Below, in pieces: positions 1 through 64,000 of a DNA stretch of 64,000 nucleotides. This DNA comes from Bacteroidetes bacterium ADurb.Bin012 (lineage in GTDB: Bacteria > Bacteroidota > Bacteroidia > Bacteroidales > TTA-H9): positions 62,001 through 126,000 of the forward strand of contig MWFC01000001.1 of assembly GCA_002071415.1 (NCBI GenBank), in the 5' to 3' direction. Below the pieces are notes generated by a model. The model did no database searches. It was not told the DNA's origin and worked only from the letters and a program-made list of their open reading frames with translations. Each line of letters begins with the position of its first letter. The stretch's first letter is position 1. The position numbers and the translations under genes were made by a program.

Positions 1-2851
1 TCCCAGTTTCAAAGCCATTTGCAGGAATTTTTAGTGAGGCATAGTATTTACTATCTGATTCAAAATAGAATTTATTCCCAGTCTCTTTTTTTATTTCACC
101 AGGTATGGCTAACTCATTATCCATTGGTATGGGTTTGAAATTTATTTTTGGGATGGCTTTTTTAACATGATTGTTTTCATCAACGATAAGATAATGAATA
201 GTTGGTTCGCTTTCGTTTATATTTAAATCATTCAAGGGAATATCGGTTATAGGTTCACTAAGAATATCGTTTAGTCCCCATAATCGGCGTAAATCGGCTA
301 TAAGTTGGCCAGGGAATGACCTAACGTCGTCGCATATTTCCCTTAAGATTTGTACTGATTTTTTGCTGATATAACGTGTGTCGTTGAGTTGTCGTTGAAT
401 AAAATCGTCAAGCATAGCGGGTTTTTTTGAAGTAAAACGCCTTGCTTTTTTATAGGGCAAGATTTGGAAGACTCTTTGCTCGATTTCTTCCCATGAATCA
501 GCATTCCATAAAGATTTACTACTGTTTTTTAAATAAAACTGATAAGGTGTCAATTCACCTTTCGAACGATTGAAATTGGCTTCACATAGAGTTTTATTTC
601 CGAATGAATCGTCTAAACTAACGGAATAGGGTATAATATGTTCAATTTGGAAAAAATTATGAGGCCCAAGCAAATCGGAAAGGCGAATGGTTTTACCCGT
701 ATAGGGACAGATTACGATACCATTTTTCTGTTCGATTTCACTATAAAGTAGATACTTAATGATGTTATCACGTGAAGGTTTTAAGCCTGCTTCAATGATT
801 CTTTCGCGAGCTTCCTTATTTTTTTGTTCATTAATTGCATTTTCTTTTCTGATTTCCTGTCGCCTTTTTTTATTGTTTTTCAAATCGCGTCCAACCTCAA
901 CATGGATGCGATCAAAACAGAAATCTGGCCCAAATTCGGGCATACTACGATATTTTTTCAGTAGATAATTTACGAGCCGGCGCATTTCATTTAGCCCAAT
1001 TTGGACAAGTGGATTTCTTAAATTCTCGACAGGTGAAATGTAATCTCCCTTTTTCTCTGGACCTACCTCCCGACTGGGATGGTATAATTTTAAAAAGGCT
1101 TTATCATTAGGGTTAAATCCAAAATTATTAACAGTGCTCGAAAGGTATTCTTTTATATTCTGAATAATTTCGCCTTCATGATATTTTTTGCCATTGCAAA
1201 GATCTTTGATAAATTGTTCTATATCACTATGATAATCTTTAAAATATTCCCATCTGCTGCCAAAAGTGTTTTTGATCCCTCCAAGCAAGACGGCTTGTTG
1301 AAAAATAAATCCCTTTTCAAGGAAAGGCAGTATGTTATGAATAGCTTTTAATGAGATTGATGCATACCCATCTTCAAGTGTAATTTTTGCGCTTTTTTGG
1401 GCTTTTTCTTCAGTGAAATGGTATTTTTTTATGAGCCGTTGGGTCAAAAGTTCTTCATCTTCAAAAAACATGAAATCATGCCATATTTCATGTTTATTCT
1501 GCACCCATATCTCAGTAGGAAACAAACTTTTTAATTTTTTTATAGTAGGACATCCAGAAACTTTTTGGTCTGCATCGTAATTGAAATATTCATTTTGCAG
1601 CTTTAAGGCATCAATAATAACTTTAAAGTCGAAAACTTTATCCTGATATGATATTACATTTAAAACAGTTTGCCGCTGACTAGCATCAAGCGGTTGTTCC
1701 TTTCGACCGTATCGTATATTATTTATCAATTGCCATGCTCTATATAGTTCGAAATCAGGATGAGAAATTGGACAAGGGGTAGGCCCGGTTTCTATCCATT
1801 TGTTGGTAGTTTTATCAAACATTATTCTCTTTTCGAAAGTACATTTTGACAAAAGATGTTTTTGTGATCTTAATGGCCGTTGCCAGAATAAAAGACTATC
1901 CTGACTTCTATATAATATTTCATGAGTTTCGTCATTAATTTCGATTCGTCCCCCAAAAAGAGTTTTTAAGGAGATCTGTTGTGCAACTTTTATGGTTTTC
2001 CCAGTAATAGTAACATTCTCAATGCCATATTGCAAGTAAATTTTATTGATTCTTTGCTTATTTCTTTCAGAATCATTATTCCCAGAAAGATGAAAGGATT
2101 TGAATATCGTAACAGTTTTATCATTTAATCCTAAATGTGGAGCTTGTTTTTCCCAAATAGCATGAAATTCCTTAACATACATTTCTCTTAAGGTATATCG
2201 GTTACGGGCTCTTAGCGGACGTCTATTCTCATCAGTTCTGTAGATATAAGTCTGATGCTCGGGAAGAATCATTTCATACAAAGTAGTTCCAAGAGTTTTA
2301 TTATAACCAATTTCTTTCTCGGTCTCGAGTATACCAATGGTATTATTTTCCCCTTGATAAATCTTTCCTGAATCTTTTCCTTTTCGACTACTGTAAAAAC
2401 CCCTTCTCTGAATAAAATGATAAAAGATTCTTCCGAGTTGTTCTAAGCTTAAATCTTCTTCTAATGCTTTTTTCCGCAATGCGTAAGGATTCATTTTCAA
2501 CCATTCTATAAACTCAGGATCATTTGGAAACTTTCTTCCATCCGATTTCAATTCATTGTTCCAATTTTTCCATTTTTTCAATGAGTTTAATGATAAGGGG
2601 CACATTTTAAGAGGGATCAATGTCTCAAGTAATTTGATCTTACTTAATCTTTTTCTGTAATAATGTCTCCTGAGTTGTCTTTTTTCTCTTCTCTGTGCAT
2701 TTTTTGAAGTCTCTTTTTCCCCCTGTCCTAAATTTTCTACTCCTTCAGGGAAAATTCTAACCCCGCAGTCAATAATTGACGCTTTTTCATCATCTACAAC
2801 TGCCCATCCAATGCTATTGACTCCTAAATCGAGTCCAAGGATTTTGCTCAT
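1..2851 (-). CDS. cas9: CRISPR-associated endonuclease Cas9, type II-C-like (partial, C-terminus beyond window)
   Basis: RNA-guided DNA endonuclease of a type II CRISPR system. About 950 residues are readable from ATG 2851 with no stop before the left edge. Domains in order: RuvC-I at the N-terminus (LGLDLGVNSIGWAV, Asp8); an Arg-rich bridge helix at about residues 55-75 (QRREKRQLRRHYYRKR); the recognition lobe with QRRGFYSSRKGK near 160 and RARNRYTLREMY near 215; RuvC-II with Glu652 (HVEVGRDLK); and HNH with a CPYTGK motif, His738 (IEHIIPYS) and Asn761 (NFNRSKGELTPYQ). After HNH come RQLNDTRYIS and LRRLWGL, then a stretch that does not yet reach RuvC-III, which fits the large Bacteroidota Cas9s. 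The residue before the HNH His is Glu where SpyCas9 has Asp. All catalytic residues seen are intact. RuvC-III and the PAM-interacting domain lie outside. Subtype II-C is inferred from lineage and architecture. Confidence 0.96.
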   Translation of the reverse strand, partial: MSKILGLDLGVNSIGWAVVDDEKASIIDCGVRIFPEGVENLGQGEKETSKNAQRREKRQLRRHYYRKRLSKIKLLETLIPLKMCPLSLNSLKKWKNWNNELKSDGRKFPNDPEFIEWLKMNPYALRKKALEEDLSLEQLGRIFYHFIQRRGFYSSRKGKDSGKIYQGENNTIGILETEKEIGYNKTLGTTLYEMILPEHQTYIYRTDENRRPLRARNRYTLREMYVKEFHAIWEKQAPHLGLNDKTVTIFKSFHLSGNNDSERNKQRINKIYLQYGIENVTITGKTIKVAQQISLKTLFGGRIEINDETHEILYRSQDSLLFWQRPLRSQKHLLSKCTFEKRIMFDKTTNKWIETGPTPCPISHPDFELYRAWQLINNIRYGRKEQPLDASQRQTVLNVISYQDKVFDFKVIIDALKLQNEYFNYDADQKVSGCPTIKKLKSLFPTEIWVQNKHEIWHDFMFFEDEELLTQRLIKKYHFTEEKAQKSAKITLEDGYASISLKAIHNILPFLEKGFIFQQAVLLGGIKNTFGSRWEYFKDYHSDIEQFIKDLCNGKKYHEGEIIQNIKEYLSSTVNNFGFNPNDKAFLKLYHPSREVGPEKKGDYISPVENLRNPLVQIGLNEMRRLVNYLLKKYRSMPEFGPDFCFDRIHVEVGRDLKNNKKRRQEIRKENAINEQKNKEARERIIEAGLKPSRDNIIKYLLYSEIEQKNGIVICPYTGKTIRLSDLLGPHNFFQIEHIIPYSVSLDDSFGNKTLCEANFNRSKGELTPYQFYLKNSSKSLWNADSWEEIEQRVFQILPYKKARRFTSKKPAMLDDFIQRQLNDTRYISKKSVQILREICDDVRSFPGQLIADLRRLWGLNDILSEPITDIPLNDLNINESEPTIHYLIVDENNHVKKAIPKINFKPIPMDNELAIPGEIKKETGNKFYFESDSKYYASLKIPANGFETG

Positions 2852-2969
2852 AATTGATTAATTTTTAAATTATTAGATTTAATTTTAGATTTCTGAGTGT
2901 GGTTTGTCCAGTTAATACCTTTGTTTTCCTTAGAAGATGGGTTAAAATTAAATATTTTTTATGAAAGTG

Positions 2970-2996
2970 TTGCATAATAAAAAAGTTGTATCTTTG
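2970..2996 (+). promoter_or_regulatory. Promoter of the tracrRNA (Bacteroidota -33/-7)
   Basis: TTG at 2970-2972, a 16 nt spacer, then TATCTTTG at 2989-2996, an exact match to the Bacteroidota -7 consensus TAnnTTTG. It predicts transcription starting near 3001-3004, exactly where the anti-repeat begins. Confidence 0.75.
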
Positions 2997-3001
2997 TTGA
3001 C

Positions 3002-3088
3002 GAAGATTATTCCAATCTTATCTTATCACAACAAGGCTATATGCCGAAGGACTTAGTCCTATGCCCCTGCTTCGGTAGGGGTTTTTTT
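3002..3088 (+). ncRNA. tracrRNA candidate of the type II CRISPR system
   Basis: Trans-activating RNA that would pair with crRNA repeats and load Cas9. From 5' to 3': an unstructured anti-repeat at about 3002-3032 ending in TTATCACAAC; a short nexus-like hairpin GGC(tatat)GCC at 3035-3045; a second hairpin AGGAC(tta)GTCCT at 3048-3060; and a terminator at 3064-3088. A repeat beginning GTTGTGATAAGATAAGATTG is predicted from the anti-repeat. GTTGTG is a common start of Bacteroidota II-C repeats as I recall them. It is transcribed divergently from cas9, whose start is 150 bp away. The repeat itself is not in the window, so pairing cannot be confirmed here. Confidence 0.82.
3064..3088 (+). terminator. 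tracrRNA terminator with UUCG loop
   Basis: A 7-bp stem CCCCTGC/GGTAGGGG-type (3064-3070 with 3075-3081, one G-U pair) capped by a C(UUCG)G tetraloop and followed by seven T. It is an intrinsic terminator and forms the last hairpin of the tracrRNA. Confidence 0.85.
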
Positions 3089-3134
3089 AGTTTGTGACTT
3101 TATCCTTTCCATTTGATCCTACCGGTTAAGTCGG

Positions 3135-3165
3135 AGATTTATTGATTTAATAAAATCAGTAATCT
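3135..3165. repeat. AT-rich inverted repeat between tracrRNA and pgeF
   Basis: AGATTTATTGATTT at 3135-3148 and AAATCAGTAATCT at 3153-3165 pair over 10 bp with one wobble, a 1-nt bulge and 3 more bp, around a 4-nt loop. No T-tract follows, so it is not a normal terminator. The function is unknown. It lies within the diverged tracr-like sequence seen on the minus strand. Confidence 0.5.
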
Positions 3166-3195
3166 TCGTGTCGTAGCTCATTTATTAAATTTCTA

Positions 3196-3222
3196 TAAAG
3201 GTAGCACAAATGTCTTCGTCAA
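3196..3222 (-). promoter_or_regulatory. Possible minus-strand promoter reading toward cas9
   Basis: On the minus strand TTG (3222-3220), a 16-nt spacer and TACCTTTA (3203-3196) resemble the tracrRNA promoter, differing from consensus only in the last base of the -7 box. Transcripts would run through the tracrRNA locus in antisense and into cas9. I see no better -33/-7 pair between 2852 and 3000. Confidence 0.4.
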
Positions 3223-3280
3223 AGATGTTTTTTTGCAAAATTGTCCGGAATCTCTTTGTTTTGCAGAAATTCAGGGTTAG

Positions 3281-4075
3281 ATGTTAATAGATAAGGATGA
3301 ACCAATTTGCTGTTATTTCGAGAATCTTTCGAGATTTGACGGGGAAATTCTGCATTTTGTTTCCACACGAAGGTTTCTAAAAGATCAGCAGTTTTCCATT
3401 TCCTTCAATGGTTCTTTGTCGAAAGATAGAGTAAGAGTAAACCGAAAAGTCCTTTTCTCGAAATTTGGACTCGATGTGAGTAGTTCTGTGTTTACCACAC
3501 AGGTTCATGGAAACAAGGTGGAGCGCATTTCAATAAAAGAGAAGGGCAGGGGTGTCAACGAAGTTTTAAAAACCTGCCTTGGCAGCGATGGCATGATAAC
3601 GCAACATCAGGAGATTTGTCTGGTTATTCAAATGGCTGATTGCGTTCCCCTGTTATTTTTTGATCCTATAAAAAAGGTTATAGCTACTGCCCACGCTGGT
3701 TGGAGAGGAACTGTAATGAAAATTGGCGCAAAAGTTATCGAAGAGTTTCGTAATGTTTACGATTCGGACCCGGCAGATATTTTGGCAGGCATTGGGCCAT
3801 CCATCGGGCCATGTTGCTATGAAGTAGGGAATGAGGTCATAAGCAAAGTGGAAGAAGCCTTTCGTGATACCAAAGGCATTTTGCTGAATCATCCCAAATT
3901 TTCTCGGCCCGTATTCGACTTATGGGAAGCCAATCGAAGAATTTTGATAGAAAAAGGCATAAATCCCCGCAATATCGAAATGGCGAACCTTTGCACGCGT
4001 TGTCATTCAGATATGTTTTTCTCGGCTCGTGCTGGCGATGAAGGCCGTTTTGGTTCTTTCATTATGTTGAAATAA
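3281..4075 (+). CDS. pgeF: Peptidoglycan-editing factor / purine nucleoside phosphorylase, PgeF (YfiH, DUF152) family
   Basis: Multicopper-laccase-like fold family, known as polyphenol oxidase YfiH, PgeF or bacterial LACC1 homologue. Members phosphorolyse or deaminate purine nucleosides and influence peptidoglycan composition. The 264 aa length is typical. The metal-binding set is visible: His76 (TTQVHG), Cys121 (ADCVPLLF) and His138 (AHAGWRGT), followed by GPSIGPCCYEVG and the C-terminal CTRCHSDMFFSARAG. ATG 3281 is the first in-frame start. It stands alone, downstream of the tracrRNA region and on the opposite strand from cas9, so it marks the edge of the CRISPR locus. The exact substrate is not deducible. 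Confidence 0.93.
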   Translation: MLIDKDEPICCYFENLSRFDGEILHFVSTRRFLKDQQFSISFNGSLSKDRVRVNRKVLFSKFGLDVSSSVFTTQVHGNKVERISIKEKGRGVNEVLKTCLGSDGMITQHQEICLVIQMADCVPLLFFDPIKKVIATAHAGWRGTVMKIGAKVIEEFRNVYDSDPADILAGIGPSIGPCCYEVGNEVISKVEEAFRDTKGILLNHPKFSRPVFDLWEANRRILIEKGINPRNIEMANLCTRCHSDMFFSARAGDEGRFGSFIMLK

Positions 4076-4129
4076 ATATTTCAATCAAGGGAAAACAGCA
4101 GAATGTTTAGACCGAGTGATGAAAATCTC

Positions 4130-4137
4130 TATTTTTG
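4130..4137 (+). promoter_or_regulatory. -7 box before the T9SS protein
   Basis: TATTTTTG at 4130-4137 matches TAnnTTTG, 41 nt before the ATG. No clear -33 TTG is present. Confidence 0.4.
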
Positions 4138-4177
4138 CAACATGAACCAACATTTTACAAACCCAAATTAATAAGCG

Positions 4178-5275
4178 ATGAGAAAAATTTTACTTTCTGT
4201 ATTATTGATGTCTTTGGGAGGCTGGTTATCAGCTCAGAGTCTTCAGCTTAAAACCTTGGATGGAAAGTTGATTGCCAATGATGCTACTCTTTATTGGGGT
4301 GGATTGCCCACCGAATATATGGTGGCCAGAATTTTGGTAAGCAATACTTCTACCGAGGCAAAGAATGTTTTCGTGAAGAAGTATGAGGAATTTGCCGCCA
4401 AGGATTCTACTGCAACTTTTTGCTGGGGAGCTTGTTTCCCATGGTTTGTCAACGTAAGTCCCGAAGGCATTGTGATTGATGCTGGAGGCACTTCTACTGA
4501 TTTTACGGCCGATTATGATGCCGGTGGCGTACTGGGTCATACACGGCTGAAGTTTACTTTTTTTGTGGAAAATAATCCCAACGACAGCGTTTCGTTTCGT
4601 GTAGAATTTTCGCCTTCCTACCTTAGTCTGAGAAACACAGAAGATTCCATTCCTACTGCTTCTGTTCTGAATGTTGTGGGCTCATATACGGAGGTGATAC
4701 AATATGATTTGATATTGACCAATCACAGCAAAGAAACGAAGAATGTGAGCATGCACAAGATTCATCTGTCGGTGATTGAGGGTACTGAGATGTATTTTTG
4801 TTGGGGAGATTGTTATCCACCCGATGTATTTGAACTTCCCGAACCCATGGTTATGGCTGCTGGAGAATCATCTCAAGGGCTGAGTGTGGATTATGACCCA
4901 AAATCGCATTCGGGAACATCAACCATAACCTATGTATTTTATGATTTTGATCATCCCGCTGATTCGGTTTGGGTTGATTTTGCCTTCGATGGTCAGGCCG
5001 CCGGAATCGATTATCTCGCCTCGGATATTTTGAAGATTTCTTACAGAGCTTTTAGTCATGAACTTTTCATCGAATGGGAAAACGAAATTTCATATGGCAG
5101 TAAAAATCTTCAAGTAATTGATATGAGCGGAAAGGTTGTTTTTACAAAAACCTTATCCAGCAATAGCAGGCAGCAAACTATTACACTTCCTTATCTTTCT
5201 CAGGGCATATATATGATTGTAATAAATTTGCCAGACGGAATGGTTTATCGAAATAAATTCCTTATTAGTCGTTAA
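4178..5275 (+). CDS. Secreted protein with duplicated FCWGxC module and T9SS type A sorting domain
   Basis: Not assigned to a named family. A signal peptide is clear (residues 1-20, LSVLLMSLGGWLSAQ). Two similar beta-rich halves follow, each with an F-C-W-G-x-C-[FY]-P motif: Cys82/Cys86 and Cys208/Cys212. The final ~75 residues (from about 290) form a Por/T9SS C-terminal domain, with LQVIDMSGKVV, then QGIYMIVI and a basic KFLISR end, which directs export through the type IX system and surface anchoring. It sits between pgeF and a tetR gene and has its own promoter and terminator. It could be a surface adhesin or a carrier domain protein. The function is unknown. Confidence 0.85.
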   Translation: MRKILLSVLLMSLGGWLSAQSLQLKTLDGKLIANDATLYWGGLPTEYMVARILVSNTSTEAKNVFVKKYEEFAAKDSTATFCWGACFPWFVNVSPEGIVIDAGGTSTDFTADYDAGGVLGHTRLKFTFFVENNPNDSVSFRVEFSPSYLSLRNTEDSIPTASVLNVVGSYTEVIQYDLILTNHSKETKNVSMHKIHLSVIEGTEMYFCWGDCYPPDVFELPEPMVMAAGESSQGLSVDYDPKSHSGTSTITYVFYDFDHPADSVWVDFAFDGQAAGIDYLASDILKISYRAFSHELFIEWENEISYGSKNLQVIDMSGKVVFTKTLSSNSRQQTITLPYLSQGIYMIVINLPDGMVYRNKFLISR

Positions 5276-5302
5276 ATAATTTTTTATCGTATATTTTTAA
5301 GG

Positions 5303-5343
5303 CTGCCGGAGTTTTAAATTTTTAAATATTCGGCAGTTTTTTT
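5303..5343 (+). terminator. Intrinsic terminator after the T9SS protein
   Basis: CTGCCG (5303-5308) pairs with CGGCAG (5331-5336); the loop is AT-rich and itself foldable; seven T follow. Confidence 0.75.
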
Positions 5344-5374
5344 GTTTTTTTAAGGAAACTTCTTTCAAAAAAAT

Positions 5375-5382
5375 TATTTTTG
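5375..5382 (+). promoter_or_regulatory. -7 box before tetR
   Basis: TATTTTTG matches TAnnTTTG and lies 33 nt before the ATG of the TetR gene. Confidence 0.4.
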
Positions 5383-5414
5383 CTTTAGGATATAAATTTT
5401 GATTGGTATAAAAC

Positions 5415-6038
5415 ATGAAACCACAGGGAAAAGCGAGTCGGGAAGAGATTTTGGAAGCCGCCCGCAAGGTTTTTATAGAGAATGGTTACGATGGGGCCCG
5501 CATGCAGGAAATTGCCGATGAGGCAGGGGTAAATAAAGCCCTTATTCATTATTATTTTCGGTCGAAGGAAGAACTTTTTCAGGAAGTTTTTTTAGAGGCC
5601 TTTATTAAGGTAGTTCCCTCGGTGATGGTGATTTTAAACTCCGACGAGCCATTGTTCAAGAAAATCGAACAGTTTGTTTCGAAATATCTCGACACTTTGA
5701 ATGAAAATCCATTGATTCCGGGATTTATACTTCACGAACTTGCTCATGGCCGCCAGCATATCGATGCCTTGATCAGAGGGACAGGACTAAATCCTCAGTT
5801 TTTTATCAATCAAATATACAGAGAAATTGACGCGGGGAAAATCAAAAACTGCGATCCAACCCAGCTCATCATTAATATCCTTTCCTTGTGTATTTTTCCT
5901 TTTGTTGCTCAGCCTATTTTGAAGGGTGTATTCTTTCGTAACCGGGAAGATGATTACGCGCGATTTATGCTGGAACGCAAGTCGGATGTTGTCAGGTTTA
6001 TCATTGCCTCCATCCGTAAACAGCAGGAAGAAAGTTGA
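5415..6038 (+). CDS. TetR/AcrR family transcriptional regulator
   Basis: DNA-binding one-component regulator of 207 aa. The N-terminal TetR helix-turn-helix is evident at residues 8-55: REEILEAARKVFIENGYDGA, then MQEIADEAGVNKALIHYYF and RSKEELF. The variable C-terminal ligand domain (about 60-207) is alpha-helical and unassigned, with a hydrophobic segment around 155-175. The neighbours are an unrelated secreted protein upstream and a convergent lptG downstream, so no target is implied by context. The ligand is unknown. Autoregulation is usual for the family, but no operator could be singled out. Confidence 0.92.
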   Translation: MKPQGKASREEILEAARKVFIENGYDGARMQEIADEAGVNKALIHYYFRSKEELFQEVFLEAFIKVVPSVMVILNSDEPLFKKIEQFVSKYLDTLNENPLIPGFILHELAHGRQHIDALIRGTGLNPQFFINQIYREIDAGKIKNCDPTQLIINILSLCIFPFVAQPILKGVFFRNREDDYARFMLERKSDVVRFIIASIRKQQEES

Positions 6039-6110
6039 TTTGAGTTTTTTGGCCGATGTTTCCTCTAAAGAGTTATTCTTTGGGAGTGAGTTGTCGATAA
6101 AAACCTGTTA

Positions 6111-7220
6111 TTATTTAGGGGCTTTGAGCAATAACCAGATAGCTATAATTCCAAAAAAGATATTAGGAAGCCAGGTAGCCAGCATGGGCGCCATATTTCC
6201 ATAAACCGAGAATTGAGTAGTGATCTGCATGAACAGAATATAAGTAAAAGTAATGCCAATACCGATACCCAGGTGCATACCTGTTCCTCCTCTAACTTTT
6301 CTGCTCGACAGTGCCATACCAATCAATGTAAGTATGATGGCCGATATAGGTTCGGCTATACGTTTGTGCATCTCCGTCTCGTAATATTTTATCGTACTGC
6401 TTCCTTTGAGTTTTTCTCTCTCGATGAACGCCTTCAACTCATTGAAATTCATTATCTTCATGTCTTCCTTGTCCACTATGATTTCTGTGGGGCGAAGATT
6501 GAGAGTAGTGTCCTTTTGGCTTCCAAATACCAGGCTTTGCTCAAAGGTAGCTGTATCGATAAAGCGTTCGGTGTAATTGATGATGTGCCATTTCGATTTT
6601 ATTGAATCCCATTTTATCTGATCGCTCATGAGTTTGTAGCTGAGTTTACTGTTTTCTATTCTTTCGATGGTAAAGCGGTAACCGTTTTTTCTGGCATTGT
6701 CCCATGATTCGAAGTAAACGAATACACCGGGTTCGATTTGTAAGTGAAGATTGAGGGATTTGCTTCGGAGAGGATTCTTGATATATTGTTTTTCGAAGTC
6801 TCTAAGCTTGATGTTTGTATGGGGAATGAGGAAATTAGAGAAATAGAGTGTAAGAATGACGAGGAATGTTGCAGAGATCAAATATGGTTTGAGCAGTCGA
6901 AAGAAATTGATTCCGCTACTGAGCATTGCAATGATTTCGGAGCGTTCGGCAAGTCGTGATGTAAAAAAAATGACGGCAATAAAGGTGAAGAGCGAACTGA
7001 AAAGATTGATAAAATAGGGAATGAAATTCAGGTAATAATCGAAGATGATAGCTCGCAGAGGTGCTCGTCGGGTTAAGAAATCATCGATTTTTTCGGAAAC
7101 ATCGAAAACGACGACGATAATGATGAGCAGGCCAATAGAATAGAAAAATGTTCCGAGGAATTTTCGGATAATATAACGATCGATTACGGTGAGTCGGAAT
7201 GATATAAAATTTTTCCTCAT
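6111..7220 (-). CDS. lptG: LptF/LptG family LPS export permease (YjgP/YjgQ)
   Basis: Inner-membrane permease of the LptB2FG transporter that extracts lipopolysaccharide from the inner membrane. The 369 aa have the family layout: a first transmembrane helix after DRYIIRKFLGTFFYS, two more helices by residue ~115 with the RLAERSEIIAMLSSGIN coupling helix, a large periplasmic beta-jellyroll (about 130-280), and three C-terminal helices with SSRKVRGGTGMHLGIGIG. ATG 7220 is chosen. The reading frame opens five codons earlier, but only with TTG. It follows tgt by 24 nt on the same strand, a pairing common in Bacteroidota as I recall. LptG rather than LptF is an inference. Confidence 0.9.
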   Translation of the reverse strand: MRKNFISFRLTVIDRYIIRKFLGTFFYSIGLLIIIVVVFDVSEKIDDFLTRRAPLRAIIFDYYLNFIPYFINLFSSLFTFIAVIFFTSRLAERSEIIAMLSSGINFFRLLKPYLISATFLVILTLYFSNFLIPHTNIKLRDFEKQYIKNPLRSKSLNLHLQIEPGVFVYFESWDNARKNGYRFTIERIENSKLSYKLMSDQIKWDSIKSKWHIINYTERFIDTATFEQSLVFGSQKDTTLNLRPTEIIVDKEDMKIMNFNELKAFIEREKLKGSSTIKYYETEMHKRIAEPISAIILTLIGMALSSRKVRGGTGMHLGIGIGITFTYILFMQITTQFSVYGNMAPMLATWLPNIFFGIIAIWLLLKAPK

Positions 7221-7244
7221 GAATATGGGATACAAAGTGCGAAT

Positions 7245-8387
7245 TTACAATCTTTGACTCAATCGGGGGATCATCAGGTTTTTCCATTCTCCGAAATCGC
7301 CTTTCATGATATGTTTTCTCGATTCTTCCATCAGCCAGTGGTAAAAGCGAAGGTTATGAAGGCTTGCGACCATGGGGCCGAGAATTTCGCCAGTTACGAA
7401 AAGATGACGCAGATAAGCGCGAGAATACAAGTGATCTACAAAGGAAGTGCCTTCTTGGTCTATTTGGCTAAAATCGTTTTTCCATTTTTCGTTTTTAATG
7501 TTGATGATGCCCTCCAAAGTAAATAACTGTCCATTGCGGCCGTTGCGGGTAGGAAGTACACAATCGAACAGGTCGATGCCCAGTGCTATGCTTTCGAGAA
7601 TATTGGCCGGAGTGCCAACTCCCATCAAATATCGTGGCTTATCGGATGGTAGAATTTGGCAGACTTTTTCGGTAAGTTGATACATTATTTCGGCAGGTTC
7701 GCCTACCGACAAGCCTCCTATGGCATTCCCCGGAGCATTTTTCGAAGCAATGTATTCGGCCGATTGCAGGCGAAGGTCTTCGTAAACACTTCCTTGAACA
7801 ATGGGAAATAAACTTTGGTCGTAATGGTATTCGGGCTGGGTTTCGTTAAATCTTTTCAAGCAGCGGTCGAGCCATGAATGTGTTAGTTGCAAGCTTTTCG
7901 AGGCATAATCGTAGGAGCATGGATAAGGAGTGCATTCGTCAAAAGCCATGAGAATATCGGCACCAATAATTCTCTGAATATCAATAACCCTTTCGGGAGT
8001 AAATAGATGGCGAGAACCGTCGATATGCGATTGAAAAACTACACCTTCTGGAGTGAGCTTACGGCGCAAAGCCAGGCTATAAACTTGATATCCTCCGCTA
8101 TCGGTCAGTATAGCACCATTCCAGCTGCTGAATCTATGCAGACCTCCTGCTTTCTTCAAAACCTCGAGCCCTGGCCTTAAATATAAATGATAGGTGTTGC
8201 CTAAAATAATAAGGGCAGAGGTATCTTCGAAAAGATCTTTTGCATGAACGGCTTTTACGCTGCCCGCTGTTCCTACAGGCATAAACGCCGGAGTTAACAC
8301 GAGTCCGTTATCTGTATCCAAACATCCAGTTCGTGCTTGGGTTTGACGATCAGTAAATTTTATGTTAAATTTTATCAAAACAGACAT
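7245..8387 (-). CDS. tgt: tRNA-guanine transglycosylase (queuine/preQ1 tRNA-ribosyltransferase)
   Basis: Exchanges guanine-34 of GUN anticodons for a 7-deazaguanine on the way to queuosine. The length is normal (380 aa). Asp96 (LTDSGGYQ) and Asp275 (FDCVLPTRNGRNG) match the catalytic aspartates, and GGLSVGE and MGVGTP substrate loops are present. The C-terminal zinc motif C-x-C-x2-C is absent: the segment at 311-322 reads QEGTSFVDHLYS, while the following SRAYLRHLF and HNL (His344) are kept. I recall the same loss in other Bacteroidota Tgt sequences. A TAATTTTG -7 box precedes it. Confidence 0.95.
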   Translation of the reverse strand: MSVLIKFNIKFTDRQTQARTGCLDTDNGLVLTPAFMPVGTAGSVKAVHAKDLFEDTSALIILGNTYHLYLRPGLEVLKKAGGLHRFSSWNGAILTDSGGYQVYSLALRRKLTPEGVVFQSHIDGSRHLFTPERVIDIQRIIGADILMAFDECTPYPCSYDYASKSLQLTHSWLDRCLKRFNETQPEYHYDQSLFPIVQGSVYEDLRLQSAEYIASKNAPGNAIGGLSVGEPAEIMYQLTEKVCQILPSDKPRYLMGVGTPANILESIALGIDLFDCVLPTRNGRNGQLFTLEGIINIKNEKWKNDFSQIDQEGTSFVDHLYSRAYLRHLFVTGEILGPMVASLHNLRFYHWLMEESRKHIMKGDFGEWKNLMIPRLSQRL

Positions 8388-8401
8388 TTATTTTAAGGCT
8401 G

Positions 8402-8409
8402 CAAAATTA
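8402..8409 (-). promoter_or_regulatory. -7 box of the tgt-lptG operon
   Basis: TAATTTTG on the minus strand, 15 nt upstream of the tgt ATG. No TTG at a usual distance was found. Confidence 0.45.
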
Positions 8410-8474
8410 ATGTTTACGTGTCTTTTTATCGAAAGCGGTTTCCCAAGCGGTGTAACTTATCAACAAATTGTTCA

Positions 8475-8525
8475 TAATTTTGGAGGGAGTTTTCATTTTC
8501 CAGCAACGGCTTTTGAATAATTTTG
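8475..8525 (+). promoter_or_regulatory. Two tandem -7 boxes before the glycosyltransferase
   Basis: TAATTTTG occurs at 8475-8482 and again at 8518-8525. The second predicts a start near 8532, 17 nt before ATG 8549, and argues that translation begins at 8549 and not at the upstream in-frame 8468. Confidence 0.5.
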
Positions 8526-8548
8526 CAGCAATCATCATACTCCGTCTT

Positions 8549-9682
8549 ATGGATTTTAATAACCTTCCCCAACTTCCTTATTTCTGGCTCTTTATTATTT
8601 ATTCAAGTGTAATTATTATCCAGCTTTTCTATTATTGGGGTATATTCATTCGTTTGGCCTTCCACAATTATAGACCTGCTATTATTGAGCAATGGCCGGA
8701 GGTGTCTGTAGTAATTTGCGCCCGAAACGAATACGAAAATCTGAAAAAGAATCTGCCTTATATTTTAAATCAGGAGTATCCTGTTTTCGAGGTGGTTGTG
8801 GTAAATCATACCAGTGATGACGATAGCCTTTATGTGTTGAGGAATTTTCAGAAAGAATACCCTAATCTTTCGATTGTGAATATCGAAAAAGACCTGAATT
8901 TTTTCTCGGGCAAGAAATTTCCATTAAGCATTGGTATAAAATCGGCAAAACATGAAATTATACTGCTTACGGATGCCGATTGTCGTCCCGCTTCCGCCCA
9001 GTGGATCAAGACCATGGTATCGGCTTATACCCATGAAACCTCGGTCGTTTTGGGATATAGTGGCTTTTACGAAACCAAGGGACTCGGGAATATCATTCAG
9101 CGTTTCAATGCCTTCCATACGGCTTTGCAGTATCTTTCGCTGGCCATGGCAGGGATGCCCTATATGGGAGTGGGTCGCAATTTGAGCTATAAGAAATCGC
9201 TGTTTTATCAGGTAAACGGTTTTATTTCGCATTATTCTCTCGAGTCTGGCGACGATGATTTATTCATCAATCAGGTAGCTACGAAGAGCAATACTCGTTG
9301 CAGTCTCGACTCTGCTTCGTTTACCTTTTCGTCAGCCAAGAAAAACTTCAGGGAATGGATTCGACAAAAACGCAGGCACCTGACTACAGGCCTGCATTAT
9401 AAACCTTGGCATAAATTCGTGCTGGGCTTATATTCCCTGAGTCAATTCCTCGTATTTTTCTTTTTCATTATTTTGTTATTGCTCGGATTTCCATGGCCAT
9501 TAGTAGTTTCAATGTTCATATTACGCCTAATAAGCCAGTTAGTTATCTATGGCAATGCCATGAAAAAACTTCAAACAGGTAAATTATTGTTAATTTCGCC
9601 AATTCTGGAATTCATCGAAATGATCGTACTCCATTACGTGGTATTGACCAATCGTTTTGTTAAAAGAAAGCAATGGAAATAA
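8549..9682 (+). CDS. Family 2 glycosyltransferase, membrane-anchored
   Basis: Inverting GT-A glycosyltransferase with membrane anchors, 377 aa from ATG 8549. There is one helix near the N-terminus (FWLFIIYSSVIIIQLFYYWG) and two or three at the C-terminus. The catalytic domain has VSVVICARNE, HTSDDDS, TDADCRP (the DxD-type metal site) and the acceptor region SGDDDLFINQ followed by RQKRRH, close to the Q/RxxRW motif. The sugar donor and acceptor are not predictable; a role in envelope polysaccharide or lipid glycosylation is likely. The 3' end overlaps the ECF sigma gene by 10 nt, so the two are probably co-transcribed. Confidence 0.88.
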   Translation: MDFNNLPQLPYFWLFIIYSSVIIIQLFYYWGIFIRLAFHNYRPAIIEQWPEVSVVICARNEYENLKKNLPYILNQEYPVFEVVVVNHTSDDDSLYVLRNFQKEYPNLSIVNIEKDLNFFSGKKFPLSIGIKSAKHEIILLTDADCRPASAQWIKTMVSAYTHETSVVLGYSGFYETKGLGNIIQRFNAFHTALQYLSLAMAGMPYMGVGRNLSYKKSLFYQVNGFISHYSLESGDDDLFINQVATKSNTRCSLDSASFTFSSAKKNFREWIRQKRRHLTTGLHYKPWHKFVLGLYSLSQFLVFFFFIILLLLGFPWPLVVSMFILRLISQLVIYGNAMKKLQTGKLLLISPILEFIEMIVLHYVVLTNRFVKRKQWK

Positions 9683-10293
9683 GTACAGAATTCACCGAAA
9701 AGGCCAATCGAGATTATCAATGGATACAGCAAGCCTTGCATGGGGGCGACCAGCGTGCTTATGCAAAATTAATGGACAATTACCGCGAATCGTTGTATTA
9801 TCTTATGCTGAAAATGACCAACGATGTGGACGATGCCGAAGATATGATGATGGAAGCTTTTAGCAAGGCATTTAAAAATCTCCACCAGTATACTCCTATC
9901 TATGCATTTAGTACCTGGCTTTTTAGGATTGCTGCCAACAATTGCATCGATTTCATGAGGAAGAAGAAGAATACCTTGTCGCTGGATGCTTCTAATTATA
10001 CTTATAATTGTGATGATACGGGTTTTGATCAACTTTCGTGGGGTTTACCCGATGACTGCCTTGACCCCGAACAAGCTCTCATGAAAAAACAATCCAATCA
10101 ATTTCTCCGTGAGATAGTCGATCAACTTAAACCAAGGTATAAACGCTTGGTGCAGATGCGTTACTTTCAGGAAATGAGTTATGAAGAAATTTCGACTGAA
10201 CTCAATATGCCCTTAGGTACGGTTAAAGCTCAACTCTTCAGAGCTAGAGCACTTTTATCGGGCATCCTGAGTCAAGTAAAACATATACCGTAA
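9673..10293 (+). CDS. ECF-type sigma-70 family RNA polymerase sigma factor
   Basis: Small sigma factor of 206 aa. Region 2 spans about 30-100 (DDAEDMMMEAFSKAFKNL, then FSTWLFRIAANNCIDFMRKK). A low-similarity linker follows, then region 4 from about 140 to 200 with MRYFQEMSYEEISTELNMPL and GTVKAQLFRARALL. No anti-sigma gene lies next to it: upstream is the overlapping glycosyltransferase, downstream hutU. The region 2 sequence is of the RpoE-like Bacteroidota type. Because it starts inside the glycosyltransferase gene, translational coupling is likely. The regulon is unknown. Confidence 0.93.
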   Translation: MEISTEFTEKANRDYQWIQQALHGGDQRAYAKLMDNYRESLYYLMLKMTNDVDDAEDMMMEAFSKAFKNLHQYTPIYAFSTWLFRIAANNCIDFMRKKKNTLSLDASNYTYNCDDTGFDQLSWGLPDDCLDPEQALMKKQSNQFLREIVDQLKPRYKRLVQMRYFQEMSYEEISTELNMPLGTVKAQLFRARALLSGILSQVKHIP

Positions 10294-10342
10294 TTTAACG
10301 AATTTTTTTATTTTTACGATTCGAATCAATTGCATTATCATT

Positions 10343-12352
10343 ATGGATAACACCGAATTCAAGAATCAAATTCTGCAGGGTATTCCGGATGAACTCCCTT
10401 TGCCCAAACCTTACGATCCTAACATAAATCATGCTCCAAAGCGTAAGGATATATTAACCAAGGAAGAAAAGAAATTAGCCGTTCGTAATGCGCTACGATA
10501 TTTTCCAGCAAAGCATCATGCTGTTCTGGCGAAAGAATTTGCCGAAGAATTGAAGCATTATGGCCGAATTTACATGTACCGTTTTCGTCCTGATTATAGA
10601 ATTTATGCTCGCCCTATCTGGGAATACCCTGCTCAAACTCCTCAGGCTGCCGCCATCATGCTGATGATTCAGAACAATTTGGATGAAGCCGTAGCCCAGC
10701 ATCCTCACGAATTGATCATCTACGGAGGCAATGGAGCTATTTTTCAGAATTGGGCACAATATCTCCTCACCATGAAATATCTGGCTACTATGACCGATCA
10801 TCAGACTTTGGTGATGTATTCGGGACATCCTTTGGGATTGTTCCCTTCTCATCCTGAAGCACCTCGCGTAGTAGTTACCAATGGAATGGTTGTGCCCAAC
10901 TATTCCAGTCCTGACCATTGGGAAAAATTCAATGCACTTGGAGTATCCCAATATGGGCAGATGACCGCCGGTTCATACATGTATATTGGTCCTCAGGGAA
11001 TTGTGCATGGTACAACGATTACCATTATGAATGCCAGCCGGAAAATATCTCGTAAAGATTCGGCTTCAGAAATGAAATTATTTGTTTCGAGTGGTTTGGG
11101 AGGCATGTCGGGTGCGCAACCAAAAGCAGGGAATATTGCAGGCGTAGTGAGCCTGGTGGCCGAAATCAATCCCAAGGCAGCTTACAAGCGTTTCAACCAA
11201 GGCTGGGTAGACGAAGTGATCGATGATGTAGAAAAGGCTATTCGAACTGCTTTGCATTGGAAAGAAATGGGTAAGCCTCATTCGATTGCTTATCTGGGGA
11301 ATGTGGTCGATTTATGGGAAAGGCTTGCCATCGATGATATTCACGTAGATATTGGTTCCGATCAAACTTCTTTGCATAACCCCTTTGCAGGTGGTTATTA
11401 TCCGGTCGGTCTTTCTTTCGAAGAATCACAGGAAATGATGGTTAGCCAGCCCGAAGTTTTCAAGGAAAAGGTAAAAGCGTCACTGCGCAAGCAAGTGGCA
11501 GCCATCAACAAAATTGCAGCTAATGGAATGTATTTCTTCGATTATGGCAATGCATTCTTATTGGAATCGGGCAGGGCAGGAGCCGATATCTTCAATGCAA
11601 GTGGAAATTTTATTTATCCTTCGTATGTTCAAGATATTATGGGGCCATTGTATTTCGATTATGGTTTTGGTCCGTTTCGTTGGGTGTGCACCAGTGGCAA
11701 TCCGGCCGATCTGGACAAAACCGATCAGATTGCCGGAGATATTTTCGAAAAAATGCTCACAGATGCTCCTGTCGAGATTCAGCAACAGTTGAAGGACAAT
11801 CTTTTATGGATACGTCAAGCAAAAACCAATAATCTTGTGGTAGGTTCTCAGGCCAGGATCTTATATGCCGATGCCGAAGGGCGCATTCGTATTTCGGAAG
11901 CCTTCAATCAGGCCATCGCCAGAGGAGAAATTTCGGCTGCCATAGTTCTAGGACGAGATCATCACGATGTTTCGGGTACTGATTCTCCCTTCAGGGAAAC
12001 TTCGAACATCTATGATGGTTCATCATTTACGGCCGATATGGCTGTACAGAATATGGCAGGAGATTCTTTCAGAGGTGCCACTTGGGTTTCGCTTCACAAT
12101 GGCGGAGGTGTTGGCTGGGGTGAAGCCATTAATGGAGGTTTTGGCCTTGTTCTCGATGGAACGGCTGAAGCCCAGCACCGTCTTAGATCCATGCTCTTCT
12201 GGGATGTAAACAATGGCATTGCACGGCGTTCATGGGCACGTAACCAGGGCGCTATGCTCACTATCCAAAAAACCATGCAGCATGAACCCCACTTGAAAGT
12301 TACGCTTCCTAATCTGGTCGATGATAACCTGATCGAAACTCTCGATTTTTGA
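10343..12352 (+). CDS. hutU: Urocanate hydratase
   Basis: Second enzyme of histidine degradation, converting urocanate to 4-imidazolone-5-propionate with bound NAD+. It has 669 aa, the long form, against about 555 in Pseudomonas or Bacillus HutU. Diagnostic segments: ELIIYGGNGAIFQNWAQY, MYSGHPLGLFPSHPEAPR, MTAGSYMYIGPQGIVHGT, GLGGMSGAQPKAG, DQTSLHNPFAGGYYP, and near the C-terminus SFRGATWVSLHNGGGVGWG. hutH, hutI and ftcD are not adjacent, so the rest of the pathway must be elsewhere or absent. It is followed after 30 nt by kdsB, probably without functional linkage. Confidence 0.96.
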   Translation: MDNTEFKNQILQGIPDELPLPKPYDPNINHAPKRKDILTKEEKKLAVRNALRYFPAKHHAVLAKEFAEELKHYGRIYMYRFRPDYRIYARPIWEYPAQTPQAAAIMLMIQNNLDEAVAQHPHELIIYGGNGAIFQNWAQYLLTMKYLATMTDHQTLVMYSGHPLGLFPSHPEAPRVVVTNGMVVPNYSSPDHWEKFNALGVSQYGQMTAGSYMYIGPQGIVHGTTITIMNASRKISRKDSASEMKLFVSSGLGGMSGAQPKAGNIAGVVSLVAEINPKAAYKRFNQGWVDEVIDDVEKAIRTALHWKEMGKPHSIAYLGNVVDLWERLAIDDIHVDIGSDQTSLHNPFAGGYYPVGLSFEESQEMMVSQPEVFKEKVKASLRKQVAAINKIAANGMYFFDYGNAFLLESGRAGADIFNASGNFIYPSYVQDIMGPLYFDYGFGPFRWVCTSGNPADLDKTDQIAGDIFEKMLTDAPVEIQQQLKDNLLWIRQAKTNNLVVGSQARILYADAEGRIRISEAFNQAIARGEISAAIVLGRDHHDVSGTDSPFRETSNIYDGSSFTADMAVQNMAGDSFRGATWVSLHNGGGVGWGEAINGGFGLVLDGTAEAQHRLRSMLFWDVNNGIARRSWARNQGAMLTIQKTMQHEPHLKVTLPNLVDDNLIETLDF

Positions 12353-12382
12353 AATTTTTCTTTTACTCTCAAGCTACAACCT

Positions 12383-13126
12383 ATGAAGATAGCAGGCATC
12401 ATTCCTGCAAGATATGCTTCGACAAGATTTCCGGGTAAACCTCTGGCTGATATCAAAGGCAAAAGCATGATAATGCGAGTTTATGAACAAGCTGCAAAAG
12501 TGCAAAAACTCGATGAGGTTGTTGTGGCTACCGACGATCAACGCATTTTCAAACATGTAATCGAAAACGGTGGCAAGGCCGTGATGACTTCTCCTGATCA
12601 TCCCAGTGGAACCTCTCGCTGTGCCGAAGCAATCAAACTTATCAGTCGGAATGATCACTTCGATTCAGTAATAAATATTCAGGGTGATGAGCCTTTTATA
12701 CGGCCCGAACAGATTGGAAGAGTTGCCCAACTGCTCTGTCGCAATGAAGTACAAATAGCCAGTTTATACAAGAAGATTACTACGGCAACCGACTTATTCG
12801 ATCCAAATATAGTCAAAGCCATTGTTTCTAATCAGGGAAAGGCTTTATATTTCTCGCGCCAAGCGGTTCCATTCGTTAGAAATGTGTCAATGGAAAAATG
12901 GCTCGAATTGACTGTTTTTTACAAGCATATCGGCATATATGGATATAGAGTTGATACTCTATTCCAAATCATTCAATTACCCGAATCGCCATTAGAAAAG
13001 GCTGAATTACTGGAACAGCTTCGATGGCTTTATCACGGTTTCGACATTTACATGGAGGAAACTCATTTCGAGAGTTTTTCGATTGATACTCCCGAAGACT
13101 TATCAAAATTTATGAACAATTTGTAA
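12383..13126 (+). CDS. kdsB: 3-deoxy-manno-octulosonate cytidylyltransferase (CMP-Kdo synthetase)
   Basis: Activates Kdo with CTP to CMP-Kdo for LPS inner-core assembly, in the cytoplasm. The 247 aa length is typical. The N-terminal nucleotide-binding signature IPARYASTRFPGKPLADI is intact, followed by VATDDQRI, MTSPDHPSGTSRCAEA, NIQGDEPFI and the C-terminal ESFSIDTPEDL. It agrees with the lipid-A/LPS theme of lptG and the heptose adenylyltransferase elsewhere in the window. The preceding hutU ends 30 nt upstream, so read-through is possible. Confidence 0.96.
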   Translation: MKIAGIIPARYASTRFPGKPLADIKGKSMIMRVYEQAAKVQKLDEVVVATDDQRIFKHVIENGGKAVMTSPDHPSGTSRCAEAIKLISRNDHFDSVINIQGDEPFIRPEQIGRVAQLLCRNEVQIASLYKKITTATDLFDPNIVKAIVSNQGKALYFSRQAVPFVRNVSMEKWLELTVFYKHIGIYGYRVDTLFQIIQLPESPLEKAELLEQLRWLYHGFDIYMEETHFESFSIDTPEDLSKFMNNL

Positions 13127-13145
13127 ATCTCCCGAGAAGTTTTTT

Positions 13146-13153
13146 TAAATTTG
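13146..13153 (+). promoter_or_regulatory. -7 box before the HU/SPOR gene
   Basis: TAAATTTG matches TAnnTTTG and lies 24 nt before ATG 13178. Confidence 0.45.
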
Positions 13154-13177
13154 TGAGCAAAGATTTCAAATTCTTTT

Positions 13178-14293
13178 ATGGAAGAAGGAGAACTTTATAC
13201 TGAAATAACGAAATTAATTGTCGATTTGTTACCATCGAGCGGATGTATGATTATTCCAGATGTGGGTGGTTTTATTACCTACAATGTTTCTGCTCGAATC
13301 GATCAGACATCGAATCGTATTTATCCACCTTCGGGAAGGGTTGGTTTCAATTCTGCTTTAAAGGTAAATGACGGGCTTCTGGCATCTCATTATGCACTGC
13401 TTAAGGGAATCAGTTATCCACAGGCTCTCGATAAGATTCAGCGATTTACATTTTACTGTATTTCTGAGCTGAATGCGGGAAAAATTCTGCATTTCGCTTC
13501 ATTGGGCAATTTGCGACATGACAATACGAAGAATTTAATTTTCGAACCCGATCCTCATACCAATTTTCTCGATGATGCCTTTGGCCTTGCTCCCGTGTCG
13601 GCAATGCCGGTTCGCAGAAAACTTGCAGAAGTCGGCTCGATGGCTCACAATAGAAAACATTTCTCCCGATTTCGGACACATAATGTTGCAGAAGGACTGA
13701 AATGGACACTTATGATATTGCCTATATTACTGCTGGCACTGTATTCAGTTTATCAAACAGGCGTCCTCGATGGCGTTGTCAATTACTCTTCGTTAGGTGG
13801 AAACATTTCTCAACAACCCATCGACGAAAAAGCAATTTCAAACCCATATACCATTGAACCGAGAATTCCTCATATAGAAAAGAAGTTTCAACCCGAAGAA
13901 TATTCACTCAATAGAATTCATGATGCTTTTACAGATACTGTTTTCCCAGTAATCGTGCTCAATGCTGATATAATGCGTATTTCATCTTCGAAGGAAAAAT
14001 CACAGGATCGTTTTGACGAATACAATGCCAAAGTATCGGTAACAGACGAAAATTCTATGGCATCTTCGCAGCGATTCCATCTTATTGCCGGGTGTTTTAA
14101 AGACATCAATAATGCCTACCGGCTCAGGGACGAGCTCAGGCAAAAAGGGTTCGACGCAACTTTGGCAGGTACTTCTTCCTTGGGGCTTACAAGAGTGAGC
14201 ATCGCTTCGTTTTTTTCGAAACAGGACGCTCAGCATGCACTCAACGAATTCAAAACAAAATCATTTCAAGATTTGTGGATTTTGAAGATTTGA
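13178..14293 (+). CDS. CCDC81-type HU domain protein with transmembrane helix and SPOR domain
   Basis: A Bacteroidota-specific architecture of 371 aa. The N-terminal part (about 5-130) resembles the HU-like CCDC81 module, with LPSSGCMIIPDVGGFITYN, then FNSALKVNDGLLASH and FASLGNLRHD. A transmembrane segment follows at about 178-197 (WTLMILPILLLALYSVYQ), then a linker and a C-terminal SPOR domain from about 298 (FHLIAGCFKDINNAYRLR, then LRQKGFDATLAG). SPOR domains bind denuded peptidoglycan glycans at division sites, so the protein probably spans the inner membrane with its SPOR end in the periplasm. Whether the HU-like part binds DNA is not established. Confidence 0.85.
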   Translation: MEEGELYTEITKLIVDLLPSSGCMIIPDVGGFITYNVSARIDQTSNRIYPPSGRVGFNSALKVNDGLLASHYALLKGISYPQALDKIQRFTFYCISELNAGKILHFASLGNLRHDNTKNLIFEPDPHTNFLDDAFGLAPVSAMPVRRKLAEVGSMAHNRKHFSRFRTHNVAEGLKWTLMILPILLLALYSVYQTGVLDGVVNYSSLGGNISQQPIDEKAISNPYTIEPRIPHIEKKFQPEEYSLNRIHDAFTDTVFPVIVLNADIMRISSSKEKSQDRFDEYNAKVSVTDENSMASSQRFHLIAGCFKDINNAYRLRDELRQKGFDATLAGTSSLGLTRVSIASFFSKQDAQHALNEFKTKSFQDLWILKI

Positions 14294-14349
14294 TTCTTCC
14301 GAAGATTTTTAGAGAAATGGCCATCTTTTTGAAGAAGAATCGAATTTTT
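14291..14349 (+). terminator. Possible terminator after the HU/SPOR gene
   Basis: GATTCTTC (14291-14298) pairs with GAAGAATC (14333-14340) across a long loop, followed by a modest T run (GAATTTTTA). Confidence 0.4.
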
Positions 14350-14444
14350 ATATAATAAAAACGTAAACAACGCCTTATCGAAGCATTTTATCGAGTGAAG
14401 TCCGGCAAATGACGATTGAAATTTTATTGCATTGGATGAGCGGC

Positions 14445-14452
14445 TAATTTTG
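14445..14452 (+). promoter_or_regulatory. -7 box that places the trmB start
   Basis: TAATTTTG here predicts a transcript start near 14459, downstream of the in-frame ATG at 14432 and upstream of GTG 14474. This supports GTG as the real start. Confidence 0.5.
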
Positions 14453-14473
14453 CAATCTCTAATCTTTTTAAGT

Positions 14474-15163
14474 GTGGCAAAAAAGAAACGGATTTTTTGG
14501 GCTGAAAGCAAGAAACTTCCTCATTTTTTTGAGCCCGCATATTGTGAACTTATTGAAGGTTTTCGACTACGTGGGAATTGGTATCCTAGTTTTTTTTCGC
14601 AACCATCGCCTATATACCTCGAAGTGGGCTGTGGGAAAGCAGAGTATACGGTATTCAATGCAAGGAAATACCCTCTCAGAAATCATGTGGCTGTAGATAT
14701 AAAGGGTGCCCGAATGTTCATAGGTGCCCGGCAATGCCTTCAGCTCGGCCTGACGAATGCCGCATTTGTCCGAACACAAGTGCAAAACCTTCATAAGATT
14801 TTTGCTCCCGGTGAAGTCAACGAAATATTTATCCCTTTCCCTGACCCCCAACCCAATAAACCTTCCGAACGCCATCGACTTACTTCTCCTCGATTCCTCG
14901 ATACTTATGCTAATATACTCAACCCTGACCATGTTATTCACCTTAAAACCGACAACCTGTCTTTTTTTGAATATACCTTGAATGTGATTTCCAATGAAGG
15001 GCATAGACTGCTTTATGCCACCTACGATCTCTATTCATCTACAGATGATAATGATATCAAGCAGGTTCAAACTTTTTACGAAAAACAATGGCTTGCCTCG
15101 GGTGCTAAAATCCTTTATCTTCGATTTCAGCTCAAAGATGTACTGCTGAAGCCGAAAGAATAA
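14474..15163 (+). CDS. trmB: tRNA (guanine46-N7)-methyltransferase
   Basis: SAM-dependent methylation of G46 in the tRNA variable loop. There are 229 aa from GTG 14474 (VAKKKRIFWAES), which resembles the usual N-terminus of Bacteroidota TrmB. An in-frame ATG 42 nt upstream lies before the -7 box and is disfavoured. The SAM site is YLEVGCGKAEYTV; NHVAVDIKGARM follows; the substrate signature FIPFPDPQPNKPSERHRL and TSPRFLDTYANIL correspond to the FPDPWpKkrH region and RlTspeFL. A 'Q-P-N-K' replaces the more usual 'W-x-K-x-R'. It stands alone between the HU/SPOR gene and a peptidase. Confidence 0.92.
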   Translation: MAKKKRIFWAESKKLPHFFEPAYCELIEGFRLRGNWYPSFFSQPSPIYLEVGCGKAEYTVFNARKYPLRNHVAVDIKGARMFIGARQCLQLGLTNAAFVRTQVQNLHKIFAPGEVNEIFIPFPDPQPNKPSERHRLTSPRFLDTYANILNPDHVIHLKTDNLSFFEYTLNVISNEGHRLLYATYDLYSSTDDNDIKQVQTFYEKQWLASGAKILYLRFQLKDVLLKPKE

Positions 15164-15383
15164 TCCTTCGACCATGATGTGAGCATTCCGACAAGCTTTT
15201 GCTATTTGTTTTTATGTCTTTGGCATTTCAACTCGTGAATATTTATAAATTTGGTGCATTAATGTTATTCGTGCTTTAATTACCTATGAATATCTATTTA
15301 AAATATTGCAAACGAATAAATTAACCTTTTATTTCCGGATAAGGATATATATTTTAAAATCTACCCATTAAAATTAAAATTCG

Positions 15384-17027
15384 ATGAAAATCAAAAAGTT
15401 ATTATTGATGAGCGTGGTGCTGCTGATTGTAGCAAGTAGCTGCCAAAGGAATCAGCCAAAACAAGATGAAACGAAGATGGCTGCTATGAAACAAAAAGTT
15501 GATGAATATGCTATTGTTCAATTAACCACTGATTTAGGTCAACTCACCGAAAAGGAAAGGCAGATACTTCCTTTGCTTTTTCAAGCCGCAGATATCATGG
15601 ACGAGCTTTATTGGTTACAAACCTATGGGAATAAGGAAGAATTATTGCCAGGGCTCGATTCATTAACCAGGCGTTTTGCCGAGATCAATTATGGGCCATG
15701 GGATAGGCTTAATAATAATGAGCCTTTCATAGATGGAGTTAGTCCGAAACCTTTAGGGGCAAATTTCTATCCCCAGGATATGACCACAGAAGAATTCGAA
15801 AAATTGGCTGATCCTTCAAAAACGAGTTTATATACGCTAATTCGACGTAACGCGAAAGGAGAATTGATTGTGATTCCTTATCGTGAGGCTTATAGTGACC
15901 AATTGACGAAAGCCTCGGCTTTACTGCTTGAGGCGGCTTCGTTAACCGAAGATTCTGGTTTGAAGAATTATTTACAACTCAGAGCTAAAGCACTAACCAC
16001 CGATCATTATTATGAAAGTGATTTGGCGTGGATGGACATGAAAAACAATCATATCGATTTTATTCTTGGACCCATCGAAAACTATGAAGATCAGTTATTT
16101 GGATATAAAACTTCGTTTGAATCCTTCATACTGATAAAAGATCTGGAATGGACTAAGAATATCGAACATATCGTGACTTTATTGCCCAAACTTCAAAAAT
16201 CTCTTTCCGTGCCTGAAGCCTATAAGGCTGAAACCCCTGCTTCATCTTCCGATCTGGGCGTTTACGATGCCATTTATTACGCTGGCGATTGTAATGCAGG
16301 AAGCAAGACCATAGCCATTAACCTCCCTAATGATCCTCAGATTCAGAAATTAAAGGGAAGTAGAAGACTGCAGCTAAAAAACACCATGCATGCCAAGTTC
16401 GATAAAATTTTATTACCCATTGCCACTTTGGTGCTCGATCCTTCCCAATTAAAATATGTCAGATTCGATGCTTTTTTCGAAAATGTCATGTTTCACGAGA
16501 TTGCTCATGGGCTCGGCGTTCACCAAACCATAAAAGGGAATGCCGATGTCAGGGAAACCTTGAAAGACACATACAGTGCACTTGAAGAAGCCAAGGCTGA
16601 TATCACCGGTCTTCATTTGATAACTACCATGCATAACATGGGAGAAATGACCGACCGCGATCTGATGGAAAATTACGTTACTTTTCTTGCAGGGATTTTT
16701 CGTAGTGTGAGGTTCGGTGCCTCGAGCGCCCATGGCAAAGCTAATATGATTCAATTCAACTATTTTCTTCAAAATGAAGCCATAAAAATGGATCCCTCTA
16801 CGGGCACATATAAGATCGATCTCGAAAAAATGAAAAAAGCTGTCAGCGATCTTTCGGGTATGATCATTCAAATTCAGGGAGATGGGGATTATCGGAAAGC
16901 TCAGCAATTGATTGCCGATATGGGAAACATTCCTCCTAAAATGCAGACTTCGCTCGATAAGATTGCTCAAGCTGGCATACCAAAGGATGTCGTATTCGAG
17001 CAAGGATTGAAGGTGGTAGGGCTTTAA
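15384..17027 (+). CDS. M49-like (dipeptidyl-peptidase III family) zinc metallopeptidase lipoprotein
   Basis: 547 aa with a lipoprotein signal (VVLLIVASSC, lipid-modified Cys20), so it is probably an outer- or inner-membrane-tethered periplasmic enzyme. The gluzincin site is visible: His371-Glu372-x-x-His375 (MFHEIAHGLG) with the third ligand in ALEEAKADITG (Glu401/402). Classical DPP III has the six-residue HExxGH; here it is five-residue HExxH, as in many bacterial M49-like lipoproteins in my recollection. Other family segments: YYAGDCNAGSKTIAINLPND and FLAGIFRSVRFG. The substrate is unknown. The gene is monocistronic, with 220 nt of upstream non-coding DNA. Confidence 0.82.
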   Translation: MKIKKLLLMSVVLLIVASSCQRNQPKQDETKMAAMKQKVDEYAIVQLTTDLGQLTEKERQILPLLFQAADIMDELYWLQTYGNKEELLPGLDSLTRRFAEINYGPWDRLNNNEPFIDGVSPKPLGANFYPQDMTTEEFEKLADPSKTSLYTLIRRNAKGELIVIPYREAYSDQLTKASALLLEAASLTEDSGLKNYLQLRAKALTTDHYYESDLAWMDMKNNHIDFILGPIENYEDQLFGYKTSFESFILIKDLEWTKNIEHIVTLLPKLQKSLSVPEAYKAETPASSSDLGVYDAIYYAGDCNAGSKTIAINLPNDPQIQKLKGSRRLQLKNTMHAKFDKILLPIATLVLDPSQLKYVRFDAFFENVMFHEIAHGLGVHQTIKGNADVRETLKDTYSALEEAKADITGLHLITTMHNMGEMTDRDLMENYVTFLAGIFRSVRFGASSAHGKANMIQFNYFLQNEAIKMDPSTGTYKIDLEKMKKAVSDLSGMIIQIQGDGDYRKAQQLIADMGNIPPKMQTSLDKIAQAGIPKDVVFEQGLKVVGL

Positions 17028-17052
17028 TTTAAAATCATTCAAAACTATACGT

Positions 17053-17080
17053 TTGGATTTAGTAAAAAGGATTAATTTTG
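17053..17080 (+). promoter_or_regulatory. Promoter of the nifU-like gene
   Basis: TTG 17053-17055, a 17-nt spacer, then TAATTTTG 17073-17080. The predicted start is about 17087, inside the left arm of the adjoining inverted repeat. Confidence 0.65.
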
Positions 17081-17110
17081 CGGGTCGGAAAAGGAACTTT
17101 TCCGACCCGC
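17080..17110. repeat. Perfect 14-bp inverted repeat at the nifU promoter
   Basis: GCGGGTCGGAAAAG (17080-17093) and CTTTTCCGACCCGC (17097-17110) are exact reverse complements around a 3-nt GAA loop. No T-tract follows on the plus strand. The left arm begins at the last base of the -7 box, so it could be an operator or a 5'-end mRNA hairpin. It could alternatively be a weak terminator of the preceding peptidase gene. Confidence 0.75.
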
Positions 17111-17146
17111 ATCTATTTATAATAAATCTTTAAACCTCACTAAATT

Positions 17147-17392
17147 ATGAATAATCAAGATATAGAAAAAAAAGTCCGTAATGTAATAGATCAGATTCGT
17201 CCTTATCTGCAGCGCGATGGTGGTGATATAGAATTTCTAGACCTTACCGACGATATGCAGGTAAATGTAAAACTCGTTGGAGCTTGCGGCACCTGCCCTT
17301 TCAGTATCCTGACTCTGAAAAATGGAATTGAACAAGCTATGATAAAGGCAATCCCCGAAATCAAATCGGTCGAAGCCATCAATATAGAATAA
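17147..17392 (+). CDS. NifU C-terminal domain protein (Fe-S cluster carrier)
   Basis: 81-aa stand-alone NifU_C/NFU domain that transiently binds a [4Fe-4S] cluster and passes it to apo-proteins. The conserved beginning VRNVIDQIRPYLQRDGGDIE and the CxxC site (GACGTCPFS, Cys47 and Cys50) are present. The length fits the small Nfu type without an N-terminal scaffold domain. The gene has its own promoter with a prominent hairpin. Likely clients are radical-SAM proteins such as RlmN and MtaB encoded elsewhere in this window, but that is inference. Confidence 0.92.
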   Translation: MNNQDIEKKVRNVIDQIRPYLQRDGGDIEFLDLTDDMQVNVKLVGACGTCPFSILTLKNGIEQAMIKAIPEIKSVEAINIE

Positions 17393-17447
17393 CAAATAAA
17401 AAATTTTTTCTATCGAAAATCAGTGAATCATATAAAAATCCATTTCT

Positions 17448-17978
17448 ATGAAAAAAATTACATTCTGGGGTTTATCACTTATTCTTCTGATGCTGATGAG
17501 TTGCAAACACGAAAAGGTATATAATCAAATCGTGAAAGATGAAACTACCGGTAAGGATATTTATGTAGGCTATGTAAATGTTGAAGGCTTGAAAACCGAA
17601 ATTTTCAAAGATTTCTATAATAATGGCTTGTATAACTACGAACCCAATGATTCATTAGTGCAAGCCCTGAAACCCTATTTGGATGATGTTACTTTCAGGG
17701 TCATCATGGGAACTTGGTGCACCGATACTCAGGAAGAAATTCCACGCCTTTTACATGTTCTTTATACAGCAGAGTATGATCCCTTGAATCCGGAAAAATT
17801 CGAAATGATTTGTGTTGACAGGAACAAAAAGGCTGGCAATATCAATGTGAAAAAGTACAATATCGAGAAGATTCCCACTATTATTTTGTATAAAAATGGA
17901 AAAGAAATCGGGCGCATAGTCGAAAGATTTACCAAACGACCCGAAGCCGACTTGCTCGATATTGTAAAACAGAATTAA
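17448..17978 (+). CDS. Thioredoxin-fold lipoprotein with a single active-site cysteine
   Basis: 176 aa with a lipoprotein signal (LILLMLMSC, Cys19). The thioredoxin-like domain spans about 60-176: VTFRVIMGTWCTDTQEE in place of WCxxC, and KIPTIILYKNGKEIGRI, the cis-Pro strand. Only Cys91 remains; position 94 is Thr, so classical disulfide exchange is unlikely. Similar WCxDS/T variants occur in Bacteroidota thioredoxin-family lipoproteins as I recall. It precedes panC by only 6 nt and is probably in the same transcript. The role is unknown. Confidence 0.82.
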   Translation: MKKITFWGLSLILLMLMSCKHEKVYNQIVKDETTGKDIYVGYVNVEGLKTEIFKDFYNNGLYNYEPNDSLVQALKPYLDDVTFRVIMGTWCTDTQEEIPRLLHVLYTAEYDPLNPEKFEMICVDRNKKAGNINVKKYNIEKIPTIILYKNGKEIGRIVERFTKRPEADLLDIVKQN

Positions 17979-17984
17979 ATTGAA

Positions 17985-18839
17985 ATGCAATTAGTTACAA
18001 CTCGGGCTGAAGCCACGCAGTTTTCTCTTTCTGAACAATCGTTGGGGAAAAAGGTAGGATTTGTCCCAACGATGGGCGCTTTGCACCAGGGACATTTGTC
18101 TCTGGTTCATCAATCGATTCGACAAAACGACAGCACAATCGTTAGCATTTTTGTAAATCCAATCCAATTTAATAATGCTGACGACCTCAAGAAATATCCT
18201 CGTACGCTGGATAATGATCTCGAACTTCTTGAATCTGAGGGATGTAACATGGTTTTTGCACCTTCGGTCGAAGAAATGTATCCCCAAGTTCCGACCGAAT
18301 CTTATTCGTTTGGATTGCTTGAACAAGTGATGGAAGGTTTTTATAGGCCAGGGCATTTTAATGGAGTTGCCATTGTAGTCAGGCGTTTATTCGATATTCT
18401 TCGGCCTCATCGAGCTTATTTCGGAGAAAAGGATTATCAGCAACTGGTCATCATCCGAAAGATGGTCGAGCAATTTCAATTACCCGTCGAAACTATAGGA
18501 TGCCCCATCGTAAGAGAGCCCGATGGATTGGCCATGAGTTCGAGAAATCGGCACCTTGCGGCTTCCGAAAGGGCTCAGGCTTCATTTATATATCAAAATC
18601 TCGTTTTTGCTCAGGGAAATGCTGGCAAATTGACGGTCAAAGATTTAAAAAACGAAATCATCCGCCGGTTTCAGAATCACCCATCTTTCAGGCTCGAATA
18701 TTTCGAATTTTCTGATTCATCGAGCCTTCAGCCTGTCGATGACTGGAATGATGCTGCTAACATCAGGGCATTTATTGCAGTTTATCTCGGTGAGGTTCGT
18801 CTAATTGACAATATTGTATTAAAAGAAACTCGAGTTTGA
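17985..18839 (+). CDS. panC: Pantothenate synthetase
   Basis: ATP-dependent condensation of pantoate with beta-alanine, the last step of vitamin B5 synthesis. 284 aa. FVPTMGALHQGHLSLV contains the nucleotidylyltransferase HxGH (His34, His37); SIFVNPIQF, KKYPRTLDNDLELL, YFGEKDYQQL and the KMSKS-like MSSRNRHL are all in place. It starts 6 nt after the thioredoxin-like gene and is followed by panD, whose product supplies beta-alanine. The pair therefore forms a functional unit. Confidence 0.97.
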   Translation: MQLVTTRAEATQFSLSEQSLGKKVGFVPTMGALHQGHLSLVHQSIRQNDSTIVSIFVNPIQFNNADDLKKYPRTLDNDLELLESEGCNMVFAPSVEEMYPQVPTESYSFGLLEQVMEGFYRPGHFNGVAIVVRRLFDILRPHRAYFGEKDYQQLVIIRKMVEQFQLPVETIGCPIVREPDGLAMSSRNRHLAASERAQASFIYQNLVFAQGNAGKLTVKDLKNEIIRRFQNHPSFRLEYFEFSDSSSLQPVDDWNDAANIRAFIAVYLGEVRLIDNIVLKETRV

Positions 18840-18897
18840 GTTGAATAGGGTTGAAAAACCTTAAAAGATCCAGAATTAAATTTTGCTTGTTAATCTT

Positions 18898-19248
18898 ATG
18901 ATGATTGAAATATTGAAATCGAAAATCCATAGAGCTACGGTAACGGCTGCCGACTTGAACTATATTGGAAGCATTACCATTGATGAGGATTTGATGGATG
19001 CAGCCAATATTATCGAGAATGAAAGGGTTTTTATTTATAATATCAATAATGGCCAACGTTTCGAAACCTATGTAATAAAAGGGAAAAGAGGCAGTGGTGT
19101 AATAGCCATCAATGGTGCTGCTGCACGTATGGTAGCAGTGGGTGATCTGGTAATCATCGTTTCCTATGCGACTATAGATTTTGAAGAAGCAAAGAATTTC
19201 AAACCTACCATTATTTTTCCTGGTAAGAATAATCAATTGAATTGGTAA
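18898..19248 (+). CDS. panD: Aspartate 1-decarboxylase proenzyme
   Basis: Pyruvoyl enzyme making beta-alanine from aspartate. From ATG 18898 the self-cleavage serine falls at position 25 (NYIGSITID), the same number as in E. coli PanD. The frame is open farther upstream, but only with a [15 protein letters not shown] at the N-terminus and [19 protein letters not shown] are typical. The stop codon TAA overlaps the ATG of the next gene (TAATG), indicating translational coupling. It lies in the panC-panD operon. Confidence 0.95.
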
Positions 19249-20288
19249 TGAGGAAGAAATTACTGAACATTTTCCGTTTTCTGTTTTTCCTCAGTATAGG
19301 GATTTTTTTTATCTGGATTTTCGTACGCAACCTTACTGCTCAGGAACGCAGCGAAATTATCGCTTCATTTCGTAGAGCCAATTACTTCTGGATTGCAATT
19401 TCTATTTGTATAGGATTAGCCAGTCATGCTTCGAGGGCTCGACGTTGGGTCATCCTGATGGAACCCATGGGATACAAGCCCAAATATTCCAACGTTTTAA
19501 TGGCAGTCTTTGTGGGCTATTTTGCCAATCTGGCACTTCCTCGCTTGGGTGAACTCGGCCGTTGCGGTGTGCTGGCACGTTACGAAAAAATCCCTTTCAA
19601 TAAATCGCTCGGCACAGTCATCACCGAACGAACCCTCGATCTGATCGTTTTTATTCTTTTGTTCATTCTAAACCTTGTTCTGCAAATCGACCTCATTCGT
19701 CAGTATGTCAACGAAAAAATTTATACTCCATTGATGCATTCATTAGGATCGGTCGAAAACGTTGGTTTGTTGAAATGGGCTATTTTAGGCGCTTTTGTGC
19801 TTTTAATCGTTTTGCTGATTGTTTTTCGAAAAAAATTCTATCGTTTTAGATTTGTAAGAAAACTCAAGGATATGGGTAAAGGGGTATGGGATGGCATTTG
19901 GTCTATCTTAAAATTAAACCGGCCTATCGAATTTATTTTTCATACTCTGTTTATCTGGGTAGCATATTTTTTTATGTCGTGGATAGTTTTTCTAAGCTTA
20001 CCCGAAACTTCCGGTTTAGGCTTAGGTGCTGGTTTGGCAGTGCTGGTATTTGGTTCGATAGGTATTATTCTGGTACAGGGCGGCATAGGTGTATATCCAG
20101 CTATCGTAGCCGAAACTCTGGTAATTTACGGCATCAGTTCCATTATTGGTTATGCCATGGGCTGGTTATTATGGGCAACGCAAACTATTATGCTCATAAT
20201 AGCTGGTTTATCATCATTGATTCTATTACCCGTTAAAAATAAAGTATCGTATGGATTTAGAATATTTAATACAGAAGAAAGTATTTGA
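19248..20288 (+). CDS. Lysylphosphatidylglycerol synthase transmembrane family protein (UPF0104-like)
   Basis: Polytopic inner-membrane protein of 346 aa with about eight hydrophobic helices, from ATG 19248 that overlaps the panD stop. The segments ISICIGLASHASRARRWVIL, FVGYFANLALPRLGELGRCG and VFGSIGIILVQGGIGVYPAI match the YbhN/UPF0104 and LPG-synthase-TM family, which lacks the transferase domain of MprF. The family is thought to move lipids or lipid-linked sugars, but the substrate here is unknown. Its 3' end overlaps the heptose adenylyltransferase gene by 38 nt. Confidence 0.85.
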   Translation: MRKKLLNIFRFLFFLSIGIFFIWIFVRNLTAQERSEIIASFRRANYFWIAISICIGLASHASRARRWVILMEPMGYKPKYSNVLMAVFVGYFANLALPRLGELGRCGVLARYEKIPFNKSLGTVITERTLDLIVFILLFILNLVLQIDLIRQYVNEKIYTPLMHSLGSVENVGLLKWAILGAFVLLIVLLIVFRKKFYRFRFVRKLKDMGKGVWDGIWSILKLNRPIEFIFHTLFIWVAYFFMSWIVFLSLPETSGLGLGAGLAVLVFGSIGIILVQGGIGVYPAIVAETLVIYGISSIIGYAMGWLLWATQTIMLIIAGLSSLILLPVKNKVSYGFRIFNTEESI

Positions 20289-20751
20289 TGCTGACTCGAT
20301 CGAGCTGCAGCGTCTATTAGCTTACTGGCGATTCAAGAACTTTAAGATCGTTTTTACTAATGGCTGTTTCGATCTGGTTCATCTGGGCCACATCGATTAT
20401 CTTATCCGGGCCGCCGATCTGGGAGATATTCTCGTTATTGGCCTCAACTCCAATGAAAGTGCCCGGCGTATTAAAGGCGAAGGCCGACCCATTATGGACC
20501 AGAAAAGCAGGTCATCGCTCTTGGCGAGTTTTATATTCGTCGATGCTGTAATTATTTTCGAGGAAGATACTCCTATCGAACTTATACGAACGATTCAACC
20601 CGATATTCTGGTAAAAGGAGCCGACTATAAACCCGAAAAAATTATTGGTTCCGACATAGTTACCGAAAATGGCGGTGAAGTGGTTACGCTTCCTCTTGTC
20701 GAAGGATATTCTACCAGCTTGATCGAGCAAAAGATTCGACAAAGCTCCTGA
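20251..20751 (+). CDS. rfaE2: D-glycero-beta-D-manno-heptose 1-phosphate adenylyltransferase (RfaE2/HldE C-terminal type)
   Basis: Transfers AMP from ATP to heptose-1-phosphate for LPS inner-core heptose. 166 aa, a stand-alone cytidylyltransferase-fold domain. IVFTNGCFDLVHLGHIDYL carries the HxGH motif (His44, His47); LVIGLNSNESARRIKGEGRP and DILVKGADY are characteristic of the RfaE domain II family. The kinase half (RfaE1/HldA) is not next to it. It overlaps the flippase-like gene by 38 nt, and radA begins 40 nt downstream. Confidence 0.9.
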   Translation: MDLEYLIQKKVFDADSIELQRLLAYWRFKNFKIVFTNGCFDLVHLGHIDYLIRAADLGDILVIGLNSNESARRIKGEGRPIMDQKSRSSLLASFIFVDAVIIFEEDTPIELIRTIQPDILVKGADYKPEKIIGSDIVTENGGEVVTLPLVEGYSTSLIEQKIRQSS

Positions 20752-20791
20752 ATTTTTTGTAATTTCGGTGGCAGATCGCCATAGGGCTGTT

Positions 20792-22144
20792 ATGAGAATC
20801 AAAAGTGCATTTTTTTGCAGCAATTGTGGAACGGAATCTCCGAAATGGCTCGGGCGCTGCCCGGTTTGTGGAGAATGGAATACTTATGTGGAGGAAGTGA
20901 TACATCGGCATAGTGATTCAATCGAAAAAAAATCTTCTTCTCATGGGGCAATTCATATCGACTCTATTCAAAATATCGAGCAGCCAAGAATTCCGACACA
21001 TTACCCCGAATTCGACAGGGTATTAGGTGGAGGTTTCGTCCCTGGTTCAATTATCCTCATTGGAGGTGAACCTGGCATTGGTAAATCTACATTGTTGCTG
21101 CAAGTCGCACTCGACATGAAACAATATAAAATCATGTACGTATCGGGTGAGGAATCGGAGCTTCAATTGCATATACGTGCCGAACGGCTTCAGAAAAATG
21201 GTTCGCAATGTTACATTTTTACCGATTCAGACTTGGAAGAGGTTTTTCACCAAGCGGAACAACTTCAACCCGAAATCCTCATCATAGATTCTATTCAAAC
21301 CCTACAAACCGATGTAATCGACAGCCCAGCAGGCAGTATTTCGCAGGTGCGTGAATGCACAGCCCAATTACAGAAATATGCCAAAACCACCAATGTTCCA
21401 GTGGTATTGATTGGTCATATTACAAAGGATGGAGCACTTGCAGGACCTAAGGTTCTGGAACATATTGTAGATACGGTTTTACAATTCGAAGGCGACCGCA
21501 ATCATGGCTATCGCATTTTACGAACCATGAAAAATCGTTTTGGCTCGACCAATGAACTGGGAATTTTCGAGATGAATGCTAATGGACTTCGCCAGATCAT
21601 CAATCCAGCCGAACTGCTTATTTCTCAGCATCCTGACGATATTTCAGGGATTGCTGTCGCTACCATCATCGAAGGATCAAGACCTATGTTAGCCGAAGTT
21701 CAGGCACTCGTGGCTACTTCGACTTTTGGTGTTCCACAGCGTTCATCGACCGGATTCGATTATCGCCGTATGAACATGATATTGGCAGTTCTTGAGAAAC
21801 GTCTTGGATTTAGGTTTTCGAACAAGGATGTCTTTTTAAATGTAGCCGGAGGCATCCGCCTCGACGATACAGCCGCCGACCTTGCTATAGCCGCCGCCTT
21901 GCTTTCCTCTTCCGAAGATATTCCCTTGCCCATTCATTTATGCTTTGCTGCCGAAATGGGCCTTTCAGGCGAAATCAGACCCGTTACACGACTCGATGCC
22001 AGAATTGCAGAGGCTCAAAAAGCTGGCTTCAAAAAAATGATCATCTCCCGCTTTGCCTTGAAAAATTCTTACGATAAAAATAAAGAAATAGAAATTATTA
22101 CAGTGGATAGAATGGATGAAATGATTCGGTATATTTTTGGATGA
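20792..22144 (+). CDS. radA: DNA repair protein RadA/Sms
   Basis: RecA-like helicase that promotes branch migration during recombination. 450 aa from ATG 20792; the frame is also open from a GTG eight codons earlier. An N-terminal zinc finger CSNCGTESPKWLGRCPVC is followed by Walker A GGEPGIGKSTLL, Walker B ILIIDSIQTL, the RadA motif KNRFGSTNELGIFEM and a Lon-like C-terminal domain (VFLNVAGGIRLDDTAADLA). A TAATTTCG -7-like box at 20760 suggests a local promoter. The downstream relA/spoT gene starts 25 nt after the stop. Confidence 0.97.
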   Translation: MRIKSAFFCSNCGTESPKWLGRCPVCGEWNTYVEEVIHRHSDSIEKKSSSHGAIHIDSIQNIEQPRIPTHYPEFDRVLGGGFVPGSIILIGGEPGIGKSTLLLQVALDMKQYKIMYVSGEESELQLHIRAERLQKNGSQCYIFTDSDLEEVFHQAEQLQPEILIIDSIQTLQTDVIDSPAGSISQVRECTAQLQKYAKTTNVPVVLIGHITKDGALAGPKVLEHIVDTVLQFEGDRNHGYRILRTMKNRFGSTNELGIFEMNANGLRQIINPAELLISQHPDDISGIAVATIIEGSRPMLAEVQALVATSTFGVPQRSSTGFDYRRMNMILAVLEKRLGFRFSNKDVFLNVAGGIRLDDTAADLAIAAALLSSSEDIPLPIHLCFAAEMGLSGEIRPVTRLDARIAEAQKAGFKKMIISRFALKNSYDKNKEIEIITVDRMDEMIRYIFG

Positions 22145-22169
22145 TGGTAGTTTTACAAGGGGGAAAATT

Positions 22170-24434
22170 ATGCAAACCGAAAAACTCTTATTGATAGGAT
22201 ACGATGTTCAGGCCGAACGGAAAGAAATACTGAAACGCTACAAGCGTCTTTTGACTGCTTTCCATCTTAAACCTGAACAAGCAAAAGAAGATCTTGCCCT
22301 CATCAGAAAAGCCTTCGAAGTGGCGCTGGATGCCCATAAGGACATGAGGCGGAAAAGTGGCGAGCCTTATATTTATCATCCCTTGGAAGTTGCCCGCATT
22401 TGTGCCGAAGAAATCGGACTGGGAGCTACTTCTATTGCTGCTGCCTTGCTCCACGACGTTGTGGAAGACCGCTCCGACCTATATTCCGTTGAAGATATCC
22501 ATCGACTCTTCGGAGATAAAATAGCTCGCATCTGCGAAGGTTTAACCAAAATCAAGGAAATTTTCGATCACACCCAACCTTCCGACCAAGCCGAACATTA
22601 TCGCAAACTTCTGCTTACTCTTTCCGATGATGTAAGAGTAATCCTCATCAAATTGGCCGACCGGCTTCATAATATGCGCACCCTTCAATATATGCGGCCT
22701 GAAAAACAATTGAAGATTGCTGCCGAAACCACTTACCTCTTTGCACCATTGGCTCATCGACTAGGCCTTTACAGCATTAAGAGCGAAATGGAAGACCTCG
22801 CCCTCAAATTTACCGAACCCGAAATATATAAAGAAATTTCACGACGCATGGCCGAATCCGACCCCGTCCGAGCCAACTTCGCCGAAGAATTTATCAAACC
22901 CATCGAAAAAGACCTCAAAGAAAAAGGGTTCAGATATAGAATCATGAGACGAAACAAATCAGTCTATTCTATCTGGACCAAGATGAAAAAAAAACATATC
23001 CCCTTCGATGAAGTTTACGATGTATTCGCCATACGCATTATTCTGGATGTGCCCATTAATGACGAAAGATCTGCATGCTGGCAGGCTTATTCCATTGTTA
23101 CTTCTCATTACCGTCCGAAACCCGACCGTTTGAGAGACTGGATTTCCATTCCACGCGCCAATGGCTATCAAGCATTGCATACAACAGTGATGAGCAAAGA
23201 GGGCAAATGGGTCGAAGTACAGATTCGTAGCGAACGTATGGACGAAATTGCTGAAAAAGGATATGCCGCACATTGGAAATATAAAGGACAGTATTACGAT
23301 GATAAGAACATCGACAATTGGCTCGATCGTATACGTGATATGCTTCAAAATGGAGAAGCAGGAGCTCTTGATTTTCTCGAAGATGTGCAAGGTTACCTTT
23401 TTTCGAGCGAAATCTTCGTGTTCAAATTGGATGGAGAACTTCGTATTTTGCCCGCCGGCAGCACCGTCCTTGACTTTGCATATGCAATCAATCCCGATGA
23501 GGGAAACCATTGCATAGGGGCCAATGTAAATCATAAACTCCAGAACCGTTTTTATGAGCTAAAGAGTGGCGACCAAATCGAGATTTTGACTTCGAAAATT
23601 CAGGAACCATCGGAAGATTGGTTAGACCACGTAAAGACTTCAAGGGCAAAAACAAGAATTCGGGAATATATCCGAGAAAAAAAGAAAAAATTTTATAACG
23701 TGGGCGAACAAAAAGTCCTCCAAATATTTAACAAACTCAATATCCCTTTTACAGATGAAAAATTGAACGAATTACTGCAAAAAACCAACCGGGCAAATAC
23801 ACTCGATCTTTATTATGATGTCGCCCAGGGAATACTCGATCCCAAGTATATTTCGTCTATCATGGCACCCCCCAGTCGTAGCTGGTTCTCTCTTAACCCG
23901 TTTCATCGCAGCAAACACAATCCCAATAGCTCCTTGTCGTTTGAAATCATTCATCACTTACGTAAAAATTCCGAACTTCAACTTCTCGACAGTAATCTCG
24001 ATCAAGTTAAATATATTGTGGCAGATTGCTGTAAACCAATCCCTGGCGACGATGTCATCGGTTATATCGACCATCATCAGGGCGTAGTGATCCACAGAGC
24101 ACAATGCATCGAGGCTGTCCATTTGATGTCGACATTTAGCCATAACGTGGTGAAAGTAAAATGGACAGAAGAATTGAACCTTTCGGTGATGACAGGCATT
24201 AAGCTCGATGCCATCGATCGGAAAGGCCTTTTACATGAATTATCTGAACTTATTTCCAACGAAATGGATATCAATATTAAATCAATTCACTTTGAAAGCG
24301 ATAATGGAGTTTCGGAGGGTATCTTCTTTCTGTATGTTGTGAATGTAGATCAACTCAATAATTTAATAAATAAATTGAAAAAGGTTAATGCAGTTCAAAG
24401 CGTTACACGAATCGACAATTATTCACCTTTATAG
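22170..24434 (+). CDS. Bifunctional (p)ppGpp synthetase/hydrolase, RelA/SpoT family
   Basis: Long RSH protein controlling the stringent response, 754 aa from ATG 22170. Hydrolase HD domain at about 50-200: YHPLEVARICAEE (His70) and ALLHDVVEDR (His95-Asp96) are intact, so hydrolysis is expected. Synthetase domain at about 255-370: YSIWTKMKKKHIPFDEVYD, IPRANGYQALHTTV and EVQIRSERMDEIAEKGYAAHW. TGS domain with IFVFKLDGELRILPAGSTVL; C-terminal zinc/ACT region with YIVADCCKPIPGDDVIG and an ACT domain from about 680. Fur and purA follow, an order I recall in Bacteroidales. Confidence 0.96.
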   Translation: MQTEKLLLIGYDVQAERKEILKRYKRLLTAFHLKPEQAKEDLALIRKAFEVALDAHKDMRRKSGEPYIYHPLEVARICAEEIGLGATSIAAALLHDVVEDRSDLYSVEDIHRLFGDKIARICEGLTKIKEIFDHTQPSDQAEHYRKLLLTLSDDVRVILIKLADRLHNMRTLQYMRPEKQLKIAAETTYLFAPLAHRLGLYSIKSEMEDLALKFTEPEIYKEISRRMAESDPVRANFAEEFIKPIEKDLKEKGFRYRIMRRNKSVYSIWTKMKKKHIPFDEVYDVFAIRIILDVPINDERSACWQAYSIVTSHYRPKPDRLRDWISIPRANGYQALHTTVMSKEGKWVEVQIRSERMDEIAEKGYAAHWKYKGQYYDDKNIDNWLDRIRDMLQNGEAGALDFLEDVQGYLFSSEIFVFKLDGELRILPAGSTVLDFAYAINPDEGNHCIGANVNHKLQNRFYELKSGDQIEILTSKIQEPSEDWLDHVKTSRAKTRIREYIREKKKKFYNVGEQKVLQIFNKLNIPFTDEKLNELLQKTNRANTLDLYYDVAQGILDPKYISSIMAPPSRSWFSLNPFHRSKHNPNSSLSFEIIHHLRKNSELQLLDSNLDQVKYIVADCCKPIPGDDVIGYIDHHQGVVIHRAQCIEAVHLMSTFSHNVVKVKWTEELNLSVMTGIKLDAIDRKGLLHELSELISNEMDINIKSIHFESDNGVSEGIFFLYVVNVDQLNNLINKLKKVNAVQSVTRIDNYSPL

Positions 24435-24485
24435 TCAATCTGAACCAGGATGAAAATTATTTAAAATTAGTTTTAATAAAAATAG

Positions 24486-24493
24486 TAACTTTG
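24486..24493 (+). promoter_or_regulatory. -7 box before the fur-like gene
   Basis: TAACTTTG matches TAnnTTTG, 61 nt upstream of the ATG; no clear -33 TTG. Confidence 0.35.
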
Positions 24494-24553
24494 GTTTTTT
24501 AATGAATTTGTAATTGATTAAGATAGAACATCCATTGTAATATTTATCGGGTT

Positions 24554-25021
24554 ATGAATCAAAAGAATGCTAATAAAGCCACTTTAGAAACAGTTCAGAA
24601 TTTCTTTGCGGAATATTTACAGCAGAAAGGACATCGAAGGACTCCCGAACGTTTTGCCATTTTGAGGGAAATTTATTTAACCGATGGTCATTTCGACATA
24701 GAATCGCTCTATCTGCACATGAAGCGGAATAAATATCAAGTTAGCCGTGCAACTCTCTATAATACAATGGATTTATTACTCGATTGCGGCCTGGTTTCGA
24801 AGCATCAATTTGGCTCTGCTTCTGCAGTATATGAAAAATCCTTCAAATTTCAGCAGCATGACCATGTAATTTGCTATCAAGACGGCGAGGTGAAAGAAGT
24901 ACTCGAGTTTTGCGACCCTCGTATCATCGAAATTCAGAAAGACGTTGAGCGTCTATTAGACGTTGAAATTGATGGACATTCCCTTATTTTTTTCGGAAAA
25001 CGCAAACAAGCAGAAAACTAA
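24554..25021 (+). CDS. Fur family transcriptional regulator
   Basis: Winged-helix metalloregulator of 155 aa. The DNA-binding domain covers about 15-90: [20 protein letters not shown], then [20 protein letters not shown]. The dimerisation/metal domain keeps HDH (His102, His104) and Cys107, but where typical Fur has a C-x2-C zinc pair it reads ICYQDGEV, so the second cysteine is missing. Cys120 (EFCDPRI) is present. Whether it is iron-, zinc- or peroxide-responsive cannot be told. It lies between relA/spoT and purA. Confidence 0.9.
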
Positions 25022-25062
25022 TCTTAACTTTTCTTATTTTTGTGAGTATTGTTGCGGGATGA

Positions 25063-26505
<1,443 letters not shown>

Positions 26506-26523
26506 TTGGAATGTCGGTTAAAG

Positions 26524-26562
26524 AAAAAATGCTCCTGACTGTTTTACCGGGAGCATTTTTTT
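26524..26562. terminator. Bidirectional terminator between purA and infB
   Basis: AAAAAATGCTCC (26524-26535) is the exact reverse complement of GGAGCATTTTTT (26550-26561). The A-run and T-run make it work for both convergent genes. Confidence 0.85.
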
Positions 26563-26585
26563 GTTTATCGGAGGACAAGGTTTTT

Positions 26586-29500
26586 TTATTTCAATGATTT
26601 TTTTACTTCGATTTCTTCGAACCCTTCGATAATATCGCCTATTTTAATATCGTTGAACCCTTCGACATTTAGGCCGCATTCCTGACCTGTCTTCACTTCC
26701 TTTACGTCTTCTTTGAATCGTTTGAGTGAACCCAGACGGCCTGTATAAATCACGATGCCATCCCGGATTAATCTGATTTTCGTATGCCGGTTGATGCTGC
26801 CATCGAGGACGAGGCATCCGGCTACCGTCCCTATCTTGCTGATATTGAAAATTTCCTTTACCTCGAGATTACAAACGATTTTTTCTTCGATTTTGGGTGC
26901 CATCATTCCTTCGATAGCGGCTTTTATTTCATCTATAGCTTGATAGATAATGGAATAGATCCTGATGTCTATTTGTTCCTGCTCGGCTAATTTTTTAGCA
27001 TTGGCCGAAGGACGTACCTGAAATCCCACAATAATTGCATTGGAGGCCGACGCCAGCAAAACGTCGGTTTCGGTAACCTGACCTACCGATTTATGAATGA
27101 CATTTACCTGCACCTCATCGGTAGATAATTTCAACAAGGCGTCAGAAAGAGCTTCAACCGAGCCATCTACATCGCCCTTTACAATGAGGTTGAGTTCTTT
27201 GAAATCGCCAATGGCTATTCTACGGCCAATTTCATCGAGGGTAATATGTTTCTGTGTCCTAATCTCCATTTCACGTTGAAGTTGCTGACGTTTATTAGCA
27301 ACTGCTTTAGCTTCCTTATCATCGAGGAACACGTTGAATTTGTCGCCTGCCTGTGGGGCACCACTGAGTCCAAGAATGAGAATGGGAGAGGAGGGCCCAA
27401 CTTCTTTTACGAACTGGTTGCGTTCGTTGTACATTGCCTTTATTTTTCCATATACATTACCGGCAACAATAATATCGCCCTGATGAAGTGTGCCATTTTG
27501 GACAAGAATTTTGGCTATGTAGCCACGGCCTTTATCGAGGCTGGATTCAATGACCGTACCAATAGCCGGCCGTTTAGGATTGGCCTTCAGATCGAGTAAC
27601 TCGGCTTCAAGCAAGACTTTTTCCAGAAGCAAGTCAACATTTTGACCGGTTTTTGCAGAAATTTCCTGACACTGATATTTCCCTCCCCAATCTTCTACAA
27701 GAATATTCAAACTGGCAAGTTCTTCTTTAACTCTGGTAGGATTGGCTGTAGGTTTATCCATCTTATTGATAGCGAACACCAAAGGAACACATGCTGCTAG
27801 TGCATGGTTGATGGCTTCTTTGGTTTGAGGCATTACCCCGTCGTCGGCAGCTACAACTATAATGGCAATATCGGTAATTTTTGCACCACGTGCACGCATG
27901 GCTGTAAAGGCTTCATGACCAGGAGTATCGAGAAAGGTAATTTTTTTCCCATTGCTTAATGTTACTTCATAAGCCCCAATGTGTTGAGTTATACCGCCAT
28001 ATTCTCCTGCAATTACATTTGAGTTGCGGATATAGTCGAGAAGTTTGGTTTTGCCGTGGTCAACATGGCCCATCACAGTAACGATAGGGTGTCGTGGCAA
28101 ATAATCTTCGGGTCGATCTTCGAATCTTTGCTCTGAATCTTCTAAGATCTCTTCTTCCGAAAAGGCTACTTCATATCCAAATTCAGAAGCTATGATACTG
28201 ATAGTTTCTGCATCAATCCTTTGATTTATCGAGACAAACAGACCTAAGTCGAGGCAAGTTTTAATTACTTCATTCACCGGAACATTCATCAAGCTGGCCA
28301 ATTCATTGGCTGTAACAAATTCGGTAACTCTCAATACTTTTTTCTGTTCTTCTTCTTCTTCAAGCCTTCTGGCATTTTTCTCGAGTTGGGCAGCTCTTTT
28401 AGCTCGTCTGATCTTGGCCGTTTTTGATGTAGAACTGGTTTGCGATTTAAGAGCTGAAAGCGTTTCCTTTACCTTTTTTTGAATTTCTTCTTCTGTCAAT
28501 TCAGGCTTGACCTCTTCTTTTACTCCCCTGTAATCCTTTGACTTGTCTTTCCTCTTTCTTGCCTTATGAACCACAGGTTTATGAGTTTCGACAGGAGTTT
28601 GAGATTTTGGTGTTGTTGCCTTTTCCAGGAGGCTTTCGCCGCTGATTCTTTTCCTTTTCTTCTTTTTCGATTTCTTGCCTACGACTTCTGATGAGGTGGC
28701 AACAGGCTCCTTGCCGGTAAGTTTGCCTCCCTTGACTTGTTCAAGTTCGATCTTCCCTATAATAGTAGGGCCAGGTAACTTTTTTACTTTGGTAGGAATG
28801 AAATTGTCGGGTTTGGTTGTTTTTTCCTCTGGTTCTATCTTTTTCACCGGAATAGGTTCTGTTATTTCGGGTTCAACCTTTACCATGGAGCTGGGAATTT
28901 TTTCGACTTCTTGCCTGGTTTTCTGTGCTTCAAGAATCTCGGTTTCGGTTTTTATCTTTCTTTGAACTTCTGGTTCATCTTTCTGAATGGATTCCAAAAC
29001 TCCGGCCTGCTCCTCTATTTCAGCCTTGGTTTGTATTTCGGCGGGTTGTTCCAGTGTAGGTGGTTGAATTGTTTTGCCCTCTAATGAAGGGGGAGGCCCC
29101 TCGTCTTCTTCCTTGATTGTAGAAACTTCCTCGATTTTTTTCTCTTCTATGACTGGAGTTTCCGTCTGTAGTTTTGGAGATTTTTTCCCTGAAACCTTGG
29201 GTGTAGCTGTTTTAGTGCTTTTTTTAGATGGTTTTTGTTTTTCGAGATCAATTTTGCCCACGATTTTTGGGCCTGGTATAATCTCTTGAACAGTTGATCG
29301 AATTGAATTTTCTTCGGTCTCTAACTCTGGAGTAGTTGGTATGGTTTCTTGTATTGGTGGCTTTTCGGTAAAAGCAGTAGAACCAGTTTCAGGTTGGACA
29401 ATAGTAGATTTTACCGAAGGAGGTGTAGGAGGTCTGATAACATTTTCTTTAATAATGATACTTTCACTTTCAGTGTCGGCTGAGGTTTCTTCTTTTATCT

Positions 29501-29750
29501 TCCTGGTTTCTGTTGAGGGAATTTCTTTTTTAATGGAGGAGATACTTTTTTTCTCTACGGATTCTTTTATTTTTTTGTCAGATTCATACAATTTGCGCAA
29601 TAAATCATATAATTCGGCAGGAATCCTGGTGTTGGGATTATTTTCGATTTTATGACCCTTCTTAGCCAGGTCTTCGACGATGGTACTAATCCCTACATTA
29701 AATTCCGTCGCAATTTTACTCAGCCTCACTGATAGTTTTTCTTCTGACAT
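26586..29750 (-). CDS. infB: Translation initiation factor IF-2
   Basis: GTPase that brings fMet-tRNA to the 30S subunit. 1054 aa, with an unusually long N-terminal half of about 560 residues. Residues 1-60 form the IF2_N helical module ([20 protein letters not shown]); about 60-430 is low-complexity Glu/Lys/Pro/Thr-rich and includes a reiterated [13 protein letters not shown] / [13 protein letters not shown] segment; a second IF2_N-like module follows near 480. The G domain has [14 protein letters not shown] (from residue 559), DTPGHEAF and NKMDK, followed by domains II-IV. Last gene of the rimP-nusA-infB operon. Confidence 0.97.
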
Positions 29751-29880
29751 AAATTTTATTTATGATACGCTATAATTTTTGCAAAATTAGTCGATTAATA
29801 TGAAATATCGGGTTATTATCATATTTCTATGGGTTTTGGTGAATAGGAGTGATTATTACTAAACATATTCGTAAATTTTA

Positions 29881-31113
29881 TTATTCGAATTCGGCTTGCA
29901 GTATTTTTCTAACTTCGAGAATAGTTTCTTCTTCAAGGTCGGTGCGGCGGATCAGTTCTTCCACACTTTCGTTTAGAACGCTTTTCGCAGTATCGAGGCC
30001 AATAGATTTAAAGGTATCGATGATCCATTGGTCAATTTCATCGGCAAATTCTTGCAAATCAACATCTTCGTACTCAGCATCGCTATCACGATAAACGTCT
30101 ATTTCATAGCCTGTAAGCTTTCCTGCTAGTTTGATGTTATAACCGCCTTTCCCGATGGCAAGCGAAACCTGGTCGGGTTTCATGTAAACTTCGGCTCTTT
30201 TGTTTTCTTCGTCGATGACGATGGATGAGACTTTGGCTGGGCTTAAGGCTCTTTGGATGAAAAGGCTTGGATTGGAAGTATAATTGATTACATCGATGTT
30301 TTCGTTTCGGAGTTCACGTACAATTCCGTGAATACGCGAGCCTTTCATCCCCACACATGCGCCTACAGGATCGACGCGGTCGTCGTATGACTCTACGGCC
30401 ACTTTTGCCCTTTCTCCAGGTACTCTCACAATTTTCTTGATCGTAATCAGTCCATCATAAACTTCCGGTACTTCTTGCTCGATAAGTTTTTCGAGAAACA
30501 GGGGCGATGTACGTGAAAGGATTATAACTGGCTGGCTATTGCGCAGTTCCACTTTTGCAACTACAGCACGTATGGTATCGCCTTTATGATAATGGTCGTG
30601 AGGTATCTGTTCGCTTTTAGGCAACGAAAGCTCTATCCCTTCGTCGTCCAACACCAGTATTTCCTTTTTCCATATCTGATAAACTTCTCCGGTGATAATT
30701 TCTCCAACTTTGTCCTTATATTTTCGGTAAATGTTATCCTTTTCGTATTCCTGCACTTTGCTGATCAGATTCTGGCGAATTGTAAGAATTTCACGGCGTC
30801 CGAAATCTTCGAGCTTGATTTCCTGATACACCTGTTCTCCAATTTCGAAATCCGGCTCTAATTTTATGGCCTCCGAATATTCGATTTCCTTGTTGGGATC
30901 GGTAAGATTCCCATCTTCGACTATGGTCAGAGTCCTCCATATTTCAAGGTCTCCCTTGTCGATATTTACAATGATGTCGAAATTCTCGTCAGTACCGAAT
31001 TTTTTAATCAAAGTATGACGGAAAACATCTTCCAGGATGCGCATAAGCGTTTCTCGGTCGATATTCTTATAATCTTTGAACTCTGTAAAAGAGGTTATTA
31101 AATTATGTTCCAT
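29881..31113 (-). CDS. nusA: Transcription termination/antitermination factor NusA
   Basis: RNA polymerase-associated elongation factor. 410 aa: an N-terminal polymerase-binding domain (1-125), an S1 domain (about 130-200, VGEIITGEVYQIWKKEILVL), then two KH domains with VGACVGMKGSRIHGIVRELR and QVSLAIGKGGYNIKLAGKLTG. The C-terminus has an acidic end with a single short helical module and lacks the two long AR repeats of E. coli NusA, so it is shorter than the 495 aa E. coli form. It lies 28 nt downstream of rimP and about 130 nt upstream of infB. Confidence 0.96.
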   Translation of the reverse strand: MEHNLITSFTEFKDYKNIDRETLMRILEDVFRHTLIKKFGTDENFDIIVNIDKGDLEIWRTLTIVEDGNLTDPNKEIEYSEAIKLEPDFEIGEQVYQEIKLEDFGRREILTIRQNLISKVQEYEKDNIYRKYKDKVGEIITGEVYQIWKKEILVLDDEGIELSLPKSEQIPHDHYHKGDTIRAVVAKVELRNSQPVIILSRTSPLFLEKLIEQEVPEVYDGLITIKKIVRVPGERAKVAVESYDDRVDPVGACVGMKGSRIHGIVRELRNENIDVINYTSNPSLFIQRALSPAKVSSIVIDEENKRAEVYMKPDQVSLAIGKGGYNIKLAGKLTGYEIDVYRDSDAEYEDVDLQEFADEIDQWIIDTFKSIGLDTAKSVLNESVEELIRRTDLEEETILEVRKILQAEFE

Positions 31114-31141
31114 AAACTCAAAATTTTATTTCGTTGTAAAG

Positions 31142-31606
31142 TTATTTAAAGCTTAGTTCGATGCGGGCTTCTTCGATATTTTCGAAAGGGAAAAATTTCT
31201 CGATGAAATGGATTTTTTTCTTTCCTTTTTCGGTGATGATGGTTTCTTGAATGTTCAGGACAATGCCCTCCGGTTCAACTCTTTGAAGTTCTCCTCTAAC
31301 TTGATGTTTGTCGGTCAAGATGATTTTGAATTTTCGGCCGATGTGTCGTTTGTATTGCCGTTTAAGGCGAATGGGTGCATCGGCGCCTGTCGACGAAACT
31401 TCCAAAGAGTAGTCTTCTTCGTCACGGTTTAGTTTCGATTCGATAAACCGACTTAGTGTGGCACAATCCTCAATATTTATGCCATGATCACCATCGATAA
31501 ATACAAGGATTTTATTCCCCGGTTTAATTTTCAAATCAACCAGGAACTTGTCGCTCCCTTCGAGGTACAAATCAATGATTTCCAATATTTTGAAACTGTC
31601 AATCAC
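31142..31606 (-). CDS. rimP: Ribosome maturation factor RimP
   Basis: Needed for 30S subunit maturation. 154 aa with an N-terminal alpha/beta domain containing IFIDGDHGINIEDCATLSRFIE, followed by YSLEVSSTGADAPIRLKRQY, which corresponds to the LEVSSPGLDRPL signature, and a C-terminal SH3-like barrel (KFKIILTDKHQVRGELQ). The first gene of rimP-nusA-infB, an arrangement conserved across bacteria. Its leader has a promoter and a U-rich hairpin (31636-31652) that could attenuate the operon. Confidence 0.93.
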   Translation of the reverse strand: MIDSFKILEIIDLYLEGSDKFLVDLKIKPGNKILVFIDGDHGINIEDCATLSRFIESKLNRDEEDYSLEVSSTGADAPIRLKRQYKRHIGRKFKIILTDKHQVRGELQRVEPEGIVLNIQETIITEKGKKKIHFIEKFFPFENIEEARIELSFK

Positions 31607-31635
31607 TTGTGAATTATTATTTTAGAAATAAAAAT

Positions 31636-31652
31636 TGGGGATTGAATCCCCA
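31636..31652 (-). promoter_or_regulatory. Attenuator-like hairpin in the rimP-nusA-infB leader
   Basis: On the minus strand TGGGGAT and ATCCCCA form a perfect 7-bp stem with a 3-nt loop, followed by ATTTTTATTT. It lies between the promoter (31690-31718) and rimP, so it could stop transcription early. Confidence 0.5.
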
Positions 31653-31689
31653 CCTTTATTTTGCATTTTCCATGCGCATAAATCGTTTG

Positions 31690-31718
31690 CAAAATTAGTA
31701 TATTTTAAAATTAATCAA
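31690..31718 (-). promoter_or_regulatory. Promoter of rimP-nusA-infB
   Basis: Minus-strand TTG (31718-31716), an 18-nt spacer and TAATTTTG (31697-31690), a full match to the Bacteroidota consensus; the leader is about 80 nt. Confidence 0.7.
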
Positions 31719-31805
31719 AATTATTAGTATAGAATGACATGAAATTTTTGCAAGTATAAATTCTTATTAAACAGTGAATAATTAAACGGATATTGATAGA
31801 TTGAG

Positions 31806-31813
31806 TAAGTTTG
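31806..31813 (+). promoter_or_regulatory. -7 box before the NtrC-like regulator
   Basis: TAAGTTTG matches TAnnTTTG and is 21 nt from ATG 31835. Confidence 0.4.
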
Positions 31814-31834
31814 CCATGAAAATTGACTTGAGAA

Positions 31835-32986
31835 ATGCCAAGGATTTTAGTTGTAGATGATGAGCGTGCCATCCGCAATACCTTGAGGGAGATTCTTGAA
31901 TATGAGAAATATATGGTGGATGAAGCGCAAAATGGACAGGAAGCCATTGAAAAGGTTCAATCCAACGATTATGATTTGGTTTTGTGCGATATTAAGATGC
32001 CCGGGATAGATGGCATAGAGGTATTGGATAAGATATTAGAACAAGGTGAAACGCCTGTTATCATGATATCGGGTCATGGCACAATCGATACTGCAGTAGA
32101 AGCGATTAAGAAAGGTGCCTTCGATTATATCAGCAAACCTCTCGATTTGAATCGATTGCTTGTCAGTGTAAGGAATGCGTTGGATCGCTCGAGATTGCTC
32201 ACCGAAACTCGAAATCTCAGGAAGAGGGTTTTAAAGAATAATCAAATCATAGGCGAATCGAATGCCATAAAGAATGTTCTGGCCATGTTAGAGAGAGTAG
32301 CTCCTACCAATGCTAGAGTATTAATTACGGGAGAAAACGGTACTGGTAAAGAACTTGTAGCCAGGGCATTACACGAAAATAGTCCCAGAGCTCATAACCC
32401 ATTTGTGGAGGTGAATTGTGCTGCTATTCCTTCTGAACTTATCGAAAGCCAATTATTTGGACATGAAAAGGGATCTTTCACTTCGGCCATCAAGCAAAGG
32501 AAAGGAGATTTCGAACTGGCAAATGGAGGAACTTTGTTTCTGGATGAAATAGGCGATATGAGCTTGTCGGCTCAGGCCAAGGTGTTGAGGTCGCTACAGG
32601 AAAATAAAATTACACGTGTAGGAGGAGAAAAGGAAATTCCGGTAGATGTACGAATAATAGCAGCTACCAATAAGGATTTGAAAGCGGAAATTGCTAAGGG
32701 AAACTTTAGAGAAGATCTTTATCACCGTTTGAGTGTCATCATCATTCATGTACCTTCGTTAGCCGAACGAACAGAGGATATTCCTTTGCTAGCAAAGCAT
32801 TTTATGGAAATTATTTCGGCCGAAATGGGTAAACCACCCCTCGAATTTACCCCTGATTCCCTCGAAGCTCTTAAAAAACGGAAATGGACTGGGAATGTGC
32901 GTGAATTGAGAAATATGGTAGAAAGGCTGGCTATATTGTGCGATCGTGTGATTACGGCTGAAGATGTAATAAAATATTCCAATTAG
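31835..32986 (+). CDS. NtrC-like response regulator (receiver + AAA+), lacking the DNA-binding domain
   Basis: 383 aa. Receiver domain 1-120 with acidic pocket Asp8/Asp9, phospho-acceptor Asp52 (LVLCDIKMPG) and Lys101. The sigma-54-interaction AAA+ domain spans about 138-365: Walker A ITGENGTGKELVARAL, Walker B GGTLFLDEIGD, sensor region VRIIAATNKDL, and GNVRELRNMVERL. The GAFTGA loop, which contacts sigma-54, reads GSFTSA (213-218). The protein ends shortly after the AAA+ domain, without the C-terminal Fis-type helix-turn-helix. No histidine kinase is adjacent. The TAG stop overlaps the convergent pcm stop by 3 nt. Confidence 0.93.
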   Translation: MPRILVVDDERAIRNTLREILEYEKYMVDEAQNGQEAIEKVQSNDYDLVLCDIKMPGIDGIEVLDKILEQGETPVIMISGHGTIDTAVEAIKKGAFDYISKPLDLNRLLVSVRNALDRSRLLTETRNLRKRVLKNNQIIGESNAIKNVLAMLERVAPTNARVLITGENGTGKELVARALHENSPRAHNPFVEVNCAAIPSELIESQLFGHEKGSFTSAIKQRKGDFELANGGTLFLDEIGDMSLSAQAKVLRSLQENKITRVGGEKEIPVDVRIIAATNKDLKAEIAKGNFREDLYHRLSVIIIHVPSLAERTEDIPLLAKHFMEIISAEMGKPPLEFTPDSLEALKKRKWTGNVRELRNMVERLAILCDRVITAEDVIKYSN

Positions 32987-33654
32987 AGATCATCGTTTGC
33001 CTTATTTCTCAGCATAGGAACAAAGGCAAAAAAACCATGTTCTTCTTTCGTAAGACTTCCATCGGCATTCTTGATAAGCAATGTCATGATTTGCATGGAA
33101 TTTTTACCTATGGGTACCACTAACCTTCCTCCAGGCTTCAACTGCTCGATAAGTGCCTGGGGTATTTCGGGAGCTCCAGCCGTAATAATTATCTTGTCGA
33201 ATGGAGCATAAGCAGGTAAGCCTTTATATCCATCGCCATAAAAACACCGTATATCAGAAAATCCTGCCGCTTGCAAGAACTCCTTGGTTTGTTGATAAAG
33301 TTTCTTTTGGCGTTCGATAGTAAAAACTTTTGCTCCAAGTTTCGATAAAACGCAGGCTTGGTATCCAGAACCCGTCCCAATCTCCAGAACCTTTTCCATG
33401 GGCTGTATATCGAGAAGTTGAGTTTGAAATGCCACTGTATAAGGTTGCGATATGGTTTGCTGGTATCCAATCGGAAAGGGTTTATCCTGATAGGCAAATT
33501 CGAGAAATGCCACATCGAGAAACCAATGACGTGGAATTTCTTCGATAGCTTTTAATACATTTTCACTGGTAATGCCTTTTCTTCTGATTTCTTCGACCAG
33601 TTTTTTCCTCAAACCTTTATGACGATAATTATCTTCGAATTTTCGCTGGAGCAT
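32983..33654 (-). CDS. pcm: Protein-L-isoaspartate O-methyltransferase
   Basis: SAM-dependent repair of isoaspartyl residues in aged proteins. 223 aa. Typical segments: IEEIPRHWFLDVAFLEFAYQ, PFPIGYQQTISQPYTVAFQ, the SAM motif VLEIGTGSGYQACVLSKLG, and FDKIIITAGAPEIPQALIEQ followed by LKPGGRLVVPIG. Stop codons of this gene and the convergent regulator overlap, so no terminator lies between them. No operon partner is evident. Confidence 0.96.
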   Translation of the reverse strand: MLQRKFEDNYRHKGLRKKLVEEIRRKGITSENVLKAIEEIPRHWFLDVAFLEFAYQDKPFPIGYQQTISQPYTVAFQTQLLDIQPMEKVLEIGTGSGYQACVLSKLGAKVFTIERQKKLYQQTKEFLQAAGFSDIRCFYGDGYKGLPAYAPFDKIIITAGAPEIPQALIEQLKPGGRLVVPIGKNSMQIMTLLIKNADGSLTKEEHGFFAFVPMLRNKANDDL

Positions 33655-33794
33655 ATTTTACTTTGTTCGCACTGCGAAATTACGTTTTTAGAATGAATTT
33701 AAGCATTCCTTATTCGTTAATTCTTGGGCTATTTTGGAGATGAGATGATTTTTCCTACGTTTGCAGGTTTTATCTTCGATAGGGGAAATAATTC

Positions 33795-34772
33795 ATGAAT
33801 AAGTTGAAAATAGGTGTTTTAGGTGCAGGTCATCTGGGGAAGATTCATATTCGTTGCATACGAGAAATAGAAACTTATCGGTTGATGGGTTTTTACGATC
33901 CAGATGGTCAAACCGCTGCGAAGGTTTCGGAAGATTTTTCGTTAAAGTCGTATCCTGACATCGATTCGTTGATAGAAGATGTTGATGTAGTCGATATTGT
34001 AACTCCTACGGTCGAACATTTCAAATGCGCTTCGAAAGCGCTAAGAGAGTCGCGGCATGTATTTATCGAAAAACCCATCGTAGCCACTCCCGACGAAGCA
34101 CGCGAACTTATGAAACTGGCATACGAGGCCAATGTGAAGGTGCAAGTAGGACATGTTGAGCGTTTTAATCCTGCCTTTCTGACGGCTAAACCTTTTTTCA
34201 ACCGTCCTATGTTTATCGAAGCTCACCGGCTTTCGATGTTCAATCCCCGCGGGCTCGATGTCCCGGTCATACTCGACCTGATGATTCACGACCTCGATAT
34301 TGTTTTAAGCTTAGTAAAAAGCGATATCAAACGCATACATGCTAGTGGGGTCGCCATCATTAGTGATACACCCGATATTGCTAATGCCCGATTGGAATTC
34401 GAAAATGGCTGTGTAGCCAATCTTACTGCCAGTCGGATGAGCCTGAAAAACATGCGTAAGATTCGTTTTTTTCAGCATGATGCTTATATCTCGGTAAATT
34501 TTTTAGATAAAAAAGTCGAAATTGTACGTATCAAAGACCATGATCCCGAACGTCAAGGTCCTTTCGACATGGTTCTCGATATGGGCCCGGGTAAACCTGC
34601 AAAACAATTTGTGTTCGAAAACCCTCCCATCGTACCGGTAAACGCTATTAAAATGGAGTTGGAAAGCTTTGCTACCGCACTCATTTATGACGACATACCA
34701 CCGGTAACTATTCAGGATGGTATCAATGCCCTTAATCTGGCCTATATGATCATGGAGAAAATAAATATGTAA
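33795..34772 (+). CDS. Gfo/Idh/MocA family NAD(P)-dependent oxidoreductase
   Basis: 325 aa. An N-terminal Rossmann fold with IGVLGAGHLGKIHIRCIRE, the family signature HVFIEKPIVATPDEARELM, then KVQVGHVERFNPAF and the C-terminal alpha/beta domain. The neighbours are a lipoprotein and a polyprenyl-phosphate sugar transferase, so a role in modifying a nucleotide sugar for surface glycans is possible, but the substrate cannot be read from sequence. ATG 33795 is the first start after a non-coding gap of 140 nt that separates it from pcm. Confidence 0.9.
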   Translation: MNKLKIGVLGAGHLGKIHIRCIREIETYRLMGFYDPDGQTAAKVSEDFSLKSYPDIDSLIEDVDVVDIVTPTVEHFKCASKALRESRHVFIEKPIVATPDEARELMKLAYEANVKVQVGHVERFNPAFLTAKPFFNRPMFIEAHRLSMFNPRGLDVPVILDLMIHDLDIVLSLVKSDIKRIHASGVAIISDTPDIANARLEFENGCVANLTASRMSLKNMRKIRFFQHDAYISVNFLDKKVEIVRIKDHDPERQGPFDMVLDMGPGKPAKQFVFENPPIVPVNAIKMELESFATALIYDDIPPVTIQDGINALNLAYMIMEKINM

Positions 34773-34865
34773 CCCGATATTTTCTCAATTTTTTTATTCA
34801 CATCAATAATATTCAGCCTACAATCTGCGTTTTCAAAACGAACCCAAGTTTCTTTTTGCTTTTTT

Positions 34866-35777
34866 ATGAGCGTTAAATTCCTCGATATATTTTGTTTAAT
34901 CTTGTTTTCAATCGCGTTCTTGTCATGCGAGGATTTTGAAGGCGAACAAACCATTCCGGCTTATTTAAAAATTGACAGCATAGCTTTAAAAATCGTATCA
35001 CCTTCACAGGGAAGTGCTTCGAGCAAAATTACAGATGCATGGGTTTATATCGATGAACAGCTAATTGGTGCTTTCGAACTGCCTGCAACTATTCCCTTGC
35101 TTTATACCGGCAAACACCGTCTTACTATTATTCCTGGCATCAGAATGGACGGAATGGTGCAACTGCGAGCTTATTACCCCCTCTACAATCAAATACGCCG
35201 CGAAATCTTTCTTTCCCCTGATTCGGTTACCATCATAAAAGGAAATTTAATCAACGGGAAAAATACAATCTATACCACATACAAGGATTTGGTTCAATTT
35301 TCCTGGAGTGAAAATTTCGAAGATGAAAACCTTGCCCTTGATACTACAAAAAAAAGCAATGTCAATTTTATGCTCACTCCCGAAGATGATCCAGCCACAT
35401 TCGAAGGCTTACATTCAGGGAAAATTATTCTTACATTGACCGATACCATTTTCGAAGCCATGACTTCCGAAGCCATAAGTCTGCCCCGTAATGGCTCACC
35501 AGTGTTCCTCGAAATGAACTATCGTTGCACAAACACATTTACTTTCGGAATCATTGCACTGGGAAGCGATCAATATATTCAATCTCCAATCCTCGATCTG
35601 AACCCATCTGCAAGTTGGAATAAAATTTATATAAACCTCACTCCAAACGTTAGTAGCTCTGATGATGCCCTTAAGTTTAAACTCTTCTGGGGAGCCATGC
35701 TCGATATTGGGCAGGAGCAAACCGAGATATATTTCGATAATATGAAATTGGTTTATTTAAATAATCAGTCGAAGTAG
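34866..35777 (+). CDS. Hypothetical lipoprotein
   Basis: 303 aa, family not recognised. A lipoprotein signal ends at LFSIAFLSCEDFEG (lipid Cys near residue 22), so it is exported and membrane-anchored; the acidic residues after the Cys fit surface-directed Bacteroidota lipoproteins. The body is beta-rich with few cysteines, and its C-terminal half (about 150-300) has the rhythm of a carbohydrate-binding-like jellyroll (SWSENFEDENLALDT, IYFDNMKLVYL). It is followed after 3 nt by the sugar transferase gene, suggesting co-transcription and an envelope-glycan context. Confidence 0.8.
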   Translation: MSVKFLDIFCLILFSIAFLSCEDFEGEQTIPAYLKIDSIALKIVSPSQGSASSKITDAWVYIDEQLIGAFELPATIPLLYTGKHRLTIIPGIRMDGMVQLRAYYPLYNQIRREIFLSPDSVTIIKGNLINGKNTIYTTYKDLVQFSWSENFEDENLALDTTKKSNVNFMLTPEDDPATFEGLHSGKIILTLTDTIFEAMTSEAISLPRNGSPVFLEMNYRCTNTFTFGIIALGSDQYIQSPILDLNPSASWNKIYINLTPNVSSSDDALKFKLFWGAMLDIGQEQTEIYFDNMKLVYLNNQSK

Positions 35778-35780
35778 TTT

Positions 35781-37193
35781 ATGAATAAAAATTTACAAAT
35801 TGCTAAATATGTTGTTGCTGATTATCTTACTGCACTACTAGCATGGAGCTTGTTTTTCTTTTACCGCAAATATTATGTCGATCCTTATTTTCTCGAACAT
35901 TATACCGTGGTTTTCGATGATCCCAAATTCTTTTACGGCATTATTGGAATTCCCTTTTTCTGGCTAATTCTTTATGCTATATCAGGCCAATATCGTAAAA
36001 TTTATCGTAAATCGAGGTTGAAGGAATTGGGTCATACTTTGATCATTACCCTGATAGGGGTTCTAATTATTTTCTTTGTTTTGATTCTTGATGATGTAAT
36101 TCGTTCTTATAAATCCTATTATCAATCATTTTTAGTTTTATTCGTTTTGCATTTTTCATTTACTTATTCGGCCCGATTTTTACTAACTACTATTACTAAC
36201 AACAAGATTCATCGACGAAAGATTGGATTCAATACGGTTATGGTGGGCTGCAATGGCAATGCCTTATCCATATATCAGGAAATCGAAAACCAGCCTTTGT
36301 CGCCAGGCAACAAATTTGTTGGATTTGTCGATGCGGGGGTTTCTGAAAAGAATTTACTCGATGGTTATATGCCTCATTTGGGAAGCTATAAGGATCTGAA
36401 AAGAATAATCGATGAATATAAGATTGAGGAAGTAATCATTGCATTCGAGCGATCGGAAAAAGATACTGTCGAACGGGTAATTACCGAACTGGAAGATGCC
36501 AATGTGGTGATAAAGATTGCTCCCATCATGCAGGATATTCTTCTGGGGTCGGTTCGTACCTCCTCCATTTATTCACCCTTGATTGAAATTTCGACCGATT
36601 TGATGCCTGCATGGCAAATGGTATTGAAACGAGCCATGGATATTGTCGTTTCATTGATTGCGATTATTGTTCTTTCTCCCGTATTTTTATTCACAGCCAT
36701 TGGAGTAAAACTTTCGTCGCCGGGTCCTATACTCTATAGCCAACCACGAGTAGGACTGAGAGGGAAAACATTTAAAATGGTCAAATTCCGTTCTATGTAT
36801 CAAGATGCCGAAAGCAATGGTCCACAATTATCCTCGAAAAACGATCCGCGAGTAACACCTTTTGGAAGAATCATGCGGCAATACCGATTGGACGAAATCC
36901 CTCAGTTTTTTACAGTACTGAAAGGTGATATGTCCATAGTAGGTCCGAGGCCCGAACGTTCTTATTACATCGAACAGATCATCCAAAAAATGCCTCATTA
37001 CAAACTGTTACTCAAAGTAAAACCAGGAATAACGAGTTGGGGACAGGTAAAATTTGGTTATGCCGAAAACCTCGATCAGATGACCGAAAGGGCAAAATTC
37101 GATCTCATATATCTGGATAATATGTCAATTGCCATGGATATTAAGATACTCGTCTATACCATCATGATTGTTTTACAGGGAAGAGGAAAGTAA
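35781..37193 (+). CDS. Polyprenyl-phosphate sugar-1-phosphate transferase (WbaP/CpsE-like)
   Basis: Starts a polysaccharide repeat by transferring a sugar-phosphate to undecaprenyl phosphate at the inner membrane. 470 aa: four or five N-terminal helices, a CoA-binding-like domain (about 145-250), a further transmembrane helix (IVVSLIAIIVLSPVFLF) and the catalytic bacterial sugar-transferase domain at the C-terminus with KRAMDIVVSL, SSPGPILYSQPRVGLRGK, KMVKFRSM, RQYRLDEIPQF and KGDMSIVGPRPE. The sugar is unknown. It ends 6 nt before the convergent DUF4294 gene. Confidence 0.93.
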   Translation: MNKNLQIAKYVVADYLTALLAWSLFFFYRKYYVDPYFLEHYTVVFDDPKFFYGIIGIPFFWLILYAISGQYRKIYRKSRLKELGHTLIITLIGVLIIFFVLILDDVIRSYKSYYQSFLVLFVLHFSFTYSARFLLTTITNNKIHRRKIGFNTVMVGCNGNALSIYQEIENQPLSPGNKFVGFVDAGVSEKNLLDGYMPHLGSYKDLKRIIDEYKIEEVIIAFERSEKDTVERVITELEDANVVIKIAPIMQDILLGSVRTSSIYSPLIEISTDLMPAWQMVLKRAMDIVVSLIAIIVLSPVFLFTAIGVKLSSPGPILYSQPRVGLRGKTFKMVKFRSMYQDAESNGPQLSSKNDPRVTPFGRIMRQYRLDEIPQFFTVLKGDMSIVGPRPERSYYIEQIIQKMPHYKLLLKVKPGITSWGQVKFGYAENLDQMTERAKFDLIYLDNMSIAMDIKILVYTIMIVLQGRGK

Positions 37194-37199
37194 TTGCTC

Positions 37200-37784
37200 T
37201 CAAAGAGCACCGTTTTCGATTAGAACCACGATCTGTTCGATAGTGGCATCTTTTCCGTAAGGGTCGTATTTTTCTTTCAAATTATATCCAAAAATCCGGG
37301 CAAATGAATGCCAGAAAAAAGCCATAAATTTTCCCTTGAGTTCTTTTACGAGTTCATACGAAGAATTACCCGTTTCTCTATCTAATAGTTTAAATAGAAT
37401 CTTCCCTTGTGTAAAGGTGAGTTTTTCCAATTCGTCGGAATATTGTTCGGTTAGCTCTTTTTCTAAACGATTGACATATTTTTTCCGTTCCTTTTCCGAT
37501 TTAGAGGTCAAAATGAGATTTTCGTATTCCTGAAATTTAATGCCTGCCAATCGTGCATAAGGATACACTTTTTTCACATTACGTACCAATTTTTCCCATT
37601 GACGCTGATCCTTCTTGTTTTTGAATACGGGTAAACCATAGATTGTAACAGGGTTGAGGTTTATCAAAGGGATAGTATCATTCTCGAATATAGTAGCCCT
37701 GACCACTATTTGAGGTGAAGTTTGAGCTTCAATGGTCATTGCTGTACATAGAAGAAGAATGCCTGTTACAATCGACTTTTTCAC
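37200..37784 (-). CDS. DUF4294 domain-containing exported protein
   Basis: Bacteroidota-restricted family without known function. From GTG 37784 there are 194 aa beginning VKKSIVTGILLLCTAMTIEA, a signal peptide. The frame is open 23 codons further to 37853, but the -7 box (37820-37827) lies inside that extension, so the later start is preferred. The mature part is Lys/Glu-rich and helical: WEKLVRNVKKVYPYARLAG, then KYVNRLEKELTEQYSDELEK and GKILFKLLDRETGNSSY. It is convergent with the sugar transferase and has no operon partner. Confidence 0.85.
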   Translation of the reverse strand: MKKSIVTGILLLCTAMTIEAQTSPQIVVRATIFENDTIPLINLNPVTIYGLPVFKNKKDQRQWEKLVRNVKKVYPYARLAGIKFQEYENLILTSKSEKERKKYVNRLEKELTEQYSDELEKLTFTQGKILFKLLDRETGNSSYELVKELKGKFMAFFWHSFARIFGYNLKEKYDPYGKDATIEQIVVLIENGAL

Positions 37785-37819
37785 GGTAAAAATTCTCGAA
37801 ACGAATTTGAATGAGAGTG

Positions 37820-37827
37820 CAAATTTA
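37820..37827 (-). promoter_or_regulatory. -7 box of the DUF4294 gene
   Basis: TAAATTTG on the minus strand predicts a start near 37812, which decides for GTG 37784. Confidence 0.45.
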
Positions 37828-38006
37828 ATACCGGAATAAACACCCGGAAACATATTCCTTACTCTATTTCCTCTATAAATCTCATAATTTTTTTATAAGG
37901 GTCTTATAACGGACAATTATGAATTTTTTTTATTTAAGTTTGCATATAGAGTAAAAAAGTTGGAATCAAAAAGGAATAAATTCATAACAAAACCAAATTA
38001 TTGAAA

Positions 38007-39101
38007 ATGAACAGAGTATTAGTAGCTACGGGTGGTGGCGATTGCCCTGGATTGAATGCAGTAATTCGGGCTATAGTAAAAAGAGCAGCCAGAGAGAAGA
38101 ATTGGGAAGTGATAGGAAGCATAGAAGCTTTTAATGGAATTTTAAGAGAACCCACCGAGATTATGGTACTCAACGAAAAAGCCGTTTCAGGTATTCATTA
38201 TCAGGGAGGTACTATATTAGGAACCACTAATAAAGGAGGTCCATTTGCCTGGCCTGTAAGACTACCTGATGGAACCTGGGAAGAAATTGACAGAAGCGAT
38301 GAAATGCTTCGCAAACTGCAATATTTGGGTGTAGATGCGGTCATCAATATTGGAGGAGAAGGATCACAGACCATCTCGCAGGCTTTGTACGAAAAAGGGC
38401 TCAACATTATTGGAGTACCAAAAACCATCGACAACGATTTGCTGGGAACCGATTCTACTTTCGGATTTCAAACTGCCGTACAGATTTGTACTGAAGCTGT
38501 GGATAAGCTTGTTACCACTGCTGCGAGCCATAATCGTATTTTGATTCTTGAAGTGATGGGGCGTTATGCCGGATGGATTGCCATGAATGCAGCTGTGGCT
38601 GGCGGAGCTGAAATATGCCTAATTCCTGAAATTCCTTATGATATCGATAAGGTTCTTCAAAAAATCGATTCCCGCTTCGTAAAGGGACGAGGTTTTGTGA
38701 ATATAGTGATTTCGGAAGGTGCTCGTCCTATAGGAGGCGATTTTGCAAGAAAGGAAACCGGCGAAGTGGGCTATCACAGCGTTAAACTTTCGGGAGCAGC
38801 CGAACGCCTCATGCAAGAATTGAAGGAAGCAGGCTGCCCTTATGATATGCGAGCTACCGTTTTAGGCCATGTGCAGCGAGGAGGTGTGCCTATTGCCTAC
38901 GATCGCGTCCTAGCTACTCAGTTTGGAGTGAAAGCCATGGAACTGGTAATGGAAGGAAAATTTGGACAAATGGTGTCGTACCGTCATCCTTACATTACCT
39001 CCGTTCCCTTGAAAGATGCCATTAAAAGATACAATTTCGTAGATATGGATACCGCATTAATAAAAACTGCGCGTGGTGTGGGTATATGTTTTGGCGATTG
39101 A
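38007..39101 (+). CDS. pfkA: 6-phosphofructokinase (group III / mixed-substrate type)
   Basis: Phosphorylates fructose-6-phosphate in glycolysis. 364 aa from ATG 38007. The ATP/PPi loop reads GGEGS (116-120), with Gly at the position that favours ATP over PPi, while the catalytic segment is VPKTIDNDL (Lys139, Asp142), where ATP-PfkA has Gly before TIDND and PPi enzymes have Lys. GGGDCPGLNAVIR, FGFQTAVQICTEAVDKL and EVMGRYAGWIAMNAAVAGGA resemble the actinobacterial PPi-PFK lineage. The phosphoryl donor is therefore uncertain. Confidence 0.94.
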   Translation: MNRVLVATGGGDCPGLNAVIRAIVKRAAREKNWEVIGSIEAFNGILREPTEIMVLNEKAVSGIHYQGGTILGTTNKGGPFAWPVRLPDGTWEEIDRSDEMLRKLQYLGVDAVINIGGEGSQTISQALYEKGLNIIGVPKTIDNDLLGTDSTFGFQTAVQICTEAVDKLVTTAASHNRILILEVMGRYAGWIAMNAAVAGGAEICLIPEIPYDIDKVLQKIDSRFVKGRGFVNIVISEGARPIGGDFARKETGEVGYHSVKLSGAAERLMQELKEAGCPYDMRATVLGHVQRGGVPIAYDRVLATQFGVKAMELVMEGKFGQMVSYRHPYITSVPLKDAIKRYNFVDMDTALIKTARGVGICFGD

Positions 39102-39124
39102 ATCATAGGAAAATATTTTCTCCA

Positions 39125-39164
39125 AATTTAAAGCCCTGAGTCTTACCGATCAGGGCTTTAAATT
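39125..39164. terminator. Bidirectional terminator between pfkA and clpX
   Basis: AATTTAAAGCCCTGA (39125-39139) and TCAGGGCTTTAAATT (39150-39164) are perfect 15-bp arms around a 10-nt loop, serving both convergent genes. Confidence 0.8.
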
Positions 39165-39199
39165 TCTTTGTCAGAATAAACGTGAATATTCAATCCAAT

Positions 39200-40435
39200 T
39201 CAGGCCACCTTCAATCTGCTGATGCCAGAGGTTTCGAATTTTTCTTGGGCATAATCAAGCGTAATGTGCAGAGTAGGAGCAAGTTTTCCAGAAGGCGCCT
39301 CGAACATTAAATCCTTAAGAATGCTTTCCATGATGGAACGTAACCCTCTGGCACCAAGTTTGAATTCTATGGACTTTTGAACGACGAAATCAAATACCTC
39401 ATCATCGAAGCTCAGTTGGATTTTGTCCATTTCGAATATCTTCTTATACTGTTTTACCAGAGCATTTTTAGGTTCGGTGAGGATACGCTTCAAAGCATTG
39501 GCATCTAAGGGTGATAGATGGCAAACCACAGGAAAACGACCTACAAGTTCCGGAATAAGGCCATAAGCTCTCAAATCAGGAGGAGAAACATACTGCAGCA
39601 AATTGTCTTTTTCGATTTCGGTAAATGGCTCTTTTTTAAAGCCTACGATATTGGTTCTAAGCCTCGAGGCAATTTTATTCTCGATTCCATCGAAGGCGCC
39701 TCCGGCAATAAAGAGAATATTCTGAGTGTTCACCTGAATGAATTTTTGCTCGGGATGTTTGCGACCTCCCTGTGGAGGAACATTCACAATGCTTCCTTCG
39801 AGGAGTTTGAGCAAAGCTTGTTGAACCCCTTCACCCGATACATCACGTGTAATGCTTGGATTGTCGCTTTTACGAGAGATTTTATCGATTTCGTCAATAA
39901 AAACAATACCCATTTCTGTGGTAGCTATATCGTAATCGGCGGCTTGCAGCAACCGAGCTAATATGCTCTCGACATCTTCTCCCACATAACCGGCTTCGGT
40001 TAAAACAGTGGCATCAGCTATGCAAAAAGGTACATTGAGCAAGCGCGCTATGGTTTGAGCCAGAAGTGTCTTCCCTGTACCGGTTTCCCCTACAAAGATG
40101 ATATTCGATTTTTCGATTTCTACATCATCTATATTGTTCTGGCTGATAGGTTGTGAAATTCTCTTATAATGATTGTAAACCGCAACCGAGAGCACTTTCT
40201 TGGCCTCTTCCTGCCCGATAATGTATTGATCGAGGTAGGCTTTGATTTCTGCAGGTTTATAGATTTTCTTCGAATGAACCTTCTTCTTTCGTGCGGAAGT
40301 TATTTCCTGCAAAACAATATCACGGGCCTGTTCTATACAACTATCGCAAATATTGGCATTTATTCCACTGATGAGCAGATTGACTTCTTTTTTACTTCGC
40401 CCGCAAAATGAACAGTATTCCAATGTTTTTGCCAT
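39200..40435 (-). CDS. clpX: ATP-dependent Clp protease ATP-binding subunit ClpX
   Basis: AAA+ unfoldase that feeds substrates to ClpP. 411 aa from ATG 40435, preceded by AGGAAG at a good distance; the frame extends 12 codons to a TTG, which is less likely. The zinc-binding domain has Cys8, Cys11, Cys30 and Cys33 ([21 protein letters not shown]). AAA+ core: [31 protein letters not shown], and the pore loop GYVGEDVES. It follows clpP by 49 nt in the tig-clpP-clpX order. Confidence 0.97.
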
Positions 40436-40484
40436 CGATTTCTTCCTTTTGTACAAAATATCTCGAGCCAAAGAAAAAGAATCC

Positions 40485-41192
40485 TTAGGCTTGATTTGAA
40501 CTATCTTTCGTATTCCTTTCCCTGAACAATACTTCGTCGATCATTCCATATTCCTTGGCTTCATATGAAGTCATCCAGAAATCACGGTCGGCGTCTTGCC
40601 AGATTTTTTCGAAAGGTTGGCCTGTATGATAGGCAATAATTTCATACAGTTCCTTTTTTAATTTTTGAATTTCTCTGGCAGTGATTTCTATATCGGAAGC
40701 TTGTCCTTCGGCACCTCCCATAGGTTGATGAATCAGGATGCGTGAGTGCTTGAGGGCTGTTCTTTTGCCTTTGGCACCAGCACATAGGATTACTGCACCC
40801 ATCGAGGCAGCCATGCCTGTACAGATAGTGGCCACATCGGCTGCAATATATTGCATGGTATCATAAATCCCTAATCCCGCATATACCGAACCTCCAGGCG
40901 TGTTCAAATAGATTTGAATGTCTTTACGTGGATCGGTACTTTCGAGGAATAGAAGCTGTGCCTGAATAATATTGGCCACATAATCATCGATGGGTACTCC
41001 TAAAAAAATGATTCTATCCATCATCAACCTCGAGAACACGTCCATTGTGGCTACATTGAGTTGACGTTCCTCAATAATTGTAGGCGATATGTAATTATCA
41101 TGTACCGCAATGTATTTCTGCAAAGCCAAAGGATTTATTCCTACATGGCGAGTTGCAAATTTGTAAAATTCATCTTTATTCATATTATTCAT
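40485..41192 (-). CDS. clpP: ATP-dependent Clp protease proteolytic subunit
   Basis: Serine peptidase of the ClpXP complex. 235 aa, longer than the ~200 of E. coli because of an N-terminal extension of about 30 residues before [20 protein letters not shown]. The catalytic triad is in place: Ser in [17 protein letters not shown], His in [14 protein letters not shown], Asp in [13 protein letters not shown]. It overlaps the end of tig by 8 nt (ATG region 41192 vs tig stop 41185), implying coupled translation. Confidence 0.97.
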
Positions 41193-42615
41193 TATTTTGA
41201 TTTTCTGTATTGTTTTCCATTATTTCATTACTTTTTTCTTCCTGAGCCTCTTTATCTTCTTTCTTCGTATCTTTTGTAATTGAAGCCATGAATGTTGTTG
41301 AATCCAGTTCTGTAATTTCGAGTGGAAGGTTCGATTTTAGGAATTCTATAATTTTACGTTCTCTCAGTTCGTTCTCTGCATTCTCAATATTTTTTTCATT
41401 TTTCATTGCTGCATCCACGTACTGTGATATTTTTTCTACTATATTAGGATTATTCTGAAGATAAGGGAAACTCGAAGATACAATCTTCTGTGCTAAATGA
41501 TTTCTGATGTCTTCTTCATCAATTTTTATATCTGCTTTTTCAATAATATAATTGATTAGTAAGTCTATACGAATTGATTCGATATAATCATCAATACCTT
41601 TATCAACTTCTTCTAAATCTTTATTTTCGTCGGTGGCTATCCATCTTTTGAGAAAATCTTTGGGCAGGGGAATATTCGTTTGATTAAGTATCATTTGCAT
41701 GGAAGCCAAGTAGAATAATCTGTCGCTATATTCTTGCAAAACATTTAAATTAATTTTTTTTGCTACTTCGGCTCTGAATTCTTCTAACGTTTCTATGTTT
41801 TGTTCGGGGAAAACTTGGTGAAAAAAGTCCTGATTTAGCTCAGGCAATTTTTTATGAGAAATGCTAATGATTTTAAGTTGAAGATTCTTGTATAAATTCT
41901 CCGCTTCGCTTAGGCTAATTCCAATAAATTTGGCTAAATCTTCGGATGAACCAAACAGAAAGTCGATGATTTCATCTTTTCTTAAACCTAATAGCTTATC
42001 CTTAATTTCTTGAGGAAGGGATTCCTCTCTAATATCAAATCTTATTGGTTGATGATATCCATCCTCCTTTGGCGAGCCTGAATTGTCTATTTCGAACAGT
42101 TCTCCCTCGATGATAGCCTCTCCATCCACAGTTTCTATCTCCACCAATTCGGCAAACTGTTCTCTAAATTTCTCGATTTGACGATCTATATCGGTTTGCG
42201 TAGGGACGATTTTAATGTACTTCACCGGTTGTATTTCGGAGAAATTAATTTCTATTTCGGGTGTGAATGCTATATCGAAAAGAAATTCGGGTTCCTCACC
42301 TTGATAATACTCCATATTAAATGACCCAGCTTGCTGGTTGATTAACGGATATCCTAAGATAGGCAATTGGTTTTCTGTTATATATTGAATGACTGTTTCA
42401 ATAAGTAATTTATTAATATAGTCAAAAAAGAGTGAATAACCATACAATTTCTTTATATGCTCCATAGGCACCTTTCCTTTGCGAAATCCAGGAATGACTG
42501 CCTCACGTTGTAATTTATTAAGTTCGGCTACAATTTGAGGAAGAAAATCTTCTTCAGATAACTTCAAATGAAGTGTTGCGGTCAATTCACCTGTATCTTC
42601 TCGAATAATTTCCAT
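41185..42615 (-). CDS. tig: Trigger factor
   Basis: Ribosome-associated chaperone. 476 aa. The N-terminal ribosome-binding signature is [19 protein letters not shown] (about residues 40-58). The central FKBP-like region (about 155-240) is weakly conserved, with EGELFEID and [16 protein letters not shown], and may lack prolyl-isomerase activity. The C-terminal helical arms follow, and a Lys/Glu/Asn-rich tail ends the protein. It heads tig-clpP-clpX, with the 97-aa protein and tRNA-Leu upstream on the same strand. Confidence 0.93.
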
Positions 42616-42723
42616 GGATAATTTAAGTTTTTATTTTGAAAGTTTGCTCGTAAATATTGATGTTTAGGTTTGCCTTTTCTCTGTGTCTTCCCAGAATTTA
42701 GGTAAGGCAGTTATAAGCATTTT

Positions 42724-43017
42724 TCAATCATTCGACTTAACAATGTTGCTTAATTTTTCAATGGCTTGTTCTATCTGATGGTTTAAATCGTTTTCTATGC
42801 TCCTGAAATGAGCTTTAACCGCACGAGGGTCATCTTTGCCTTCGATATGATTCACCCGGTACACAAGGTTGTTGCGGGTATTGACAAGTTCTCTCAGAAG
42901 GTGATAAACTTCTTCTTCTTTTTTACCCGGATAAAGATGAAGTACATTTAAACAGTCAGAGATTACCTCATCGATGGCATATTCAATATATTTTTTGGTA
43001 TCTTTTTTACTGGCCAT
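42724..43017 (-). CDS. Small helical protein of unknown function
   Basis: 97 aa, family not recognised. Charged and predicted all-helical (KKYIEYAIDEVISDCLNVL, VYHLLRELVNTRNNLVYRVN, LNHQIEQAIEKLSNIV), with no signal peptide or membrane segment, so cytoplasmic. It lies 55 nt downstream of tRNA-Leu and about 110 nt upstream of tig on the same strand, so it may be read from the tRNA promoter. The good start and regular amphipathic pattern support a real gene. Binding to nucleic acid or to a partner protein is possible but only a guess. Confidence 0.78.
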   Translation of the reverse strand: MASKKDTKKYIEYAIDEVISDCLNVLHLYPGKKEEEVYHLLRELVNTRNNLVYRVNHIEGKDDPRAVKAHFRSIENDLNHQIEQAIEKLSNIVKSND

Positions 43018-43071
43018 TGGGTTTTTTAAGTTTTAAGTAAGGATATTAAACTATTAGAAAATATGTTACTG

Positions 43072-43153
43072 TGCGGATGAAGGGACTCGAACCCCCACGC
43101 CTTTCGGCACCAGATCCTAAGTCTGGCTCGGCTACCAATTACGACACATCCGC
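43072..43153 (-). tRNA. tRNA-Leu (anticodon TAG)
   Basis: Acceptor arms GCGGATG/CATCCGC, anticodon loop ACTTAGGAT region giving TAG, a long class II variable arm (TGCCGAAAGGCG) and T-loop GGTTCGAGTCC. Discriminator A is followed by CA, so a full CCA is not encoded. Confidence 0.96.
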
Positions 43154-43163
43154 ATAGGGTTTG

Positions 43164-43193
43164 CAAAATTACAATAATTTATAAGATTGGCAA
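43164..43193 (-). promoter_or_regulatory. Promoter of tRNA-Leu
   Basis: Minus-strand TTG (43193-43191), a 19-nt spacer and TAATTTTG (43171-43164), a textbook Bacteroidota promoter 10 nt from the tRNA. Confidence 0.75.
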
Positions 43194-43287
43194 CCGAATT
43201 AAAGAGAATGGCTTTCGTTGCTTAAATGGCTTTTGTTCGAAGATTTTCATCGGAAGGTATTGCTTATTTTCAGCTATTTTTGCAAAC

Positions 43288-43590
43288 GTGCTGAAGCAAA
43301 TACTAAAAACTCCGTTGATTATTCTGATAAGGGTGTATCAATTTGGTATTTCACCATTTACACCCGCCAGTTGCAGGCATTGGCCTAGCTGCAGCACTTA
43401 TGCTATCGAAGCCATCAAACGGTATGGCATATTTCGAGGTGGGATGCTTGCCATCAACCGTATTTTGCGGTGTCATCCGTGGGGAACTAGTGGCATCGAC
43501 CCTGTCCCACTTTTCTTATTCCATCGCTTTTATTCCAATAAAAAACTAAGTTGTAACAGGTTGAAGCCTCATCCGGAAAATTTGCAATAA
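43288..43590 (+). CDS. yidD: Membrane protein insertion efficiency factor YidD
   Basis: Small basic membrane-associated protein that assists YidC. 100 aa from GTG 43288. The family core is present: LIILIRVYQFGISPFTPASC, then CRHWPSCSTYAIEAIKRYG, GGMLAINRILRCHPWGTSGI and DPVP. The C-terminal ~25 residues are a variable basic tail. A TATTTTTG box at 43275-43282 would start transcription almost at the GTG, so either the mRNA is leaderless or another promoter is used. It stands alone between tRNA-Leu and rlmN. Confidence 0.92.
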   Translation: MLKQILKTPLIILIRVYQFGISPFTPASCRHWPSCSTYAIEAIKRYGIFRGGMLAINRILRCHPWGTSGIDPVPLFLFHRFYSNKKLSCNRLKPHPENLQ

Positions 43591-43797
43591 GCTGAAAATG
43601 TACCCATTGAATTGTCTCGATGATTTTCTGGCTTCGAAATATCCTTCGTAAGAGATTGGAATTTTAAAGAACTGAGCCTCCTATTTCATTGGTTTAGCAT
43701 TGCTCGAATGCGACCAAAATAGCACGATGAATCTTTGAAAAAGTATAAGGAGTTTGTCGACAATTCGTAAGTGTTCGAAAAGTAGAGATTTTAATTT

Positions 43798-44808
43798 TTA
43801 TTTGCTTCCTACCATCATTCCGCAAGCAGCCGAAATATCGTAACCAGAAGATATTCTGATGGTTACCCTGAGGCCGTACTCGTTTAATATTTCTCTGAAG
43901 TTTTCGATGGTTCGAAGACAAGGTCTTCTGAAATTTGCCCCAGCAATGGAATTGTAGGCAATCAAATTAATATGACACCGGAGGCCGCTCAAAAGTCTGC
44001 CGGTTTCATGAGCATGTAAGGGGCTATCGTTGAATCCTCCCAGCAGAAGATACTCGAATGAAAGCCTGCGTTTGCCTGTAAATTTTTTCGTTTTTAGCAT
44101 TTTTATCACCTCCTTGATGGGATAAATACTTTCAACAGGCATAATGCTCTTTCTTTCTTCGTGAAATGGAGAATGTAAGCTAATGGCGAGATTGCATTTC
44201 AATTCTTCGATTACCTTCGAAAGTTCAGGAAATATACCAACTGTGCTAATGGTAATATATCGGTTGGCTAATGAGACTCCCCACCATGCATTCAGTATTT
44301 CAACGGCTTTCTTGACGGATTGGTAACTGTCGAGAGGCTCGCCCATTCCCATGAATACGATGTGATTGAAAGGTTTTCGAAGTCCAAATACCTGCGAGAG
44401 AATTTCAAAAGTACTTAAATTGCCTCTGAATCCATGCTGCCCTGTTGAGCAAAATTTGCATCCAAACCTGCAACCCGCTTGCGATGATACGCAGATAGTC
44501 ATTCGTTTTGCGGCTGGAATCCATGCTGCTTCGAACGCTTTCCCTCCCTCACTCTCGAATAGACCTTTTATCGTACCATCGGACGATTGAAGTTTTAAAA
44601 TAGGTTGTAAAACCTCTATTGAAAAATTATCTTCGAGAAACCACCTCAATGACTTAGGATAAGCCTCAATGGAACTCAAAGGTTTGCCATATTTCTTATA
44701 CAAATTGTGCGCAAGCAGCGATGGATCTTTGGTTTCATAGCCGGCTGCCATAAAAATATTTCTTAGTTCTTCGAGATTTTTACCTATGAGATTTGCCGAA
44801 TTATCCAT
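43798..44808 (-). CDS. rlmN: Dual-specificity 23S rRNA/tRNA adenine-C2 methyltransferase RlmN
   Basis: Radical-SAM enzyme that methylates A2503 of 23S rRNA and A37 of some tRNAs. 336 aa. The [4Fe-4S] motif C-x3-C-x2-C is at Cys113/117/120 (GCRFGCKFCSTG), with MGMGEPLDSY, ITISTVGIFP and LAISLHSP. The methyl-carrying C-terminal cysteine is in SAACGMM. A minus-strand TATCTTTG -7 box lies at 44833-44826. Its client of Fe-S delivery could be the NifU-like protein at 17147. Confidence 0.96.
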   Translation of the reverse strand: MDNSANLIGKNLEELRNIFMAAGYETKDPSLLAHNLYKKYGKPLSSIEAYPKSLRWFLEDNFSIEVLQPILKLQSSDGTIKGLFESEGGKAFEAAWIPAAKRMTICVSSQAGCRFGCKFCSTGQHGFRGNLSTFEILSQVFGLRKPFNHIVFMGMGEPLDSYQSVKKAVEILNAWWGVSLANRYITISTVGIFPELSKVIEELKCNLAISLHSPFHEERKSIMPVESIYPIKEVIKMLKTKKFTGKRRLSFEYLLLGGFNDSPLHAHETGRLLSGLRCHINLIAYNSIAGANFRRPCLRTIENFREILNEYGLRVTIRISSGYDISAACGMMVGSK

Positions 44809-45179
44809 GTCATAAAGCTCAGCCGCAAAGATACCTATGTTTCAATAAAATGGCTGGTAAGGACATAGGCTTAGTTTAGTCGATCGACGCATTCAGCCCT
44901 CACCTCCCAAAATTTACGACATGTGGAAGCTCCAATTACTAAATTTTTTTAAACCCAATAGGCCTCTAAGACCTGTTAGGTCTGAATTTCGAAGGAATAT
45001 TATTGAAATTTTGGAGGTTTTTACCACTGAGACATTCAAGGTGATCCGGAACGGTTTTCCTGACAATTTGCAAAAAGTATGCGTAAATAATCCATAGCTT
45101 ATGTTTTCGAACGTTTTCCTTTTGTCGAGTGTGATATTTATAAATCACTTATATTTACCTCGTTTAAAATTTTTGGGTT
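44809..45179. other. Non-coding gap between rlmN and the S9-like hydrolase
   Basis: The 371-bp gap holds the divergent promoters of the two genes and a small palindrome AGACCT(gtt)AGGTCT at 44969-44983 within CCTCTAAGACCTGTTAGGTC. This resembles the GACCT/AGGTC dispersed repeats I recall from Bacteroidota intergenic regions. No open frame with coding character and no RNA gene was recognised. Confidence 0.5.
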
Positions 45180-46259
45180 ATGAAAAGCTTAAAATTCACA
45201 GTGTGCTTGTTTTTTGCTTTGCTCGCAGGGCAATTGTATGCTCAGGATGCATCCACAGAACAGAAGCTTGAGCATCTTATGAAGAAGGTTCAGGATCTGG
45301 AACATGAGTTCGATATCTTGAAAAAACTCAGCGACGATATTTTATGGTTCGATCGGGTAGGGGATATGGCACATATCGATAAGGTATATATCACGGGGCC
45401 ACCACCCCAGGTAGTAAAGAATCCTGATGCCACTGGTGCGCGAAATCCTTTGAAATTTTATTGTTATGTTTTCATTCCCCGACAGCTCGACTATTCGAAG
45501 AAATATCCACTGATTATATTGCCGCATGGAGGTGTTCATGCCGATTTTACCACTTATCATACCCATATTATTCGGGAGATGATTTATCAGGGATATATCG
45601 TAATTGCACCCGAATATCGTGGTTCAACAGGCTATGGAAAATCATTCTACGAAAAGATTGATTATGGTGGCCTCGAGATTGAAGATGTTCACGCAGCACG
45701 AAACTATATGGTCGAAAATTATCCTTTTGTCGACAAGAACAGGATAGGATTGGTGGGATGGAGTCATGGAGGGCTTATAGCCTTGATGGATGTTTTCGAG
45801 CATCCATCGGATTATGCTGTGATTTTTGCGGGTGTGCCGGTAAGTGATTTGATAGCCAGAATGGGATATCAAGGGCCATCCTATCAGGAACTCTTTTCGG
45901 CCGATTATCATATTGGCCAAACCGCAGCCGAGAATACAGCAGAATACCGTCGCAGGTCGCCGGCATGGAATGCAGAAAAACTCCAAACGCCATTACTTAT
46001 TCATACCAACACCAGCGACGACGATGTGAATGTTTTAGAGGTAGAACACCTGATAAAATCATTAAAAGCCGCAAACAAGAAATTCGAATATGAAATCTTT
46101 CAGGAAGTGGAAGGAGGACATTCATTCGACAGAATAGATACAAAAACCGCAAAAGAAATCAGAGTAAAGATATATCGGTTTATAGGGACTTATTTAAAAC
46201 CCCCCCGACAAATCCAAACTGTCGATCAAATCAACAAAGCAGCTTATTTCTTCGAATAA
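45180..46259 (+). CDS. Exported alpha/beta hydrolase, prolyl oligopeptidase (S9)-like
   Basis: 359 aa with a Sec signal peptide (FTVCLFFALLAGQLYAQDA). A coiled, Glu-rich segment (about 28-50) precedes an alpha/beta hydrolase domain: oxyanion region YPLIILPHGGVH, APEYRGSTGYGKSFYE, nucleophile serine in IGLVGWSHGGLIALMD, Asp in HTNTSDDDVNVLE and His in VEGGHSFDRI. The beta-propeller of true prolyl oligopeptidases is absent, so an esterase or small peptidase with periplasmic location is likely. The substrate is unknown. It is monocistronic, followed by tRNA-His. Confidence 0.87.
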   Translation: MKSLKFTVCLFFALLAGQLYAQDASTEQKLEHLMKKVQDLEHEFDILKKLSDDILWFDRVGDMAHIDKVYITGPPPQVVKNPDATGARNPLKFYCYVFIPRQLDYSKKYPLIILPHGGVHADFTTYHTHIIREMIYQGYIVIAPEYRGSTGYGKSFYEKIDYGGLEIEDVHAARNYMVENYPFVDKNRIGLVGWSHGGLIALMDVFEHPSDYAVIFAGVPVSDLIARMGYQGPSYQELFSADYHIGQTAAENTAEYRRRSPAWNAEKLQTPLLIHTNTSDDDVNVLEVEHLIKSLKAANKKFEYEIFQEVEGGHSFDRIDTKTAKEIRVKIYRFIGTYLKPPRQIQTVDQINKAAYFFE

Positions 46260-46275
46260 TTTCTTTCATGAAGTT

Positions 46276-46303
46276 TTGAAATCAGAAAATTTTCTTAATT
46301 TTG
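46276..46303 (+). promoter_or_regulatory. Promoter of tRNA-His
   Basis: TTG 46276-46278, a 17-nt spacer and TAATTTTG 46296-46303, 13 nt before the tRNA. Confidence 0.65.
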
Positions 46304-46316
46304 CATCCAATTATAC

Positions 46317-46390
46317 GGTGGGCGTAGTTCAGCGGTTAGAGCGTCGGATTGTGGTTCCGGATGTCGTGGGTTCGAATCCCACCGTCCACC
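46317..46390 (+). tRNA. tRNA-His (anticodon GTG)
   Basis: Acceptor stem GTGGGCG/CGTCCAC with an extra 5' G opposite C73, the hallmark of tRNA-His; anticodon loop TTGTGGT; T-loop GGTTCGAATCC. Only CA of CCA follows. Confidence 0.96.
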
Positions 46391-46398
46391 CAAAAAAT

Positions 46399-46417
46399 GG
46401 CCGAAAGGCCTTTTTTT
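46399..46417 (+). terminator. Terminator after tRNA-His
   Basis: GGCC(gaaa)GGCC with a GNRA-type loop, flanked by an A-run and seven T. Confidence 0.8.
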
Positions 46418-46627
46418 ATTGCATCATGCTTAGCCTTCCCGTTTTTTAACTCGTCTTCCTTCCAAAATTTTAGAAAAATAAGATCAGAAGTCGTATCCAT
46501 AAGTAAAATAAAGTTTTTGCCTCATGTTGTGTATGCAAAAAACTGATTTATTGATTTATGGAGCATCATCCTATCTTGATGCATGGAATCCCGCTAAATC
46601 CTCTAAAAAAGCCATGGAGATAGGTAT

Positions 46628-47173
46628 TTAAAAGAGTGAGGACAATATTTCTTGATAGATCGAATAATTTTCGTTATCATAACACACGAAGATGACCTTT
46701 TGAGGAAACTCATGAGATGGTAAGAATTGGATAACTGTATGGATGGCAATTTGAGCTGCATCTTTTTTGGGGAAGCCATAAATGCCCGTACTGATATTGG
46801 GGAAAGCCACCTGCCCGAATTTGTTTTCGAAACTCAGGCTTAAACATTTCCGATAACATGATGCTAAAAGATGAGCTTCGTCGTGCTTACCACCTCTCCA
46901 AACTGGGCCTACGGTATGTATTACCCACCTTGCCTTTAAGTTAAAACCTGGTGTGATTACTGCATCACCTGTCGGACAACCGTCCAGTTTCTTGCAAGCC
47001 TCGAGCAAGAGAGGGCCTGCGGCTCGATGAATTGCTCCATCTACTCCGCCTCCACCTCTCAAGGAAGTATTGGCTGCATTGACGATGGCATCTACCTCAC
47101 ATCGAGTAATATCTCCCTGTGCGACCTCTATCCTTTCTTTTATTTTTTCTAAATTTTCCATGCTTAAAATCAT
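46628..47173 (-). CDS. Macrodomain protein, O-acetyl-ADP-ribose deacetylase (YmdB-like)
   Basis: 181-aa stand-alone macrodomain. It binds ADP-ribose and in this family removes acetyl or ADP-ribosyl groups. Key motifs: VAQGDITRCEVDAIVNAANT, SLRGGGGVDGAIHRAAG, HTVGPVWRGGKHDEAHLL and FPNISTGIYGFPKKDAA. The start ATG 47173 shares its A with the stop of nfeD (TAATG); Met5 is an alternative. It is the last gene of the minus-strand operon that starts at lplA, so translation is coupled to a membrane protease. Confidence 0.94.
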   Translation of the reverse strand: MILSMENLEKIKERIEVAQGDITRCEVDAIVNAANTSLRGGGGVDGAIHRAAGPLLLEACKKLDGCPTGDAVITPGFNLKARWVIHTVGPVWRGGKHDEAHLLASCYRKCLSLSFENKFGQVAFPNISTGIYGFPKKDAAQIAIHTVIQFLPSHEFPQKVIFVCYDNENYSIYQEILSSLF

Positions 47174-48549
47174 TAGTTTTTAACTTTAACATAAAGCTGA
47201 GCATTTTCGTAACGCACCACCTCCACTTCCTGTCCCTTCGAGATATATCCATTTATAGCAACAGCATCGAATACTTCTTCTTCGATCATGATTTTACCTG
47301 CAGGTCGAAGTATGGTAAGTGCAAAACCGGTTTTCCCAACCATGCTGGAATAATCCTCATTGGCAATGGTATATCCGAGTTCTTTGTCCTGAGTAGTATC
47401 GAGGGCCAGACTTCCCAGGAAAGGGACAGGATGACTGAAGAGGCGCTTACTGCCATAGAATGAAGAGATCAACGAAATAAAAATGGCTATGATTACCGTA
47501 AAGAATGCCTTAAGAATATCCTGAACGATTTGGCCGGCAGGTATGGCATTGAAATTTCCCACGAGGCTGAGTGTAAGACCGGCTACCACGAGAATAATCC
47601 CGCTAATTCCCGTCACTCCGAAGCCGGGAATGGCAAATATCTCGATAGCAATCAAGATAAGACCGATAATGAAAAGCAAGATTTCCCAATGTGCTGCCAA
47701 TCCTTCCAGGTATAATGGAGCAAAATACAAAATAGCACCGAGTATGGCGATTGCCAATGGAAAGCCAATGCCCGGGGTCTGGAGTTCGAAATAGATTCCT
47801 CCAATTATCAGCATGATTAAAAGAGCCGAAACGATGGGATGTATCAAGAAATTGATGATTTTATCCACTCCGCTCAACTTTTGGGTGATGATAACAGCAT
47901 CGTCCCATCCATATTTTTTCAGTATTTGTTGAATATTTTCAGTTTCTCCTTCGCAAAAACCGTATTGGATGGCTTCCGAGGTGGTAAAGGTAATGACGGT
48001 TGTGGAGTCGTCTATGCCGGGGACGACGATACGTGTATCCACCATAGCCTGTGCAATTTGAGGATCGCGTCCCTTGGCTTCGGCTGTTGAACGCATCATC
48101 GAACGCATGTAGGACTGATATTTGTCGGGTAAAGCTCCGCCAGACTGGTCAACTACCGTAGCAGCTCCAATATTGGCTCCTGGTCTCATATATATTGAAT
48201 CGCAGGCAATGCTGATGAGTGCACCAGCCGAAGCAGCATTATTATCTATGAAAACCCAAACGGGCAATGGAGATGTCAAAATTATGGTACGTATGCTGTC
48301 GGCTGCATCCAGTGTGCCTCCGTAAGTATTCATGTGAATAATAATCAGATCTACTCCTTTTTCTCTGGCTTCTCCAAATCCCTTCTGTACTTTTCGCCGC
48401 ATGGGAGGAGCAATCTCTTCCTTCATTTCAATAACATAGACTTTCCCTACCTTCTCGGGTAAGGTTTTTTTCTTGACTGTATATGTCTGCTCAGCCAATA
48501 AAAATAAACCCATGCCCAAAAATGTCATGATCAAAAATAAATGTTTCAT
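47173..48549 (-). CDS. NfeD-type membrane serine protease (ClpP-class)
   Basis: Long-form NfeD (about 458 aa from 48549): signal peptide MKHLFLIMTFLGMGLFLLA; a ClpP/SppA-like protease domain (about 40-250) with MNTYGGTLDAADSIR, nucleophile Ser in FIDNNAASAGALISIACDS, and the Lys region KYQSYMRSMMRSTAEAKGR; four or five transmembrane helices; and a C-terminal OB fold (VGKTGFALTILRPAGKIMI). An alternative start at 48603 overlaps the suhB stop as TGATG and would add 18 residues before the signal; it is open. Long NfeD proteins usually partner with a stomatin/slipin, and no such gene is adjacent. Confidence 0.92.
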   Translation of the reverse strand: MKHLFLIMTFLGMGLFLLAEQTYTVKKKTLPEKVGKVYVIEMKEEIAPPMRRKVQKGFGEAREKGVDLIIIHMNTYGGTLDAADSIRTIILTSPLPVWVFIDNNAASAGALISIACDSIYMRPGANIGAATVVDQSGGALPDKYQSYMRSMMRSTAEAKGRDPQIAQAMVDTRIVVPGIDDSTTVITFTTSEAIQYGFCEGETENIQQILKKYGWDDAVIITQKLSGVDKIINFLIHPIVSALLIMLIIGGIYFELQTPGIGFPLAIAILGAILYFAPLYLEGLAAHWEILLFIIGLILIAIEIFAIPGFGVTGISGIILVVAGLTLSLVGNFNAIPAGQIVQDILKAFFTVIIAIFISLISSFYGSKRLFSHPVPFLGSLALDTTQDKELGYTIANEDYSSMVGKTGFALTILRPAGKIMIEEEVFDAVAINGYISKGQEVEVVRYENAQLYVKVKN

Positions 48550-48602
48550 TTTCGATGATACGGATTTCACCACGAAATTAGTTATATTTTTTAGAAAAGC
48601 CA

Positions 48603-49394
48603 TCAAGGGAAAAACATCTGAATTTGATTCAAAAGCTGTTGATGGAGGATTCCGTTCGAGCTCAGGATCTGGCGTCCGAATACATGATGAGGTTTTCCTT
48701 CGAAATCGGAACATTTTCCTCCGGCTCTTTCCACAATGAAGGAACCTGCCGCAACGTCCCACTCGTTCAAGCCATATTCATAAAATCCATCGAAACGTCC
48801 ACAGGCAACCCAGGCAAGGTCGAGCGCAGCCGAGCCCAAGCGCCTGAGACCCCGTGTGTTCTTCATAAAATGTTTAAAAAGTGCTAAATACTGATCCAGT
48901 AAATCATAGTCGTAATAAGGAAATCCTGTGGCTAATAAAATTTCTTTAACATTCGAACGACGTGAAACTTGTACAGGTTTACCATTGCAAAGGGCAGGTC
49001 CATCTTTCCATGCTAAGAAACTCTCTCCCGAAAAAATTTCGAGCACTTCGCCTACCACAATCTCGCTATTTTGCATCAAAGCAATGCTCACCGAACAGAT
49101 GGGAACTCCATGAATGAAATTGGTAGTTCCATCCAAGGGATCAATAATCCAATTAAACTCCTTGCCTCTTAGGTTTTGGGTATTTTCCTCGGCTATAAAT
49201 CCTGCATTGTTAATCAAAGGCTTTAAATGATCGATGATCAAGCTTTCGGAACCTTTATCGATATAAGTAACATAGTTATGTAAACCTTTGGTTTCGACGT
49301 CCGATTCAGATAATGATTTTCTTTGCTCCAAGATGTATCGGGCGGCTTCTTTGGCAATACTTTCTACCTCGAAGGCAATTTCCTTAAAATTCAT
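48603..49394 (-). CDS. suhB: Inositol monophosphatase family protein
   Basis: Mg2+-dependent sugar-phosphate phosphatase fold, 263 aa from ATG 49394. The metal site is intact: Glu in FIAEENTQ, IIDPLDGTTNFIHGVPIC, and LNEWDVAAGSFIVERAGG. The open frame upstream to 49721 lies inside lgt and is rejected. ATG overlaps the lgt stop (ATGA). The symbol suhB is by family; the substrate (inositol-1-phosphate or another) is not determined. Confidence 0.92.
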   Translation of the reverse strand: MNFKEIAFEVESIAKEAARYILEQRKSLSESDVETKGLHNYVTYIDKGSESLIIDHLKPLINNAGFIAEENTQNLRGKEFNWIIDPLDGTTNFIHGVPICSVSIALMQNSEIVVGEVLEIFSGESFLAWKDGPALCNGKPVQVSRRSNVKEILLATGFPYYDYDLLDQYLALFKHFMKNTRGLRRLGSAALDLAWVACGRFDGFYEYGLNEWDVAAGSFIVERAGGKCSDFEGKPHHVFGRQILSSNGILHQQLLNQIQMFFP

Positions 49395-50560
49395 ATTCGT
49401 TGGGTTTGTAAATGTTTGTATTTGCGATAGAAAACAATGGAGAACACAACACCAGTGATGAAAATGGCTATGGCAATGATTTGAGCTTGACTCAATTCGA
49501 TCGGGCCTATGATATGATAATTGCGGTTGACACGAATTTCTTCGATGAAAAATCTCTCGAAAGCATTCAAGATTAAATAGATTCCGAACAGTAAGCCGGG
49601 AATTCTGAGTTTTTTCCTTATTCCCCATAAAACAAGAAAGAACAAGGTGCAAATGATGGTTTCGTATAAAGGAGTAGGGAAAACGGGCTGTTGAAGCACG
49701 AAGCAATGCTGACCTTCGCAACCTGGGATTGGAATCCCTTCATTAATAACATTATGAGGATAATTAAACGCCCATAACCAATTGGGTAGAAATGAAAGCC
49801 AATGGGGTTTGGGACTAGTATTGGGAATTCCCCAGCAACCGTCGCCCGACAGTTGGCATCCAATTCGGCCAACGGCATAGGCCAGTATTAAAGCTGGTGC
49901 TGTTGCATCTGCAATATGTTCGAATGCAATTCCATATTTTCTGGCATAAAATACCACGGCTATCGCAGCCAGAATCAAACCACCATAGAAAGTAAGACCA
50001 CTAAATGAAAATAAAGTACCTAAAGGATCACGGACTAACTCATCCAGATGCTCCATCACATCGAATAACTTGGCTCCTATGATACCGAACACCACAGCTA
50101 CAAATAATATATTGACGGTTAATTGATGAGGATGAATTTCTACGAATTTGGTCTTAGGTTTGGGCAGCTTTTTCTTTTCTTTGGAATGCCAGATGTAATA
50201 AGCAGAAAATCCGCCCGCAAGTAATCCTCCCAACCAGCTTCCTTTCCATGAGAGAATGAATTCTTGAGGATGATCGGCAAAAAAATTATAATCCAGAATA
50301 ATGCCTATGATCTTGAAGCCAAGTATGAATGTAATGAAACCAGACAAAGCAATTTCGATAGGAGTGGCTGGTAAGCCCTCGATGATCTTTTTAGTATGAG
50401 GTTTTAAAATCCCCTCCCTTTCTTTCCGCTTCAATTCGCTGTTGAGGATGAGCCCGCCTACTACAAAGGCAATTGCCATCATCATCCCATACGACTGAAT
50501 TGGCAAATTAATATGAGTTCCGAAAATATCGTTGATTAGATCACTGATTTTAGGATACAT
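49391..50560 (-). CDS. lgt: Prolipoprotein diacylglyceryl transferase
   Basis: Adds diacylglyceryl from phosphatidylglycerol to the lipobox Cys, the first step of lipoprotein maturation; it processes proteins such as the lipoproteins in this window. 389 aa, against 291 in E. coli, with insertions in the loop at about 45-70 and in the periplasmic region near 240-280. Signature GRIGCQLSGDGCWG matches GRxGNFxNxExxG loosely; ATPLYETI/FPTPLYE and EEIRVNRN are present. Seven or so helices are visible. The 3' end overlaps suhB by 4 nt. Confidence 0.93.
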   Translation of the reverse strand: MYPKISDLINDIFGTHINLPIQSYGMMMAIAFVVGGLILNSELKRKEREGILKPHTKKIIEGLPATPIEIALSGFITFILGFKIIGIILDYNFFADHPQEFILSWKGSWLGGLLAGGFSAYYIWHSKEKKKLPKPKTKFVEIHPHQLTVNILFVAVVFGIIGAKLFDVMEHLDELVRDPLGTLFSFSGLTFYGGLILAAIAVVFYARKYGIAFEHIADATAPALILAYAVGRIGCQLSGDGCWGIPNTSPKPHWLSFLPNWLWAFNYPHNVINEGIPIPGCEGQHCFVLQQPVFPTPLYETIICTLFFLVLWGIRKKLRIPGLLFGIYLILNAFERFFIEEIRVNRNYHIIGPIELSQAQIIAIAIFITGVVFSIVFYRKYKHLQTQRI

Positions 50561-50586
50561 ATATGAAAAATGAATTGAAGGATGAT

Positions 50587-51894
50587 TTATCGAGGATAGT
50601 AGGCATAATTTCCTGTAACATTTCTTTGTTCGAGTGGTAAATGAATGATTTGATTTACAAAATCTTCTCTGAAAGGGGTTTCTACGCGAATATAATTTTC
50701 GGAATAACCCGACATCATGCCATCAGTGTTTTCCGATTCGAACAACACGTTTACCCACTGATGTTGGCATAGTTTATAGAATTGGTCGAGTTTTGCTGCT
50801 GAGTACTGGTGAAGCATCTGACTCCTTTGGTGTTTTATTTGGGGTGAAACCTTGCCATCGAGGCTTGCAGCAGGTGTGTTGGAGCGTTCGCTGTAAGTAA
50901 AAACATGCATATACGAAAGAGGAAGACTTTGAATAAACTGACGGGTTTCCTCGAAAAGCTCGTCGGTTTCGCCATGGAAGCCTACAATTATATCGCAGGC
51001 AATACATGCATAAGGCATTAACTGTTTAATGTATTTAACCCGACTCTCAAAGACTTTGGTCGTGTATTTTCTCTTCATTCTTTTTAGTATTGTATCCGAG
51101 CCGGATTGCAAAGGAATATGGAAATGTGGCATTAAAACCCGTGATTCAGCTATTAATCGAATGATATCATCGCTCAATAACTCTGGCTCGATGGACGAAA
51201 GGCGAACTCTCTTTACAATTCTTCCCTTATCGAAAAGTTGCAGCAAATCATATAATGATTCTCCATTTTTTCTACCAAAATCACCAATATTAACGCCCGT
51301 AAGAACGATTTCCTTTACTCCGTCTGCTGCGGCTTTTTGCGCCCATTGAAGAGCTTCTTGTACAGATGGACTGCGCGACTTACCTCGAGCATAAGGTATG
51401 GAACAATAGGAACAGAAATGGTCGCACCCATCTTGAATCTTCAGAAAGGAACGAGTCCTATCGCCCGAGGAATAAGCAGGATGAAACTCTTGCAAGTTTT
51501 TTGAAGGTTCTGAATCTAAAGATGTAACCGAAACCTCGAGGTTTGTTGAAAAATCACGGGAAATCAGTTCGGTAATCCGAAATTTTTCCTGATTTCCCAA
51601 AACCCACTGCACTCCGCTGATCGCTTTCAATTTTTTTGCCTCGAGCTCGGAGTAACATCCAATCACAGCTATAAAAGCCTTTGGATTTCGCCGGTGAGCC
51701 TGATATATGGCTGCACGGCTTTTCTTTTCAGCCACCGATGTAACACTGCAGGAATGTATGATATAGATATCGGCTTCTTTATCGAAATCAGTAATTTGAT
51801 AACCAAGTTCTCGAAATTTGCGTATCAAAGTGGAGGTTTCTGCAAAATTCAATTTGCATCCCAATGTATGAAAAGCAACTATTATTGAATTCAT
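50587..51894 (-). CDS. mtaB: tRNA (t6A37)-C2 methylthiotransferase MtaB
   Basis: Radical-SAM methylthiotransferase that makes ms2t6A37. 435 aa. The N-terminal MTTase domain carries the auxiliary cluster cysteines Cys13 (HTLGCKLNFAE), Cys49 (HSCSVTSVAE) and Cys80 (VIGCYSE). The radical-SAM cluster is Cys157/161/164 (CDHFCSYCSIPYARG). VLTGVNIGDFG, RLSSIEPELL and HIPLQSGSDTILKRMKR follow, and a C-terminal TRAM domain is present. It is part of the minus-strand operon, 26 nt before lgt. Confidence 0.95.
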   Translation of the reverse strand: MNSIIVAFHTLGCKLNFAETSTLIRKFRELGYQITDFDKEADIYIIHSCSVTSVAEKKSRAAIYQAHRRNPKAFIAVIGCYSELEAKKLKAISGVQWVLGNQEKFRITELISRDFSTNLEVSVTSLDSEPSKNLQEFHPAYSSGDRTRSFLKIQDGCDHFCSYCSIPYARGKSRSPSVQEALQWAQKAAADGVKEIVLTGVNIGDFGRKNGESLYDLLQLFDKGRIVKRVRLSSIEPELLSDDIIRLIAESRVLMPHFHIPLQSGSDTILKRMKRKYTTKVFESRVKYIKQLMPYACIACDIIVGFHGETDELFEETRQFIQSLPLSYMHVFTYSERSNTPAASLDGKVSPQIKHQRSQMLHQYSAAKLDQFYKLCQHQWVNVLFESENTDGMMSGYSENYIRVETPFREDFVNQIIHLPLEQRNVTGNYAYYPR

Positions 51895-51938
51895 GCGGCA
51901 AAATTAATATATTCCTTTCTATCGATTCTTCTTTATTT

Positions 51939-52844
51939 TCACTGAGCTTTTCTCCCTTTTTTCTCTATATCAGGTACATATTGCTGCATGATGATACCTA
52001 CTACGACCAAAATCAAGCCTGTGATGGTACTTAACATGATCCTTTCCTTCAATATAAAATTGATATAGAACAATGAAAGAAATGGAGAAAGGAAAACCAG
52101 ATTGCTGATATGAGCTGTTGTTTTTGAATATTTTAAAGCTTTTAGCCAAAAGATGAAAGTGAGTCCCATTTCGAAAATTCCTACATAAATAGCTCCAGCC
52201 AATCCCTTAATAGGAGGGAAAGTCAAGCTATGTTTGATAGCCGAATAAATGATAATGAGAATTGTACCACTTAAAAAACCAATAAAAAGTTTTTCGACCT
52301 CATCGCCAGCTATCTTCATATTTAGAATCCAATATATTGCCCATATAAAAGGACAGGTAAGAGCTAGTACAACCCCTAAAGGATTACTGAATTGCATAAG
52401 CCAAGGTTTTCCATGGGTGCTGATGATGACAATTCCTATAAAACTGATGAAAACTGAAATTATGCTCATCCAGCTTATTTTTTGACCAAGCATGGGAATG
52501 GAAAGCAAAACCAGAACTACAGGCCAGAAATAATTTAAGGTTCCGGCTTCTTGAGCTGGCAGTAACTCATAAGCTTTTAATAGAATTAAATAATAAAGGA
52601 AAGGGTTTAATATCCCATTGAATGCTAATCGCAACAGTTCTTTGTGTGGCCTATCAAATACATTCCTGAGTCTTTTGTTGATGATTAAATAAATGGTGAA
52701 AAAGAGGGTAGAAGTAAGACTGGCATAAAGGAGTAATTCTACAAAACTAACATATCTCAGAGTAATCTTGAAAGCCGTGGCAATAGTTGACCAGGCAAGG
52801 ATAGCCAATCCGGCAAAAAGATATGCTTTATTCTGGCTTTTCAT
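51939..52844 (-). CDS. DMT superfamily transporter (EamA family)
   Basis: 301 aa with ten hydrophobic helices in two EamA repeats: AYLFAGLAILAWSTIATAFK at the start, and a second repeat beginning near PFIWAIYWILNMKIAGDEV. Conserved Pro/Gly positions and ISFIGIVIISTH, IYVGIFEMGLTFIFWLKAL match the drug/metabolite exporter family. The substrate is unknown. It lies between lplA (10 nt gap) and mtaB (44 nt gap) on the minus strand, presumably in the same transcript. Confidence 0.92.
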   Translation of the reverse strand: MKSQNKAYLFAGLAILAWSTIATAFKITLRYVSFVELLLYASLTSTLFFTIYLIINKRLRNVFDRPHKELLRLAFNGILNPFLYYLILLKAYELLPAQEAGTLNYFWPVVLVLLSIPMLGQKISWMSIISVFISFIGIVIISTHGKPWLMQFSNPLGVVLALTCPFIWAIYWILNMKIAGDEVEKLFIGFLSGTILIIIYSAIKHSLTFPPIKGLAGAIYVGIFEMGLTFIFWLKALKYSKTTAHISNLVFLSPFLSLFYINFILKERIMLSTITGLILVVVGIIMQQYVPDIEKKGRKAQ

Positions 52845-52854
52845 CTGGCAAAGT

Positions 52855-53838
52855 TTAGAAAATACCTTCTAAAACTTCATCGAGCGAGGCGCGATTAAAA
52901 TAACGTTCTATTTCGTACTCTTTTAGCTTTTGTTTAACATCACTATATTCATGCGGGAGTCCTTTCAAAGCCGATTCTATTTCGGATATCTCGTCAGAAC
53001 TGAAAAAGTCGCCAAAAATTTTAACCGATGTTATAATTCCTTTTTCAACCATAAGGTCGAATTCTACAAATCCCCCAGAAGTTTTTACAATTTTTCGAAA
53101 GTTGTATTCGGGTGAGTTCCCAAAATTCCATTCCCATGTTTCGTATTTGCTATTTTGTAAATTTGTAATGTAGGTAATATCTTCAGGTTTGAATTCATAA
53201 ATCTTGCTTTCGGGATACATTTGGGAAATATGCGTGAAAATTAAATCACGAAACTGGATTATATCTATGGTTTTTTTTAAATATTCACTAACATTGGCAA
53301 CCCGACTGCAGGTAGATTTTACCGCCTTGTCCTGAAATTTAACAGGATCGACCTTTAAGGCTGAAGAAAGATTGGGCAAATGTGCTGAATACAATATGGT
53401 GCCATGATGTAAAAACCGGTTTTTATAAACGCATTCTGCATTTCCTGAAATTTTCTTTCCATCGATTACGATATCATTCCGGCCTTCAAAACGAGCATCG
53501 ACTCCTAAATTAACCAGAACATCCACTATGGGCTGAGTGTATTTTTTGAAATTCATCACCGGCTTGCTATTGGGTGAATTCGAAATGAAGGTAAAATTTA
53601 AATTGCCCAAGTCGTGAAATACTGCTCCTCCACCCGTGATACGCCTTACAACCTTTATATGATTTTCTTTTACGTATTCGATATTGATCTCTGCCAGAGC
53701 GTTTTGATGTTTTCCAATAATAATAGAAGGCTCATTCCTCCAAAGCATAAAAACATCTTCCTCGTAGTTTTTCAGAAGATATTCTTCGCTTGCTAAATTG
53801 AAATAAGGGTTAGTATTTTGATTGTTAATGCAAAACAT
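52855..53838 (-). CDS. lplA: Lipoate-protein ligase A
   Basis: Adenylates lipoate and attaches it to lipoyl domains of 2-oxoacid dehydrogenases and GcvH. 327 aa. LWRNEPSIIIGKHQNALAEI, VRRITGGGAVFHDLGNLNF and the catalytic-Lys segment DGKKISGNAECVYKNRFL with HHGTILYSA are typical. A C-terminal accessory domain (about 240-327) is present. It is the first gene of the operon through the macrodomain. A TAATTTCG -7-like box lies on the minus strand at 53875-53868. Confidence 0.95.
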   Translation of the reverse strand: MFCINNQNTNPYFNLASEEYLLKNYEEDVFMLWRNEPSIIIGKHQNALAEINIEYVKENHIKVVRRITGGGAVFHDLGNLNFTFISNSPNSKPVMNFKKYTQPIVDVLVNLGVDARFEGRNDIVIDGKKISGNAECVYKNRFLHHGTILYSAHLPNLSSALKVDPVKFQDKAVKSTCSRVANVSEYLKKTIDIIQFRDLIFTHISQMYPESKIYEFKPEDITYITNLQNSKYETWEWNFGNSPEYNFRKIVKTSGGFVEFDLMVEKGIITSVKIFGDFFSSDEISEIESALKGLPHEYSDVKQKLKEYEIERYFNRASLDEVLEGIF

Positions 53839-53954
53839 AATTATTTAGATTAATTTTTAATAAGCAGCGAAATTAATAAAACTTCGAAATATTTGAGTCT
53901 AAGTCAAAAAACTCGTAAATACAAGAAGTAATTGAATGAGACCTTGATAAAACT

Positions 53955-53987
53955 TTGACATTCTCCGATTTTATTTGGATAATTTTG
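53955..53987 (+). promoter_or_regulatory. Promoter of the PLP enzyme-dgkA-kinase operon
   Basis: TTG 53955-53957, a 22-nt spacer, TAATTTTG 53980-53987. Confidence 0.6.
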
Positions 53988-54031
53988 TGCTCGATATTAT
54001 CATTTTAAGAAATGCTTCAAAATTTTGAATT

Positions 54032-55225
54032 ATGTCGAAGTCGCTGAGTGAAATTCTGTTCGAAGAAGGAGAAGAACGTGAAAGGTATTACAATGCCGTA
54101 AGCCCTCCATTGATACAAACTTCCAACTTTGTTTTTTCGACGGTAGAGCAAATGCGTCGTGCATTGAGTGATGAATATACACATTCGGTATATAGCAGAG
54201 GAAATAATCCAACTTTAGCCATTTTACGTAATAAACTGGCCAAACTTGAGGGCGCCGAAGATGCGCTGGTTTTTTCGAGTGGCTGCGGTGCCATAGCTGC
54301 AGCTTTGTTTAGCCAGTTACGCCATGGCGATCATCTGGTTTGCATTCGAAAACCCTATAACTGGGTAGCGCATTTTTGCAGGATAATTTTGCCGAAATAT
54401 GGCATTCAGACTACTTTCGTTGAGGAAGGCAGTGCGCGAGCTTATGAAGCTGCCTGCCAGCCCAATACCAAATTATTTTATCTTGAGTCGCCCAATACTT
54501 TTACGTTCGAGATAACCGATATCAGAGCCGTAGCCGAAATAGCCAAATCGAAAGGCATTGTGACAGTCATCGACAATAGTTATTCTACTCCTCTTTATCA
54601 GTCGCCTTTATCCTTAGGGATTGACCTTGTATTGCATTCGGCATCGAAATATCTTGCGGGTCATAGTGATGTAATAGCTGGAGTTTTAGCGGGTAGCAAG
54701 GAAATGATTGGCAAAATTTATAATTCGGAATATCTGGCCTTTGGTGCAGTGTTACCTCCATTCGAGGCTTGGTTGATGCTCAGGGGCTTACGAACCCTCG
54801 AGATTCGCCTTCAGCGAAGCAGTTCCAATGCTAAAGCACTTATCGAGGCCATCGAAAACCATCCTCGCATAAAAAGGATTCTTTATCCTTTTCATTCGCA
54901 ACATCCTAAAAACGAAATCGCTCGAAGCCAGATGAAAGATTGCAGCGGTTTGTTTTCGATCGAATTGGAGGCAGATACTCCCGATGAAGTAATTTTGTTT
55001 TGCAATAGTTTAAAGCATTTTTTGAAAGCGGTTTCGTGGGGAGGATTCGAATCTTTGGTCGATCCTGCTATCACCGTTTATAATTTTGACCATCCTGAAT
55101 TAAATGAGCTCTCCTGGCGTACTGTGCGCTTTTATTGCGGATTGGAATCACCTGAAATATTAATAGATGATGTATTACAGGCCTTGAATATTCTTGATAA
55201 TGGAGCAACAAACAGGCAAAAGTAG
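54032..55225 (+). CDS. Cys/Met metabolism PLP-dependent enzyme (trans-sulfuration family)
   Basis: Fold-type I PLP enzyme, 397 aa. The PLP Lys is Lys206 in LHSASKYLAGHSDVIAG, Asp181 in VTVIDNSYSTPLYQSPL, and the N-terminal part has YSRGNNPTLAILRNKLAKLE and VFSSGCGAIAAALFS. The sequence is that of the cystathionine gamma-synthase/beta-lyase/O-acylhomoserine sulfhydrylase group. The usual YGGTYRL segment is replaced by KPYNWVAHFCR, so the exact reaction cannot be assigned. dgkA overlaps its 3' end by 26 nt. Confidence 0.9.
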   Translation: MSKSLSEILFEEGEERERYYNAVSPPLIQTSNFVFSTVEQMRRALSDEYTHSVYSRGNNPTLAILRNKLAKLEGAEDALVFSSGCGAIAAALFSQLRHGDHLVCIRKPYNWVAHFCRIILPKYGIQTTFVEEGSARAYEAACQPNTKLFYLESPNTFTFEITDIRAVAEIAKSKGIVTVIDNSYSTPLYQSPLSLGIDLVLHSASKYLAGHSDVIAGVLAGSKEMIGKIYNSEYLAFGAVLPPFEAWLMLRGLRTLEIRLQRSSSNAKALIEAIENHPRIKRILYPFHSQHPKNEIARSQMKDCSGLFSIELEADTPDEVILFCNSLKHFLKAVSWGGFESLVDPAITVYNFDHPELNELSWRTVRFYCGLESPEILIDDVLQALNILDNGATNRQK

Positions 55226-55595
55226 AATGGCAAGGCTGCTAAAAAGCTTCGAGTATGCAGGCCGAGGCCTCTTGGAGATGATAAGAAGTCAGATGAATGC
55301 GCGAATTGAATTATTTATACTCACCGTTGTGATGATTGCAGGTTTTGTCTTCAAGATTCGGGTCAATGAATGGATAACGATAATACTCGTTTCAGGCTTG
55401 GTTTTAGCGGCCGAGGCATTCAATAGCGCTATAGAAAATCTGGCCAATGCGATATCGTTACGCCAGTTCGATTCCAAGATTAAAAAGATAAAAGACCTTG
55501 CAGCCAGTGGGGTTTTAATTTCTGCTGTTTGTGCATTTGTTATAGGTTTGATTATTTTTATTCCTTATATTGTTCGGTTTTTTGTATCCTTATGA
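55200..55595 (+). CDS. dgkA: Diacylglycerol/undecaprenol kinase DgkA family
   Basis: Small integral-membrane kinase of 131 aa with three helices. The signature ligand segment VLAAEAFNSAIENLANAI corresponds to the ExxNTAIE motif (Glu and Asn metal/ATP ligands). In Gram-positive and many other bacteria the family phosphorylates undecaprenol; which lipid is used here is open. ATG 55200 lies inside the PLP-enzyme gene, and its stop overlaps the next ATG (ATGA), so three genes are translationally coupled. Confidence 0.93.
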   Translation: MEQQTGKSRMARLLKSFEYAGRGLLEMIRSQMNARIELFILTVVMIAGFVFKIRVNEWITIILVSGLVLAAEAFNSAIENLANAISLRQFDSKIKKIKDLAASGVLISAVCAFVIGLIIFIPYIVRFFVSL

Positions 55596-56440
55596 TTTTA
55601 ATCGTTGATAGTGGAGCTACGAAGGCCGAATGGCGTTTATTGCTCGAGAATGGGGATGTGCAAGCTGCAAATACCACGGGAATCAATCCTTATTTTATTC
55701 GGTCGGAATCTATTGGTAATATTCTGATGAATGAATTGCCTGATAATTGGATTCATGAAAGTAAAATCGGGAAGATTTATTACTATGGTGCCGGATGCGG
55801 GAGTGAGATACAAGAAAAAAGTATCGAAAAAGCTTTGAAAGCCATATTTCCGGAGGCGAATTTGTTCATTTCTTCCGACCTTTTAGGAGCGGCAAGAGCT
55901 TTGTGGCAGAGGGATTCTGGTTATACCGCTATTTTAGGTACGGGTTCCAATGCAGGATATTTTAATGGTCAGCAAATCGAGAAAGGGATAAAATCGTTGG
56001 GTTTTATCCTGGGTGATGAAGGCAGTGGCGCTGATTTGGGGAAACGCTTGCTCAAAAGATATTTAGAAGGAAAATTCAACCAAGATTTAGCAGAAAATTT
56101 TTACCAGCAATTTCCCTTCGACCTTGCTGATTTTTTAGATGCCATCTATTCGAAACCTTTTCCTAATCGTTTCATGGCAGGGTTTGTTCCATTTATGAAG
56201 GAAAACTCGAACGAAATAGAAATCCAGTTGATTGTGGAGGAAGCATTCGATGATTTTTTTGGATTGGTGCAAACGATAGCACAATCTTCTTTTCGAAAGT
56301 CGATACGATTCACCGGTTCGGTGGCCTGGGCTTTCGAGGAAATTTTACTCGGAGTTGCTGCGCAACATCATTTCGAGGTGTCATTGGTAGTAAAAAACCC
56401 TATCGATCTTTTGGTAAAATTTCATCATGCTCAGCCATAA
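55592..56440 (+). CDS. BadF/BcrA-type ATPase, N-acetylglucosamine kinase-like
   Basis: ASKHA-fold sugar kinase of 282 aa from ATG 55592 that overlaps the dgkA stop. ILIVDSGATKAEWRLLLENG is the phosphate-1 loop, AILGTGSNAGYFNG the phosphate-2 region, and GFILGDEGSGADLGKRLLKR is typical of the GlcNAc kinase/BadF group. FTGSVAWAFEE marks the adenosine region. A role in amino-sugar recycling from peptidoglycan is likely. It ends 3 nt before the convergent frameshifted HD gene, without a recognisable terminator. Confidence 0.9.
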   Translation: MILIVDSGATKAEWRLLLENGDVQAANTTGINPYFIRSESIGNILMNELPDNWIHESKIGKIYYYGAGCGSEIQEKSIEKALKAIFPEANLFISSDLLGAARALWQRDSGYTAILGTGSNAGYFNGQQIEKGIKSLGFILGDEGSGADLGKRLLKRYLEGKFNQDLAENFYQQFPFDLADFLDAIYSKPFPNRFMAGFVPFMKENSNEIEIQLIVEEAFDDFFGLVQTIAQSSFRKSIRFTGSVAWAFEEILLGVAAQHHFEVSLVVKNPIDLLVKFHHAQP

Positions 56441-56443
56441 ATA

Positions 56444-57035
56444 TCAGGCATTTCTTTTTAAAAGAGTAGAAAACCAATCTTTATGATATGATTTTACATA
56501 GAGACGCCTCGATTGAATAAGATCTTCGATTTCGAGATGCATATTATGGTTTACTTGCAATGCCATGGGGAGAATAAACTTTTCGTAAAGATTCAGATTG
56601 GTTTTAATTTTATTCAAGGAAATATTGTCGATATGAAGATCGGTAAGATTGCTGATTACGTCGGCACATTTCAATATTTTAGCTTTTTTGGAGCCCTGGT
56701 GGAGCAACCTTTCATAAAATTCTCTTTTTGATTCTGGAAAGTGTCGCGTTACTTCCTTAACAAGCCGTATCACTTCTTCCACGTCTTCGTCTTGAATCTC
56801 GCGTATATTTTCTTCCCTTGCTTCATGAAAATCTTCAAGAAGATCGTGAAGTATGGCAGCTTTTAAAAGTACAGAATCGATGTAATGATAATCGATGAGG
56901 ATACTCATGGTAGCCATCGCATGCCTGAACTGATTCCCTCCAGTTTTACGGGCTGATGCTAATCAAGGCATAGGCTTTTTGAATATATGGGGCGAGCACA
57001 ATAGATGCAAGCCTATTTTTCTCATCGTTATTCAT
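56444..57035 (-). pseudogene. HD-domain phosphohydrolase gene with a frameshift
   Basis: A start at 57035 gives MNNDEKNRLASIVLAP, then YIQKAYALISI, and stops at TAA just after 56950. In the next frame the protein continues RKTGGNQFRHAMATMSILID and YHYIDSVLLKAAILHDLLED to stop 56444. Joining both across an extra C in the CCC run (minus strand of 56950-56952) gives one ~196-aa protein with the HD metal site (His of RHAM, HDLLED). The 3' part alone opens at ATG 56917, after the first metal-binding His. It resembles the hydrolase domain of (p)ppGpp hydrolases (MESH/SpoT-like). It could be a real pseudogene or an assembly error. Confidence 0.75.
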
Positions 57036-57110
57036 GAATTTTTTCTTTGTTTCTGATAGGAGAAAGTACTCTTCAATGTTCTGAAGATGAATGAATAAAA
57101 AAAGATTTAA

Positions 57111-57362
57111 ATAGATAAAATTTTTTATTTCTATAACTTATCTACAAAAAATCTGCCATATAATCGATTTGTTACATATGGTTTAGAATCAGCATTCGAT
57201 ATAGGGAAAGGGTCGTCGACGCAGATTGAGATAAATTCCGAAATCGAATCTGCGATTTTATCATCTTATCTTTTAAAAGGCGATCGAATCATTCCGCTTG
57301 GTTATTTCAAAGAGATGATAAAATATACTGGTATAAAAAAACAGGAGAATGCCTATCTATAA
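57111..57362 (+). pseudogene. Possible gene remnant beside tRNA-Val
   Basis: An 83-codon frame opens after TAA 57108 and has no usable start near its beginning. It reads like protein: NLPYNRFVTYGLESAFDIGK, then IEINSEIESAILSSYLLKG and DRIIPLGYFKEMIKYTG. The stop (57360) is in the loop of the bidirectional terminator. No family recognised. It may be the 3' end of a degraded gene left next to a tRNA, a common integration site. Chance coding is possible. Confidence 0.35.
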
Positions 57363-57379
57363 ACATTCTCCTGTTTTTA
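57334..57379. terminator. Bidirectional terminator at tRNA-Val
   Basis: ACAGGAGAATG (57341-57351) and CATTCTCCTGT (57364-57374) form a perfect 11-bp stem, with an A-run before and a T-run after. It ends tRNA-Val transcripts on the minus strand. Confidence 0.8.
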
Positions 57380-57382
57380 TTG

Positions 57383-57457
57383 TGGGAGCTATAGGAGTCG
57401 AACCTATGACCCTCTGCTTGTAGGGCAGATGCTCTAAACCAACTGAGCTAAGCTCCC
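57383..57457 (-). tRNA. tRNA-Val (anticodon TAC)
   Basis: Acceptor stem GGGAGCT/AGCTCCC, D-arm TTAGCTCAGTTGG, anticodon loop CCTACAA (TAC), T-loop GGTTCGACTCC, discriminator A followed by CA. Confidence 0.96.
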
Positions 57458-57473
57458 CTTCGATATTGCGCTG

Positions 57474-57505
57474 CAAAGATAGAGCATAATCTTCGTTGTT
57501 TCCAA
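57474..57505 (-). promoter_or_regulatory. Promoter of tRNA-Val
   Basis: Minus-strand TTG (57505-57503), 21-nt spacer, TATCTTTG (57481-57474), 17 nt before the tRNA. Confidence 0.65.
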
Positions 57506-57599
57506 ATTTTTTCGATATAATTCTTGGAATTTCCTTCTATGGGATGAGATTTTTTGTTAATTAGAAGAATATCAAATTATTTATATATCGCCCTTCGGG

Positions 57600-57632
57600 T
57601 TGGATTTCATTATGCCATAATTTCTATCTTTG
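57600..57632 (+). promoter_or_regulatory. Promoter of the BamA/TamA-like gene
   Basis: TTG 57600-57602, 22-nt spacer, TATCTTTG 57625-57632; predicted transcript start near 57639. Confidence 0.55.
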
Positions 57633-57651
57633 CACTGTTACCTTGCAAGTT

Positions 57652-60015
57652 GTGTACGATAAATATTTCATCGGATATATATTACTGATTGTGATTTTAT
57701 CGGGCTGTAATCCAACCAAAAAACTACCCGAGAGGAAGTTTCTACTTACCGAAAACAAAATTGAGATAGAGCCTGAAAAGCAGATGAAGGCATCTGAAAT
57801 ACAGAAATATATTCTTCAAACTCCCAATAAGAAGTTTCTGGGAATGTTTCATATCAATCTATGGCTTTATAATGAAACGGCAAATTGGAAGGCATCGAAG
57901 TTTCGTGACTGGTTAAGGAGGTTAGGAGGGAAACCACCGGCTATTTACGACCCTAATCTTACCTTGTCGAGCGAAAGAAACATCAAAAATTATCTTTACA
58001 ACAAGGGATATTTCAATGCAACTATAAAAAGCCAAGAAATTCTGCAAGACAAAAAAGCTGAAGTAGTTTATCATATAAAACTAAATAAATCATTCAAAAT
58101 ACGGAATTTTCTCTTAGAGGCAGAAGATACACTTGTAAGCCGTTATGCGAATCGAATCATGGCTAACACCCCCATTCGTCCAGGAGAAATCTACGATTAT
58201 TATGTATTGGAAGGGGAAAGGGAACGACTAACTGTTGAAATGCGAAATGCAGGATTTTATTTTTTCACCAACGATTACATTTTCTACGAAATTGATACTA
58301 CCATAGGGCAAAAAAATCTGGATATAAGAATGTTGATTTTGAATCCATCAAATTTTACGGGTTTTGATCCTGGCCGAGCCAACGAATGGTTGGCTTTGCA
58401 TCACTTGTACAAGATTCGAAATATTTATGTGTTTCCACAATACAGTAGCCACTCCGAAACAAATTCATTTTCTGACACCTTAGTCTATAATCGTACAGGA
58501 ACGGATGATACAAGTCAGGCGAAAAATGATATACTATACCTTATATATAATGAACCTCTGAAAATTCAGCCAAAAATTATTTCTCAGGCTATTTATATAC
58601 ATTCTGGTGACTTGTACTGCTTAAGGAATGCTGATTTGAGTTTTCGGGCATTAGCCGAGTTCCCCATTTATCGTTCTATCAATATCGAATTCAGGCTGGC
58701 CGATACAGCTGGTATTTCCCTGACGCGACATGGCCATCTCGATTGTTATATCTACTTGTCGCGAGCTGAAGTACAGGGATTCACTATCGAAACAGAAGTT
58801 ACCAATACGGGAGGTGATCTGGGATTGTCGGGTAATTTGGTTTATACCAATCGAAATGTTTTTCGAGGAGCCGAGATGCTAAGGCTAAAACTGAGAGGTG
58901 CAGCCGAAATGCAAAAATCGTTCGAGCAAACTTCACAGAATAAGCTTCTTCTGTTCAATACTTATGAATCAGGAGCCGAACTCAATCTGACTTTCCCGCG
59001 TTTTGTTTGGCCTTTGAAAGGATTACGTTTTCCCAGTTCCATGCGAACTAAGTCGAATCTTCTGGTTGGATACAATTATCAAAACCGACCCGATTATATT
59101 CGCCATATTACTAATGCTGCCTTTTCTTATCAATTGAAAGTATCCGATTTTAAGAGTCATCTTTTAACACCCTTAGAATTGAACGCTATAAAAATATATG
59201 CAACTCCTTCATTCCAGCAACTCATCGATTCGATCGACGATCAAGGCATTCGGAGTCAATATAGTGATCATCTGATACCAGCCTTGAGATACAGCTATAT
59301 TTTTACCAATCAGGAAATTGGTAAATTCCACAATTACAAATATTTCCGTTTCGACTTCGAATCATCGGGCAATACCCTTTACGCTGTGGATCGATTAACC
59401 AATGTATCACCGAATATTCATAACGAATATACCTTCTTGGGAATTGCCTATGCACAATATTTGAAAGCCAGTTCCGATTTTCGGTATTTTTATATGTTTA
59501 ACTTGAATAATACCTTGGTTATGCGAATTTTTGCCGGGGCTGCTATTCCCTATGGTAATAGTAATTATCTTCCCTTCGAAAAGGGCTTCTTTGCTGGCGG
59601 GGCAAATGGCATGAGGGGATGGACGCTTCGAATGCTGGGACCTGGCCATTTTTCAAGCGAAGGTGGTCAAAGATATAACCGCATGGGCGATCTCCATTTC
59701 GAAACCAATCTCGAATATCGTTTCCCTATGTATAATTTCTTTAAAGGTGCATTCTTTCTGGATGCAGGAAATATTTGGCTGGTAAAATCCAATCCAATGT
59801 ATCCGGGAGGCCTGTTAAATGCCAGAACTTTTCTCAAGGAAATTGCCATGGATGCTGGTATAGGTATCCGTTTAGATTTTACTTATTTCGTTTTTCGTTT
59901 GGACGCTGCGTTGCCTCTTCTCGATCCTGCAAGGCCAGAGGGATCACGATGGCTACTGCCAAAATCTCGTTTATCGGATCTGGTATGGAATTTTGGGATA
60001 GGTTATCCTTTCTAA
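57652..60015 (+). CDS. BamA/TamA family outer-membrane protein with lipoprotein signal
   Basis: Omp85-superfamily beta-barrel, about 787 aa. The N-terminus has a lipobox (LLIVILSGCNPTKKLPERK). Two or three POTRA-like modules span about 40-370 (SERNIKNYLYNKGYFNATI; IRPGEIYDYYVLEGERERL; IHSGDLYCLRNADLSFRAL), and the barrel runs from about 375 to the end: GGDLGLSGNLVYTNRNVFRG, then FFAGGANGMRGWTLRMLGPG (RGF-like loop) and the C-terminal WNFGIGYPF ending in Phe. The start is uncertain: GTG 57652 is preferred, TTG 57643 is possible, both just after the predicted transcript start. Confidence 0.9.
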   Translation: MYDKYFIGYILLIVILSGCNPTKKLPERKFLLTENKIEIEPEKQMKASEIQKYILQTPNKKFLGMFHINLWLYNETANWKASKFRDWLRRLGGKPPAIYDPNLTLSSERNIKNYLYNKGYFNATIKSQEILQDKKAEVVYHIKLNKSFKIRNFLLEAEDTLVSRYANRIMANTPIRPGEIYDYYVLEGERERLTVEMRNAGFYFFTNDYIFYEIDTTIGQKNLDIRMLILNPSNFTGFDPGRANEWLALHHLYKIRNIYVFPQYSSHSETNSFSDTLVYNRTGTDDTSQAKNDILYLIYNEPLKIQPKIISQAIYIHSGDLYCLRNADLSFRALAEFPIYRSINIEFRLADTAGISLTRHGHLDCYIYLSRAEVQGFTIETEVTNTGGDLGLSGNLVYTNRNVFRGAEMLRLKLRGAAEMQKSFEQTSQNKLLLFNTYESGAELNLTFPRFVWPLKGLRFPSSMRTKSNLLVGYNYQNRPDYIRHITNAAFSYQLKVSDFKSHLLTPLELNAIKIYATPSFQQLIDSIDDQGIRSQYSDHLIPALRYSYIFTNQEIGKFHNYKYFRFDFESSGNTLYAVDRLTNVSPNIHNEYTFLGIAYAQYLKASSDFRYFYMFNLNNTLVMRIFAGAAIPYGNSNYLPFEKGFFAGGANGMRGWTLRMLGPGHFSSEGGQRYNRMGDLHFETNLEYRFPMYNFFKGAFFLDAGNIWLVKSNPMYPGGLLNARTFLKEIAMDAGIGIRLDFTYFVFRLDAALPLLDPARPEGSRWLLPKSRLSDLVWNFGIGYPF

Positions 60016-60049
60016 ATGCACGTGTTCTGTTAAAACGATTATTGAATAC

Positions 60050-61339
60050 ATGACTTATACTGAAGCGGTAGATTATATTTTTCAACATTTGCCTATGTTT
60101 ACAAAAATAGGAGGTGTTGCCTATAAAGCCGATTTGAGCCGCACTCTTTATTTGTGTGAAAAGCTCGGTAATCCTCATCTAAACTTTCGTTCCATTCATA
60201 TTGCAGGTACAAATGGAAAAGGCAGCGTGGCCTCTTTTCTAAGTTCCATCTTCATGGAGTCGGGTTCGAAAACAGCTTTGTTTACCTCCCCTCATCTGCG
60301 CGATTTTAGAGAAAGAATTACCATAAATGGAATACTCATCCCCGGAGATTATGTAGCTGAATTCATCGAAGAAAACAGACCAAATTTCGAAACCATTCAA
60401 CCTTCATTTTTTGAAATGAGTTTTGCTCTTGCTGTCAAATGGTTTAGCGACCAAAAGGTAGATGTGGCCATCATAGAAACCGGAATGGGAGGCAGGCTCG
60501 ACTCAACCAACGTAATCCTTCCTGAGATAAGCATCATAACCAATATTGGACTAGACCATCAGCAATTTTTAGGCTCGACACTTGCTGAGATAGCTGCCGA
60601 AAAGGCCGGAATCATCAAACCAAACATTCCCGTGGTGATAGGCGAGCATAATCAGCAAACCGATCGTGTTTTCATCGAAAAAGCTATCCAAACTCATTCA
60701 TTACTCTTTTGGGCTGAAGATTTAAGTTCTGTCGAAGATTCCTTCTATGATGTTGAGAATAATTACTTGAACCTTTCGCTGATGATCCTTTCGGGAAAAC
60801 TTATCCAGCTGCAAAGCCCTCTTCCGGCTGAGTACGAAATTAAAAACATAAGAACCGTGATGGCCGCTGCCGAAGTTTTAAACCAAAGCGGATATTCCCT
60901 TTCCGATGAAATTCTGGCTAATGGAATAAAAAATGTGCTGAAAAACACTGGTTTGAAAGGCCGTTGGCAAATTCTATCCAAAAATCCTCTCATTGTTGCT
61001 GATATTTCTCACAACGAACCCGGCATAAAGGAACTTATGAAGCAATTGAATAAATTGAAATACAATCATTTGCATTTCGTATTAGGAATGGTTTCCGATA
61101 AGGACAGTTTTTCTATTTTGCAGCTTTTTCCCAAAGAGGCTACCTATTATTTTTGCCAACCCAATATTCCTCGGGGCAAAGATGTCGAACAACTGGCCGA
61201 TGAAGCTCATGAATTTGGTTTGCAGGGCAAAATATTCCACAGCGTAGAAGAAGCTTTCCGGACTGCTTGCGCTTCAGCCCTGGCCGACGATATGGTGCTG
61301 ATAAGCGGCAGTGCCTTTGTAGTGGCTGAAATCATCTAA
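60050..61339 (+). CDS. folC: Bifunctional folylpolyglutamate synthase/dihydrofolate synthase
   Basis: Mur-ligase-fold enzyme adding glutamate to (dihydro)pteroate/folate. 429 aa. P-loop region HIAGTNGKGSVASFLSSIF, TSPHLRDFRERITING, AIIETGMGGRLDSTNV, NIGLDHQQFLGSTLAEIAAE with KAGIIKP, and the C-terminal domain with ADISHNEPG (DxAHNP-like) and LGMVSDKD. It starts 34 nt after the barrel protein and may be co-transcribed with it. Confidence 0.96.
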   Translation: MTYTEAVDYIFQHLPMFTKIGGVAYKADLSRTLYLCEKLGNPHLNFRSIHIAGTNGKGSVASFLSSIFMESGSKTALFTSPHLRDFRERITINGILIPGDYVAEFIEENRPNFETIQPSFFEMSFALAVKWFSDQKVDVAIIETGMGGRLDSTNVILPEISIITNIGLDHQQFLGSTLAEIAAEKAGIIKPNIPVVIGEHNQQTDRVFIEKAIQTHSLLFWAEDLSSVEDSFYDVENNYLNLSLMILSGKLIQLQSPLPAEYEIKNIRTVMAAAEVLNQSGYSLSDEILANGIKNVLKNTGLKGRWQILSKNPLIVADISHNEPGIKELMKQLNKLKYNHLHFVLGMVSDKDSFSILQLFPKEATYYFCQPNIPRGKDVEQLADEAHEFGLQGKIFHSVEEAFRTACASALADDMVLISGSAFVVAEII

Positions 61340-61545
61340 AGTAAAGGCTATTTCGCTTTTCTTATCAATTCCCTCTTGTTTCGTTCACCGAAACTTTTCA
61401 TCTGAACTGAAAATTTGTAGGTTTGCCAGACAATATGCTTTATGATAAGTATTCGAATGAATGAGAATCTATCATGCATTAGACAAGGATTTTTAATCTT
61501 ATTGGTCAGTAAGATGAAAGCCTATTTAATTTCGAATTTTATCCC

Positions 61546-62778
61546 ATGATACTGAATTATATCTGGTTCGGTTTCTTTATTATCGCCTTCGTCATAGCTC
61601 TGGTTCATCTAATTTTTTTCCAAGATTCCAGTGTATTTGATGCTATTCTGCAATCTACGTTCGATAATGCCAAGGTAGGTTTTGAATTATCGCTTGGTTT
61701 GACTGGAGTGATGACTCTGTGGCTTGGTGTGATGCGAATTGGAGAAAAGGGGGGTATGGTCGAGATTTTAGCCAAACTCATAAATCCACTTTTCAGGAGG
61801 CTTTTTCCTGAAATACCGGCTAATCATCCGGTAAATGGATCTATATTATTGAATATAGCCGCTAACATGCTTGGTCTAGACAATGCAGCCACACCTCTGG
61901 GACTAAAAGCCATGAACCAGCTTCAGGAATTAAATCCTGAAAAGGAAAAGGCTTCCAATGCCATGATTATGTTTCTGGTTATCAATACTTCAGGCTTAAC
62001 CATTATCCCCGTGAGCATAATGGTATATCGAGCTCAATTGGGCGCCGCAAATCCTGCCGATGTTTTCCTTCCAATTCTGCTATCTACCTTCGTCTCTACC
62101 TTGGCAGGAATCATTTCGGTCAGTCTGGTACAAAGGATTAATCTTGTTCAAAAAACCGTGCTATTATATTTGCTTGGATTCACTGCCATTGTTGGAGGAT
62201 TGGTGTGGTATTTGAGCATTGTCGATCAACAAACCATGAATAAAATTTCGACAGCAATCAGTAGCGTTATTCTATTTTCGATTATCATTATTTTTATGGT
62301 AATTGCTACGGTAAAAAAGGTAAGGGTGTACGATGAATTTATCGAAGGAGCCAAGGAGGGTTTTCATATTGCAGTAAGAATCATCCCTTATCTGGTGGGA
62401 ATGTTAGTAGCCATTGGTGTATTTAGGGCATCGGGAGCTATGGATAGTCTGGTCGATGGAATTTCGTGGTGTGCACAAAAGGCAGGTCTCGATACTTCAT
62501 TCGTACCGGCACTCCCAACTGCTATTATGAAACCTCTGAGTGGTAGTGGAGCAAGAGGAATGATGCTCGAAGCCATGAAATATTTTGGTGCCGATTCTTT
62601 TGTTGGAAGGTTATCATGTCTTTTTCAGGGATCAACCGATACTACGTTTTATATTATAGCACTGTATTTTGGTTCGGTTGGAATACGCAACAGCCGTTAT
62701 GCCGTTGTTTGCGGGCTTATTGCCGATCTGGCTGGGATTATTACTGCAATTTTCATGGCCTATCTTTTCTTTGGCTAA
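61546..62778 (+). CDS. SpmA-SpmB fusion, nucleoside recognition (Gate) domain membrane protein
   Basis: 410 aa with about nine hydrophobic helices. The first half matches spore maturation protein A (GLTGVMTLWLGVMRIGEKGG, then SILLNIAANMLGLDNAATPL and GLKAMNQLQELNP). The second half, from about 235, matches SpmB (IPYLVGMLVAIGVFRASGAM, then LPTAIMKPLSGSGARGMM and FQGSTDTTFYIIALYFGSVG). In Bacillus these are two genes needed for spore dehydration; here they are one protein in a presumed non-sporulating lineage. The transported or recognised molecule is unknown. Confidence 0.92.
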   Translation: MILNYIWFGFFIIAFVIALVHLIFFQDSSVFDAILQSTFDNAKVGFELSLGLTGVMTLWLGVMRIGEKGGMVEILAKLINPLFRRLFPEIPANHPVNGSILLNIAANMLGLDNAATPLGLKAMNQLQELNPEKEKASNAMIMFLVINTSGLTIIPVSIMVYRAQLGAANPADVFLPILLSTFVSTLAGIISVSLVQRINLVQKTVLLYLLGFTAIVGGLVWYLSIVDQQTMNKISTAISSVILFSIIIIFMVIATVKKVRVYDEFIEGAKEGFHIAVRIIPYLVGMLVAIGVFRASGAMDSLVDGISWCAQKAGLDTSFVPALPTAIMKPLSGSGARGMMLEAMKYFGADSFVGRLSCLFQGSTDTTFYIIALYFGSVGIRNSRYAVVCGLIADLAGIITAIFMAYLFFG

Positions 62779-62912
62779 TCAATAAAGGGAGTATATCCAT
62801 AGAATAAATTCATAATATAATGAAAAAGAGTGTATTGTATTTTATTATCAGGGGATAGCCTTTGATTTATCAATTTTAATTGAAGGAATTATGGAATTTA
62901 TCAATCATTTTT

Positions 62913-62920
62913 TAATTTTG
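62913..62920 (+). promoter_or_regulatory. -7 box before the TPR gene
   Basis: TAATTTTG, 26 nt before ATG 62947. Confidence 0.4.
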
Positions 62921-62946
62921 CATGCCCAAAAAATTTAGCAAACAGA

Positions 62947-63639
62947 ATGAGTAAAAAAAAGAAAAAGAAAGAAGTAACCAACGGAAGAATCGAAGCCGTT
63001 GAAAGCGCCCTTTCCAAAAGTGAACGCTTTTTAGAGGAGAATCAGAAAGTTATTCTTATAGTTGTAAGTGCAATAATAGTAATTGTATTAGGATTTCTTG
63101 GCTATCAAAGATTGATCATAGCTCCCAAAGAAGTTAAGGCAGCCAACGAAATCTTCATGGCCCAGAATTATTTTGAACATGATTCTTTGTATAAAGCACT
63201 GAATGGTGATGGACAATATGCCGGTTTCCTCGAAATAGTCGACAGATATGGCGCTACCAGCACAGGCAACCTTGCAAAATATTATACTGGCATTTGTTAT
63301 TTAAAACTTCAGGATTTTGACAACGCCATCAAATACCTCAAAAAGTTTAATACGAAAAATCCTGTGGCTAAATCAATGGCTCTCGGTGGAATAGGCGATG
63401 CTTACCTCGAATTAGGCAAGAATGAAAAGGCGATAGAATATTACAAAAAAGCCGCTCAACAAAAAAATGAATTTACCTCTCCTCTCTTCCTTATGAAGGC
63501 AGGTTTGAGTTATGAACTCCTGAATGATTATCAGAATGCACTGAAAGTTTATGAAGAAATTCGGATGAACTATCCAAAAAGCTATGAAGCACGTGATATA
63601 GACCGTTTTATTGCCAAAGCCAAAGGTATGCTCAGATAA
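62947..63639 (+). CDS. Membrane-anchored tetratricopeptide repeat protein
   Basis: 230 aa. A very basic start (SKKKKKKEV) is followed by one transmembrane helix at about 34-54 (KVILIVVSAIIVIVLGFLGY), then TPR units: AKYYTGICYLKLQDFDNAIK, LGGIGDAYLELGKNEKAIEY and FLMKAGLSYELLNDYQNALK. The topology is N-in with the repeats in the periplasm, similar to YfgM/CcmG-type scaffold proteins. A role as an adaptor in envelope complex assembly is likely; the partner is unknown. A terminator separates it from fmt. Confidence 0.88.
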   Translation: MSKKKKKKEVTNGRIEAVESALSKSERFLEENQKVILIVVSAIIVIVLGFLGYQRLIIAPKEVKAANEIFMAQNYFEHDSLYKALNGDGQYAGFLEIVDRYGATSTGNLAKYYTGICYLKLQDFDNAIKYLKKFNTKNPVAKSMALGGIGDAYLELGKNEKAIEYYKKAAQQKNEFTSPLFLMKAGLSYELLNDYQNALKVYEEIRMNYPKSYEARDIDRFIAKAKGMLR

Positions 63640-63658
63640 TTTTTTATAATTCATATTG

Positions 63659-63692
63659 AGCCTGATTCAAAAATTATGATCAGGCTTTTTTC
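63659..63692 (+). terminator. Terminator between the TPR gene and fmt
   Basis: AGCCTGAT (63659-63666) pairs with ATCAGGCT (63679-63686), followed by a T-run. Confidence 0.7.
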
Positions 63693-63709
63693 ATTTTTAT
63701 ACCTGGTAG

Positions 63710-64000
63710 ATGGAGAAAAATTTGAAACTGATTTACATGGGGACGCCCGAATTTGCTGTGGCTCCGTTAAAGGCCCTAATCACAAATGGTTATAGAGTCG
63801 AAGCTGTTGTTACGGCCCCTGATAAACCAGCAGGAAGAGGTCAACGTATGCAGTCGAGCCCCGTAAAATCTTATGCACAATCGGTTGGCTTGCCCTTGTT
63901 TCAACCCTATTTCTTGAAAGATCCACAATTTATAGCACAGCTCGAGAATTTGACTCCTGATATTATTCTGGTCGTGGCTTTTCGATTAATTCCACCCGAA
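63710..64000 (+). CDS. fmt: Methionyl-tRNA formyltransferase (partial, C-terminus beyond window)
   Basis: Formylates initiator Met-tRNA with 10-formyl-THF. The first 97 residues are present from ATG 63710: LKLIYMGTPEFAVAPLKALI, VVTAPDKPAGRGQRMQSSPV and TPDIILVVAFRLIPPE, the N-terminal formyltransferase Rossmann region of the family. The sequence runs off the right edge in frame. It is close to the start only, so the catalytic SLLP motif is not visible. Confidence 0.96.
   Translation, partial: MEKNLKLIYMGTPEFAVAPLKALITNGYRVEAVVTAPDKPAGRGQRMQSSPVKSYAQSVGLPLFQPYFLKDPQFIAQLENLTPDIILVVAFRLIPPE

Follow-up and report, generated by a model that had tools for sequence, protein, structure and literature searches.

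The stretch of DNA analysed, referred to here as the window, comprises 64,000 nucleotides (C1:62001-126000 of a 2.64-Mb genome in 154 contigs) and begins inside a cas9 gene, which is read from the minus strand and continues leftward beyond the window without a stop. The whole gene (C1:60220-64851; L002:10220-14851, minus strand) encodes 1543 amino acids, and the full-length product matches the Cas9 profile TIGR01865 with an E value of 2.8e-150, with RuvC_III and HNH_4 both above cut-off. The features within the window, together with the evidence for each, are the following:

1..265, minus strand: start of the insertion, aa 863-950 of about 863-1168, i.e. a half module and the first tandem module (alignment with insertion-free relatives, internal repeat analysis)
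1..2851 (open frame 2-2851), minus strand: cas9, codons 1-950 out of 1543 (uninterrupted reading frame; match to the Cas9 profile TIGR01865, E 2.6e-135)
254..409, minus strand: first piece of RuvC-III, aa 815-866 (Pfam RuvC_III, split in two pieces)
542..709, minus strand: HNH domain, aa 715-770 (Pfam HNH_4, E 5.3e-19)
569-571, minus strand: HNH catalytic Asn761 (invariant in alignment)
638-640, minus strand: HNH catalytic His738 (invariant in alignment)
896..898, minus strand: RuvC-II catalytic Glu652, in IHVEVGRD (sequence; invariant in alignment)
2828..2830, minus strand: RuvC-I catalytic Asp8, in LGLDLG (sequence; invariant in alignment)
2989..2996, plus strand: predicted Bacteroidota -7 promoter element TATCTTTG of the tracrRNA (exact TAnnTTTG match)
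3003..3088, plus strand: tracrRNA, start approximate (duplex with the array repeat; co-varying layout in related loci)
3008-3032, plus strand: tracrRNA anti-repeat
3035-3045, plus strand: tracrRNA hairpin 1
3049-3059, plus strand: tracrRNA hairpin 2
3064-3081, plus strand: tracrRNA terminator hairpin, followed by a T run (T7) at 3082-3088

Directly downstream of cas9 lie cas1 (294 aa) and then cas2 (118 aa). Cas1 belongs to a type II family, scoring 299.7 bits with the profile TIGR03639 cas1_NMENI (cut-off 120), and is assigned by PADLOC as Cas1_II. The CRISPR array, at C1:55518-58855, contains 51 repeats of 36 nt with the sequence GTTGTGGTTTGATAAGAAATTGGAATAGAAGACATT, 50 of them identical and the final one carrying a single change. 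Of its 50 spacers, 44 are 30 nt long. Neither csn2, the II-A marker, nor cas4, the II-B marker, was found among the scanned neighbour genes of the locus, and the II-D profile Cas9d scored 94 bits, below its cut-off of 375, again with no cas4 found. Assignment to subtype II-C is therefore supported by the cas9-cas1-cas2 gene content, the type II Cas1, the repeat and spacer lengths and the divergent tracrRNA. In a sequence search of the PDB, the closest solved structures are apparently those of II-C Cas9s, the best matches being those which, from their species, we take to belong to the Nme1Cas9/GeoCas9 group. Beyond the array, only one gene could be assigned to a family, PRiA4_ORF3; its identity as PcrIIC1 was considered and rejected, as it is not a PIN protein, and no PIN-domain (PcrIIC1-like) gene was present among the scanned neighbours. 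The locus itself is an ordinary, complete II-C locus of an already known type. The first-pass annotation, made on the window, had proposed a type II-C-like Cas9 of more than 1200 residues with an insertion between HNH and RuvC-III, and had suggested looking for the remainder to the left of the window; the extended sequence bears this out, since the frame continues with neither stop nor frameshift through an insertion of about 300 aa to HHAIDA (1178-1183), and is accompanied by cas1, cas2 and the array.

The tracrRNA, likewise anticipated as complete and divergent from cas9, pairs with the array repeat in a 23-bp duplex that contains one two-by-two internal loop and one bulge. The pairing energy is -28.6 kcal/mol; for 1000 shuffled repeats the average was -11.4 and the best value -24.3 kcal/mol. 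The repeat guessed earlier, GTTGTGATAAGATAAG, was the exact complement of the anti-repeat, but differs from the real repeat around the internal loop. The arrangement recurs in 13 related loci, where the local repeat again pairs best with a module divergent from cas9. The central part of the repeat is highly variable among these loci and the anti-repeat varies in parallel, and a GGCUAUAUGCCG core is near-constant. Such compensating change across loci is stronger functional evidence than any single pairing energy.

Regarding activity, all the catalytic residues are present: D8, E652, H738 and N761 are intact at the positions first read from the window, as the alignment confirms, and HHAIDA lies within the second piece of RuvC_III (aa 1157-1245), to the left of the window. 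The intact frame and catalytic residues are consistent with an active nuclease. In the mechanism proposed, Cas1 and Cas2 would store 30-nt spacers, the array transcript would pair with the divergent tracrRNA, and the 1543-aa Cas9 would use this dual guide to cut matching DNA by means of HNH and RuvC. In this context, a decayed or inactive system in this strain has to be considered, because spacer 15 is identical in 30 of 30 bases to the host chromosomal gene rpiB, single-copy in the assembly and located on contig C61, with CCCTCTTTTA as its 3' flank. This looks like a true self-match, the tetranucleotide composition of C61 resembling that of the window (r 0.97), and may mean that the system is tolerant of or blind to that target, or inactive. 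Nevertheless, the flank may simply be without a PAM, or the contig may be foreign (assembly contamination 3%), and against decay stand the unbroken 1543-aa frame with all its catalytic residues, the 50 identical repeats out of 51, the conserved tracrRNA and the intact cas1 and cas2, so that inactivity appears very unlikely.

The spacers gave little with which to define the PAM. All of them were compared with phages, with one chance-level match only, from a low-complexity spacer, and the comparison with plasmids yielded one match, in which spacer 25 agrees with a tape-measure gene at 28/30 positions (E 0.3), the 3' flank being ATCGAGTTC. No usable protospacer set came from the genomes of relatives or from five exact and degenerate viral scans, nor did four related arrays give anything convincing against phages. 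No PAM consensus could be drawn from the two doubtful flanks, CCCTCTTTTA and ATCGAGTTC.

What sets this Cas9 apart is the insertion, placed by alignment with relatives between WGLN and the KKNRxDxRHHAxDA segment and lying mostly to the left of the window (whole extent about L002:11348-12265). The HNH motif and HHAxDA are 440 aa apart, compared with 133-196 aa in those insertion-free relatives in which both motifs were located. The insertion is composed of four tandem beta repeats, each about 55 aa long, flanked by half a repeat at either end (its second half in front, its first half behind). The repeats follow the pattern N-x-x-x-h-x-G-x-V-x-x-x-x-F ... D-G-K-Y-W-x-x-h-x-h ... N-E-x-P, in which G, Y, F and P positions are invariant. 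HHalign gave a probability of 96.3-98.7% between every pair of repeats, compared with at most 3.4% for windows outside the insertion in the same proteins. The four repeats and two halves are counted here as five modules, the halves having been assigned by eye, with profile matches backing the N-terminal half in some members. The DNA very probably represents the complete II-C immune locus of a Bacteroidota bacterium, in all likelihood one of the Bacteroidales, distinguished by a Cas9 with a five-module insertion before HHAxDA.

The comparison with known enzymes shows how far this differs from other II-C Cas9s. The Nme1Cas9/GeoCas9 group shares RuvC-I, RuvC-II, RuvC-III and HNH, the cas9-cas1-cas2 order, the 36-nt repeat and the tracrRNA, but its members have about 1080 aa compared with 1543 aa here, where the REC region is also longer. 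CbCas9 of Chryseobacterium (1442 aa, PDB 8wmh series) is likewise a large Bacteroidota II-C enzyme with an alignable HNH/RuvC-III core; its extra length, however, lies before HNH, aa 689-868 of the present protein aligning to its residues 795-986. PcrIIC1-associated II-C Cas9s are defined by a PIN-domain PcrIIC1 gene in the locus (PMC13153721), as found with CbCas9, whereas no PIN-domain gene was seen beside the present locus. Fp2Cas9 of Flavobacterium psychrophilum (1548 aa; PMC12609912), also II-C, is nearly equal in total length, but its HNH residue is E868, which places the extra length before HNH, and no RuvC-III insertion is reported for it. In both of these long Bacteroidota Cas9s the additional residues precede HNH, while the clade described here carries its extra mass, in all its members, as a repeat array beside the RuvC active site. 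The closest Cas9 group is an insertion-free sister clade, mostly of Flavobacteriaceae (Lutibacter, Tenacibaculum, Polaribacter; loci L047-L058, L070 and L085), with full-length frames of only 1096-1161 aa and very similar repeats (GTTGTGGTTTGATTAAAGATTAG...) and locus layout.

One scan of a genome contig collection (84,980 species), together with genome samples, found the insertion in 19 Cas9s, with full-length frames of 1483-1565 aa and two cut by contig or locus ends. The carriers are Bacteroidales and Flavobacteriaceae, including Saccharicrinis, Carboxylicivirga, Prolixibacteraceae and Gelidibacter maritimus, whose strain F6074 is a named and sequenced carrier. Within the order to which the window belongs, 12 of 393 sampled genomes carry the insertion, one of them as a contig-end fragment only. 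In a tree built with the insertion columns left out, the 18 carriers tested form a single clade with support of 97/97, in agreement with an earlier 12-member tree. The distance from WGLN to HHAxDA is 307-322 aa in the 18 measurable carriers, and one member, L129, is strongly diverged, with three repeats clear and the others weak. No related genes outside Cas9 were found in samples of 396, 395, 393 and 297 genomes, which partly overlap, and no relatives appeared in viral contigs.

The surrounding branches of the tree give some indication of how the array arose. In the sister clade, RxxWG and HHAxDA are separated by only 22-23 aa, with no module. In L062, of Ignavibacteriales, whose Cas9 frame is broken in the assembly, one module was found at the same site, scoring 19.2 bits, whereas the highest score among 988 scored shuffles was 8.1. 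The loop of L005 is about as long and matches the module weakly, at 5.1 bits, a score reached by 18 of 967 scored shuffles. Both loci branch close to the point at which five-module and no-module forms separate, although this placement is not firm, and no two- to four-module forms were found among the loops of relatives. Furthermore, the nearest neighbour of a module occupies the same position in another carrier in 73 of 76 units, identity being 35% within a position compared with 23% between positions of one protein; because nearest neighbours join equal positions, the duplication of the module would predate the spread of the clade. A one-module relative next to a module-free sister clade points, at the level of sequence, to tandem amplification, and we read the series as probable growth from one to five modules, loss of the module in the sister clade being possible too. 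Most probably, the module arose once at the loop preceding HHAxDA and would then have been copied up to five in the forerunner of one Cas9 clade, the number remaining constant since.

As for the structure, AlphaFold2 gave a confident, beta-rich model for a 320-aa construct (pLDDT 82.9, pTM 0.62) and for a two-module piece of 111 aa (pLDDT 85.7, pTM 0.69). A pooled alignment of all repeat windows was also tried for folding and discarded, the windows being apparently out of register. Foldseek found nothing significant for either model among solved structures in the PDB (best E 0.2 and 0.4) or among viral structure models, and searches of Pfam, PHROGs and PDB sequences gave no convincing family for the insertion, PHROG 32621 weakly matching five carriers (best E 0.0013). 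A closed five-bladed beta-propeller, suggested by the four repeats and two halves, was rejected, as the models matched no propeller significantly. The fold of the module, as modelled, is possibly undescribed, an absent Foldseek match for a small module being no proof of a new fold when the libraries comprise solved and viral structures.

With regard to function, the insertion immediately precedes the part of the protein which, in SpCas9, handles the non-target strand and in which K974 and R976 stand six to eight residues before HHAHDA. Mutation of these two residues affects only non-target-strand cleavage (PMC5680257). By homology to SpCas9, the insertion would stand beside the entrance of the non-target strand to the RuvC site. 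It is acidic in all 19 carriers (net -3 to -11), the remainder of each Cas9 being basic, and is the least conserved region of the protein, with a mean identity of 36% compared with 46-66% elsewhere. From this negative charge and fast divergence we infer that it would face not nucleic acid but a protein, for which the HNH linker, a host partner and a phage inhibitor are candidates. The reading we prefer on this analysis, though tentatively, is a protein-facing role, which could consist of regulating the movement of HNH and RuvC, docking a partner or shielding the enzyme from inhibitors. The last of these, a shield or decoy against phage anti-CRISPR proteins, would suit a surface loop beside the catalytic site diverging faster than the rest of the enzyme; the same divergence, however, fits weak constraint equally well, and this particular role seems distinctly unlikely.

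Small beta modules often bind nucleic acid, a habit that would fit an extra nucleic-acid-binding domain gripping the non-target strand, the flanking duplex or the guide. The position of the insertion would fit as well, next to the part of RuvC-III which in SpCas9 handles the non-target strand (PMC5680257). However, an acidic insertion on a basic remainder, found in every carrier, speaks against general nucleic-acid binding, and no match to a nucleic-acid-binding fold was obtained; even if a local basic patch may be compatible with the net negative charge, we regard such a domain as unlikely. The divergence of the insertion, the fastest in this Cas9, could also reflect a passive surface decoration, produced by tandem duplication in a tolerant loop and fixed by drift, in an enzyme behaving like other II-C Cas9s, and it is consistent with this that the insertion-free sister clade has the same locus layout and 36-nt repeats. 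Against it, the length has been kept at 307-322 aa in 18 measurable members despite wide divergence, each module position retains its own identity (73/76 units), and the modules still share their invariant G, Y, F and P positions, so that mere decoration is possible but doubtful.

In our search, which was limited to the open-access literature, no description of the insertion was found; the type of locus is known, and it is the clade with a five-module RuvC-III insertion that is new within the II-C Cas9s. Returning to the protein-facing role, it is conceivable, if still doubtful, that this clade gained a regulatory or shielding domain, formed by five tandem beta modules of possibly undescribed fold through duplication of a loop module at the mouth of RuvC, which would control non-target-strand cleavage or block phage inhibitors. 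The series of zero, one and five modules makes the origin of the insertion traceable, and the insertion-free relatives represent templates for its deletion. Should the array indeed modulate fidelity, the cutting of the non-target strand or the resistance of the enzyme to phage inhibitors, it would constitute a natural add-on control domain for Cas9.

The CRISPR array of the L002 locus, which carries the window's own II-C cas9, holds one spacer that matches the host's own DNA: spacer 15 is identical (30/30) to part of the host rpiB gene, at L158:9757-9786 (L158 being the stretch of host contig C61 that contains rpiB), and the 3' flank of this self-match reads CCCTCTTTTA. The far end of the array is directly adjoined by a PRiA4_ORF3-like gene.

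L002:5518-8855, CRISPR array
L002:4704-5330, - strand, PRiA4_ORF3-like protein (Pfam E 3.5e-51)

In the loci of related Cas9s, gene order is collinear except in L040 and L132, where the array separates cas9 from an inverted cas2-cas1 pair. Several of these loci also carry a short gene adjacent to cas9, in most cases on the side towards cas1 and lying between the two; its motifs resemble the HYIYNRG or MPNHFH of IS200-like or REP-associated transposases. Only one of the six, that of L039, passed the Pfam Y1_Tnp cut-off.

Short genes beside cas9, with standing against the Pfam Y1_Tnp cut-off
L039:13888-14430, above
L042:8786-9322, below
L046:11575-12279, below
L048:14885-15472, below
L131:7946-8479, below
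L132:10865-11503, below

The Ignavibacteriales Cas9 of L062 has a single module (the ~55-aa beta unit) at the insertion site; as assembled, its gene is broken into two frames that overlap.

Within the L002 array, spacers 19 and 20 are adjacent and identical, and spacers 11 and 14 are near-copies differing by one base in length, which points to duplication inside the array. Regarding candidate outside targets, spacer 25 matched L159:3001-3030 at 28/30 positions (E 0.3), a match possibly due to chance; the site lies in a tape-measure gene on a circular element of 51 kb from Bacteroides finegoldii, which is recorded as a plasmid. Spacers 24 and 40 are almost each other's reverse complement (27 nt, about 93%), read KYEQWVDAM in one frame, and probably target opposite strands of one conserved phage gene.
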